Source: an uncultured Oscillospiraceae bacterium | GTDB lineage: Bacteria > Bacillota > Clostridia > Oscillospirales > Oscillospiraceae | DNA: 44,100 nucleotides | Assembly: GCA_947626315.1 (NCBI GenBank) | Contig: CANQRQ010000022.1 | Location: 1 to 44,100 of the forward strand | Direction of reading: 5' to 3' | In this document: positions 1-44,100 of the stretch, piece by piece | How positions within the stretch are numbered: position 1 is the stretch's first letter | Layout of the letters: each line of letters opens with the position of its first letter | Notes under the pieces: generated by a model | What the model saw: only the letters and a program-made list of their open reading frames with translations | The model's database searches: none | Told to the model about the DNA's origin: nothing | Made by a program: the position numbers and the translations under genes

Positions 1-78
1 GTGGCGCGCCACATGTTCCCCTTTATTAGGTCTTAATTTTTTCCCTCTTGCTCTACCCCAACTATTGACATAGAGCCC

Positions 79-131
79 AAAAAAAGCCCCGGAAAACCTG
101 CAAATACGCATGGTTTTCCGGGGGCTTATAT
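79..131 (-). terminator. Bidirectional terminator after the M28 peptidase gene
   Basis: A 13-bp stem (GCCCCGGAAAACC at 86-98 with its complement at 112-124) is flanked by an A-run on the left and a T-rich run on the right. It can therefore stop transcription on both strands. It ends the minus-strand lipid operon. Bases 1-78 hold no gene that I can see; they start with a 12-bp perfect palindrome, GTGGCGCGCCAC, at the window edge. Confidence 0.8.
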
Positions 132-134
132 TTT

Positions 135-1355
135 TTAGCTGTCCTGCCCGATCCCCCGCCGGTCGTAGAGCTCCGCCGCCCGCAGGCAGATCTTCGCGCA
201 CAGGGCAATGCAGGCGGGGTCAATGTTCTCCGGGGTATCCAGCCGGGTGTGGTAATAGGGCTTCGGATCATGGTCCACGCCGCAGAGCCCGCAGGCCGGC
301 AGCCCCTCCCTGGCGAAGGCGTCGGAGTCCACCGCGCCGGGATACGGCCCTGCATAGCGGAGCTCCACGCCGCAGTCCCGGGCCGCCTCCATCACCAGGG
401 CGCCGGCCGCGCCGCTGGCCTTCTGGGTGCCGCACATGCCGCTTGTGTACACCTGCAGCTGCTCCGTTTCCCGCAGGGTGTCCAGCGCGATGAAGACCGT
501 CTCCGTCTCGGTCAGCTCCCGGCGGTGCCGCCTGGCGAAGGCCTTCGCGCCGCGGAGGCCGGCCTCTTCGGAGCCGCTGATCAGGCAGCAGACCTCCGTG
601 TTCCGAAAGCGGACCCCGTCCTCCTCCAGCTGCCGCATGACGGCGAAAGCCGCGTAGCAGGCGGAGAGATTGTCGTTGGCCCCGTCGGTCACCCGTTTCC
701 AGTTGGTAAAGAAAAACAGCAGGACGAACACCGGCGCAAAGACGCTGGCCACAATGGCCGCCGCGAACCGGATCCGCCGGGAGACGGAGGACCTCGTCCA
801 GGCGGTCCCGGCTGACACGGCAGAGGCCGCCAGCAGAAAGACGGCGCCGGCCACAGACAGGACGATCAGAGGGATGCAGAAGGCCCCGTCTGCCTTGCGG
901 ATATAGGTAAACTCGTAGGCCGCGTCCGCGTGGCCGCCGAAAATGATCCTCCGTTTCGGCGCTTCCACGCTCTCCCGGACGGCATATACGTTGTGGGAGG
1001 TCGCCTTGGGGAACAGAAAATCAATGAATTCCCTGTAGCGGAAAAACTCAAACCAGGCCAGGCAGGCCGCAAACACGGTCAAAACCAGGGCGGCGCAGAG
1101 CGCGCCGGCGCGCTCCGTGACGGCGCCCGCCCAAAGGAGCGCCGCCGCCAGGAGCTCTGCCGCGGCGCAGAGGATCATCCAACCCAGAAAGGCCTTCGGA
1201 TGGAGCGTGAACGCCTCCATCTCCACCCGGTCGCACCACTGCTCCAGCTCTTCGGCGAAATAGCGCTGGCAGGCGTATTCGCTTTCCGAGCCGGCCGACC
1301 GGCCTTTGAACCGGCCGCACACGGCCGCGATGCCGTTTTTAATAAAATTTTCCAT
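135..1355 (-). CDS. Membrane-embedded M28-family zinc aminopeptidase-like protein
   Basis: A 406-residue protein combining an M28 (aminopeptidase Y/glutaminyl cyclase-like) fold with membrane segments. Likely metal ligands are visible: His142 and Asp144 in GGHADA, Asp228 in DGANDN, the Glu263-Glu264 pair in SGSEEAG, Asp343 or Asp345 in AVDSDA, and His369 in YYHTRLDTPE. Hydrophobic helices near residues 56-76, 85-105, 160-182 and 198-217 interrupt the domain, so the enzyme is probably anchored in the membrane. It is the last gene of a four-gene minus-strand operon, 18 bases after the glycosyltransferase, and is followed by a terminator. An AGGA ribosome site lies about 10 bases before the ATG. 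The peptidase fold call is firm; the substrate is unknown, and small-peptide hydrolysis at the membrane is only an inference. Confidence 0.8.
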   Translation of the reverse strand: MENFIKNGIAAVCGRFKGRSAGSESEYACQRYFAEELEQWCDRVEMEAFTLHPKAFLGWMILCAAAELLAAALLWAGAVTERAGALCAALVLTVFAACLAWFEFFRYREFIDFLFPKATSHNVYAVRESVEAPKRRIIFGGHADAAYEFTYIRKADGAFCIPLIVLSVAGAVFLLAASAVSAGTAWTRSSVSRRIRFAAAIVASVFAPVFVLLFFFTNWKRVTDGANDNLSACYAAFAVMRQLEEDGVRFRNTEVCCLISGSEEAGLRGAKAFARRHRRELTETETVFIALDTLRETEQLQVYTSGMCGTQKASGAAGALVMEAARDCGVELRYAGPYPGAVDSDAFAREGLPACGLCGVDHDPKPYYHTRLDTPENIDPACIALCAKICLRAAELYDRRGIGQDS

Positions 1356-1373
1356 TTTTAATGTTCCTGTCTG

Positions 1374-2504
1374 CTATACCGCGCTTTTGAACAACACCTT
1401 ACTGGTCAGATAGTCGTAAATCACCTGGGCGGAATTCCGGCTCTCCAGCGCGCCGTAGCTCCGCTCCAGTTTTTCGCGCTCCTCCTCGCCCCGTAAAAGA
1501 GCCAGGCACTGCTTCGCCAGGGCGGCGGTGTTGTCATCCGAGACCGCGCAGCCCTTCTCCACAAAGAAGCGGCAGTTGTACGCCTCGCAGCCGGCGACCG
1601 CGTTCAGGCAGATCATGGGGAGGTGCTTCTGCTTGGCCTCGGTGACGCTGATGCCGCCGGGCTTGGTCAGGTAGAGGTCCGCGCTGTCCATCAGGCAGGG
1701 GACGTCCTCGGCGTAGCCCCGGATGTGGATGTTCGGCCTGTCGGGATACCGCCGGCCCAGCTTGTTCTGCATATGCCGGTTGGTGCCGCAGATGACGGTG
1801 ATCTCCTCGTCCGCCCGCAAAGCGCCGGCCAGCAGGTCCAGCAGCCGGTCCAGCCGGCCGCAGCCCATGCTCCCGCCCATGATCAGCAGGTGCTTGTGGG
1901 TCCGGCCGACCCCCTCCGCCGCCTTGGCGGCCGGCTTCTCCATGTCCTCGTAGAACATCTGCCGGATGGGGATGCCGCTGGGCACCAGCTTCGCCTCGGG
2001 GATGCCGTAAGCCGTAAACGCCTCCTTCAGCGTGCCGTCGGGAATGAAATACACGTCCAGGTCGCAGATCTCCGTGGTGGGGCTGCAGGTGTAATCTGTG
2101 CCCACAAAGGCGGTGTAAAACGCCGTTTTGCAGGCCTTTTTCGCCCCGGTCAAAATCATCCCGGCGAAGGTGTGCGTGCAGATCACCACGTCAAAGTCCT
2201 CAGAATCCAGATAGGCCGTGAGGCGCTGCCGTCCGGAGCAGAAAAACCGGTTCAGCACGGAGCCGCCGCGGTAGGCCGCCGGGTGCCGCTCCGCAAAGGC
2301 GTAGCCCCGGCGAAACAGCCCGGGAAAGTATCGGTAGATCAGCGTGTGGCCCCGGGAGATCACCCGGGAGGCCAGGGGGGAAATAAAGTTGAGAGCGTCC
2401 TCTATGACGCAGTAGTGCCCCTTGCCGTCAAAGAGCTCCTTCAAGGCCTTGGCACAGGAGTTGTGCCCCTCCCCGGTGTTGCAGCTCAGGATCAAAATCC
2501 GCAT
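1374..2504 (-). CDS. Processive diacylglycerol/MGDG-type glycosyltransferase (UgtP-like)
   Basis: A 376-residue GT-B fold glycosyltransferase of the MGDG synthase/UgtP/MurG superfamily. The N-terminal Gly-rich loop GEGHNS (11-16) is typical of the lipid-acceptor domain. The C-terminal nucleotide-sugar domain shows GGSMG (210-214) and TKPGGIS (280-286), the usual UDP-sugar and acceptor motifs of this family. Enzymes of this kind add glucose or galactose to diacylglycerol at the inner membrane face. The gene sits between a PAP2 phosphatase (24 bases upstream) and an M28 peptidase (18 bases downstream). The context of a lipid phosphatase and a CrtO-like acyltransferase supports glycolipid synthesis. 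Sugar donor and lipid acceptor cannot be read from sequence; a glycosylated terpenoid is an alternative acceptor. A GGGGGAG ribosome site precedes the ATG. Confidence 0.85.
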   Translation of the reverse strand: MRILILSCNTGEGHNSCAKALKELFDGKGHYCVIEDALNFISPLASRVISRGHTLIYRYFPGLFRRGYAFAERHPAAYRGGSVLNRFFCSGRQRLTAYLDSEDFDVVICTHTFAGMILTGAKKACKTAFYTAFVGTDYTCSPTTEICDLDVYFIPDGTLKEAFTAYGIPEAKLVPSGIPIRQMFYEDMEKPAAKAAEGVGRTHKHLLIMGGSMGCGRLDRLLDLLAGALRADEEITVICGTNRHMQNKLGRRYPDRPNIHIRGYAEDVPCLMDSADLYLTKPGGISVTEAKQKHLPMICLNAVAGCEAYNCRFFVEKGCAVSDDNTAALAKQCLALLRGEEEREKLERSYGALESRNSAQVIYDYLTSKVLFKSAV

Positions 2505-2528
2505 GCTCGCTCCCCCTCTCTTCCCCGG

Positions 2529-3233
2529 TTATACGCCCCCTGCCGCCTGGAGCCTTACGCGCTTTTCCGTCGTGCGAAAGCACAGCGCGTAGGCCAGCAG
2601 ACAGACCGGCAGGGCCGCCGCCACGTCGATCAGGGAGTGCTGCTTCAGAAAGACCGTGGAAAGGCTCATGAGGACGGCCAGCACGGCGATCCCTGCCTTG
2701 GACGCCGCTCCCAGCCGCCGGCAGTCCAGCGCCGTAAACAGCACCGCCAGAGAGCCGATCACGTGAATGGAAGGGCAGACGTTGGTGTTGGTGTCAAAGC
2801 GGTAGAAGGCGGCCATGAACCGGGTCAGCAGATTGTCCCGCGCGAACACGGCCGGGCGCAGCTCCTGGCAGGTGGGATACAGCAGATACACCAGGATCGT
2901 GACGGAATAGGTGAGCATGATAAAGCGCATCATGCGCTTAAAGCTTTGGACGTCATACAGCAGCGTATACAGGTGCATCCCCACCAGGCAGACGAACCAG
3001 AGCAGATACGGCAGGACGAAGAGCTCACAGAAGGGGATCCAGTCGTCCGCCCGGCAGTATACCACGTGGTAGCTGCCCACCTGATAAAAGCGCTCCACGA
3101 ACAGGAAGAGCAGGCCGTAGACCGGCCAATAGAGCAGGTACAGCAAATGCCGGTATTCTTCGCTTGTTAAGTTGTTGAACCGGAGCGCCCGGTAATCGAC
3201 TGCCGGCGCGGAAAATTTTCTCTTTATTTTCAT
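2529..3233 (-). CDS. PAP2-superfamily membrane phosphatase
   Basis: A 234-residue polytopic membrane protein with about six hydrophobic helices. The PAP2 catalytic signature is present as CPSIH (153-157) and, 40 residues on, KQHSLID (197-203), supplying the paired histidines and Asp203 of this family. The PAP2 family dephosphorylates lipid phosphates such as phosphatidate or polyprenyl pyrophosphate, and some members act as inositol-phosphorylceramide-type transferases. The first signature motif (K-x6-RP) is degenerate here: only ELRP (125-128) is seen. Placement between a CrtO-like acyltransferase gene and a diacylglycerol glycosyltransferase gene suggests it supplies a dephosphorylated lipid acceptor, which is inference. 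A GGGGGA ribosome site lies just before the ATG. Confidence 0.8.
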   Translation of the reverse strand: MKIKRKFSAPAVDYRALRFNNLTSEEYRHLLYLLYWPVYGLLFLFVERFYQVGSYHVVYCRADDWIPFCELFVLPYLLWFVCLVGMHLYTLLYDVQSFKRMMRFIMLTYSVTILVYLLYPTCQELRPAVFARDNLLTRFMAAFYRFDTNTNVCPSIHVIGSLAVLFTALDCRRLGAASKAGIAVLAVLMSLSTVFLKQHSLIDVAAALPVCLLAYALCFRTTEKRVRLQAAGGV

Positions 3234-3249
3234 GGAATCCCCCGTGCGT

Positions 3250-3735
3250 TTATGTTAAACTGGAATCAGCGGAGCGGGACCGGCCCAGCTCCCGGGACAG
3301 CTTCAGCAGGCGCGGCCGGTTGTACCGCTGGATCAGGATGAAGGGCAGATTCAGCAGGAAGATGTTGACCAGCGCCACCAGCAGGCCCCCGGCGCCGGGC
3401 CAGAGCCGGATGCAGTACAGGCCCGCCAGGCAGAGCAGCGCGTGGGTCAGCTCGGCGACACAGGTCTCCTGCAGCATCCGGGGCAGCCGCTCCCGGTAAT
3501 TGCCGGACAGGCTTTTCGGCGGGATGCAGCCGGGGAGAATTTTGCTCATATCGGGGACCTTGTTCTGCCAGGCGCGGATCCGGAACCGGTTGTAGAACCG
3601 GCCCTCCTCCTCAAAGGGAAAGCCCCGGTAGGGGAAGCGCTCCGGGTGAAACCAGCGCTTGGGGACGATACGCCCGGCCAGAAAGGCGAGGACGCCGATC
3701 AGGGCCAGATAACAGGCGCATTTGAGAAAACCCAT
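3250..3735 (-). CDS. CrtO-like glycosyl-carotenoid acyltransferase family protein
   Basis: A 161-residue protein resembling staphylococcal CrtO, glycosyl-4,4'-diaponeurosporenoate acyltransferase, which is about 165 residues. Shared features as I recall the family: an N-terminal membrane helix, a block reading WFHPERFPY then FEEEGRFYNR, a central acidic AEL(T/I)H stretch, and a C-terminal QRYNRPRL box after a second membrane span. I place the start at 3735, because the ATG there follows a strong AGAGGAG site at 6-base spacing. The longer frame opening at 3783 has no ribosome site. It is first in a minus-strand operon with PAP2, glycosyltransferase and M28 genes. No carotenoid desaturase or synthase is nearby, so the acceptor is probably another glycolipid. 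Confidence 0.7.
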   Translation of the reverse strand: MGFLKCACYLALIGVLAFLAGRIVPKRWFHPERFPYRGFPFEEEGRFYNRFRIRAWQNKVPDMSKILPGCIPPKSLSGNYRERLPRMLQETCVAELTHALLCLAGLYCIRLWPGAGGLLVALVNIFLLNLPFILIQRYNRPRLLKLSRELGRSRSADSSLT

Positions 3736-3863
3736 GGCACGTCTCCTCTGCTGCTTCAAATTTTTAAAGAGCTTAGCATCCATTTCTAAACTGAAACGAA
3801 ACTTTTTGTGTCTGATAAAAGAATTTAATGTTGTAAAAGATGAAATTGCCGGAGGGGCAGACC

Positions 3864-4538
3864 ATGTTTCATATTCTAGTTGTGGACGACGATAAGCACA
3901 CCCGAAAGCTTCTGCGCGCGCTTTTGCAGAACGCGAATTACACCGTCAGCACCGCCAACAACGGCGAGGAGGCTCTGGAACTGCTGGACCACGAGCACAT
4001 CGACCTGGTGGTGCTGGACGTGATGATGCCGAAAATGGACGGCTATGAGTTCACCCGGCGCATCCGGGAGACCGACCCGGCTCTCCCGATCCTGATGGTG
4101 ACCGCCAAGCAGCTGCCAGCCGACGAAAAGAAGGGTTTTCTCGTGGGGACGGACGATTACATCACCAAGCCCGTCGACGAGGACAAGCTGCTGCTGCGCA
4201 TCAAGGCGCTGCTCCGCCGGGCGCAGATCGTCAGCGAGCAGAAAATCGTGATCGGCGATGTGACGCTGGACTACAATTCCCACACCGTGACGCGGCGGGG
4301 GGAGAAGCAGGAGCTGCCGCAGAAGGAATTTTTGCTGCTGTACAAGCTGCTGTCCTATCCGGACCAGATCTTTACCCGCATCCAGTTGATGGACGAAATC
4401 TGGGGCGCGGACAGCGAGACCGGCTGGGAGACGGTCACCGTCCATGTGGGGCGGCTGCGCCGCCGCTTTGAGGGCTGGGATGAATTCAGCATCGAGTCCG
4501 TGCGCGGGCTGGGCTACAAGGCGGTCAAAAAGGTATGA
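3864..4538 (+). CDS. OmpR/PhoB-type response regulator
   Basis: A 224-residue two-domain response regulator. The receiver domain (1-118) has the acidic pocket Asp8-Asp10, phosphoacceptor Asp52 in VLDVMMP, Thr80 and Lys102 in ITKP. The C-terminal winged-helix DNA-binding domain (about 125-224) ends in the usual VRGLGYK motif. I choose the ATG at 3864, which has GGAGGGG six bases upstream, over an in-frame ATG at 3840 that lacks a site. The gene overlaps the histidine kinase gene by four bases (ATGA), so the pair is translationally coupled. It is divergent from the lipid operon and converges on the S-layer-type protein gene. The regulated genes are not evident from sequence. Confidence 0.93.
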   Translation: MFHILVVDDDKHTRKLLRALLQNANYTVSTANNGEEALELLDHEHIDLVVLDVMMPKMDGYEFTRRIRETDPALPILMVTAKQLPADEKKGFLVGTDDYITKPVDEDKLLLRIKALLRRAQIVSEQKIVIGDVTLDYNSHTVTRRGEKQELPQKEFLLLYKLLSYPDQIFTRIQLMDEIWGADSETGWETVTVHVGRLRRRFEGWDEFSIESVRGLGYKAVKKV

Positions 4539-5593
4539 AAAGAGACAAACACCCGCGCTTTGCGCTCACTTTACTTCTGTCGCTCTTCGTATTTGTCATT
4601 ATCACCGTGGCCATCCTGCTGGCCATCGCCATTCTCTATGTTCTCGTCAAATTTGGCGTGCTCCGCGCCCCTGACGGGCAGCTGGGGATCAGCGAGGTCC
4701 TGCTTTTCCTGCTGGTGATCAGCACGGTGATCGGTTTTCTGCTGACGCTGCCCGCCAGCAAAATCTACCTGAAGCCCTTTAACCGGGTCATTGACCAGCT
4801 CAACCGCCTGTCAAAGGGGGATTTTCAGGCGCGGCTGGCCTTCGGCAATCCCATCGGCGACTATCCCACTTTCCAGGAGATCCAGCGGAGCTTCAACCGG
4901 GCCGCCGAGGAACTGGAACACACGGAGGCGCTGCGAAACGATTTTATCAACAATTTTTCCCATGAGTTTAAAACCCCCATTGTCTCCATCGCCGGCTTTG
5001 CCAAGCTTTTGCGCCGGGGCAATCTGCCGGAGGAGGAACAGCAGGAATACCTGGCTGTGATCGAGGAGGAGTCTCTGCGCCTCTCCTCCCTGGCCATCAA
5101 TGTCCTGAATCTGACCAAGGTCGAGAGCCAGACCATCCTCACCAACGTGTCCCGCTTTAACCTCTCCGAGCAGATCCGCGGCGCCATCCTCATGTTGGAG
5201 GAGAAATGGTCCAAAAAGCAGTTGGAGATGGATATCGACTTCGGCGAGCATCTGATCTCCGCCAACGAGGAGCTGCTGAAGCAGGTCTGGATCAATCTGC
5301 TGGACAACGCGGTGAAGTTCTCCCCGCCGGGCGGGAAGATCACCGTGACAATTGCCGAGGGGGAACAGGAGATTTCCGTCGCCATCTCCAACCGGGGAAA
5401 GGAGATCCCGGAGGACTGCCTGGGGCGGGTCTTTTACAAATTCTATCAGGCGGACGAATCCCACTCCTCTGAGGGCAACGGCATCGGCCTGGCCATTGTG
5501 AAAAAAGTGGTCGGGCTCCATAACGGGGAAGTGACCGTAAAGAGCGGCAGCGGGCTCACGACCTTCACCGTCACGCTGCCGAGGAAGCAATAA
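4535..5593 (+). CDS. Membrane sensor histidine kinase, partner of the upstream regulator
   Basis: A 352-residue HPK with two membrane helices (about 10-38 and 53-72) joined by an external loop of only about 14 residues, then a HAMP region (73-125). The phosphoacceptor is His143 in NFSHEFKTP. The ATPase domain has its N box in NLLDNAVKFS (254-263) and the Gly-rich GNGIGLAIV (314-322). There is essentially no extracellular sensing domain. The signal is therefore probably read within the membrane or by a partner protein, as in the intramembrane-sensing kinases of Firmicutes. It overlaps the response regulator stop by four bases and is followed directly by a terminator. Confidence 0.93.
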   Translation: MKRDKHPRFALTLLLSLFVFVIITVAILLAIAILYVLVKFGVLRAPDGQLGISEVLLFLLVISTVIGFLLTLPASKIYLKPFNRVIDQLNRLSKGDFQARLAFGNPIGDYPTFQEIQRSFNRAAEELEHTEALRNDFINNFSHEFKTPIVSIAGFAKLLRRGNLPEEEQQEYLAVIEEESLRLSSLAINVLNLTKVESQTILTNVSRFNLSEQIRGAILMLEEKWSKKQLEMDIDFGEHLISANEELLKQVWINLLDNAVKFSPPGGKITVTIAEGEQEISVAISNRGKEIPEDCLGRVFYKFYQADESHSSEGNGIGLAIVKKVVGLHNGEVTVKSGSGLTTFTVTLPRKQ

Positions 5594-5600
5594 GCCATAA

Positions 5601-5641
5601 AAAAATCTCTCTCCACTGGGGTCCGGTGGAGAGAGATTTCT
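5601..5641 (+). terminator. Terminator shared by the two-component pair and the convergent surface-protein gene
   Basis: A stem of about 14 bp (AAATCTCTCTCCAC at 5603-5616 against 5625-5639) has an A-run before it and a T-rich segment after it. It lies eight bases past the kinase stop codon and 45 bases past the stop of the convergent gene. Confidence 0.75.
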
Positions 5642-5685
5642 GTTTATGGTTATAGCTTTGTTCGGTTTCTTCCGCGAGGAGGTGC

Positions 5686-8600
5686 TCAGACAGCGACTTC
5701 CTCCACGCCGTTCTCGATCTCGGGCAGGCCGTTCTCGCTGATCATGTTCATGAAGTTGCCCAGGATGGCGGCGGCCTCCGCTCTGGTGACCACGCCGTCC
5801 GGCGTCAGAGCCTCGCTCACGTTCCCGTCGATGCCCTCGATCAGGCCCACCTTCGCGGCCCAGGCCATGGCATCGGCGGACCACTCGTCGATCTCATCGG
5901 CGTTTTCAATGTCGATCTGGCCGTTGGCGTCCACGTTCCAGCCGGCGGTCTTGGCAAAGCGCCACAGGAACGTGACCATCTCCTGGAGCGTGGTGACCTT
6001 GTCGCCATCGAAGCTGTCACCGTAGATATCCACGATGTTGTTGTCAGTGACCCAGGAGGCGGCGCTGGCATAGTAGTCGTCCGTCTTCACGTCTTTGAAC
6101 TTGGTCTCCGTGCTGGCGGCGGGGCTGCCGGCCATCCGGTAGATGGCGTCCACCACGTCGGAGAGGACAACCTTCTCCGCGGGCTTAAAGCTGGTGTTCT
6201 CATCCGCTTCCTTGCCGCCGCTGAGGAGGCCGGCCTCCAGGACCTGCTTGACGGAGCTGTAGTACCAGTCCTTGGTGGACACGTCCTTGACGGTTTCAAT
6301 AACGGGCATCTTGTAGCCGCAGGTCATGCAGGAGCCGTTGAGCACCACGTGGGCGGTCTTCTCAGCCTGGAAGCCGCAGATGGTGCACTCGCGCCAGTGG
6401 TACTGGCCGTTGGAGTGATAGCTGCCATAGCTGTGGGTATGGGCGGTCTCCGCTTCGGGATCGGCCGCGCCGCAGACGGTGCAGACGCCCTTGGAGAAGC
6501 TGTGGTTCGCCTTGCGGGTGATCTCGCCGCAGGTGCAGTCCTTCCAGTGGCTGGTGCCATCGGACCGCCAGGCGACGGAGTACTCATGCTCGTGGTTCTT
6601 ATCCAGCGCCTCGATCTTGGTGCCGGTGGCGATCTTCTTGCCGCAGGCGGAGCAGTACAGGTCGCCGGTGTAGCCGTCCTTGCCCACGGAGGCGGGCTTG
6701 GCGTCGCGCAGCTCGGTGCCGCCTACATGGTTCCCGCCGAAGCAGGTCTTATAGTTGGGATCGGCCGCGCCGCAGACGGTGCACTTGCCGTTGGCGAAGC
6801 TGTGGGCCGCCACATCGCCGTGCTCACCGCAGGAGCACTGATGCCAATGGCTGCCGCTGTCGCTCTTCCAGCTGCCGGTATAGCTGTGGGTGTGGCTGGC
6901 GCTCAGGGCCTTGATGGTGGTGCCGGAGCTGATCTTCTTGCCGCAGCCCAGGCAGTAGGTGTCGCCGGTGTAGCCGTCCTTACCCTGCTCGGCAGGCTTG
7001 TCGTTGCGCAGCTCCGTGCCGCCAACATGGCTGCTGGCCACCTTGCTGCCGTAGGCCGCGCCGCAGATGGAGCAGACGGGGGCGGTGGTGCAGTTGCCCT
7101 TACCGCCGGTATGGGCCGCGCTCTGGATGGCTGTGCAGCCGGGGTGCGTGCAGGTCCGGTAATGGGTGCTGCCGTTGGACATCCAGACGCCGAAGGAGTG
7201 GCTGCTGTAGCCTTGGCTCAGCACATAGCCGCAGGTGCTGCAGATGACGGAGCCGGTGCAGCCGCCGCTGGAGGCCTTGCCGGTATGGGAGCCGCTGTCC
7301 ACATAGCCGCACTTCGTGCAGGTCCGGCTGTGGCCGGTGGAGGTAGAGGTCCAGGGGCCGAAAGCGTGGTTGCCCTGGGCGCGAACAAGGGGATAACCGC
7401 AGACGCAGTCCTGACCCTCGGTGCAGCTGGTAGCGGAGGCGCTGGGCTTATCATGGGGGATGATGCTGGAAACCTGGGTGCAGCCCGGGTTGGAGCAGCG
7501 GATCTGGTGGCCGCCGTTGGAGGCAATGATGTAGCCGCCGCTGCCGTCAAAATTGTGCTGCATGCCGGACGCGCCGCCGGCGATACCGCAGACGGAGCAG
7601 GAGGAGAGGCGGGTGCAGTCCTTGGATGTGGTTCCTGTATGCTTCCCCACCTCGCTGCGCTGGGTGCAGCCGGGGTTGGTGCACTGCTTCCAGTGCTGGG
7701 TATTGTCGTGGCTGTAAGTAGAGGACCACTTATGGGTCATGGCCGCCTGCACGACCTTGCCGCAGACCGCGCATTTGACCGGCGTCATGCAGTTGCCGTC
7801 GTCCGCTTCCCACTTGTGGGGTTTCGTGGGGATGGCCTGCCGGTTCTGGGTCGCGCCGCAGCGGGAGCACTGCTGCCACTTGGAACCGGGCTTGGAGCAG
7901 GTGGCGGGCTCTTCCTTCCAGACCCAGTTGTGGCCGGAAGTGAGTACCTGCCTCTCCGTCTGGCGGCAGTCTAAGCAGTGCCGCTCCTGATAGGATTCGC
8001 AAGCGGTTCCTCCCTGGGTCCAGCCGCTCCAGTTGTGGCCGCCTTGCTCGAACACGACATTGTGGCAGGTGCCGCACTCTTTTCTAACATTCGGATGGCT
8101 GGGGCAGCCGCTGTCCGTCTCCGTTACTATCGTATAGTTGTGATTTCCCTTCGGCCAAGCGCCCTCGTCGGGCCGCCACATGTTGGACTCGCCTTTCTCG
8201 CCGCAAATACTGCACTCGTAATAGCCGCGCTGGGTTGTGCCGTAGTAGCAGTCATACGTGGACGACTCGATCTTCTGTACCCAATTGTGCACATGAGCCG
8301 GGGCAGCCGTCGCCGGGGGCTGGGTAGTCGTCTCCGGAGCCTGGGTGTTCGCGGGCTGCTCTGTCGTCACAGGCGGCTGGGTAGTCGTCTCTGTGGGCGC
8401 GGGATCCGCGGGCGCTGGTTCCACAGGCGCGGGTTCCACAGGCGCGGGATCCGCGGGCGGATCGCCCTGCGGGGCTCCCTCCGCGCCCGCCAGCGCACCA
8501 CCGCCGGCCGCCAGAGGCACCAGCTCCGAAGAGAAGGTGGTGACGATAGGCGAAGCCAGAACGGCGTTCAGGGCCTCGTTCTCGTACTCGTGTTCATGGT

Positions 8601-8694
8601 CATGCTCCTCCTGCACCAGGGCGACGCCCGCCAGGGTCAAAACCAGGGCGGCACACAGCAGGAAGGCCAGGAGCTTGCGGTGTTTGTTCTGCAT
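5686..8694 (-). CDS. Cys/His-rich repeat surface protein with three S-layer homology domains
   Basis: A 1002-residue secreted protein. The N-terminus has a signal peptide (1-27), then an acidic His-rich stretch EEHDHEHEYENE, then a Pro/Thr/Ala linker (about 75-135). The middle (about 137-795) is a chain of small modules, each with paired cysteines. I count roughly sixteen CxxC sites, mostly CxxCG, plus CTNPGC-like variants, interleaved with H-x-W/H-x-H positions; zinc-ribbon-like folding is inferred. The C-terminal 200 residues carry three S-layer homology repeats (about 802-856, 863-914, 928-984), which in this family bind secondary cell-wall polymer. It is monocistronic, with a GGAGG site before the ATG. 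Similar Cys-pair repeats occur in gut Firmicutes surface proteins; the ligand is unknown. Confidence 0.85.
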   Translation of the reverse strand: MQNKHRKLLAFLLCAALVLTLAGVALVQEEHDHEHEYENEALNAVLASPIVTTFSSELVPLAAGGGALAGAEGAPQGDPPADPAPVEPAPVEPAPADPAPTETTTQPPVTTEQPANTQAPETTTQPPATAAPAHVHNWVQKIESSTYDCYYGTTQRGYYECSICGEKGESNMWRPDEGAWPKGNHNYTIVTETDSGCPSHPNVRKECGTCHNVVFEQGGHNWSGWTQGGTACESYQERHCLDCRQTERQVLTSGHNWVWKEEPATCSKPGSKWQQCSRCGATQNRQAIPTKPHKWEADDGNCMTPVKCAVCGKVVQAAMTHKWSSTYSHDNTQHWKQCTNPGCTQRSEVGKHTGTTSKDCTRLSSCSVCGIAGGASGMQHNFDGSGGYIIASNGGHQIRCSNPGCTQVSSIIPHDKPSASATSCTEGQDCVCGYPLVRAQGNHAFGPWTSTSTGHSRTCTKCGYVDSGSHTGKASSGGCTGSVICSTCGYVLSQGYSSHSFGVWMSNGSTHYRTCTHPGCTAIQSAAHTGGKGNCTTAPVCSICGAAYGSKVASSHVGGTELRNDKPAEQGKDGYTGDTYCLGCGKKISSGTTIKALSASHTHSYTGSWKSDSGSHWHQCSCGEHGDVAAHSFANGKCTVCGAADPNYKTCFGGNHVGGTELRDAKPASVGKDGYTGDLYCSACGKKIATGTKIEALDKNHEHEYSVAWRSDGTSHWKDCTCGEITRKANHSFSKGVCTVCGAADPEAETAHTHSYGSYHSNGQYHWRECTICGFQAEKTAHVVLNGSCMTCGYKMPVIETVKDVSTKDWYYSSVKQVLEAGLLSGGKEADENTSFKPAEKVVLSDVVDAIYRMAGSPAASTETKFKDVKTDDYYASAASWVTDNNIVDIYGDSFDGDKVTTLQEMVTFLWRFAKTAGWNVDANGQIDIENADEIDEWSADAMAWAAKVGLIEGIDGNVSEALTPDGVVTRAEAAAILGNFMNMISENGLPEIENGVEEVAV
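6430..7029 (-). repeat. Tandem duplication of a 100-residue module in the surface protein
   Basis: Two successive 300-base units (7029-6730 and 6729-6430) encode modules that both open with HVGGTELR, continue through GKDGYTGD and a YCxxCGKKI pair, and end with CTVCGAADP. The exact 300-base period and high identity indicate a recent in-frame duplication within the Cys-rich region. Confidence 0.8.
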
Positions 8695-8826
8695 TTTCGT
8701 TCCTCCATTTTGAAAAGGTCGTGTTCCAACGCGGTTCTTTTTTGGATTTCTAGGTGATCGTCAGGGCGAAAGCCGGGCGGAAAAACCCCGGTTATTTTGC
8801 CTTTCATTCCTTAAGACGCCCACCGG

Positions 8827-8850
8827 GGAAAAAACGGCTCAGTTTTTTCC
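8827..8850 (-). terminator. Possible terminator hairpin after the minus-strand RHH gene
   Basis: A perfect 9-bp stem (GGAAAAAAC / GTTTTTTCC, loop 8836-8841) lies 34 bases beyond the stop of the RHH gene. On the minus strand the T-run is inside the stem rather than after it, so termination is plausible but not canonical. The rest of 8695-8826 is the upstream region of the surface-protein gene; I see no convincing promoter in it. Confidence 0.4.
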
Positions 8851-8883
8851 GTTTTTTTCAAAAAATTTTTCCGCGGGAAAGCT

Positions 8884-9075
8884 TCAGGCCCCGCGGCCCT
8901 CTCCGGGCTCCGGCAGGCGGGTCTCCCCGCGCAGTTCCTCCAGGCCCCGGCGGATCAGATCCTGCAGCATGGCGTTCTGGGTGCTCTCAGGGTATCGCCG
9001 CCCCTTCACGGCCTCCAGCTCCGCCGCCATGCTCTCCGTGACGCTTACGGTGTAGCGCCTGCGCTCCGCCGCCAT
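8884..9075 (-). CDS. Ribbon-helix-helix (CopG/Arc-type) DNA-binding protein 1
   Basis: A 63-residue protein with a basic start followed by the strand RYTVSV (7-12) and two predicted helices ending in LIRRGLEEL (40-48). This is the ribbon-helix-helix layout in which the strand dimer enters the DNA major groove. The ATG at 9075 is chosen because GGGAGGG lies six bases upstream; the ATG at 9081 would touch that site. It is a paralogue of the divergent gene at 9249: both share RYTVSV and LIRRGLE. A near-consensus promoter (9126-9154) precedes it, and operator words sit inside that promoter. The basic C-terminal tail is short. No toxin gene is attached. Repressor activity is inferred. Confidence 0.75.
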   Translation of the reverse strand: MAAERRRYTVSVTESMAAELEAVKGRRYPESTQNAMLQDLIRRGLEELRGETRLPEPGEGRGA

Positions 9076-9099
9076 AGGCATCCCTCCCTTTCGTCCGGT

Positions 9100-9220
9100 G
9101 GTTCACTGAACCGGTATTCTTAGTTATTATAGTGGTTCACTGGTTCATTGTCAACGGTTTTTCGGCCGGTTTCGACCGGATCAGTTCCGAAAAATGGTTC
9201 TTTACATTTCTGGTTCACTG
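9100..9220. promoter_or_regulatory. Operator cluster of GGTTCACTG words between the RHH genes
   Basis: The word GGTTCACTG or a one-base variant occurs four times: within the perfect 13-base palindrome GGTTCACTGAACC (9100-9112), as a tandem pair at 9134-9142 and 9142-9150, and at 9212-9220. A weaker half-site, TGGTTC, lies at 9195-9200. The 8-base spacing of the tandem pair and the placement inside both promoter spacers suit cooperative binding by small ribbon-helix-helix dimers. Binding is inferred. Confidence 0.7.
9126..9154 (-). promoter_or_regulatory. Consensus sigma-A promoter for RHH gene 1
   Basis: On the minus strand, TTGACA (9154-9149), a 17-base spacer and TATAAT (9131-9126) match the housekeeping consensus exactly. 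The spacer is made of two head-to-tail operator words. The predicted leader is about 45 bases. Confidence 0.85.
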
Positions 9221-9229
9221 ATGTATGAT
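9201..9229 (+). promoter_or_regulatory. Sigma-A promoter for RHH gene 2
   Basis: TTTACA (9201-9206), a 17-base spacer and TATGAT (9224-9229) lie just upstream of the plus-strand gene. The spacer contains one GGTTCACTG word (9212-9220). The expected transcript start near 9236 coincides with the AGAGGTG ribosome site, so the leader would be very short. Confidence 0.7.
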
Positions 9230-9248
9230 TCCTTTAGAGGTGATACAG

Positions 9249-9428
9249 ATGGCGACAGACCGCGCAAGATATACCGTGTCCGTGGATGAAGATCTTTTCC
9301 GTCAGATTGAGGACTTTCGTTTTGAGCACCGCTATCAAACCCGCTCTGAGGCGACCGTGGAGCTCATTCGCCGGGGTCTGGAGCAGTTGAAAAGGGAGGA
9401 GAGCGCCTCCCAGGGGCGGGAACAATAA
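9249..9428 (+). CDS. Ribbon-helix-helix DNA-binding protein 2
   Basis: A 59-residue paralogue of the divergent protein at 8884-9075. It has the strand RYTVSV (7-12), a first helix (about 14-26), a second helix starting near TRSEATVEL, and the LIRRGLEQL ending (39-47). I use the ATG at 9249, preceded by AGAGGTG at 6 bases; the longer frame from 9225 has no site. Two related regulators share one operator cluster and have overlapping control regions, which suggests mutual and self repression. No toxin or other partner gene lies downstream; the next feature is an interspersed repeat. Antitoxin function is not supported. Confidence 0.75.
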   Translation: MATDRARYTVSVDEDLFRQIEDFRFEHRYQTRSEATVELIRRGLEQLKREESASQGREQ

Positions 9429-9458
9429 CATCAATAAAACTCCGAACAATAATAAAAA

Positions 9459-9584
9459 CAGATTGTAGACATGCCTATCGGCAGTGTATAGAACTGCAGG
9501 GGGAGAGGGCAGAGAGGGGGCGGGAGCCCCCTTTCAGCGTTCAATCTCCTTATCCAAGAGCATTCAAAAATGCTCTTGGATAAG
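9459..9584 (-). repeat. Interspersed palindromic repeat, full copy 1
   Basis: Read on the minus strand, the element opens with a perfect 16-bp hairpin (9584-9549). It continues with ATTGAACGCTGAAAGGGGGC, then a C-rich stretch ending CTCCCCCTGC, and closes about 30 bases later at GTCTACAATCTG (9470-9459). Its 126 bases match the 128-base copy at 30518-30645 almost throughout, apart from one short variable segment. It lies between two genes and encodes nothing recognisable. A further small hairpin (CCCAGCG/CGCTGGG, 9587-9605) abuts it. Confidence 0.85.
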
Positions 9585-9637
9585 CTCCCAGCGCGCTTCG
9601 CTGGGTCTGTTGTTCATACACGAAATAAAAAGCGCAT

Positions 9638-9680
9638 AAAAGAACAGCGGCTTGCCCTTTTGGTAAGCCGCTGTTCTTTT
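9638..9680 (-). terminator. Terminator of the Pro/Ala-linker membrane protein gene
   Basis: A 19-bp stem (9638-9656 with 9662-9680; one G-U wobble) with a 5-base loop lies ten bases past the stop codon at 9690. The minus-strand transcript continues into a T-rich run. Confidence 0.85.
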
Positions 9681-9689
9681 ATTCATAAG

Positions 9690-10370
9690 TCACCTGCTCA
9701 GGCTGATATCGCCGCCGCACTCGATGGCGGGCAGCTCCTCCTCCTGATAGGTCCCGCCGAAGTTCCACACCACATCCAGGTGGAAGCTCTTGCTCTCCCC
9801 CGGGGCCAGGCTCACGGTAAAGGTCTTGCTGGCCATGGGGGTGTTGCGGGCGGAGGGGCCGTCATAGTCCACGGCGGGGGCGTCCAGAGACAGATACTGC
9901 CCGTCCAGGTTCAGATTGATGGCGCCGGGCACCGCCGCCAGGTGCAGGCTGTACGAGTTCACCGACACGGACACGGTGATCTCCGCCTTGTCCCCTCCGG
10001 CGGTTTTGGCGCCCCAGTCCGCCTGCAGGTTCAGGCCAACGCCGGTGTCGGACTGGAAGCTTCCGGTGCCCAGCGCCATGTCCGCCGGGGCCGGGGCAGG
10101 CGTGGGAGTAGGGGCAGGCGCGGGTGTGGGGGCCGCGGTGGGCACCGGCGTGGGGACAGGGGTGGCCGCCGGCGCGGGAGCGGCGGGCGCGGTGCTGCTC
10201 GTGGGCGGGACGACGACAACGCCCTCGTCTCCCGGCGCCTCCGTCTCCGGCAGGCCGGCTTCCTCTCCGGCGGCAGGCCCGTCCCTCAGCTCGCCCAGGG
10301 CCGTGCCCACAACGGCGGCGATCAGCAAAAACAAAACGACAAACAGCACGGCGGCCGCTTTTCCTCTCAT
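9690..10370 (-). CDS. Membrane-anchored protein with Pro/Ala/Thr linker and beta-rich domain
   Basis: A 226-residue protein of unknown function. An uncleaved signal-anchor helix (6-26) is followed by an acidic segment and a long low-complexity Pro-Ala-Thr linker (about 55-97). The C-terminal domain (about 100-226) alternates polar and hydrophobic residues, as in a beta-sandwich. It includes ITVSVSVNSYSLHL and TFTVSLAPGESKSFHLDV, which resemble FxLYD/bacterial Ig-like modules. It is therefore probably an extracytoplasmic domain held away from the membrane. It is monocistronic, with its own terminator. AAGGAG lies 10 bases before the ATG. Upstream is the hairpin chain at 10422-10595, which may form part of its leader depending on which of two promoters is used. 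Confidence 0.65.
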   Translation of the reverse strand: MRGKAAAVLFVVLFLLIAAVVGTALGELRDGPAAGEEAGLPETEAPGDEGVVVVPPTSSTAPAAPAPAATPVPTPVPTAAPTPAPAPTPTPAPAPADMALGTGSFQSDTGVGLNLQADWGAKTAGGDKAEITVSVSVNSYSLHLAAVPGAINLNLDGQYLSLDAPAVDYDGPSARNTPMASKTFTVSLAPGESKSFHLDVVWNFGGTYQEEELPAIECGGDISLSR

Positions 10371-10402
10371 CGGTGAAGAACTCCTTTTTTTGATTGATTA
10401 TT

Positions 10403-10432
10403 ATTATAATGATTATCGCAAAGCGAAAACAA
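10403..10432 (-). promoter_or_regulatory. Proximal promoter candidate for the 9690-10370 gene
   Basis: On the minus strand, TTGTTT (10432-10427), an 18-base spacer and TATAAT (10408-10403). Its -35 hexamer lies inside the first hairpin of the array, so stem extrusion or a bound protein there could affect the promoter. Confidence 0.45.
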
Positions 10433-10595
10433 TCGAGAGTTCGATTGTTTTCGCTACGCCAAACGACAAGTTTGGCAGCCTATGATTCTTTGAATCATTG
10501 GCGCGATGCTCATTGCAATGCGTATATGGCAAAACAGCACTGCTGTTTTGCTGAGCAGCCAAGCTGCTCGGCGAAACGCTTTTTGGCGTTTCGCC
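10422..10595. repeat. Chain of seven adjacent hairpins
   Basis: Seven inverted repeats follow one another with almost no linker. They are: H1 10422-10455 (15-bp arms), H2 10458-10476 (7), H3 10478-10502 (7 plus 3 across a T-T mismatch), H4 10503-10521 (7, one wobble and one mismatch), H5 10529-10551 (11), H6 10553-10569 (7) and H7 10570-10595 (10). Stem centres are 21-29 bases apart. Arms of H1, H2, H5 and H7 begin with similar words (GCGAAAAC, GCCAAAC, GCAAAAC, GCGAAAC); the others do not. It occupies most of the 357-base gap 10371-10728, and no reading frame of note is present. Confidence 0.85.
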
Positions 10596-10606
10596 ATCAT
10601 ATAAGC

Positions 10607-10635
10607 ATTATAATCTATCCATAGGCAAAAGTCCA
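10607..10635 (-). promoter_or_regulatory. Distal promoter candidate upstream of the hairpin chain
   Basis: On the minus strand, TGGACT (10635-10630), a 17-base spacer and TATAAT (10612-10607). If used, it would transcribe all seven hairpins as a 5' leader of about 230 bases for the 9690-10370 gene, or as a separate RNA. Confidence 0.5.
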
Positions 10636-10671
10636 GAAAGGCCCGCCTTAAATTCTCTTTAAGATTCTGTC

Positions 10672-10713
10672 AAAAAAAGGCCTGCCGCAAAACCGGAATT
10701 TTGCGGCAGGTCC
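10672..10713 (-). terminator. Terminator of the rplK-rplA operon
   Basis: A strong stem of about 15 bp (10679-10713, core CCTGCCGCAAAA with its complement) is followed on the minus strand by seven T residues (10678-10672). It begins 16 bases past the rplA stop. Confidence 0.92.
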
Positions 10714-10728
10714 TTTTATGAGCAGTTT

Positions 10729-11421
10729 TTACAGCTGGCGCTGGGCGTTGATCTTCACGCCGGGGCCCATGGTGGAGGCGGTGACGCAGGAGCGGATGTA
10801 CTGGCCTTTCGCCGCCGCGGGCTTGGCCCGGTTGATGGCGCCGATCAGGGCCACGTAGTTCTCATACAGCTTCTCCGCGCCAAAGCTGACCTTGCCAATG
10901 GGGCAGTGGATGATGTTGGTTTTGTCCAGACGGTACTCCACCTTGCCGGCCTTGGCCTCCTTGATGGCCTGGGTAATGTTGGGGGTGACGGTGCCGGCCT
11001 TGGGAGAGGGCATCAAGCCCTTGGGGCCCAGGGTCTTGCCCAGACGGCCCACAATGCCCATCATGTCGGGGCTGGCAATAACGGTGTCGAACTCGAACCA
11101 GTTCTCCTTCTGGATGCGCTCCACCAGATCCTGGCCGCCGGCATAGTCGGCGCCGGCCTGGAGGGCCTCGTCCACCCGCTCGGGCTTGCAGAAGACCAGC
11201 ACCCGGACCGTCTTGCCGGTGCCGTTGGGCAGGACGATGGCGCCGCGAACCTGCTGGTCTGCGTGACGGCCGTCGACACCCAGCTTTACATGCAGTTCAA
11301 CGGTCTCGTCAAACTTGGCCTTGCTGGCCTGGATCACCAGATTCAGGGCGTCCATGGGATCATAAAGGGTCTGCCTGTCAATGAGCTTCGCGCTCTCTTT
11401 ATAATTTTTTCCTCTAAACAA
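10729..11421 (-). CDS. rplA: 50S ribosomal protein L1
   Basis: A 230-residue L1 of normal length. It binds 23S rRNA at the mobile L1 stalk and in many bacteria represses its own operon by binding mRNA. Signature segments are visible: [10 protein letters not shown] at the start, the [23 protein letters not shown] block in the middle of the protein, and the TMGPGVKI ending. Translation starts at a TTG (11421) served by a strong AGGAGG site seven bases upstream. It is the last gene of rpmG-secE-nusG-rplK-rplA and is followed by a terminator. rplJ and rplL, often next, are absent here. A leader stem lies in the 100-base gap after rplK. Confidence 0.98.
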
Positions 11422-11441
11422 TTTCGTTTCCTCCTAATCAT

Positions 11442-11474
11442 GTGGTTGAGGCGGATGTTTTTCAATCCTCCCAC
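11442..11474 (-). promoter_or_regulatory. Leader stem between rplK and rplA, possible L1 autoregulatory site
   Basis: On the minus strand a stem opens with GTGG (11474-11471) and closes with CCAC (11445-11442), with an inner GGAT/ATCC pairing, just before the rplA ribosome site. GC-rich hairpins also lie at 11480-11520. Stems of this type precede rplA in other Firmicutes as I recall them. Binding of L1 is inferred. Confidence 0.4.
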
Positions 11475-11521
11475 GTTGGCGGGCCCGCTTCGCCCGCCGG
11501 AAGCGGAATTCGGCTTCCCGC

Positions 11522-11947
11522 TCAGTCCCCGACGATGACGCCCATGGAGCGGCAGGTGCCGGCTATCATGCTCATGGCGGACTCGATGTCGGTGCAGTTC
11601 AGGTCGGGCATCTTCTGCTCGGCGATCTTGCGGACGTCTTCCTTGCTGATAGTGGCCACCTTGTCCCGCTGGGGAACGCCGGAGGCGGTCTCGATGCCGC
11701 AGGCCTTCTTGATCAGAAGGGCGGCGGGAGGAGTCTTGGTAACGAAGGTGAAGCTGCGGTCGGAATAGACGGTGATGACCACGGGGATCATCAGGCCCAT
11801 ATCGCCCTTGGTGCGCTCATTGAAATCCTTGGTAAACTGGCCGATGTTGACGCCGTACTGACCCAGAGCGGGGCCTACGGGAGGGGCCGGGGTCGCCTTG
11901 CCGGCGGGAACCTGGAATCTAACGTATCCAACTACTTTCTGTGCCAT
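11522..11947 (-). CDS. rplK: 50S ribosomal protein L11
   Basis: A 141-residue L11 of standard size. It binds the GTPase-associated region of 23S rRNA and is needed for RelA-type stringent signalling and factor binding. Landmarks: [20 protein letters not shown] (residues 5-24), the [18 protein letters not shown] segment, [11 protein letters not shown], and the C-terminal [10 protein letters not shown]. It lies 21 bases after nusG in the rpmG-secE-nusG-rplK-rplA operon. Its stop is 100 bases before rplA. Confidence 0.98.
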
Positions 11948-11968
11948 TTACAGCACCTCTTTCTTCAA

Positions 11969-12493
11969 TTATTCTGTGATTTGCTCGACCTGGTCCAGCT
12001 CCAGATCCACCGGAGTTTCCCTGCCGAACATGGAGACGACCACCCGGACCCTGTTCTTTTCAGGCTCCAGCTCGTCCACTACGCCGATAAAGCCGGACAA
12101 AGGCCCGTCGATGACCTTTACGCTGTCGCCCAAAGAGTAGCCCACGACGATCTCCCTGCGTTCGACGCCCAGATCGTATACCTCCTGCTCCGTGAGAGGG
12201 ATGGCCTTGCCGTCCGACCCTACGAAGCCGGTCGCGCCGCGGACATTGTGGACCAGGTGCCAGCTGTCGTCGGTGAGGATCATCTTCACCAGCACGTAGC
12301 CGGGGAACACCTTCCGGTCCACGGTCTTCTCGCCCGCGTCTGTAAATTCGGTGACGGTCTCCATGGGAATGTTGACTTCCTTGATCAGATCCGTCATCCG
12401 GCGGTTCTCCGCGGCCTTCATCACCGCCGCGGCCACCGCGTTTTCATAACCCGAGTACGTATGAACTACGTACCACTTCGCTTCTTCGGCCAT
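11969..12493 (-). CDS. nusG: Transcription elongation/antitermination factor NusG
   Basis: A 174-residue NusG. The NGN domain starts WYVVHTYSGYE and carries FPGYVLVKM with the typical VRGATGFVG strand. The C-terminal KOW domain contains VIDGPLSGFIGVVDE. NusG travels with RNA polymerase and, in Firmicutes, stimulates pausing and couples to other factors. I prefer the ATG at 12493; a TTG nine bases upstream would extend it by three residues but overlaps the secE stop. It lies in the conserved secE-nusG-rplK order. Confidence 0.97.
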   Translation of the reverse strand: MAEEAKWYVVHTYSGYENAVAAAVMKAAENRRMTDLIKEVNIPMETVTEFTDAGEKTVDRKVFPGYVLVKMILTDDSWHLVHNVRGATGFVGSDGKAIPLTEQEVYDLGVERREIVVGYSLGDSVKVIDGPLSGFIGVVDELEPEKNRVRVVVSMFGRETPVDLELDQVEQITE

Positions 12494-12498
12494 GCTGC

Positions 12499-12771
12499 TC
12501 AACCTACCAGGGTGAAGATGACGTTGATCAGCCCTTGAGACAGCAGGTCCAGCCCCCAGAGCACAATCCCGGAAACCACGATCGCGCCGAGAGAGATCAG
12601 CGTGTTGTTGACAAGCGTCTTACGGGTGGGCCAAATGACCTTCTTCAGCTCGCTCTTCATCTCCCGGAACCACTTTCCGACCCGCTTGAAAAAGCCGGGC
12701 TTAGAATCGTCCTTCTTGACGGCGGTGACAGCTTTGGCGGGGGCCGCTTTGGTCTTCTTTTGTTCAGCCAT
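12499..12771 (-). CDS. secE: Preprotein translocase subunit SecE
   Basis: A 90-residue SecE with a charged Lys/Ala-rich N-terminal extension (1-30), the conserved amphipathic segment FFKRVGKWFREMKSELKKV followed by WPTR, and a single C-terminal membrane helix (about 60-82). SecE clamps SecY in the translocon. It sits five bases before nusG and 21 bases after rpmG, the usual Firmicutes order. Confidence 0.95.
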   Translation of the reverse strand: MAEQKKTKAAPAKAVTAVKKDDSKPGFFKRVGKWFREMKSELKKVIWPTRKTLVNNTLISLGAIVVSGIVLWGLDLLSQGLINVIFTLVG

Positions 12772-12792
12772 TCTTACGCTTCCTTTCCGCCC

Positions 12793-12954
12793 TTACTTGG
12801 TTTCCACATGCTTGGTGTGCTTCCTGCAGAAGGGGCAATACTTGCTCCGCTCCAAACGGTCAGACGTGTTCTTCTTGTTTTTGACCGTGTTGTAGTTCCT
12901 CTGCTTGCATTCTTCGCATCTGAGTGTGATTTTTACTCTTGCGCCTGCAGCCAT
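12793..12954 (-). CDS. rpmG: 50S ribosomal protein L33
   Basis: A 53-residue protein reading [16 protein letters not shown] at the start and ending HTKHVETK. Two cysteine pairs (CEEC 13-16 and CPFC 40-43) make it the zinc-binding form of L33. Paralogues lacking these cysteines exist in Firmicutes and replace it in zinc limitation. It is the first gene of the operon, with a perfect AGGAGGTG site before the ATG. The leader of about 120 bases contains a GC hairpin (12979-12996). Confidence 0.95.
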
Positions 12955-13082
12955 ATTTTCGGCACCTCCTAATCATATTTACCCGCCCGGGGGCGGGCAT
13001 TGCCTCCCTGTGTGGCGCGAGACGGATTTTTGCGCCCAAAAAAGCGCACAAAAACAAACCTCTCGGCTGACAGGTAAAACAT

Positions 13083-13111
13083 ACTATACCACAGTCCGGC
13101 TGGGAGGTCAA
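13083..13111 (-). promoter_or_regulatory. Promoter of the rpmG-secE-nusG-rplKA operon
   Basis: On the minus strand, TTGACC (13111-13106), a 17-base spacer and TATAGT (13088-13083): one mismatch to consensus in each hexamer. Fits strong expression of ribosomal genes. Confidence 0.85.
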
Positions 13112-13143
13112 GCTCTTTTTTGGCGCTGTTTCGGGATTTTCCC

Positions 13144-13172
13144 TTGCGCGGCGGAGGCGTCCGGGCTATAAT
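13144..13172 (+). promoter_or_regulatory. Promoter candidate for folC
   Basis: TTGCGC (13144-13149), a 17-base spacer and a perfect TATAAT (13167-13172), 39 bases upstream of the folC ATG. The -35 is weak. Confidence 0.55.
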
Positions 13173-13210
13173 GGACGGTAGACTGCCGCAGGAAGGGAAC
13201 AGGAACTTTT

Positions 13211-14476
13211 ATGGATTATAAACAGGCAATGGCATATATCGACGGGACGCTCTGGTTCGGCTCCAAACCGGGCCTGGAGCGGGTGGGGGAGCTGCTCCGG
13301 CTTCTGGGCATGCCCCAGAAGCGGCTGAAGTTCGTCCACATCGCCGGTACCAACGGCAAGGGCAGCTGCGCGGCCATGACCGCCTCCGTCCTCCAGTCGG
13401 CGGGCTACCGGACCGGGCTTTTTACCTCCCCCTATCTCTTCCGCTTCAACGAGCGGATGCAGATCAACGGGCAGGAGATCTCCGACCAGGCCCTGGCCGA
13501 ACTCGTCACCCAGATCGCGCCCCTGGCGGACGCCATGGAGGAGCACCCCACCGAGTTTGAGCTGATCACCGCCGCGGCCCTGCTCTGGTTCGCGGAGGAG
13601 CGCTGCGACATCGTGGTGCTGGAGGTGGGTCTGGGCGGCCGCCTGGACGCCACCAACATCATCCAGGCCCCGGAGGTCTCGGTGCTGATGAACATCGGTT
13701 TGGATCACACGGAGATCCTGGGGGACACGGTGGAGCAGATCGCGGCGGAAAAGGCCGGGATCATCAAGCCCGGCGCCCCCTGCGTGCTCTACAGCCAGAG
13801 CGAAAGCGTGGAGCAGGTGGTCCGGGAGCGCTGCGCCCGGACCGGCTCACCCCTCACCGTCACCCGGCCGGAGGAGCTTGTCCCGGAGTTTGACAGCCTG
13901 GAGGGCCAGGTCTTCTCCTACCGGGGGGAGCACTACGCCCTGCCCCTGCTGGGCGCTCACCAGCTGCAAAACGCCGCCGCAGTGATCGAGACGGTCAATG
14001 TCCTCCGGAGCCGGGGTTGGCGCATCTCGCCCGAGGCGCTGGAGCGTGGGCTGTACGCCGTGTCCTGGCCCGCCCGGTTTGAGATCGTCCGGCAGGAGCC
14101 CTGCTTCATCGTGGACGGCGGGCACAATCCCCAGTGCGCCCAAACGGTGGCAGACAACCTGGAGACCTATTTCCCCGGCAGGCGGCGGGTGCTGCTGCTG
14201 GGCGTCCTGGCGGACAAGGACTACGCCGGGCTGACGGAGATCCTGGCCCCGGCGGCGGATGCTTTTGTCTGCGCCACGCCGGACAGCCCCCGAGCCCTGC
14301 CGGCGGAAGCGCTGGCGGAGCATCTGCGCCGCTACGGCAAGCCCGTCACCGCCTGCCAGAGCATCGAGGAGGCCGTGGCCGCGGCGGAAGAGGCCGCCGG
14401 AGAAGAGGGCGTGGCCTGCGCGGTTGGCTCGCTGTACATGGCGGGCCGGATCCGGGCCTGCTTCGGGCTCCGGTGA
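13211..14476 (+). CDS. folC: Folylpolyglutamate synthase / dihydrofolate synthase
   Basis: A 421-residue Mur-ligase-family enzyme that adds glutamate to folates using ATP. The P-loop GTNGKGS (about 46-52) and preceding HIA are diagnostic of FolC. The segment LFTSPYLFRFNERMQING is the folate-site region. The central EVGLGGRLDATN and the later DGGHNPQ (substrate-binding C-terminal domain) are typical. Length fits the family. A GGAAGGGAA site lies just before the ATG. It is followed at 58 bases by ruvX, and there is no terminator between them, so cotranscription is possible. Confidence 0.95.
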   Translation: MDYKQAMAYIDGTLWFGSKPGLERVGELLRLLGMPQKRLKFVHIAGTNGKGSCAAMTASVLQSAGYRTGLFTSPYLFRFNERMQINGQEISDQALAELVTQIAPLADAMEEHPTEFELITAAALLWFAEERCDIVVLEVGLGGRLDATNIIQAPEVSVLMNIGLDHTEILGDTVEQIAAEKAGIIKPGAPCVLYSQSESVEQVVRERCARTGSPLTVTRPEELVPEFDSLEGQVFSYRGEHYALPLLGAHQLQNAAAVIETVNVLRSRGWRISPEALERGLYAVSWPARFEIVRQEPCFIVDGGHNPQCAQTVADNLETYFPGRRRVLLLGVLADKDYAGLTEILAPAADAFVCATPDSPRALPAEALAEHLRRYGKPVTACQSIEEAVAAAEEAAGEEGVACAVGSLYMAGRIRACFGLR

Positions 14477-14534
14477 TTTTCAAAACCTACTATATAATAA
14501 TGAAGACTTTTACGAAAACAGGAGGCGAAAAACC

Positions 14535-14942
14535 GTGCGCGTACTGGCCATCGATTACGGCGACCGGCGGATCGGCCTGGCGGTCTCGGACCCCACCGGC
14601 CTGATCTGCGGCGAGGCCTGGACCATGGAGGAATGGGACATGGAGCGGGCCTCCCTGCGGATCAGCCAGGCGGCGCGGGAGCGGGGCGCAGAGCGCCTGA
14701 TCCTGGGCCTGCCGAAAAATATGGACGGCAGCGAAGGCCCCCGGGCCGAGAAAAGCCGGGCGCTCCGGGAGCTGCTGCTCCGGGACAGCGGCCTGCCGGT
14801 GCTGCTCTGGGACGAGCGGCGCAGCAGCATTGAGGCCCACGCCATCCTCCACGCGAACGGAAAGAGGGAGAAGAACCACCGCAAATCGGTGGACGCGGTG
14901 GCGGCCAGCCTGATCCTGGAGGGCTACCTGGGCAGTCTCTGA
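14535..14942 (+). CDS. ruvX: RuvX/YqgF Holliday-junction resolvase-like RNase H-fold protein
   Basis: A 135-residue YqgF family protein. It starts VRVLAIDYGDRRIGLAVSD, giving the first catalytic Asp. The middle LILGLPKNMDGSEGP loop and the C-terminal LWDERRSS plus KSVDAVAA complete the RNase H-like active site. The family acts in pre-16S rRNA end processing and in junction resolution. The start is a GTG at 14535 with GGAGG nine bases upstream. A TATAAT at 14493-14498 lies upstream but without a good -35. Confidence 0.93.
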   Translation: MRVLAIDYGDRRIGLAVSDPTGLICGEAWTMEEWDMERASLRISQAARERGAERLILGLPKNMDGSEGPRAEKSRALRELLLRDSGLPVLLWDERRSSIEAHAILHANGKREKNHRKSVDAVAASLILEGYLGSL

Positions 14943-15093
14943 TTTTTTTGCACCTGTTGTTTTGCCGCTTTTCGCGTTAAAAAATTCTTCTTGATTCTGG
15001 ATACCGGAATGTTCCTCCTTTAATTTCTCCCCAGCCGCGCATACTAGCCAATGTGCGTTTGACGACGACATTGCGTGGGAGGGAGAAATTTTT

Positions 15094-16089
15094 ATGAAAA
15101 AAGCGGTTCTTACGGCGCTTTTCGGCTTTTTTCTGGCGACGGCGCTGCCTACGGCGGCCTATGCCCAGGAGCTTCTGGTGGGCGGCCAGGTGGTCGGGAT
15201 TCAGATCAGCACGGAGGGCGTTATGGTGGCGGGCGTAGCCCAGGTGGAGACGCCGGAGGGCGCCTGCAGCCCGGCGATGGACGCCGGGATCCAGGAGGGG
15301 GACTTCATCACGGAGCTGGACGGGCAAAAGGTCCTCTCCGCCCGGGCTCTTATCGAGGGCGTGAGTGCGAAGGACGGCCAGAGCGTGGCCCTGACGGTGC
15401 GGCGAAACGACAAAAATCTCCGTCTGGAGATCAAGCCCGCCAAATCCGCCGACGGCCACTGGATGCTGGGCATGTGGCTCCGGGACGGGGTCTCCGGGAT
15501 CGGCACCGTCACCTACTATGACCCGGCCACCGGAATTTTCGGCGCCCTGGGCCACAGCATCAGCGATTTTGACACCGGCGTGACGGTGCCCCTGGGCGAG
15601 GGCAGCATCACCGACGCCCAGATCGTCAGCATCACCAAAGGCGCCGCCGGCGCGCCGGGCGAGCTCAACGGCTGCGCCGATCTGGGCCGGGTGCTGGGCA
15701 GCGTCCTGGGCAACACGGACCACGGCATCTACGGCAAGAGCTACGCCGCTCTGTCCGGCGCGCCGGTGGAGACCGGCCAGATCTGCACCGGCAGGGCCAG
15801 CATCGTCTCCACGGTGAGCGGCCGGGAGACCCGGGAATACCAGGTGGAGATCAACCGGGTCTATCAGGACACGGACGGGGAGCACGTGATCCTCACCGTC
15901 ACGGACCCGGAGCTCCGCACCCTCACCGGCGGCATTGTCCAGGGCATGAGCGGCAGCCCTATCCTCCAGAACGGAAAGCTGGTGGGCGCCGTTACCCATG
16001 TCTTCGTCAATGATCCCTGCCGGGGATACGGCATCAGCATCCAGGACATGCTGGACGACGCGGGGCTTTGCGTAGATACAGCGGCATAA
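15094..16089 (+). CDS. spoIVB: SpoIVB serine peptidase (sporulation signal protease)
   Basis: A 331-residue SpoIVB. After a signal-anchor helix (1-24), a PDZ domain (about 30-112) precedes the S55 peptidase domain (about 118-330). His154 in ALGHSISD and the serine of GMSGSP (284-289) match the catalytic pair; Asp271 in VTDPEL probably completes the triad. In Bacillus the forespore secretes SpoIVB to trigger pro-sigma-K processing through SpoIVFA. The protein is about 95 residues shorter than B. subtilis SpoIVB, mainly N-terminally. It is not next to recN as in Bacillus but follows ruvX. The 151-base gap upstream contains CATACTA (15040-15046), but I could not pair it with a -35. A GGGAGGGAGAAA ribosome site precedes the ATG. 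Confidence 0.95.
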   Translation: MKKAVLTALFGFFLATALPTAAYAQELLVGGQVVGIQISTEGVMVAGVAQVETPEGACSPAMDAGIQEGDFITELDGQKVLSARALIEGVSAKDGQSVALTVRRNDKNLRLEIKPAKSADGHWMLGMWLRDGVSGIGTVTYYDPATGIFGALGHSISDFDTGVTVPLGEGSITDAQIVSITKGAAGAPGELNGCADLGRVLGSVLGNTDHGIYGKSYAALSGAPVETGQICTGRASIVSTVSGRETREYQVEINRVYQDTDGEHVILTVTDPELRTLTGGIVQGMSGSPILQNGKLVGAVTHVFVNDPCRGYGISIQDMLDDAGLCVDTAA

Positions 16090-16090
16090 C

Positions 16091-16133
16091 GGAAAGACCG
16101 CGGCGGGAAAAAACCGCCGCGGTCTTTCCTTTT
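16091..16133 (+). terminator. Terminator of spoIVB
   Basis: A perfect 16-bp stem (GGAAAGACCGCGGCGG, 16091-16106, with 16114-16129), a 7-base loop and a T-run, beginning two bases past the stop. Confidence 0.93.
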
Positions 16134-16160
16134 GTCTTTCCTATAAATGCCTGTCCGGGC

Positions 16161-16189
16161 TTGTTTTTTGCGAAAAGCTGTTATATACT
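16161..16189 (+). promoter_or_regulatory. Promoter of pyrR
   Basis: TTGTTT (16161-16166), a 17-base spacer and TATACT (16184-16189). Transcription would start about seven bases before the hairpin of repeat copy 3, placing the hairpin at the extreme 5' end of the mRNA. Confidence 0.65.
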
Positions 16190-16202
16190 CAAGGGGACTT
16201 GA

Positions 16203-16815
<613 letters not shown>

Positions 16816-16816
<1 letters not shown>

Positions 16817-16852
16817 AAATTGTCGTCCCGAAAAACGGGACGGCAATTTTTT
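16816..16852 (+). terminator. Bidirectional terminator between pyrR and the GNAT gene
   Basis: A 15-bp stem with one wobble (16816-16830 with 16836-16850, loop AAAAA) with A and T runs at either side. It serves the plus-strand pyrR and the convergent minus-strand gene. Confidence 0.88.
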
Positions 16853-16856
16853 GGTT

Positions 16857-17435
16857 TCAGTTCTCCCCCAATGGGCGGATATCCACCATCTTGTCCACGG
16901 CAAAGAGGTTCAGGCAGCGGGAATAGAAATCCCGGATTATCCGGTGGGCCACCGGAGCCAGCTCCCAGGTGCCCCGGATGGGCTTGACCATCAAAAACAC
17001 CGGCGCGCCGCCCAGGCGGTAATCGCAGGGGACCTGCACATAGCCGAAGCGGGCAAAGAACTTCTGCAGCTTCCGCAGATAGCTGCCGTCCTCGTCCTCA
17101 AAGGTAGTGAGCTCGGCCAGAATGCCCTGCCGGTCTGCGTAGCGCTTGTTGAGCGCCCGCATGGCCTCCACGCCCAGACCCTGTTCCCGGCACCAGGGCA
17201 TGACGGCGATATACTTGAGCAGCACGTAGCCATAGAGCCCCCGGCAGAAGACCAGGGCATATGCCATGTCCATCCCGGCCTGGGAGTCCGAAAAGACCAG
17301 CAGCTCCATTTCTCCCTTCATCATGGCCCGGTGGATCGCCAGCTTGGGGAGCAGCTCCTTCTTGTCAAAGTCCAGCTCCATCAGGCTGTAATACCGCTCC
17401 AGTTCCCGGTGTCCGCCTTTTCTGATATTCAGCAT
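16857..17435 (-). CDS. GNAT-family N-acetyltransferase-like protein
   Basis: A 192-residue protein with a GNAT core. The strand YGYVLLKYIAVMP and the following CREQGLGVEAM (about 82-92) form the acetyl-CoA pyrophosphate loop (R/Q-x-x-G-x-G/A). LAELTTFEDEDGSYLRKL followed by FFARFGYVQV matches the motif-B region. A further C-terminal segment (about 150-192) extends beyond the usual core. It begins one base after the stop of the ABC transporter gene, so the two are tightly coupled and end the long origin-proximal run. Substrate unknown. Confidence 0.7.
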   Translation of the reverse strand: MLNIRKGGHRELERYYSLMELDFDKKELLPKLAIHRAMMKGEMELLVFSDSQAGMDMAYALVFCRGLYGYVLLKYIAVMPWCREQGLGVEAMRALNKRYADRQGILAELTTFEDEDGSYLRKLQKFFARFGYVQVPCDYRLGGAPVFLMVKPIRGTWELAPVAHRIIRDFYSRCLNLFAVDKMVDIRPLGEN

Positions 17436-19193
17436 TTAATCGGCCTCCTTCTCCAGTGACTGCGCCCGGCAGAGCCTGGCGTAAATCCCGTTTTTCGCCA
17501 TGAGTTCCTCATGGCTGCCCAGCTCGGCGATCCCTTCCCCCTCCAGGACGGCGATGCAGTCCGCGTCCCGCACGGTGGAGAGCCGGTGGGCGATGAGGAT
17601 GGTGGTGCGGCCCACGCTCAGCTGGTTCAGGGCCGCCTGGATGTGCTGCTCCGTGACCGTGTCCAGGGCGGAGGTGGCCTCGTCCAGGATCAGCACCTTG
17701 GGATTTTTCAAAAATACCCGGGCGATGGCGATGCGCTGCTTCTGCCCGCCGGAGAGCATCACGCCCCGCTCGCCGATAAAGCTGTCGTAGCCGTCTGGCA
17801 TGGCCATGATCTCCTCGTGGATCTCCGCCCGTATGGCGGCCTCCACGATCTCCCGGTCCGTGGCGTCCGGCCGGCCGTAGCGGATGTTCTCCCGGATGGT
17901 CCCGGCGAACATGAACACGTCCTGCTGCAGCAGGCCGATGTTCCGGCGCAGACTGGACTGGGTGACCGTGCGGACGTCTATCCCGTCCACGGTCACGCTG
18001 CCGCCGCAGACGTCGTAAAAGCGGGGGATCAGCTGGCACAGGGTGGTTTTGCCGCCGCCGGAAGAGCCCACCACCGCGAAGCGCTCCCCGGGCCGGATGT
18101 GCAGATCCACATGGCTCAGCACCGGCACCCCGTTGTCATAGGCAAAGCTCACGTCGTTGATGTCCACCCGGCCCTCGATGGGGCCCAGCTCCTTCGCGTC
18201 CGGCGCGTCAGTGACCGTGGGCTCGGTGCGCATGATCTCCAGGAAGCGGCTGAAACCGGCGGTGCCCTGCATGTACATCTCCGCGAACTGAGTGAGCTTT
18301 CGCACCGGGGAGACAAAGGTGGACACATAGAGAGAGAAGGTCACCAGATCGATGTAGTCCATCTCCCCCTGCATGATCAGCAGGCCGCCCACGGTGATCA
18401 CCAGCACCTGCATGATGCCGGTGGTGAACTCCATCCCGCTCATGTACAGGCCCATGCTCTTGTAATATTCCACCTTGGCGCCCCGGAAGACTTCATTGGC
18501 CCCGTCAAATTTCCGGCCCTCCTGCTCCTCGTTGGCAAAGGCCTTGGCGGTGCGGACGCCGGAGATGCTGCTCTCGATGGCGGCATAGATCTCCGCGGTC
18601 TTCCGCTTGACCTCCACGTTGGCCTCCTTCATCCGCCGCCGCTGGGAGAGGGTGAACCACAGGCAGAGGGGGAGCACCACCGTCAGCACCAGGGCCAGGC
18701 GCCACTCCATAAAGAACATCAGCAGCAGGGCCCCCGCAATGGTCAGGGTGCAGGTGAGGATGTTCTCCGGCCCGTGATGGGCCAGCTCCGTGACCTCGAA
18801 CAGGTCGCTGGTAATGCGGCTCATCAGTACGCCGGTCCGGTTCTTGTCATAGAAGCTGCAGGACAGGTCCTGCATGTGGGTGAAGATGTCCTTGCGCATG
18901 TCGGACTCGGTCAGCACGCCCATCCGGTGCCCCACGACGGTGATCACATAGTACAGCGCCGCGCGCAGCACATAGGCCAGCACCATCAGGCCCATCACGG
19001 TGAAAAAGGCGGTGAAGAGCCGGTCCGGCAGCAGCACCGTCATGGACCGGCGGGACACGTAGGGGAAGACCAGGTCGATCCCCGAGGCCGCCACCGCACA
19101 GAACATGTCGATAAAAAAGAGCTTCTTATGCCCGGCGATATAGGAGAGGAAAATTTTCAGCGCCTTGTCCTGATAGTTTTTCTTGCTGTTCAT
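17436..19193 (-). CDS. ABC exporter, fused permease and ATPase (MsbA/MdlB type)
   Basis: A 585-residue half-transporter. The N-terminal part (about 1-320) has six membrane helices with a coupling segment RMGVLTESDMRKDIFTHMQ. The ATPase domain carries Walker A GSSGGGKTT (near 375), Q-loop, signature LSGGQKQRIA, Walker B VLILDEATSALD and H-loop IAHRLSTV. Such proteins act as homodimers exporting lipids, drugs or peptides; the substrate is not predictable here. It lies 15 bases after rnhA and directly abuts the GNAT gene. Confidence 0.93.
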   Translation of the reverse strand: MNSKKNYQDKALKIFLSYIAGHKKLFFIDMFCAVAASGIDLVFPYVSRRSMTVLLPDRLFTAFFTVMGLMVLAYVLRAALYYVITVVGHRMGVLTESDMRKDIFTHMQDLSCSFYDKNRTGVLMSRITSDLFEVTELAHHGPENILTCTLTIAGALLLMFFMEWRLALVLTVVLPLCLWFTLSQRRRMKEANVEVKRKTAEIYAAIESSISGVRTAKAFANEEQEGRKFDGANEVFRGAKVEYYKSMGLYMSGMEFTTGIMQVLVITVGGLLIMQGEMDYIDLVTFSLYVSTFVSPVRKLTQFAEMYMQGTAGFSRFLEIMRTEPTVTDAPDAKELGPIEGRVDINDVSFAYDNGVPVLSHVDLHIRPGERFAVVGSSGGGKTTLCQLIPRFYDVCGGSVTVDGIDVRTVTQSSLRRNIGLLQQDVFMFAGTIRENIRYGRPDATDREIVEAAIRAEIHEEIMAMPDGYDSFIGERGVMLSGGQKQRIAIARVFLKNPKVLILDEATSALDTVTEQHIQAALNQLSVGRTTILIAHRLSTVRDADCIAVLEGEGIAELGSHEELMAKNGIYARLCRAQSLEKEAD

Positions 19194-19208
19194 ACGGCTC
19201 CCGCTTCT

Positions 19209-19649
19209 TTATTTCGCGTATTTGTCCCGCTCCCGGACAGCCAGAGCGTCACAGCGGTTGTTCAGAGCGTTGTCCGCGTGGCCCTTGACCCAGTGGCAGT
19301 GCAGCTCATGCCGGGCGCAGAGGCTCAGCAGTTCCTCCCACAGGTCCGGGTTCAGGGCGGGCTTTTTGTCGCTCTTGATCCAGCCCTTTTTCTGCCAGGC
19401 CAGGGCCCAGCCCTTCTCAAGGGCGTCTATCACATACTTGGAGTCTGAATACAGCTCCACCCGGCAGGGCTCCTTCAACGCCCGTAGGGCGCAGATGACG
19501 CTTGTCAGCTCCATGCGGTTGTTGGTGGTCTGCCGCTCCCCGCCGGAGAGCTCCTTTTCCGCGCCGTTATAGCGCAATATGGCCCCCCAGCCGCCGGGGC
19601 CCGGGTTTCCGCTGCAGGCCCCATCCGTATAAATTTCAACTGTTTTCAT
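19209..19649 (-). CDS. rnhA: Ribonuclease HI
   Basis: A 146-residue RNase HI of E. coli type. The four catalytic acids are visible: Asp9 in YTDGACSGNPGPGG, Glu47 in NNRMELT, Asp69 in YSDSKYV and Asp134 in NNRCDALA, with the active-site His124 in WVKGHADN. The handle region WALAWQKKGW is present. It degrades RNA in RNA-DNA hybrids. The start at 19649 has a GGAG site 8-9 bases upstream; an open frame extending to 19784 overlaps the upstream gene and is ignored. Confidence 0.96.
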   Translation of the reverse strand: MKTVEIYTDGACSGNPGPGGWGAILRYNGAEKELSGGERQTTNNRMELTSVICALRALKEPCRVELYSDSKYVIDALEKGWALAWQKKGWIKSDKKPALNPDLWEELLSLCARHELHCHWVKGHADNALNNRCDALAVRERDKYAK

Positions 19650-19665
19650 CCGTTTTCTCCGCCGC

Positions 19666-21036
19666 TCACCAGCTGAGCGGGACCAGGGAATATTCGCTGC
19701 TCTGCAACTCCGCCGTCTCTCCCAGCGCCCAGGAGAACACCCCGTTTTGAAAGGCCAGGGTGGTGATCTCGTTGTGCTCGTCATGGGCGCAGTACACGGC
19801 GGTCACGCTGTTGCCGCTGGCGATCAGATCGCGGATCCCCTCAACGTTCGCCCCTTCCCAGGCCTGCTCAAACAGGTAAAAGGGAATGCCGGCCTCGGCG
19901 GTCTCCTCCCGCTGCCAGGCCGGGAAGCTCAGCGAGGTGCTGGCCCAGTCCTGCCCCGTGTCCAGGGTGAGGACCGCCTTCGCGGCCACGGCGTTGTCTG
20001 TATAAAATGCGGCTGCGGCCCGCAGCGCCGTGTAACAGCCGTTGCTGGACCCGCCGATCACCAGGTCGTGGATGCCGATGCCGCACTCCGCCGCCGCCTG
20101 ATTGGCGATGCGGATGCTGTTCCGGCAGGCGCCGTCCAAATCCGGCAGGCCGGAATTTTCATAGAACACGATCACGGCGTCCGGCGCGTAGTTCCACAGA
20201 TAGTCGTACACATCGTCTATATAGAGCATGTACTCCCCGTTGCCTCCGGCGAAGTAGACCATGAAGCCGGTGTCCGCGCTGCGCTCGTTGGGGACATAGA
20301 CATAGACCGGGTGATAGTAGTACATCTTCCCGTGAAACAGCTCCAGCAGGCAGTTTTCTTCCGTCAGGATCCGCTCCGGGTCAAAATAATCGCTGCCCGC
20401 CAGACGGAGGCGGCAGTATTTTTCAAGCAGGGCGCTCTGCTCGTGCCGGTTCGCGCCGTCAAAGGCCTCCAGGGCCTCCTGAAAGCGGCGCGTATTCATC
20501 TCCTCCAGGGCCTGGCCGTAGAGGACGGCGCGGCAGCTCTCAAGGCGTCCGGCGCTGTCGGCAAAATCCCCCAGGGCGGTAAAGCGCTCCAGGGCCCTTG
20601 CCGCTTCGCCCCGGTTCAGGTCCAGAGAGGCCAGTATGTACCGGGTCTTCCGCAGGATCTCCGGCGCGCTCCGCTCCTGCTCCAGGGAGGCGGCGATCTG
20701 CCGCAGACTGTCCGTCCCGGTGCCGTCTGCCAGACATTCGCATGCGGCGGTCAGCAGGGCTGCCTGCCTGTATCCGCCCAGGCTTTGAAACAGCTGCCCG
20801 GCGGCGGCGTAATTTTCCGCGGCGAACAGCCCCTGGGCCAGGCGGTAGCCGCATTCGTCGGCCTTCTCCCGGGAATCCCGGTAGTTGACGCTCTCATAGA
20901 GGGCGCCGGCCTGGGTATACCGGCCCTGGGAAAACAGAAGCTCCGCCCACTGATATTTTGCCGGCACCCAGGCCAGGCAGACAATGGCGGCCAGGCTCAG
21001 GAGTACTGTGAGAATCAACCCGCTCAGTCGTTTCAC
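19666..21036 (-). CDS. Helical-repeat protein fused to an alpha/beta-hydrolase-like domain
   Basis: A 456-residue protein I cannot assign to a named family. A signal-anchor helix (5-25) is followed by TPR-like helical pairs (about 28-210), for example YTQAGALYESVNYRDSREKA and ALERFTALGDFADSAGRL. The C-terminal half (about 240-456) looks like a secreted esterase or hydrolase. A strand VYVYVPN and FMVYFAGG oxyanion-type loop come first, then a nucleophile elbow GGSSNG (Ser331), possible acid Asp363, and His418 or His421 in CAHDEHNEI. It probably faces the outside of the membrane. It lies between a SHOCT-like membrane protein gene and rnhA in the gyrase-proximal run. Confidence 0.6.
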   Translation of the reverse strand: MKRLSGLILTVLLSLAAIVCLAWVPAKYQWAELLFSQGRYTQAGALYESVNYRDSREKADECGYRLAQGLFAAENYAAAGQLFQSLGGYRQAALLTAACECLADGTGTDSLRQIAASLEQERSAPEILRKTRYILASLDLNRGEAARALERFTALGDFADSAGRLESCRAVLYGQALEEMNTRRFQEALEAFDGANRHEQSALLEKYCRLRLAGSDYFDPERILTEENCLLELFHGKMYYYHPVYVYVPNERSADTGFMVYFAGGNGEYMLYIDDVYDYLWNYAPDAVIVFYENSGLPDLDGACRNSIRIANQAAAECGIGIHDLVIGGSSNGCYTALRAAAAFYTDNAVAAKAVLTLDTGQDWASTSLSFPAWQREETAEAGIPFYLFEQAWEGANVEGIRDLIASGNSVTAVYCAHDEHNEITTLAFQNGVFSWALGETAELQSSEYSLVPLSW

Positions 21037-21076
21037 GTTCCTGGCCTCCCTCCGTCCCGCCGGCTATTGGAAAATT

Positions 21077-21541
21077 TTACCGGGCAACCTGCCCGTACCG
21101 CTGGCACAGGCGGCGGTACTCGTCCTTGTCCACAATGCCGTTTTTATAAAAGGTCTCCAGCTGGGCCAGCCGGCGCTCCCGGTCCCGCCAGGCGCTGTCC
21201 TCCCGCAGATTTTCGTCATAGACTGCCGGGGAAAAGGTCCTCTGAGGCGCGGGCAGGGGCCGGTCCTCCCGCCGGACGGGTCCGGCGCCCTTCCCGGCCC
21301 GGGTCCGGCCCCGGAACGCCCGCTCCTGTCCCGCGTTTGTCTTTTTGACGTTCCGGGCGACCCGGAGCGCCGCCAAAAAGCCCCCTATGGCGATCACAAC
21401 GCCGGCGATGGTAAAGGCCCCCATCAGCCAGTCAAAATCAAAGAATCCCTCGTCCTTCACCGCCATGATGACGATGTAGGCGATCACAATGACCCAGATC
21501 CAGGCCCCGGCGCCCTTTTTCTTTTGCCGCTTGTCATCCAT
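21077..21541 (-). CDS. Two-helix membrane protein with SHOCT-like C-terminus
   Basis: A 154-residue protein. A Lys-rich start precedes two membrane helices (about 12-30 and 40-60), then a basic, Arg/Pro-rich linker (about 62-115). The last 30 residues, RLAQLETFYKNGIVDKDEYR, have the form of a SHOCT motif, a short helical oligomerisation module at protein ends. Function is unknown. It follows gyrA by 30 bases with a strong AAAGGAGG site and appears to be part of the same run. Confidence 0.6.
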   Translation of the reverse strand: MDDKRQKKKGAGAWIWVIVIAYIVIMAVKDEGFFDFDWLMGAFTIAGVVIAIGGFLAALRVARNVKKTNAGQERAFRGRTRAGKGAGPVRREDRPLPAPQRTFSPAVYDENLREDSAWRDRERRLAQLETFYKNGIVDKDEYRRLCQRYGQVAR

Positions 21542-21571
21542 GCCTCCGCCTCCTTTACGCGGTGTCAGGCT

Positions 21572-24067
21572 TTACTCTTCCGGCTCCGGCTCGTCGCCGG
21601 CGCTCTCCCGCTCCGTCTTCTCCAGGTCAATGACCCGGTTGCCGCCGCCCAGGCGCATGACCCGCACGCCCTGGGTGGACCGGCCCAGCAGGGAGATCCG
21701 GTCCGCCGCCATGCGGATGATGGTGCCGTCGTCGGTGATGACCAGAATATCGTCCGTCTCGTCCACCATCTTCACCGCGGCTACAGGCCCGGTCTTCTCG
21801 GTGACCTGATAGTTCTTGATGCCGATGCCGCCCCGGCCGTGGACGCTGTAATCCTCCACCCGGGTGCGCTTGCCGTAGCCCTTCTCGGTGAGGCTGAGCA
21901 CCGCGGAACCGGCGGAGGTGCTGTCCGCGCCTACCACATAGTCCCCCGGCCGGAGCTTGATGCCCCGCACGCCCACGGCGATGCGGCCCATGGCCCGGGC
22001 GTCGGTCTCCTTAAAGCAGACGGACATGCCCTGGTGGGTGGCGATGAGGATGTTTTCGTTCCCGGCGGTGGGGATAACGGAGATCAGCTCGTCCCCCTCG
22101 TCCAGCACCAGCGCCCGGATGCCGTTGGAGCGGATGTTCCGCAGAGCGGACTGGCTCATACGCTTGACAGTCCCGTTCCTGGTGACAAAAACCAGGAAGC
22201 TCTCCTCTTCCAGGCCCCGGCCCCGGATCATGGCGCTGACCTTTTCCGGCGCTTCTCCGTTTTCGATCTGGATAATGTTGACCAAGTTGGTGCCCCGGGC
22301 GCTGCGGCCGGCCTCCGGAATGTGATAGCCCTTCTTGATGAACACCCGGCCCCTGCTGGTGAAGAAGAGAATGTTGTCATGGGTGGAGGCGGTGAACACG
22401 GTCTCCACATAGTCCTCTTCCTTGGTGGCCATGGCCCGGATGCCCTTGCCGCCCCGGCCCTGGGCTCTGTATTCGCTTACCGGCAGGCGCTTGATATAGC
22501 CCCCGTGGGTGAGGGTAAAGACGCACTGCTCCTCTTCGATCAGGTCCTCTACGTCGATCTCATCGGCCACGTCCTGGATCTCGGTGATCCGCTCGTCCCC
22601 GTACTTGTCCCGCAGGGCGAGCAGCTCGTCCTTCAAAACGCCCTTGATCTTCTCCGGGTCCGCCAGGAGCCCTTCATAATAGGCGATTTTTTCCTTCAGC
22701 TCTTTATACTCCTGTTCCAGCTTTTCCCGGTTCAGGCCCTGCAGCTGGATCAGCCGCATATCGCAGATGGCCTGGGCCTGGATCTCGGACAGGCCAAAGC
22801 GCTCCATCAGCCGCTGCCGGGCATTGTCATAGCTGGAGCGGATGATGCGGATGACCTCTTCAATGTTGTCCTGGGCGATCAGCAGCCCCTCCAGCAGGTG
22901 GGCCCGCTCCTGGGCCTTCCGCAGGTCGTACTTCGTGCGCCGGACGATCACATCCTCCTGGAAGCTGAGATACTCGTCCAGAATGTGCCGGAGAGAGAGG
23001 ATTTTCGGCTGGGTCTGGTTGTTCACCAGGGCCAGCATATTGATGGAGAAGCTGGTCTGCAGCGCCGTCTGGGCAAAGAGCCGGTTCAGCACCACCTGGG
23101 GGTTGGCGTCCCGCTTCAGCTCGATGACGATGCGCATGCCGCTCCGGTCCGTCTCATCCCGCAGGTCGGAGATGCCCTCCAGCCGCTTGTCGTGGACCTG
23201 GTCGGCGATATTCTTGATCAGCTGCCGCTTGTTGACCTGATAGGGCAGCTCCGTAACAATGATACGGGTCCGGTTCTGGCCGTATTCCTCAAACTCTGTC
23301 CGGGCCCGGACCACGATCTTGCCCCGGCCGGTGGCGTAGGCCTGGCGGATGCCGCTGCGGCCCATGATGATACCCCTGGTGGGGAAATCCGGGCCGGAGA
23401 TGTGCTGCATCAGGTCGTTCAGCCCGGCCTCCGGGTTTTCCAGCACGCAGACGCAGGCGTTGATCACCTCCGTCAGGTTGTGGGGCGGGATATTGGTGGC
23501 CATGCCCACGGCGATGCCGCTGGAGCCGTTCACCAGCAGGTTGGGGAAGCGGCTGGGCAGCACCCGGGGCTCCTTGATGCTCTCGTCAAAGTTGGGGTCC
23601 CAGTCCACGGTCTCCTTGTCGATATCCCGCAGCATCTCGTTGCAGATTTTCGACATGCGGGCCTCGGTATACCGGTAGGCCGCCGGAGGGTCCCCGTCCA
23701 CGGAGCCGAAGTTGCCGTGCCCGTCCACCAGCATATAGCGCATGGAGAAGTCCTGGGCCAGGCGCACCATGGCGTCGTAGACGCTGGCATCCCCGTGGGG
23801 ATGGTATTTGCCCAGCACTTCGCCCACGCAGGTGGCAGACTTTTTAAAAGGCTTGTCGCTGGTCAGGCCCGTCTCATACATGGAGTAGAGGATCCGGCGG
23901 TGGACCGGCTTCAGCCCGTCCCGCACGTCTGGCAGGGCCCGGCCCACGATAACGGACATGGCGTAGTCGATGTAGCTCTTCTGCATCTCCCCCACTAGCT
24001 CGGACTCGGTGATCTGCTGATTGGGAAATCTGATATCTTCAGGGGAATAGTCTCTTTTATGTGCCAT
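21572..24067 (-). CDS. gyrA: DNA gyrase subunit A
   Basis: An 831-residue GyrA. Gyrase introduces negative supercoils as an A2B2 tetramer. The catalytic tyrosine is Tyr133 in YRYTEARMS, and the GyrA box QGRGGKG lies at the start of the C-terminal wrapping domain, distinguishing it from ParC. The N-terminus is about 10 residues longer than in E. coli. In the quinolone-binding region [10 protein letters not shown], Ala94 occupies the position of E. coli Ser83, while the Asp87 equivalent (Asp98) is kept. The C-terminal tail is acidic. It lies 17 bases after gyrB. Confidence 0.98.
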
Positions 24068-24084
24068 CTTGTTCTAACTCTCCG

Positions 24085-26016
24085 TTAAATGTCCAGGTTT
24101 ACCACATATTTGGCGTTCTGCTCGATCCACTCCCGGCGGGGTTCCACCTCTTCGCCCATCAGCACCGTGAAGACCTGGTCGGCCCGGATGGCGTCGCTGA
24201 GGGTGATGCGCCGCAGGGTGCGCTTTTCCGGGTCCATGGTGGTCTCCCACAGCTCGTGGGGGTCCATCTCGCCCAGGCCCTTGAAGCGGGAGATATCCAC
24301 CTTTACGTTGGGATTGCCGCCCCGGAGCTCGGCGCTGATCCTGTCCCGCTCCGGCTCGGAGTAGGCCACCCGCTGGGTCTTGCCCCGGGTGAGCTTGAAC
24401 AGCGGCGGCACCGCGGAGTACACATAGCCCTTTTCGATCAGCGGCCGCATATAGCGGAAAAAGAAGGTGAGCAACAGGGTCCGGATATGGGCCCCGTCCA
24501 CGTCCGCATCGGCCATGATGATGATTTTGTGGTAGCGGAGCTTATCCAGGTTGAACTCATCCCCGATGCCGGCCCCCAGGGCCACGATCAGGGGATAGAG
24601 CTTGTCGTTGCCGTAGATTTTGTCCGCCCGGGCCTTCTCCACGTTCAGCATCTTGCCCCACATGGCCAGGATCGCCTGGAAGCGGCTGTCCCGGCCCTGG
24701 ATGGCGGAGCCGGCGGCGGAGTCGCCCTCCACGATGTAGATTTCGCAGAGGGAGGGGTCCCGCTCGTTGCAGTCCTGGAGCTTGTCCGGCATCTGGCCGC
24801 TCTCCAGCCCAGTCTTCCGGCGGACGGACTCCTTGGCCTTGCGGGCGGCTTCGCGGGCCCGGTTGGCCATCAGGGCCTTTTCCAGAATGGCCTTGGCGGC
24901 CTGGGGGTGCTCCTCAAAATACTCCGTCAGCTGCTCGGTCACCAGGCCGTCCACCAGGGTGCGGATATAGGCGTTGCCCAGCTTCTGCTTGGTCTGGCCC
25001 TCAAACTGGGCCTCCGGGAGCTTTACGGAGATCACCGCGGTGATCCCCTCCCGCACGTCCTCGCCGGACACCCGGTCCTCCCCCTTCAGGGTGTTGTTCT
25101 TGAGGCCGTAGGCGTTGATGACCCGGGTCAGGGCCGTTTTGAAGCCGGTCTCGTGCATGCCGCCCTCCGGCGTGTGGATGTCGTTGGCAAAGGAAATCAG
25201 CGTCTCGTTATAGCCGTCGTTATACTGCAGGGCGATCTCCGCCATGGCGTCGCCCTTGGCGCCGCTGATGTAGATCACTTCATTGTGGACGGGGGTCTTG
25301 TGCTTGTTGAGGAAGGAGACGAACTCCCGGATGCCGCCCTCATAGCACAGCTGCTCTTTCTGCTCCTCTCCCGGCCGCTCGTCGGCGATGGTGATGGCCA
25401 GGCCGCCGTTTAAAAACGCCTGCTCCCGCATACGGGTGTGGAGGGTCTTATAGTCGTAAACCGTGTCGTCAAACATCTCCGGGTCCGGCTTGAAGCGGAC
25501 CGTGGTGCCGGTACGGTCGGTCTCGCCTACCACATGGATCTCCTCCGTGATATCTCCCCGGGAAAAGCGCATCTGATAGATTTTTCCGTCCTTATGGACC
25601 TGGACCTCCAGCCACTCGGACAGGGCGTTGACCACCGAGGCGCCCACGCCGTGGAGGCCGCCGGAGACTTTATAACCTCCGCCGCCGAATTTGCCGCCGG
25701 CGTGGAGCACGGTAAAGACCACCTCCAGGGCAGATTTCCCCGTCTGCTCCTGGATGTCCACCGGGATACCCCGGCCGTTGTCGGACACACGGATAATGTC
25801 CCCCGGCTCGATCGCCACGTCAATATGGGTGCAGAAGCCGGCCAGGGCTTCGTCGATGGAGTTGTCGACAATCTCATAGACCAGATGGTGCAGCCCAGAG
25901 GACGAGGTGGAGCCGATATACATGCCGGGGCGTTTTCTGACCGCCTCCAGCCCTTCCAAAACCTGAATCTGCGATGCGTCGTATTCCTGCGTGACTTTTT
26001 CAATTTGATCGGACAT
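24085..26016 (-). CDS. gyrB: DNA gyrase subunit B
   Basis: A 643-residue GyrB of the short Gram-positive type. The GHKL ATPase domain shows the catalytic region [18 protein letters not shown] and [15 protein letters not shown]. The TOPRIM domain has EGDSAAGSA and DADVDGAHI. The ATG at 26016 is preferred, since the upstream GTG at 26028 lies over the GGAGGAA ribosome site. It is 45 bases after remB and 17 before gyrA. Confidence 0.98.
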
Positions 26017-26061
26017 AGCTTCCTCCACGTGATTTTGCCAGTGATATATTGGATTGCTTTT

Positions 26062-26319
26062 TTACAACGCGCCGGTTTCCGCCCGTTTAAGCAGCGTTGC
26101 GGCGGACATCTGGCTTAAATAGACGGCGGTTTTCTCCCTGTCCTGAACGATCACAAAGGATTTTGGGATATCCTCCGCCGCGTTGACGACCAGGCCGGTT
26201 TTTTCCGCCATGGTCAGATATTTTCTGGTGAGGTGGGACTGGGAACAGATATCCAGGTCAAAAATCCCCACCACAGCCTTTTCTTCGATTACCGTGCCTT
26301 TGCCTATATGCAGATACAT
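26062..26319 (-). CDS. remB: RemB/YaaB-type extracellular-matrix regulator-like protein (DUF370)
   Basis: An 85-residue DUF370 protein in the position of B. subtilis yaaB (remB), between recF and gyrB. Typical features are the opening YLHIGKGTVI, the central GIFDLD and the segment KSFVIV. In Bacillus RemB helps activate biofilm matrix genes; the role in Clostridia is less clear. The start codon shares one base with the recF stop. Confidence 0.85.
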   Translation of the reverse strand: MYLHIGKGTVIEEKAVVGIFDLDICSQSHLTRKYLTMAEKTGLVVNAAEDIPKSFVIVQDREKTAVYLSQMSAATLLKRAETGAL

Positions 26320-27419
26320 CAGCGGACCCTGCCTTTTTCCACAAAGAAAACCTTGCCGCCGGTCCGGTTGGAGATTCCTCCGTCCTCGCAGCAGGTGATC
26401 AAGGTCTGCCCGCCGCCGATGCGGTTGAGGACAAACTCCTGCCGCTTCTCGTCCAGCTCCGAGAGCACATCGTCCAGCAGAAGAACCGGATATTCCCCCG
26501 TCTCCGCCAGCATGATCTCCCGCTCCGCCAGCTTCAGGGAGAGGGCGGCCGTCCGGGTCTGGCCCTGGGAAGCAAAGCTCCTGGCTGGCATCCCGTTAAT
26601 GGAGATCTCCAGATCGTCCTTATGGGCTCCTGTGAGACACTGGCCGGAGTCCAGCTCCGCCTGCCGGTGGCTCTCATGGTGCTCGCAGATGGCGTAATAG
26701 ATCTCCTTGGCCGGGGCAAAGGGGTCCTTCACCGTGCTGACGGTGCTGTAGCGGATGGAGAGCTCCTCCCCGCTGCCGGAAAAGGCCTTGTGGATGGCCG
26801 GCGCCGTCTGCTGCAGCCGGGCCGCGTAGGAGGCCCGGTAGCGGATCAGCTGGGCCGAGACCCGAAACATGCCGTCGGAAAATTCGTCCAGCGGCTCCAG
26901 CAGGGAGGGCTTTTCCCGCCAGTCCTTCAAAATGCGGGTCTTATGCTCATAAAGACGGTTGAACTCCGTGAGCAGCTCCCCGTAGCGGGGGCGGATCTGG
27001 CTGATGGCATTGTCCAGCAGGCGGCGGCGGACGGCCGCCCCCTCTTTGATCAGGTTCAGATCGTCCGGGCAGAAGAGCACCGTGTTCAGCACCTCCGGCA
27101 GCTCGGAGGCGTTTTTCCGAACGCCGTTGACCAGGATTCTTTTGGACTTTCCCCGGTTGAGGTCGATCTCGATCTGCTGCTCCCGGCCCTGACTCTCCAC
27201 CAGCGCCAAAAGCTGCGCCGAGGAAAAGTCAAAGCCGATCAATTCCCGGTCATAGCGGGTGTGAAAGCTGCGGCCTGTAGAGAGAAGGTACACGCTCTCC
27301 AGCAGATTGGTCTTTCCCTGGGCGTTTCGCCCGGCGATCACATTGGTCCCTTCGCCGAACTCCACCGTCTCCCACTCATAATTTCTAAAGCCGTTGAGGG
27401 CCAGCTTTTTTATTCTCAT
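26319..27419 (-). CDS. recF: DNA replication/repair protein RecF
   Basis: A 366-residue SMC-like ATPase of the RecFOR pathway, which loads RecA at gaps. Walker A is [12 protein letters not shown] (about 30-41). The ABC-type signature is in [20 protein letters not shown], and Walker B is [14 protein letters not shown]. It overlaps yaaA by four bases (ATGA) upstream and remB by one base downstream, so it is translationally coupled on both sides. Confidence 0.97.
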
Positions 27420-27628
27420 TTCCTTGTGATTTCCAGGAGGACGTTTTCAAGGCCCACCCGGTCGCCGGGGTAGAGCTTCTTCCCCCGCATGGTGCAGACC
27501 TGGCCGTTCACCGTCACAAGCCCCTCCCGGATCAGCGCCTTCGCCTCCCCGCCGGAGCCGGTGAGGGCGGCATATTTCAGCAGCGCGTCCAGCTTGATAA
27601 AGTCCGTATCAATGCTTATTTTTTCCAT
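27416..27628 (-). CDS. yaaA: YaaA-type S4-domain RNA-binding protein
   Basis: A 70-residue S4-domain protein in the classic dnaN-yaaA-recF position. It reads [20 protein letters not shown] then REGLVTVNG with the C-terminal GDRV, the S4 fold found in ribosome-associated proteins such as B. subtilis RlbA. It overlaps recF by four bases and follows dnaN by 34. Confidence 0.92.
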
Positions 27629-27662
27629 ACTTTTATTTCTGAAACCCTCCGGGCCCGGTCTC

Positions 27663-28775
27663 TCAGTCCGCCGCCCGCAGACGGATCGGCAGGATCATAT
27701 AGGTGAAGGCCTCGCTGCCGTCGGCCGCCTTGAGCACGCAGGGGGAGGAGGCCGTGTTCAGGCAGACCAGGAGTTTGTCTTTCCCGGCGGCCTTCAGCGC
27801 GTCCGTCAGGTACCGGTCGTTAAAGCCTATCTCCAGCCCGTCCCCGCTGCCCTCGCAGGTGCAGATGTCCTCCGCCTTGCCGATGGGCGTGACGCACAGG
27901 CAGTCGATGGCCCCGTCCCGGAAAATCATCCGGACTGGACTGCTGTTCTTCTCGCTGACGATCAGGGAGACCCGGTCGATCACCGCCATGAGTTCCGCCC
28001 GGTCGATCTGGACCGTGTACCGGAAGTTCTCCGGGATGGACCGACGGTAATTGAGAAATTCCCCGTCCAGCCGGCGGGAGATCACCACCGTCTCGCCGAT
28101 GAAGAAGGCGATGTGCTTGGCTCCCACGGAGATCTTTACCTCGTCGTCGTTATCGCCGCAGATGCGCTCAATATCCGACAACGCGGTCCCGGGGACCACA
28201 AAGCTGCAGTTCTCCATCTTGGCGCTGTCCAGCTTCTCGCTGCGCTTGGCAAGCCGGTAGCCGTCCACAGAGACCAGTGTCAACTCGTCCCCGTTGATTT
28301 CAAAGAGGGTCCCGGTATAGATGGGGCGCACATCGTTGTCGGAGACGGCAAAGATGGTCTGGTTGATCATGCTCTTGAGGATCTTTCCGGGCAGAGCGAT
28401 GGCGTTCAGTTCGTCCACCTGGGGCATCTCCGGATAGTCGTCCGCGCTGATCCCCATGAAATGAAACTCGCTCTTCCCGCATTTCACGCTGACATTCAGG
28501 CTGCTGTCCGCCGTGACGGTGACGATCCCATCCGGCATCCGGCGCATCATTTCGCCGAAGAGCCTTGCCCCCACCACAATGGCGCCCGGCTCTTCAATGT
28601 CCGCTGCCAGCTTGGTATAAATGCCTTTTTTCAGGTCGTACCCGGTGATCTTCAGCTCCGCTCCAACTTCGATCAGAAGCCCCTCCAGCGCGCTGATGGG
28701 GCTCTTGCCCGCGGTAGCTCTGGCGGCGACGGTACTGGCCGCCTGGAGAAGGTGCTTTTCGCAAGAGAATTTCAT
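27663..28775 (-). CDS. dnaN: DNA polymerase III beta sliding clamp
   Basis: A 370-residue beta clamp of normal length. It is a dimeric ring that tethers polymerase to DNA. It starts [13 protein letters not shown] and ends YMILPIRLR, matching the conserved C-terminal M-P-(I/M)-R motif of the hydrophobic partner-binding cleft. It has a strong GGGAGGA ribosome site. It is separated from dnaA by oriC. Confidence 0.98.
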
Positions 28776-29000
28776 ATCTTTTCCTCCCTGGAATTTTTTT
28801 ATCTAGCTATTAAGAGGTTAATTTTTTTAGTGCTGGTAGTAGTAGAAAAATTTATTGTGGAAAACGCGGAAAAAGCCCAAGAATATGGGAAAAACGCTGT
28901 TAAGGAAAATGTGGAAAATTTTTTTCTTTTCCACAGGAGCGGCGGCGTTTTTTCTTTTCCACAGCTTGTTTTCCGCCTTGTTTGCGCTTTTGTGGAAAAG
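28776..29000. other. oriC: oriC, chromosomal replication origin between dnaA and dnaN
   Basis: The 225-base gap holds five exact TTTTCCACA-type DnaA boxes: 28856-28864 (plus-strand TGTGGAAAA), 28910-28918 (same), 28927-28935 and 28955-28963 (TTTTCCACA), and 28991-28999 (TGTGGAAAA). On the dnaN side lie a TAGTAGTAG run (28837-28845), which read 3' to 5' away from the boxes is the DnaA-trio pattern, and an AT-rich stretch (28790-28830) suited to unwinding. This matches the Bacillus arrangement of boxes, trio and unwinding element. dnaA and dnaN flank it on the minus strand. Function is inferred. Confidence 0.9.
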
Positions 29001-30311
29001 TCAGACGGAGTTGATATTGGAGGTAATGTCCCGCACGGTGGCCGCCATGGAGGGGTCTGTCTTTAACAGATCCTCCACCTTTCGGATGGAGCTGAGGACG
29101 GTGGCGTGGTTCCGGTCCTCATATTGGGCGCCGATATCCTTGAGGGAGAGATTGGTCAACGAGCGCATCAGGTACATGGAGACCTGCCGGGCGATAGCCG
29201 TGTTTTTGGAGCGGCTCTGCCCCCTCAGATCCTCCTCCTTCAGGGAATAGTACCGGGCGGTCTCCCGGATGATGCTGTCCGGCGTGGGAATATAGGTCCC
29301 GGTACGAATCACGTCTTTAATGGCGCGTTTGACGGAATCGATGGTGATCACGTCGTCCAGGATTTCCTTGTAGGCGGTCAGGCGCTTGATCACGCCCTCC
29401 AGCTGGCGGATGTTGGCGGTGATGTTGGAGGCGATGTATTCCACCGCCTCGTCGGAGAGGAGAAGCCCCAGCTGCGCGGCCTTGTTGCGGATAATGGCCA
29501 TGCGGGTCTCCAGATCCGGCGGCTGGATATCCGCCATCAGGCCGCCCTCAAAGCGGGTGCGGAGCCGGTCGTCCAGCAGGGACATCTCCATGGGCGTCCG
29601 GTCCGAGGTAATAACGATCTGATGCCCGGCCTCATAGATGTTGTTGAAGGTGTGAAAAAATTCGTTCTGGGTCTGCTGCTTGCCGGCGATAAACTGAATG
29701 TCGTCCACCAGAAACAGGTCCACATTCCGGTACTTGGTGCGAAATTCCTCTGCGGTGCCGTCTTTGATGGATTTGACCAGCTGATTGGTAAATTCGTCCC
29801 CCTTGATGTAGGCGATTTTTTTCGTCCTGTCCCGCTCGTGGATGGCCTGGCCGATGGCCAGGAGCAGATGAGTCTTTCCCAGGCCGGAGTTGCCGTAGAT
29901 GAAAAGGGGATTGTAGTTTTTCCCCGGATTTTCCGCCACGGCCACCGCCGCGGCGTGGGCGAACTTGTTGGAGGTGCCCACGATGAAACGGTCAAAGGTG
30001 TAGCCGGCCATCTCCGGCAGAAGATTGTCCTCCTCCTTTTTGGCGGAGGAATAGTCGTTGATCTCGTCTCCGGCCAGGATGGTCAGCTCAAATTCGCAGG
30101 AGAACAGATCGTACAGAGCGGCCTTTATAATGTCTGCGAAGCGGGAGAGAAGAATACTGCGCTTAAAATCGGTGCTGGTGTGCAGGACCAGGCGGCAGTC
30201 CTCCACCTCTACCGGCTCACAGTCCGAAAACCAGGTGGTGATGGCGATGGGCGTGAGCTGCTTTGAGAGAATCTTTAAGACTTCGTTCCATATATCTCTG
30301 AGAGAATTCAT
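29001..30311 (-). CDS. dnaA: Chromosomal replication initiator DnaA
   Basis: A 436-residue DnaA. Domain I (about 1-80) is followed by a short acidic linker, the AAA+ domain with Walker A GNSGLGKTHL and Walker B LFLVDDIQF, and domain IV with the box-binding signature RNHATVLSS near the C-terminus. It binds DnaA boxes and opens oriC when ATP-bound. GAGGTAA serves as the ribosome site. It is the first gene of a colinear run reaching to 16857. Confidence 0.98.
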   Translation of the reverse strand: MNSLRDIWNEVLKILSKQLTPIAITTWFSDCEPVEVEDCRLVLHTSTDFKRSILLSRFADIIKAALYDLFSCEFELTILAGDEINDYSSAKKEEDNLLPEMAGYTFDRFIVGTSNKFAHAAAVAVAENPGKNYNPLFIYGNSGLGKTHLLLAIGQAIHERDRTKKIAYIKGDEFTNQLVKSIKDGTAEEFRTKYRNVDLFLVDDIQFIAGKQQTQNEFFHTFNNIYEAGHQIVITSDRTPMEMSLLDDRLRTRFEGGLMADIQPPDLETRMAIIRNKAAQLGLLLSDEAVEYIASNITANIRQLEGVIKRLTAYKEILDDVITIDSVKRAIKDVIRTGTYIPTPDSIIRETARYYSLKEEDLRGQSRSKNTAIARQVSMYLMRSLTNLSLKDIGAQYEDRNHATVLSSIRKVEDLLKTDPSMAATVRDITSNINSV

Positions 30312-30419
30312 CTTTGGATTACCTCACTCGGCAAAAGGTTTAATTCCGCCCCAGGGAGTAAAAAACAGAAATAAGGCTGCCTGGCCGCGCGGCTTTCCGA
30401 AAACAGCCAACATGTAAAC

Positions 30420-30448
30420 ATTATAGCAAATCCCCTGTATATTTGCAA
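30420..30448 (-). promoter_or_regulatory. dnaA promoter
   Basis: On the minus strand, TTGCAA (30448-30443), a 17-base spacer and TATAAT (30425-30420). The predicted leader is about 100 bases. No perfect DnaA box lies in this region, so classical DnaA autorepression is not evident. Confidence 0.8.
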
Positions 30449-30477
30449 GATAAAAAGAAGATATAAATATAATATAG

Positions 30478-30520
30478 AAGATATCTAGATGAAGACAAAG
30501 TGTCTTCACCTAGATATCTT
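30478..30520. repeat. Large hairpin upstream of dnaA
   Basis: Arms of 20 bases (30478-30497 and 30501-30520; core TAGATGAAGACA) pair at 19 of 20 positions around a 3-base loop. Its right arm shares its last three bases with the next hairpin, that of repeat copy 2. It lies 30 bases upstream of the dnaA -35. Confidence 0.85.
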
Positions 30521-30645
30521 ATCCAAGAACATTCAAAAATGCTCTTGGATAAGAGTAGATTGAACGATGAAAGGGGGCTCCCGCCCCCTCTCTGCCCTCT
30601 CCCCCTGCGTGATTATACACAGTTCTTCTGTTTGTCTACAGTCTG
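30518..30645 (+). repeat. Interspersed palindromic repeat, full copy 2
   Basis: A 128-base copy. The 36-base hairpin (30518-30553, one mispair) is followed by ATTGAACGATGAAAGGGGGC (30559-30578), the C-rich stretch to CTCCCCCTGC, and the ending GTCTACAGTCTG (30634-30645). It is in opposite orientation to copy 1 at 9459-9584. With the hairpin and dnaA promoter it fills the 410-base gap 30312-30721; no gene was seen there. Confidence 0.88.
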
Positions 30646-30671
30646 AGATATTCTTGGCGGAAAATGAATGA

Positions 30672-30714
30672 AAAAAACAGCAGGACCGTTAAAAGGAAGG
30701 CCCTGCTGTTTTTC
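30672..30714 (-). terminator. Terminator of the 30722-32296 gene
   Basis: A stem of about 14 bp (AAAAACAGCAGG at 30673-30684 and CCTGCTGTTTTT at 30702-30713) with T-run on the minus strand, ending eight bases from the stop codon. Confidence 0.8.
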
Positions 30715-30721
30715 AAAATTT

Positions 30722-32296
30722 TCAGTTTGGAACGGCGGATGCAAAATAGAGCACGTCGCTGATGATTTTCTCCCATCCAAACTGGACGGGGTTGATAAGC
30801 TTGCCGTTAAAGACGGTAGTGGCGGTCTGGCCGCCGTCCAGGGTGTAGGCCTTGACGCAGCCCTTTGCCAGCATGGCGTCCGTCGCCACCCGCAGGGTCA
30901 CCAGATAGTAGTGATCCGGCAATTCGCAGTTGATGTTCAGGCTCAGATAGTGCCGGTCCCCCAGCATGCCCAGGGCGCTTCTGGCGTAGAGGTCCTGGAT
31001 TTCTCCCCAGGGGTATGTATAGGGCGTGACGTCCGCGCCGCCGTCGATCAGCACGGGGCCGAAACAGAGAGAGTATAGCACGTCGTTTTCATCAATAAAG
31101 GACTGGGCCTGCTCCTGGGTTTCAAACTGCCCCCGGTAGGAGAAGAGCATGTCTCCGCCGGAGGTGATATAGCAGGTATCGCAGGTGTTGGGCTCAAAAC
31201 GGTAAATGGTCCTGTCATAGACGGAGATCCCGCAGGCGCGGCCGTGACAGTACATGTCCCCTCCAAGGGCGAGCACGGCGTTGGTCTTGGCGGCAAAGGC
31301 GGATGTAGTTTCAAATTCCAGGCTGCCGAACTGATCCCCTGCGATCCGCCGGCGGAGCTGGGAGCCGTCCGCCACTACGACCTCCGAGAAGGTTCCTACG
31401 GCCCGTTCGGTATCCTCCTGCCAGACAAGAACCAGGAGCGATTCATCCAGATAATAGCGGATGGGCCGGCCGGTCAGGAAGGGGAGATCCCGGTTCCAGG
31501 CGGTCTTCTGTCCGTCCAGAAGCAGCTGGGCGAGGGGGGATTGGAGCAGTTCTTCAATAACCGCCGGGTCCTCCGTCTCGCCAAAGCAGCTCGGATCCGG
31601 AACGGGGCCGGCCAGGGCGTCTTCCGCTATATGGTAATGAAGAGGGAGGAAGGGCAGGTTCTCCGTCGCGCCGGCATAGAGCTCTTCGGCGATTTGGTCC
31701 CAGTCAAAGGCCAGGTCCGAGAGCAGAAGAGCCTCCACTTCACTGCCGTTGAGAAGCTGCCAGGAATCCTCCTCAAAGGAAAAGCGGAGGGTCAGATGCC
31801 TGGAGGATAGAAAGGCCTCCGGTGCCTCCAGCCGGGTCCTCAGCAGCTGTTCAAAGGCCCCGGCGGTCAGCTCCTCTTTAAAATGCAGGCTGTCGTCATA
31901 GAGCTCGTCAAGCCGGACAGCTCTTGCCGCCGTCTGGGTGAGAGTCTCCATCATCTCTTCCTCCAGGCCCTGGGGCAGCTTTTCCGGGTCCAGAAAGGAC
32001 AGGGAGAGGGGCACGGAGCAGGCCCAGAGCCCCTCCTCCTGCGTCTCTCCAAACTGAAAAGCCCGAGCGTCCTCCGCGGCCTGGGAGAGAAGCTGGCCCC
32101 AGTCGGTCTCCGCCGCCGGGGACCGGAGCCCCGCCAGAAAATCCGTGATCCCCTCCGTCGGGGGAGGAGAGGCGTTCCTCTTATGCAGCTTCAGACCAAA
32201 CAGACCCCCCACAGCGGCCAGGGCCAGAAAGAGCAGGAGCAGAAACCAGAGAAGGACCTTCAGCCAAAGCTTTTTCTTTTTTCGGTTTTGGTGCAT
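30722..32296 (-). CDS. Membrane-anchored protein with phosphodiester glycosidase (NAGPA-like) domain
   Basis: A 524-residue protein. A Lys-rich start and one membrane helix (about 10-36) are followed by a long extracytoplasmic region of unknown fold (about 45-330). A C-terminal NAGPA/DUF2233-type domain (about 335-522) is marked by TNAVLALGGDMYC and, near the end, YTLDGGQTATTVFNGKLINP, the paired Gly-Asp and LDGG-(S/T) boxes of that family. Relatives hydrolyse GlcNAc-phosphodiester bonds, and bacterial members are linked to wall glycopolymers. The substrate here is unknown. Its own terminators flank it on both sides, so it is a single-gene unit. Confidence 0.75.
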   Translation of the reverse strand: MHQNRKKKKLWLKVLLWFLLLLFLALAAVGGLFGLKLHKRNASPPPTEGITDFLAGLRSPAAETDWGQLLSQAAEDARAFQFGETQEEGLWACSVPLSLSFLDPEKLPQGLEEEMMETLTQTAARAVRLDELYDDSLHFKEELTAGAFEQLLRTRLEAPEAFLSSRHLTLRFSFEEDSWQLLNGSEVEALLLSDLAFDWDQIAEELYAGATENLPFLPLHYHIAEDALAGPVPDPSCFGETEDPAVIEELLQSPLAQLLLDGQKTAWNRDLPFLTGRPIRYYLDESLLVLVWQEDTERAVGTFSEVVVADGSQLRRRIAGDQFGSLEFETTSAFAAKTNAVLALGGDMYCHGRACGISVYDRTIYRFEPNTCDTCYITSGGDMLFSYRGQFETQEQAQSFIDENDVLYSLCFGPVLIDGGADVTPYTYPWGEIQDLYARSALGMLGDRHYLSLNINCELPDHYYLVTLRVATDAMLAKGCVKAYTLDGGQTATTVFNGKLINPVQFGWEKIISDVLYFASAVPN

Positions 32297-32314
32297 ACCG
32301 TTCCCTCTTTCGAC

Positions 32315-32348
32315 GGAAAAAAGGACCCTGCAGTGGGTCCCTTTTTCC
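32315..32348 (-). terminator. Terminator of asnS
   Basis: A 14-base stem (32315-32328 with 32335-32348, one mispair), with its T-run within the distal arm on the minus strand, starts ten bases past the asnS stop. Confidence 0.75.
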
Positions 32349-32357
32349 GCGTGATCT

Positions 32358-33752
32358 TTAGAAATCCGCGTTGCCGGTGGTGCGGGGGTGGAGCTCCACG
32401 TCCCGGATGTTTGAGACGCCGGTCAGATACATGACCAGCCGCTCAAAGCCCAGGCCAAAGCCCGCGTGGCGGCAGCTGCCGTAGCGCCGGAGATCCAGAT
32501 ACCACCAGTAGTCCTCCTCCTTCAGGCCCAGCTCCGCCATCCGCTGCTGCAGCACCTCCAGCCGCTCTTCACGCTGGCTGCCGCCGATGATCTCCCCGAT
32601 CCCGGGCACCAGGCAGTCCGCCGCGGCGACGGTCTTCCCGTCGTCGTTCAGGCGCATGTAAAAGGCCTTGATCTCCTTGGGGTAGTCGGTGACAAAAATC
32701 GGCTTTTGGAAAACCTTTTCGGTCAGGTAGCGCTCATGTTCGGTCTGCAGGTCCATGCCCCATTTTACCGGGTAGTCGAACTTCTGCCCGCTCTTCTGGA
32801 GAATATCCACCGCCTCGGTGTAGCTGACGCGGCCAAACTCACTGCCGGCCACATTGCGCAGACGGTCCACCAGGCCCTTGTCCACAAAGGAGTTGAAAAA
32901 CTCCATCTCCTGGGGACAGCGCTCAAAGACCCGGTTGATCACAAATTTGACCATGGCCTCGGCCAGCTCCATATCGTCCTCCAGGTCCGCAAAGGCGATC
33001 TCCGGCTCGATCATCCAGAACTCCGCCGCGTGCCGCTGGGTATAGGAGACCTCCGCCCGGAAGGTGGGGCCGAAGGTGTACACATCTCCGAAGGCCATGG
33101 CGAAGTTTTCACAGTTGAGCTGCCCGGAAACGGTGAGGCTGGTGACCTTGCCGAAAAAGTCCTTGCTGTCGTCCACCGTACCGTCCTCTTTCCGGGGCGG
33201 GTTGTTCAGATCCAGCGTGGTGACCCGGAACATCTCCCCGGCGCCCTCGCAGTCAGACCCGGTGATGATGGGGGTGTGCACATAAACAAAGCCCCGGCTC
33301 TGGAAAAACTCATGAATGGCCTGGGCGGCCACGCTGCGCACCCGAAAGACCGCGGAGAACAGATTGGTACGGGGCCGCAGATGCTGAATGGTCCGCAGAA
33401 ATTCTACGCTGTGCCGCTTCTTCTGGAGCGGATAATCCGGCGTGGAGGGGCCCTCCACGCTGATCTCCGCCGCCTTCAGCTCAAAGGGCTGCTTGGCCTC
33501 CGGCGTCAGCACCAGCTCTCCCCGGACGATCAGGGCCGCGCCCACGTTCAGCCGGGCGATCTCCTCATAATTGGCCAGGCTCTCCCGGGCGAAGACCACC
33601 TGCAGAGACTTGAAGCAGCTGCCGTCGTTGAGCTCAATAAAGCCGAAATTTTTCATGTCCCGCACCGTGCGGACCCAGCCGCAGACGGTGAGCGTCTGCC
33701 CGGAGAAGGCCTCGGGAGAGGCAAAAATTCCAGAAATTCTCTGCCTTTTCAT
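32358..33752 (-). CDS. asnS: Asparagine-tRNA ligase
   Basis: A 464-residue class IIb synthetase. The N-terminal OB-fold reads [12 protein letters not shown] followed by GFIELNDGS. The catalytic core has motif 2 near [16 protein letters not shown] and motif 3 [15 protein letters not shown] at the C-terminus. The absence of the AspRS insertion and the AsnRS-like motif-2 context support Asn rather than Asp specificity. It starts 14 bases after dgkB with a GAGGGGA site, suggesting a two-gene operon. No T-box is seen. Confidence 0.95.
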
Positions 33753-33765
33753 ATCTGTCCCCTCA

Positions 33766-34656
33766 TTAAAAGATAAAGTTGATGGCGGCCTGGTAGTTGC
33801 AAAGCTGAATATCCGTCACCTCGCCGCCGGCCTCCCCGTCCCGAGTCCAGGCGGTGGGCTTGTCGAACAGGAAGCGGGCTTTCTTCGTGTGCAGAATGGT
33901 GAGCCCGTCCCGGTCATAGCGCTGGGTGAGAACGCTGGCGGCAATGTCGCCCAGATCTTCGATACTCAGGGGCTTTTTCACCAGCACCAGCTCCGAGCGG
34001 CCGTCCCCCAGGCTGACCAGCGCCTCCGGCAGGCGGACGATTCCCGCTACGGAGGTGGAGTTGGACATACTGCCGTAGAGAAGGTCCTCTTCCAGAACGC
34101 CGTCGTCATATTCGATCCGGGTGTGGATGCTCTCAATTTTGGACAGCTGCGCCGCCCCCTGGAGCACATAGGCCAAGTGGCCCAGCGCCTTTTTCTGGTT
34201 CTGGGGTGTGGCGTAGCTGACCTCGGTAAAGGCACCGAACGCGGCGATATAGGCAAAATACTGGTTTTCCCCAAAGCCGCCCACGTCAAAGGGGTGGGGG
34301 ACGCCGCTGAGGATCCGTCTGGCGGCTGCCGCCGTATCGTTCTTGGGCAGGTCCAGCGTGGTGGCCACGTCGTTGGCGGTCCCCATGGGGATATAGCCCA
34401 GCGGCGGCGGATTTTTGATCTGCATCAGGCCGGAGATCACTTCGCTGAGCGTCCCGTCCCCGCCGACACAGGCGACCACGTCATAATCCGCTGCGTACCG
34501 GGCGGCAAAGCGGGTGGCGTCCCCCCGGCCGGCGGTGAAAAACAGCGTGGTGCGGCAGCCGCCCCGGTCCAGAACGTGCATCGCCTCGCCGAAGTTCAGC
34601 TTGTAGCCCCCGCGGCCGGCCGCCGGATTGATAACAAGCATCAGCTTTTTTTCCAT
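33766..34656 (-). CDS. dgkB: Diacylglycerol kinase family lipid kinase
   Basis: A 296-residue soluble lipid kinase of the DgkB/YegS family. It starts [13 protein letters not shown], then shows the catalytic [17 protein letters not shown] and [15 protein letters not shown], the family's nucleotide-binding motifs. DgkB phosphorylates diacylglycerol released during lipoteichoic acid synthesis. The exact lipid is not certain, so dgkB is used by similarity. A GGGAGAG ribosome site precedes the ATG. I see no clear promoter in the 157 bases upstream. Confidence 0.85.
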
Positions 34657-34712
34657 GTCGCTCTCCCATCGTGCTTATCGAAAGCCAGCGCCCTTCAGGA
34701 GAAAAACAGGAG

Positions 34713-34740
34713 GAACGCTGAAAGGGGGCTGCCGCCCCCC
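34713..34740 (+). repeat. Interspersed repeat, remnant copy 4
   Basis: AACGCTGAAAGGGGGCT (34714-34730) and the following GCCGCCCCCC match the core of the family. The leading hairpin and the tail are missing. It lies in the gap between rpsT and dgkB. Confidence 0.7.
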
Positions 34741-34771
34741 GTTTTGTTCATGAACGTTCTTTTTCCTATGG

Positions 34772-34804
34772 ACTGAGGGACGCAGAAAACTGCGTCCCTC
34801 GGTC
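34772..34804 (-). terminator. Hairpin after rpsT
   Basis: An 11-bp perfect stem (GAGGGACGCAG 34775-34785, CTGCGTCCCTC 34790-34800) extendable across one mismatch, ten bases past the rpsT stop. No T-run follows on either strand, so it may be a processing or stability element rather than an intrinsic terminator. Confidence 0.5.
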
Positions 34805-34813
34805 GATAAAGCG

Positions 34814-35077
34814 TTAAGCCATCTTATTGAGCTTGACTGCCATAGCGGACTTCTTGTGCGCTGCGTTGTTCTTGTGCAGCAGGCCCTTGCCGGCAGCGCG
34901 GTCAACAGTTTTAACAGCAACTTTATAGGCACTGACGGCTGTCTCGCGGTTGCCTTCGGCAACTGCGGCGTCAAATTTTTTCATCATGGTTTTAAGCTCG
35001 GTCTTGTCAGCGCGGTTTTTAGCTCTGAGCTCCTTGGACTTAAGATCCCGCTTCGCGGAAGACTTGATGTTGGCCAT
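34814..35077 (-). CDS. rpsT: 30S ribosomal protein S20
   Basis: An 87-residue, Lys/Ala-rich helical protein. It starts MANIKSSAKRD and contains the conserved GLLHKNNAAHKKS near the C-terminus. S20 binds 16S rRNA early in 30S assembly. It has a strong GGAGGAGGT ribosome site and its own sigma-A promoter. Confidence 0.97.
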   Translation of the reverse strand: MANIKSSAKRDLKSKELRAKNRADKTELKTMMKKFDAAVAEGNRETAVSAYKVAVKTVDRAAGKGLLHKNNAAHKKSAMAVKLNKMA

Positions 35078-35133
35078 GCTTGAATCGCCACCTCCTCCTA
35101 TAAAATTGAGTTTACAGCAACTCGCATTTTGTG

Positions 35134-35162
35134 ATTATAGCAAACGAAGGACTAAAAATCAA
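35134..35162 (-). promoter_or_regulatory. rpsT promoter
   Basis: On the minus strand, TTGATT (35162-35157), a 17-base spacer and TATAAT (35139-35134), about 57 bases before the ATG. Confidence 0.82.
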
Positions 35163-35210
35163 GCATTTTTTCAGAAAAAACTCAAGTTTTTTCCTGACAT
35201 TTCCGGCCTT

Positions 35211-35241
35211 GTTATCATTCCCGGCATTTTGGGAGAAAATA
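35211..35241 (+). promoter_or_regulatory. Possible forespore (sigma-F/G type) promoter of gpr
   Basis: GGAGAAAATA (35232-35241) fits the Bacillus sigma-F -10 pattern GGNRAMAMTW completely. At exactly 16 bases upstream is GTTAT (35211-35215), a partial match to the -35 GYWTA. In Bacillus gpr is transcribed by sigma-F and sigma-G, so the location fits. Confidence 0.5.
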
Positions 35242-35281
35242 CACAAGATGTAGACGAAAAAGAAGAAGGGAAGAACTGAAA

Positions 35282-36121
35282 ATGGAAGTAAATGGAAGAA
35301 CCGATCTGGCCAGTGAGGCCCAGCTGCGCGCGGGAGAGCTGGAGGGTGTGCGGGCATCGGAGTACACGATGAACGGGCTGCCGGTCACGGAGGTGGAGAT
35401 CCTGAATGCGGCGGGGGCCGCCGCCCTGGGAAAACCGGTGGGGAAATACTTCACCCTGGCGCTGGGGGAGCGCATTGAGCGGGGAGCGGAGGATTTCCCC
35501 CGGGCCGCGGAGGCCCTGGGGGAACTGATCGGCCGCTGCGCGCCCCTGGAGGAAGAGGCGGCGGTATTGATCGCCGCCCTGGGAAACCCTGATATTACGC
35601 CGGACGCGGTGGGACCGCTGGCCGCGTCCAGCATTCTGGTGACCCGGCATTTAAAACGCAGTTCGCCTGATGAATTCAGGGAATTCCGGTCCACCGCTCT
35701 CTGCCGGACCGGCGTTCTTGGAACTACCGGGATGGAGAGCGCTGTCCAGGCCCGGACCCTGTGCCGGGAGATCAAACCTCAGCTTGTCCTGGCCATCGAC
35801 GCCCTGGCCGGGTCGGATGTGGGCCGCCTGTGCCGCTGTATTCAGGTTTGCAGCACCGGGATCGCCCCCGGCTCCGGCGTCGGGAACGACAGGGAGGCCT
35901 TTAACCGGGAGACCATGGGGGTGCCGGTGGTGGCGATCGGCGTGCCTACGGTGATCGACGCGGCCAGCATTTCCTCCGATCCAGGCCTTTCCTCCATGTT
36001 TGTCACCCCCCGGAACATCGACAGCGCGGTGCGGGCGGCGGCGCGGCTGATCGGCTACGGGGTGAATCTGGCGCTGCATCCGGGCCTGACGGTGGCGGAT
36101 ATCGACATGCTGGTAGGCTGA
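35282..36121 (+). CDS. gpr: Germination protease GPR
   Basis: A 279-residue GPR (peptidase family A25). It degrades small acid-soluble proteins when spores germinate. It is made as a zymogen in the forespore; the conserved RTDLA-x-EA near residue 6 marks the propeptide region. The middle carries LGNPDITPDAVGP and VLAIDALAG, the family core with the proposed catalytic acidic residues, and STGIAPGSGVGN. It is about 90 residues shorter than B. subtilis GPR. The stop codon lies one base before the first parS site. Confidence 0.95.
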   Translation: MEVNGRTDLASEAQLRAGELEGVRASEYTMNGLPVTEVEILNAAGAAALGKPVGKYFTLALGERIERGAEDFPRAAEALGELIGRCAPLEEEAAVLIAALGNPDITPDAVGPLAASSILVTRHLKRSSPDEFREFRSTALCRTGVLGTTGMESAVQARTLCREIKPQLVLAIDALAGSDVGRLCRCIQVCSTGIAPGSGVGNDREAFNRETMGVPVVAIGVPTVIDAASISSDPGLSSMFVTPRNIDSAVRAAARLIGYGVNLALHPGLTVADIDMLVG

Positions 36122-36122
36122 A

Positions 36123-36138
36123 TGTTTCACGTGAAACG
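36123..36138. promoter_or_regulatory. parS: parS site 1
   Basis: TGTTTCACGTGAAACG matches the 16-base parS palindrome TGTTNCACGTGAAACA at 15 positions. ParB/Spo0J binds such sites to load condensin and organise the origin. Confidence 0.93.
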
Positions 36139-36221
36139 GCGTCGGCGCATACCCACAGGGCACAGGCGCTCCCTATCGTCTCGCTTCCGCGCAAGCACGA
36201 AGACTTGCCCGCTCCATCTGC

Positions 36222-36237
36222 CGTTTCACGTGAAACA
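36222..36237. promoter_or_regulatory. parS: parS site 2
   Basis: CGTTTCACGTGAAACA, again 15 of 16 matches to consensus, deviating at the opposite end from site 1. The sites are 99 bases apart and just upstream of parA. Confidence 0.93.
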
Positions 36238-36246
36238 AATTGGCCA

Positions 36247-36275
36247 TTGAAAAGTCAGGGACAAGCTGATATAAT
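36247..36275 (+). promoter_or_regulatory. parAB promoter
   Basis: TTGAAA (36247-36252), a 17-base spacer and TATAAT (36270-36275). It begins ten bases beyond parS site 2, so ParB spreading from parS could repress it. Confidence 0.82.
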
Positions 36276-36317
36276 ACTCAGCGAATCGAGAACCGGGCCG
36301 GAAGCAGAGGAGAGAAT

Positions 36318-37076
36318 ATGGCGAAAATAATCGCGGTTGCAAACCAAAAGGGCGGCGTGGGCAAAACCACCAGCTGCGTCAACCTAACGGCGGCGCTGAC
36401 CCTGATGGGGAAGCGGACGCTGCTGGTGGACGCGGACCCCCAGGGCAACGCCAGCTCCGGCATGGGCGTGAAAAAGACCAGCCGTCCCAACACCTACGAT
36501 ATGCTGGTAAACCAGGTGCCGGCGGAGGACTGCCTGACGCGCACGAAATACGGGGACGTGATCCCTACCGGCAATGAGCTGGCCGCCGCCTCCGTGGAGC
36601 TGATCGACCGCCCCCAGCGGGAGTTTGTGCTGAAGAACGCGCTGCTGAGCCTGTACAGCGATTACGACGCGATTTTCATCGACTGCCCGCCCTCTCTGGA
36701 GCTGCTGACGGTAAACGCCCTGGTGGCGGCGGACAGCGTGCTGGTGCCCATGCAGTGCGAGTATTACGCGCTGGAGGGCATTGTGGACCTGATGACCAGC
36801 ATCCGCCTGTGCAGCCGTCGTCTGAACAAGCGGCTGCAGGTGGAGGGCATCGTCCTCACCATGTACGACGCCCGGGCCAATCTGACCGGACAGGTGGCCG
36901 GAGAGCTGAGGCGGTATTTGGGGGAAAAGGTCTACGAGACGGTGATCCCCCGGAGCGTGCGCCTCTCCGAGGCGCCCAGCCACGGCCTGCCCGGCGTGGT
37001 CTATGACCGGACAAATAAGGGAAGCAGAGCCTATATGGCGTTGGCGGCGGAGTTTGCCGCCCGCTGCGGGCTTTAA
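36318..37076 (+). CDS. parA: Chromosome partitioning ATPase ParA/Soj
   Basis: A 252-residue deviant-Walker ATPase. It opens IIAVANQKGGVGKTT, containing the two lysines of the ParA type, followed by VDADPQGNASSG, IDCPPSLELLTVNAL and the C-terminal region typical of Soj. It works with ParB at parS to segregate origins and in Bacillus regulates DnaA. It is cotranscribed with parB (11-base gap). Confidence 0.97.
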   Translation: MAKIIAVANQKGGVGKTTSCVNLTAALTLMGKRTLLVDADPQGNASSGMGVKKTSRPNTYDMLVNQVPAEDCLTRTKYGDVIPTGNELAAASVELIDRPQREFVLKNALLSLYSDYDAIFIDCPPSLELLTVNALVAADSVLVPMQCEYYALEGIVDLMTSIRLCSRRLNKRLQVEGIVLTMYDARANLTGQVAGELRRYLGEKVYETVIPRSVRLSEAPSHGLPGVVYDRTNKGSRAYMALAAEFAARCGL

Positions 37077-37087
37077 AAGGAGGGTCC

Positions 37088-37966
37088 ATGGCGGCAAAAG
37101 AGAAAAAAGGCCTGGGCGCGGGCCTGGGCGTGCTGTTCGGCGCCAGCGAGCTGGAGGAAGAGCCGGGCGCGGAGCTGATCACCCTGCCTGTCAGCAAGGT
37201 AGAGCCCAGAAGCGACCAGCCCCGGGAGCGCTTTGACGAGGAGGCGCTGGAGGAGCTGGCCGAATCCATCCGGCAGCACGGGCTGATCCAGCCGGTGGTA
37301 GCCAGAAAGCTGGACTCCGGCTTCTATCAGATCATCGCCGGAGAGCGCCGCTGGCGGGCCTCCCGGATGGCGGGGCTCAGCGAGATCCCCGTCCGGGTGC
37401 TGGAGGCGGACGACCGGCGCGCGGCGGAACTGGCCTTGGTGGAGAATCTCCAGCGGGAGAATCTGAACCCCATCGAGGAGGCCAAAGGCTATAAGACCCT
37501 GATGGAGGAGTACGGCCTGACCCAGGAGGAGACGGCCAAAAGCGTGGGCCGGTCCCGGCCGGCGGTGAGCAACGCTCTGCGGCTGCTGAGCCTGTCCCCT
37601 CCAGTACTGAAAATGGTGGAGGAGGGGAGCCTCTCCGCCGGACATGCCCGGGCCCTGGTTTCCGTAGGGGACCCGGACCGGCAGCTGACCGCCGCGAAAG
37701 AGGTGGCGGATAAAGGCCTGTCCGTCCGGCGGACGGAGCAGCTGGCCGCAAGGCTGATAAAGGAGCCCCGGAAGGGGCCGGAGGCGGAGCCCGGCGTCCG
37801 GGTGGATTACGCCAGGGAGGTCTCTGAGGAGCTCACAAAGCTGCTGGGCCGTAAGGTACGGCTGACGGACGGCAGGCGGACCGGCAAGATCGAGTTGGAA
37901 TTTTACGGCGCGGACGACCGGGAGGCCCTGATCCAGGCGCTGCGGAGGATACAAGGAGGAAAATAA
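37088..37966 (+). CDS. parB: Chromosome partitioning protein ParB/Spo0J
   Basis: A 292-residue CTP-dependent clamp. The N-terminal domain shows SDQPRERFDEEALEELA, GERRWRASRMAG (the CTP-binding motif region) and LVENLQRENLNPIEEA. The helix-turn-helix near TQEETAKSVGRSRPAVSNALRL binds parS. A C-terminal dimerisation domain follows. AGGAGG precedes the ATG, and serS follows after one base, giving a parA-parB-serS unit. Confidence 0.97.
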   Translation: MAAKEKKGLGAGLGVLFGASELEEEPGAELITLPVSKVEPRSDQPRERFDEEALEELAESIRQHGLIQPVVARKLDSGFYQIIAGERRWRASRMAGLSEIPVRVLEADDRRAAELALVENLQRENLNPIEEAKGYKTLMEEYGLTQEETAKSVGRSRPAVSNALRLLSLSPPVLKMVEEGSLSAGHARALVSVGDPDRQLTAAKEVADKGLSVRRTEQLAARLIKEPRKGPEAEPGVRVDYAREVSEELTKLLGRKVRLTDGRRTGKIELEFYGADDREALIQALRRIQGGK

Positions 37967-37967
37967 C

Positions 37968-39272
37968 ATGCTGGATATCAGATTTGTGCGGGAAAACCCG
38001 GACGCTGTGCGGGAAAACATCAAGAAAAAGTACCAGGAGCAGAAGCTGCCCCTGGTGGACCGGGCCCTGGAGCTGGACCGGGCGTACCGGGCCGCCCTGA
38101 CCGAGGCGGACGGCCTGCGGGCGGAGCGCAATAAGCTCTCCAAGCAGATCGGCGTCCTGATGGGCCAGGCCAAAAAGGACCCCTCCAAGAAGGAGGAGGC
38201 CGAGGCCATGAAAGCCCAGGTCAAGGCCAACGCGGACCGGATGGCGGAGCTGGAGAAGCAGGAGGACGCGTATTCCGCCGAGCTCCATGCCGTCATGCTC
38301 CAGATCCCCAACATCATTGATCCCTCCGTCCCCCTGGGGCCGGACGACAGCGCCAATGTGGAGCTGCAGCGCTTCGGCGAGCCCGCAGTGCCGGACTTCC
38401 CCATCCCGTACCACACGGAGATCATGGCCAGCTTTAACGGCGTGGATATGGACGCGGCCGGCCGGGTCTCCGGCAACGGCTTCTACTATCTCATGGGGGA
38501 CATCGCCCGGCTGCACTCGGCGGTGCTGGCCTATGCCCGGGACTTTATGATCGGCAAGGGCTTTACCTACTGCATCCCGCCCTTTATGATCCACGGCAAC
38601 GTGGTGGAGGGCGTCATGAGCCAGACGGATATGGACGCCATGATGTACAAGATCGAGGGGGAGGACCTGTACCTGATCGGCACCTCTGAGCACTCCATGA
38701 TCGGCAAGTTCATCGACCAGATCATCCCCGAGGCCAGCCTGCCCCAGACCCTCACCAGCTATTCCCCCTGCTTCCGCAAGGAGAAGGGGGCTCACGGCAT
38801 CGAGGAACGGGGCGTCTACCGCATCCACCAGTTTGAAAAGCAGGAGATGATCGTGGTCTGCAAGCCGGAGGACTCCATGGCCTGGTACGAAAAGCTGTGG
38901 CGCTATTCGGTGGAGCTGTTCCGCAGCATGGAGATCCCCGTGCGGCAGCTGGAGTGCTGCTCCGGCGATCTGGCGGATCTGAAGGTCAAGTCCTGCGATA
39001 TCGAGGCCTGGTCCCCCCGGCAGCAGAAATACTTTGAGGTCTGCTCCTGCTCCAACCTGGGCGACGCTCAGGCCCGCCGCCTGAAAATGCGGGTCAAGGG
39101 GGAGGACGGGAAAATGTACCTGCCCCACACCCTGAACAACACCGTGGTGGCCCCGCCCCGGATGCTGATCGCCTTCCTGGAAAACCATCTCCAGGCCGAC
39201 GGCAGCGTGACCATCCCGGCGGTGCTTCAGCCCTACATGGGCGGCAAGACCGTGCTGACGCCCAACAAATAA
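37968..39272 (+). CDS. serS: Serine-tRNA ligase
   Basis: A 434-residue class II synthetase. The N-terminal long coiled-coil arm (about 28-100, rich in Lys/Glu/Ala) binds the tRNA-Ser variable arm. Motif 2 is PCFRKEKGAHG. Motif 3 reads NNTVVAPPRMLIAFLEN, resembling the second SerRS type in some Clostridia rather than the common NG-x-A-x-GR form. No T-box leader is present, because the gene follows parB by one base. Confidence 0.95.
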   Translation: MLDIRFVRENPDAVRENIKKKYQEQKLPLVDRALELDRAYRAALTEADGLRAERNKLSKQIGVLMGQAKKDPSKKEEAEAMKAQVKANADRMAELEKQEDAYSAELHAVMLQIPNIIDPSVPLGPDDSANVELQRFGEPAVPDFPIPYHTEIMASFNGVDMDAAGRVSGNGFYYLMGDIARLHSAVLAYARDFMIGKGFTYCIPPFMIHGNVVEGVMSQTDMDAMMYKIEGEDLYLIGTSEHSMIGKFIDQIIPEASLPQTLTSYSPCFRKEKGAHGIEERGVYRIHQFEKQEMIVVCKPEDSMAWYEKLWRYSVELFRSMEIPVRQLECCSGDLADLKVKSCDIEAWSPRQQKYFEVCSCSNLGDAQARRLKMRVKGEDGKMYLPHTLNNTVVAPPRMLIAFLENHLQADGSVTIPAVLQPYMGGKTVLTPNK

Positions 39273-39284
39273 AGGAGGAGCCAG

Positions 39285-39749
39285 ATGAAAAAAGGCAAGG
39301 GATTTATCGAGGAATTCAAGACCTTCATCATGCGGGGAAATGTGATGGATATGGCCATCGGCGTCATCATCGGCGGCGCCTTCGGCAAAATCAGCACTTC
39401 CCTGGTCAACGACCTGCTGATGCCCTTCATCAGCTGGATCTGCGGCACCCGGGACATGAGCGTGCTGAACCTGGTGGTCCGGGAGGCCCAGATGAACCCG
39501 GACGGCAGCGTGGCCAGCGAGGCCATCGTGCTGGGCTTCGGCACCCTGCTGGGCACGATCATTGATTTTCTGCTGATCGCGCTGGTGGTGTTCCTGCTGA
39601 TCAAGGCCATGAACAAGGCCCGGGACCTTCTGGAACATAAGGAAGCGGCCGAAGAGGCGGCCGCGGAGGCCGCCGAGCCCCCCAAGCCCACGGCGGAGGA
39701 GCTGCTGGGCGAGATCCTGGAGGAACTCAGAAAACAGGACAAAAACTGA
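39285..39749 (+). CDS. mscL: Large-conductance mechanosensitive channel MscL
   Basis: A 154-residue MscL. The N-terminal amphipathic helix EEFKTFIMRGNVMDMAIGV leads into the pore helix GVIIGGAFGKISTSLVNDLL, followed by a loop with a short insertion (about 50-75), a second membrane helix (about 85-105) and a cytoplasmic helix. It opens on osmotic downshock. The acidic/Ala-rich C-terminus is longer than E. coli MscL's. GGAGGAG ribosome site; followed by a terminator. Confidence 0.96.
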   Translation: MKKGKGFIEEFKTFIMRGNVMDMAIGVIIGGAFGKISTSLVNDLLMPFISWICGTRDMSVLNLVVREAQMNPDGSVASEAIVLGFGTLLGTIIDFLLIALVVFLLIKAMNKARDLLEHKEAAEEAAAEAAEPPKPTAEELLGEILEELRKQDKN

Positions 39750-39790
39750 AAAAAGCAGCCGCTGGATTTTCTTCCAGCGACTGCTTTTTT
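39750..39790 (+). terminator. Bidirectional terminator between mscL and moaC
   Basis: A stem of about 16 bp with one mispair (left 39750-39766, right 39773-39790), A-run before and T-run after, starting directly at the mscL stop. Confidence 0.88.
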
Positions 39791-39810
39791 ATTCAATTGG
39801 CAAAAACTGG

Positions 39811-40290
39811 TTAAAACTGGAAATCGCCGCTCTTGCCCCCGTGCTTTTCCACCAGGTGGATCTCCCGGATCACCATCCGCTTGTCAATGGCCTTGCACAT
39901 GTCGTAGACCGTGAGCAGGGCCAGGCTCACGCCGGTGAGCGCCTCCATCTCCACGCCGGTTTTCCCTTCGCAGCTGACGGTGCACCGGGCCTCGATCTCC
40001 AGGCTCTCCGGCAGGAGCTGAAAGCTCACCTGGCTTTTCGTCAGGTTCAGCAGATGGCACAGGGGGATCAGCTCCGCCGTGCGCTTGGTGGCCATGATCC
40101 CGGCCACCTGGGCCACGCCCAGCACGTCGCCTTTTTTGGCGGTCTTGTCCCGCACGGCGGCAAAGCAGGCCTCGCTCATGGCGATGCGCCCTACGGCTAC
40201 CGCGGTCCGGCTGGTGACGGGCTTGCCGCCTACGTCCACCATCAAAGCGTTGCCCTGGGCGTCCATATGGGTAAAAGCAGCGTTTTCCAT
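39811..40290 (-). CDS. moaC: Cyclic pyranopterin monophosphate synthase MoaC
   Basis: A 159-residue MoaC, second enzyme of molybdenum cofactor synthesis. Hallmarks: [19 protein letters not shown], the TAELIPLCH segment (here followed by LL rather than the usual PL), [20 protein letters not shown] and CKAIDK. It stands alone, with no other moa genes nearby. A GGGAGGA ribosome site precedes the ATG. Confidence 0.95.
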
Positions 40291-40312
40291 CGCAGTTCCT
40301 CCCGCTTTCGCC

Positions 40313-41998
40313 TTACTCCACGGAGATCATGTAATAATACACCGGCTGTCCGCCGTTGACCACGCTGATCTCCACATCCGGGAACTGCCCGGTAATGACC
40401 GCGGCGGCCTGCTCCGCGTCCTCCTGGACCACGTCCGCGCCGTAATAGATGGTGATAAACTCCGGCGAGTAGGAGCCGATGGCCTTGACCAGATCCGCCA
40501 TCAGCTCGTCCACGCCGCCGTAGCTGCCCATGAGGGCACCGTCCAGCAGGGCCAGATGCTCGCCCGCCCGGATGCAGTGCCCGTCAAAGTCCGAATCCCG
40601 GGCGGCATAGGTCACCATGGCGGTATGGACCTGGTTCATGGCCTCGGTCATCAGCGCGACCAGCGCATCCTCCGGCTCGTCCGGGTTGAAGTTCAGCAGC
40701 GCGGAGACGCCCTGGGGCACGGAGCTGGTGGGCATCACGATGACCTTCTTCTCCGTCAGCGGAGCGCACTGCTCCGCCGCCATGATGATATTCTTGTTGT
40801 TGGGGAAGACAAACACCGTGGAGGCCGGCGTGCGGTTCACGGCCTTGAGAATATCGTCGGTAGAGGGGTTCATGGTCTGCCCGCCGGTGACCACGTAATC
40901 GGTCCCCAGCTCTTTGAAGAGAGACTCCATCCCCGCGCCGGCGCAGACGGCCACAATGCCGTATTCCTTCTCCGGCTCGGCCACGGCGTCCTCCTCCGCA
41001 GAGGCCTCCAAGTCCGCCTCCACCTGGTCCAGATCGTCGGTGGACTGGGCCTTCCGGCCGGCCTTCAGCTGCTCGGCCTGGGTGACCATGTTTTCGATCT
41101 TGGCCAGCTCCAGCACGCCGTATTTCTGGGACTCGGTGAGGACCCGGCCGGGCTCGTCCGTGTGCACGTGGACCTTGAAGATCTCGTCGTCCTCGCTGAG
41201 CACCAGGGAGTCCCCCATGCTGTCCAGATAGCGGCGCAGCGGCTCCAGATCCACGTCCGGCGCGCTCTTGCGCACGATATAAACCGTATCAAAAGCAAAG
41301 GTGATGGCCTCCAGCAGCACATCCCCGGAGCTTTCGAACACGGAGACGGCCTCCGCCTTTTCCACCTGATCGGCAGAGTTGATCTCCCCCCGCAGGGAGG
41401 CCAGAAAGGCCCGGAGGATCACCAGAAAACCCATGCCGCCGGCGTCCACCACGCCGGCCTTTTTCAGCACCGGGTTCAGATTCACCGTATCGGCCAGGGC
41501 CTCTTCTCCCGCGGCGATGGCGTGGAGGAACATGTCCTCCAGGTCGGCGCCCGCCTTCACGGCGGCGGCCGCCTCCGCAGCCGCCAGGCGGGAGACGGTG
41601 AGAATGGTCCCCTCGGCGGGCTTCATCACCGCCTTGTAGGCGGCGGCGACCCCGTCGTTCAGAGCGCCGGCAAACTCTGCGGCCCCGGCGGTCTCGGTGC
41701 CTTTCAGGCGGCGGGAGACGCCCCGGAACAGCAGGGAGAGGATCACGCCGGAATTGCCCCGGGCGCCCCGGAGCGTGGCGGAGGACACACAGTCCGCCGC
41801 GGCGGCAATGGTGTCAAACTCCCGCTTGCGCAGCTCGGCGGCCGCGTTGTTGAGGGTCAAGCCCATATTGGTGCCGGTGTCCCCGTCCGGCACGGGAAAA
41901 ACGTTCAGCTCGTTGATCTGCTGGATATTCGCGTGCAGCGCCGCGTCCGCGCATAAAATCATCTCTTTAAATGCCGCGGCGTCGATATAGTCCTTCAA
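40313..41998 (-). CDS. fakA: Fatty acid kinase catalytic subunit FakA (YloV/DAK2 family)
   Basis: A 561-residue protein. The N-terminal DhaL-type kinase domain (about 1-200) has [14 protein letters not shown], with Asp38 and Asp40 in the Mg-ATP binding pocket as in S. aureus FakA. A middle domain and a C-terminal FakB-like fold follow; the central ATAS-Glu-rich segment (about 300-330) is a linker. FakA phosphorylates fatty acids held by FakB for phospholipid synthesis. Translation starts at a TTG (41998) with GGAGGTG six bases upstream. It follows the Asp23 gene by 87 bases, the same pairing as yloU-yloV in Bacillus. Confidence 0.93.
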
Positions 41999-42085
41999 AA
42001 GAGCACCTCCAGGAGGGATTGCGTCAGGGAAGCGCCGCCTGCCCCGCCTTGCATAGCGCGGCGGAGGGCGCGGGCCTTCCTCAGC

Positions 42086-42436
42086 TTATCCGATGATCGA
42101 ATCTATATATACGTCTACGCTCCGCACCGGCACGCCGGTGGATTTGGACAGCTTGTAGCTCACTTCTTTCATAATGCTGCGGGAGACCGCGCTGATGTTC
42201 ACGCCGGTATCCACGCCGATGTGCAGCTCCAGAGACAGGCTGCCGTCGTCATTGAAATGAACCTCCACGCCTTTGGACATGGACTCCCTGCGCAGAAGCT
42301 GGAAGGGGCCGCTGTCCTTGCTGCGTCCGACCATGCCTTTCACGCCGAAACAGCTGGTGGCGGCGTCGCCCGCGAGATTGGTAAAGACCTCGCTGGTGAT
42401 GCTGATCGTTCCTTTCTCGTTTGAAATGTTCACCAT
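42086..42436 (-). CDS. Asp23/Gls24 family envelope-stress protein (YloU-like)
   Basis: A 116-residue Asp23/Gls24 domain protein. It starts MVNISNEKGTISITSEVF, contains FGVKGMVGR, GVEVHFND and LELHIGVDTGVNI, and ends VRSVDVYIDSI. Such proteins associate with the membrane and are stress linked. Start at 42436 is chosen because the family N-terminus begins there; the frame extends upstream without homology. AAGGAA lies about 12 bases before it. It is upstream of fakA as in Bacillus yloU-yloV. Confidence 0.9.
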   Translation of the reverse strand: MVNISNEKGTISITSEVFTNLAGDAATSCFGVKGMVGRSKDSGPFQLLRRESMSKGVEVHFNDDGSLSLELHIGVDTGVNISAVSRSIMKEVSYKLSKSTGVPVRSVDVYIDSIIG

Positions 42437-42509
42437 GGCTGACGAGTTCCTTTCTTCAAAGATGGGAAATCTGCCCGGCGCGGTCTCCGCGGCCCAGGCC
42501 GATCGCTTC

Positions 42510-42538
42510 ATTATAATATAGGATCGGGAAAAGCACAA
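42510..42538 (-). promoter_or_regulatory. Promoter of the asp23-fakA pair
   Basis: On the minus strand, TTGTGC (42538-42533), a 17-base spacer and TATAAT (42515-42510). Together with the nifJ promoter it explains the 333-base gap 42437-42769, in which no gene was seen. Confidence 0.7.
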
Positions 42539-42641
42539 GAAAAAAATGCAGCTTTTTTTGACAAAAGAGAGAGTTTGTATATTCGCACCCTATCCGGCAG
42601 GAAATTTAACAAATTTGCGAAATTTTTCTCAGACTTTTGTG

Positions 42642-44100
<1,459 letters not shown>

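Follow-up and report, generated by a model that had tools for sequence, protein, structure and literature searches.

A 202-bp double-cloverleaf repeat of Clostridia, probably a non-autonomous mobile DNA element with its fold as the conserved feature

The window analysed here, 44,100 nucleotides from an uncultured Oscillospiraceae bacterium, contains a 202-bp repeat that we read, with a probability of about 0.7, as a non-autonomous mobile DNA element akin to MITEs and ERIC, in which the fold is what is conserved. The element moves, it inserts at a defined site by defined ends, and its pairing is kept along lineages. Double changes in the stems, the lack of an overall G-U bias, the lack of an orientation preference and the single-sided changes at orthologous copies favour folded DNA needed for mobility over an RNA function in the host.

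Inverted repeats are present at 10422-10595, as the first-pass annotation had reported, but that range is too narrow, since repeat boundaries taken from copies and empty sites extend the element to 10408-10609. Six of the seven hairpins originally proposed appear in the best fold; the remaining one, the fourth (about 10506-10525), is the seam CTCATT-GC-AATGCG, replaced by two outer stems lying outside or across the earlier range. The minimum-energy and centroid RNA folds agree in plan, with two adjoining units, each consisting of an outer stem around three hairpins (Table 1). Folding energies were -110.8 kcal/mol for the plus strand (z -12.95) and -107.2 kcal/mol for the minus strand (z -12.07), with none of 200 shuffles as good in either case, and a DNA-parameter fold of the array gave z -13.2. 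The arm words of GC(N)AAA(A)C type were found again (GCGAAAAC, GCCAAAC, GCAAAAC and GCGAAAC), and each end of the element carries AATGATTAT(6)GCGAAA as an imperfect terminal inverted repeat. The array had not been recognised as any named RNA family, and Rfam 15 likewise gave no gathering-score match in the window; at the element itself and at six loci of other families the matches were no more than weak chance ones.

Table 1. Positions of the element, its parts and the adjoining promoter-like sequence in the window.
Feature	Position	Strand	Basis
Whole element, units A and B, 202 bp	10408..10609	+	Copies and empty sites give boundaries
Left flanking AT	10406..10407		93 of 100 copies with AT on both sides
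Right flanking AT	10610..10611		93 of 100 copies with AT on both sides
Unit A: outer stem 10408-10419 / 10503-10514 around A1-A3	10408..10514	+	Folds; outer stem 86% Watson-Crick in 113 copies
Hairpin A1, 15-bp arms	10422..10455	+	Fold; 9/14 model pairs double-changed
Hairpin A2, 7-bp arms	10458..10476	+	Fold; 4/8 model pairs double-changed
Hairpin A3, 11-bp arms, one mismatch	10478..10502	+	Fold; 8/10 model pairs double-changed
GC seam between units (CATT-GC-AATG)	10515..10516		Sequence; GC also in 11/18 complete other-family copies
Unit B: outer stem 10517-10528 / 10598-10609 around B1-B3	10517..10609	+	Folds; 6/11 outer-stem model pairs double-changed
Hairpin B1	10529..10551	+	Fold; 7/10 model pairs double-changed
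Hairpin B2	10553..10569	+	Fold; 2/7 model pairs double-changed
Hairpin B3, 10-bp arms	10570..10595	+	Fold; 5/10 model pairs double-changed
Promoter-like TGGACT-17-TATAAT; -10 box straddles right end of element	10607..10635	-	Consensus scan; counterpart in G018

The element is dispersed in its own genome (2.68 Mb, 68 contigs), with 15 near-full copies and 6 further matches longer than 60 nt. Beyond its own genome, matches were obtained in 20 of 36 congeners (weakly in G011) and in 1 of 23 genomes from other genera, which makes 22 of the 60 genomes searched; G018, the nearest relative judged by rplA (92%), gave none. A 22-base word of hairpin A2 was located in 91 stretches of named genome contigs, with all record titles naming uncultured or metagenome-assembled Oscillospiraceae, Ruminococcaceae, Clostridiales, Clostridia or Eubacteriales, and the exact word is absent from viral contigs. 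A phage or plasmid origin was set aside, blastn against records of phages and plasmids returning nothing at E up to 1, and an assembly artefact was rejected on copies that are internal to contigs and have differing flanks; several contigs terminate in a copy, as expected from a repeat. Profile searching of the collected loci returned 205 non-redundant matches (113 full, 39 left-only, 41 right-only and 12 neither), many of the weakest being antisense self-matches. Gene context, based on rough longest-ORF calls, could be assigned for 70 of the 113 full copies, the other 43 lacking flank: 20 share the orientation of their tandem neighbours and 18 oppose it, 15 are placed between convergent and 15 between divergent genes, and 2 fall within ORFs, while element-free gaps in the same loci are 141 tandem, 66 convergent and 64 divergent. 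An open frame crosses the element in 32 of the 113 copies, and the frame differs between copies.

Other repeats were encountered alongside these copies. L011 (G000:C7) and L014 (G000:C8) also have flanking sequence in common, 48 bp to the left of the element and 121 bp to its right, placing the element within a larger repeat there. A separate dispersed repeat of about 360 bp (L073:1347-1710, G000:C26, with ends at 1347-1443 and 1593-1710) has ends that recur at about ten places in G018, the sister species lacking the double-cloverleaf element. The truncated copies L065 and L060 (G000:C5 and G000:C6) adjoin a similar stretch, 90% over 61 bases, which we take to be possibly the 3' part of an integrase gene.

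Movement was traced in filled and empty sites of the sister pair G034/G007, in which the flanks of shared copies are 96-98% identical. There are five clean filled/empty pairs with flank matches of 91-98% identity: L112, L113, L114 and L110 are filled in G034 and empty in G007, and the internally deleted copy L116 is filled in G007 and empty in G034. In all five the insert comprises the element from its AATG-type to its CATT-type end and two further bases. In four pairs a single AT at the empty site corresponds to an AT at either side of the insert; in the remaining pair, L113, the empty site is GT, and the filled site has GT on one side and AT on the other. Among the 100 full copies with a model match to both ends and at least 12 bases of flank, the seven without AT on both sides keep it on one side, and no duplicated non-AT dinucleotide was found. 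The L113 pair, together with the failure to find any non-AT site duplicated, speaks for joining across a shared AT rather than plain duplication, though on few cases. The flanks define a palindromic target, YRTT-AT-AAYR (TTATAA-like), and the end-to-end junction of the element, CATT-AT-AATG, fits this consensus too. Elements can also stand end to end via a single AT (L257 and L209, and L291/L280 in another family), which is the same build as A-GC-B.

Three further comparisons did not enter these counts: the pair L117/L173, whose 'empty' site is an AT-rich remnant, L118, whose site could not be aligned with G034, and the window copy with L004, whose sites are empty in G018 at a divergence too high to fix the junction. 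At the empty L113 site of G007 (L170), insertion fell exactly at a TAA stop codon-like triplet; the element end there restores TAATGA, and AATG ends carry stop codons in two frames.

The outer ends are also kept in modular variants, namely solo A (L062), solo B (L066), a one-hairpin unit (L061), a copy without B1 (L229), a copy without B1 and B2 (L199), and two copies in L263 (751-1101 and 6585-6936) that hold foreign DNA in hairpin A3 and differ in their flanks. This L263 pair, carrying the same foreign DNA in one genome, could reflect movement or conversion of an already loaded element. A hairpin of the form GCCATGTTT..GGTTGCC..GGCGAG..AAACGGC recurs in L238, L268 and L263, either close to an element end or within the element, and may represent a further family of small repeats. 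The plan of the element matches its own reverse complement (99 bits for L113, 90 bits for L046), so that units A and B look like mirror versions of a single unit. An origin by repeated palindrome insertion, as first suggested, was not borne out, though the two units do resemble two abutted elements.

Pairing is kept across divergent copies. In 22 diverse copies 95.7% of cells pair and 46 of 82 pairs show double changes, none of 500 shuffles reaches any of five measures, and slid structures pair at 31-49%; one of these copies served as the source of the structure, and the shuffling keeps relatedness. The structure was hand-written from the consensus, as RNAalifold on the gapped alignment gave a cut-down fold. 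Homologous loci and covariation, which the first-pass annotation had named as support for function, are thus both found. When all 113 full copies were scored at 83 pairs, 8668 cells were Watson-Crick, 140 G-U, 112 A-C and 261 other, with 198 gaps, and 31 pairs had double changes in at least 3 copies. Because an A-C cell reads as G-U on the opposite strand, neither strand is favoured overall, although single helices are uneven (G-U against A-C 36 to 10 in B3, favouring the plus strand, 37 to 20 in the outer stem of A and 2 to 14 in B1). In 972 copy pairs at 90-99.5% identity, 21% of unpaired and 4.9% of stem positions differ, and double-changed pairs number 1333 against 180 expected if the two sides were independent, a count that carries no probability because the copies share ancestry.

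At fixed sites the stems behave otherwise. Between the members of two orthologous pairs (L034/L036 and L115/L111), 8 of 332 stem positions (2.4%; flanks 2-4%) and 5 of 68 unpaired positions have changed, and all 8 stem differences are single-sided: 4 leave a pair missing in one species, 2 are G-C against G-U, and 2 set a wobble or mismatch in one copy against a better pair in the other. This fits, in a small sample, a fold maintained in moving lineages and not in resting copies. Arms changing freely between close strains had been listed as evidence against function; such change is seen for stationary copies, in these two pairs, but not in moving lineages, and a mobile element explains both the positive covariation and the stem decay. 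Covariation as in structured RNA is present, which is expected of folded DNA as well, while the excess of G-U over A-C looked for in structured RNA is absent (140 against 112 in the 113 copies, 24 against 25 across families). Part of the double changes could arise without selection, by template switching that makes palindromes perfect. Loop inversion was rejected as proof of cruciform flipping: 8 of 37 distinct A1 loops are matched in the set by their reverse complement, 2 by their complement and 0 by their reverse, and the A3 and B1 controls are nearly as high.

In the window, the array stands upstream of a minus-strand gene (9690-10370, without Pfam match) and downstream of rplA (10729-11421; Ribosomal_L1, E 7.5e-68). 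The strong terminator described earlier is present just 3' of rplA (10710-10681, minus strand), and of two promoter candidates one, on the minus strand at 10635-10607, passes a consensus scan that finds 1 against 0.7 expected from shuffles, whereas the other does not. The sister species G018, without the element, carries TGGACT-17-TATACT at that place, and the TATAAT box in this genome is built partly from the element end. As the copy sits in, and has rebuilt, the -10 box of gene 9690-10370, it is probably transcribed there as a folded 5' leader, as a by-product. A -35-like hexamer (at least 4/6) lies 16-18 bases from the end-made box at 18.5% of 200 element ends, against 10.6% (sd 1.9) with shuffled flanks; for hexamers of at least 5/6 the values are 5.5% and 1.2% (sd 0.7), and spacings of 10-12 give 13% and other spacings 6-10%. 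This excess makes landing in -10 boxes look real but minor. The target preference shows a route into a -10 box and its rebuilding, which puts a folded leader before a gene. Elsewhere in the window, 5686-8694 on the minus strand encodes a protein of 1002 residues that has many CxxC-like repeats and, at its C-terminus, an S-layer homology match (E 6.3e-12).

The same plan is met in other families. Model R1, built from the genus only, matched 10 of 394 genomes of the order, its own included, and inspection by eye recognised the full plan in G046 (f11, five copies), G163 and G305 (f16), G215 (f23) and G144 (f26), and half an element in G314 (f20); the matches in G333, G309 and G294 look unrelated and were not counted. 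Model R2, based on alignment A5 (22 sequences of f1, f11, f16 and f23), matched 3 of 391 genomes of the class, again with its own, adding the full plan in G600 (f89, six copies) and G777 (f43). By these structure models the double cloverleaf occurs in six families beyond its own. The majority of order and class genomes gave no match to R1 or R2, and with at most six candidates scored per genome under strict filters the match counts are lower bounds. Identity of other-family copies to the window copy is 53-63%, against a mean of 45-47% and a maximum of 59% after letter shuffling, so that sequence alone barely exceeds chance. All 18 complete other-family copies inspected (leaving out L290, interrupted by a contig end, and the partial L291) have AT on both sides, and where their seam is not GC it is GT, GA or CA. 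Alignment A5, which is structure-fitted and hence leans towards structure, has double changes in 62 of 82 pairs. An equal fold written in largely different letters in distant Clostridia suggests that the fold itself may be needed for movement.

Neither an autonomous version nor a mobilising enzyme was found in searches for PF13936 in 13 carriers, for Y1_Tnp and the end pattern in the own genome, and through 1.25 Mb of loci. PF13936 is present in 6 of the 13 carriers; the 7 in which it was not found include four genomes that are 68-85% complete, G163 (90%), and G215 and G144 (99%). No end pair matching the element was present in 17 IS30-like loci, and these two results do not support an IS30 partner. 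The own genome has a single Y1_Tnp match, a truncated relic with a stop, which removed a Y1 partner there from consideration. The end pattern revealed no longer element in this genome, all 19 places being known copies or pieces. In the 1.25 Mb of loci no parent insertion sequence with matching ends was noticed, and of 18 stray end-like sites L051 and L069-L071 were followed individually.

These results bear directly on an ordinary MITE moved by an IS30-like DDE transposase with a 2-bp AT duplication, its hairpins being passengers kept perfect by template switching. The inverted ends, the AT on both sides and some loop types found together with their reverse complements agree with such an origin, and IS30 is described as joining its ends with a 2-bp spacer, making 2-bp repeats, and targeting near-palindromic sites and its own ends (PMC9333248). 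We nevertheless consider it unlikely, given a fold common to seven families at near-chance identity, 100 copies without a duplicated non-AT dinucleotide, GT on one side only at L113, the different ends of the IS30-like loci, and carriers without PF13936, two of them 99% complete. A single-strand element (HUH, IS200/IS605 or REP-type), with one AT from the target and the other its own, would account for the hairpin-rich DNA and for an AT that need not be a duplication, and the own genome has its one Y1_Tnp match, albeit the relic; inverted ends and a palindromic target are not usually expected for this class, and we regard it as rather improbable.

The very stable fold, the strong covariation and the position of the window copy between a promoter box and a gene would suit a host-kept structured RNA, a 5' leader or small RNA spread through duplication. 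Such a role is nonetheless very improbable: G-U pairs lack an overall strand bias, copies lie with and against their tandem neighbours about equally often, stem changes at fixed sites are single-sided, a sister species does without the element, and Rfam gives no gathering-score match. Leader and small RNA had been offered beside a DNA element; the strand, orientation and decay tests disfavour both as the cause of conservation, and the dispersed copies, precise sites and empty sites uphold the DNA element. Small structured bacterial repeats are often left open between host RNA devices and parasites. Here covariation, strand bias, orientation and fixed-site decay are open to joint testing, and jointly they indicate a parasite with a fold that serves the parasite's mobility.

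For the mobile folded DNA thus preferred, a recombinase acting in trans would recognise the element as an extruded cruciform or single strand, and the same recombinase would join its ends. Because the junction CATT-AT-AATG fits the target consensus, the simplest form of insertion would be one in which this junction and a similar site are joined across the central AT. The A-GC-B build would most simply derive from two single cloverleaf elements once abutted likewise. More tentatively, at somewhat less than even odds, the element may represent class-wide mobile DNA defined by shape rather more than by letters, in which a double cloverleaf is read folded by a recombinase and joined across AT, the A-GC-B dimer is the conserved mobile unit, and stems are selected only at transposition, with resting copies decaying and moving lineages keeping near-perfect pairing. 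If an enzyme does read the fold, this would be a natural system of DNA recognition by shape across a class of common gut bacteria.

ERIC is one long palindrome at TA, whereas the present element consists of two cloverleaves at AT. ERIC is presented as a palindromic, non-coding, dispersed intergenic repeat treated as a MITE, with copy number varying strongly between taxa (PMC10969869), and the element resembles it in these respects; ERIC occurs in other taxa and, as RU-1, is given as about 127 bp (PMC2759123). At 202 bp, non-coding, mostly intergenic, in 15 near-full copies and with terminal inverted repeats, the element has the size, copy number, location and ends of a MITE. BOX, RUP and SPRITE are likewise small, structured, mobile repeats with inverted ends, described as almost restricted to S. 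pneumoniae and relatives, BOX being modular and BOX and RUP making target duplications (PMC3049150); unlike these, the present fold extends over seven families within one class. Bcr1 and other stem-loop families, those of Clostridium species included, are described as intergenic with a common predicted fold (PMC2267715); they were named per genome and are likened to the element by description. With IS30 the element has in common a 2-bp junction, self-targeting and a near-palindromic target, but IS30 is protein-coding and the IS30-like loci examined lack the present ends. Hairpin DNA as the mobile unit recalls REP/REPIN and IS200/IS605, REPs being given as 20-40 bp (PMC3733652). In searches of the open-access literature, preprints aside, we found no description of this element, nor of one elaborate fold in seven bacterial families at near-chance identity. 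ERIC, BOX, RUP and Bcr1 are nearest in kind, and we read the element as a new, structure-conserved form among MITE/ERIC-type elements.
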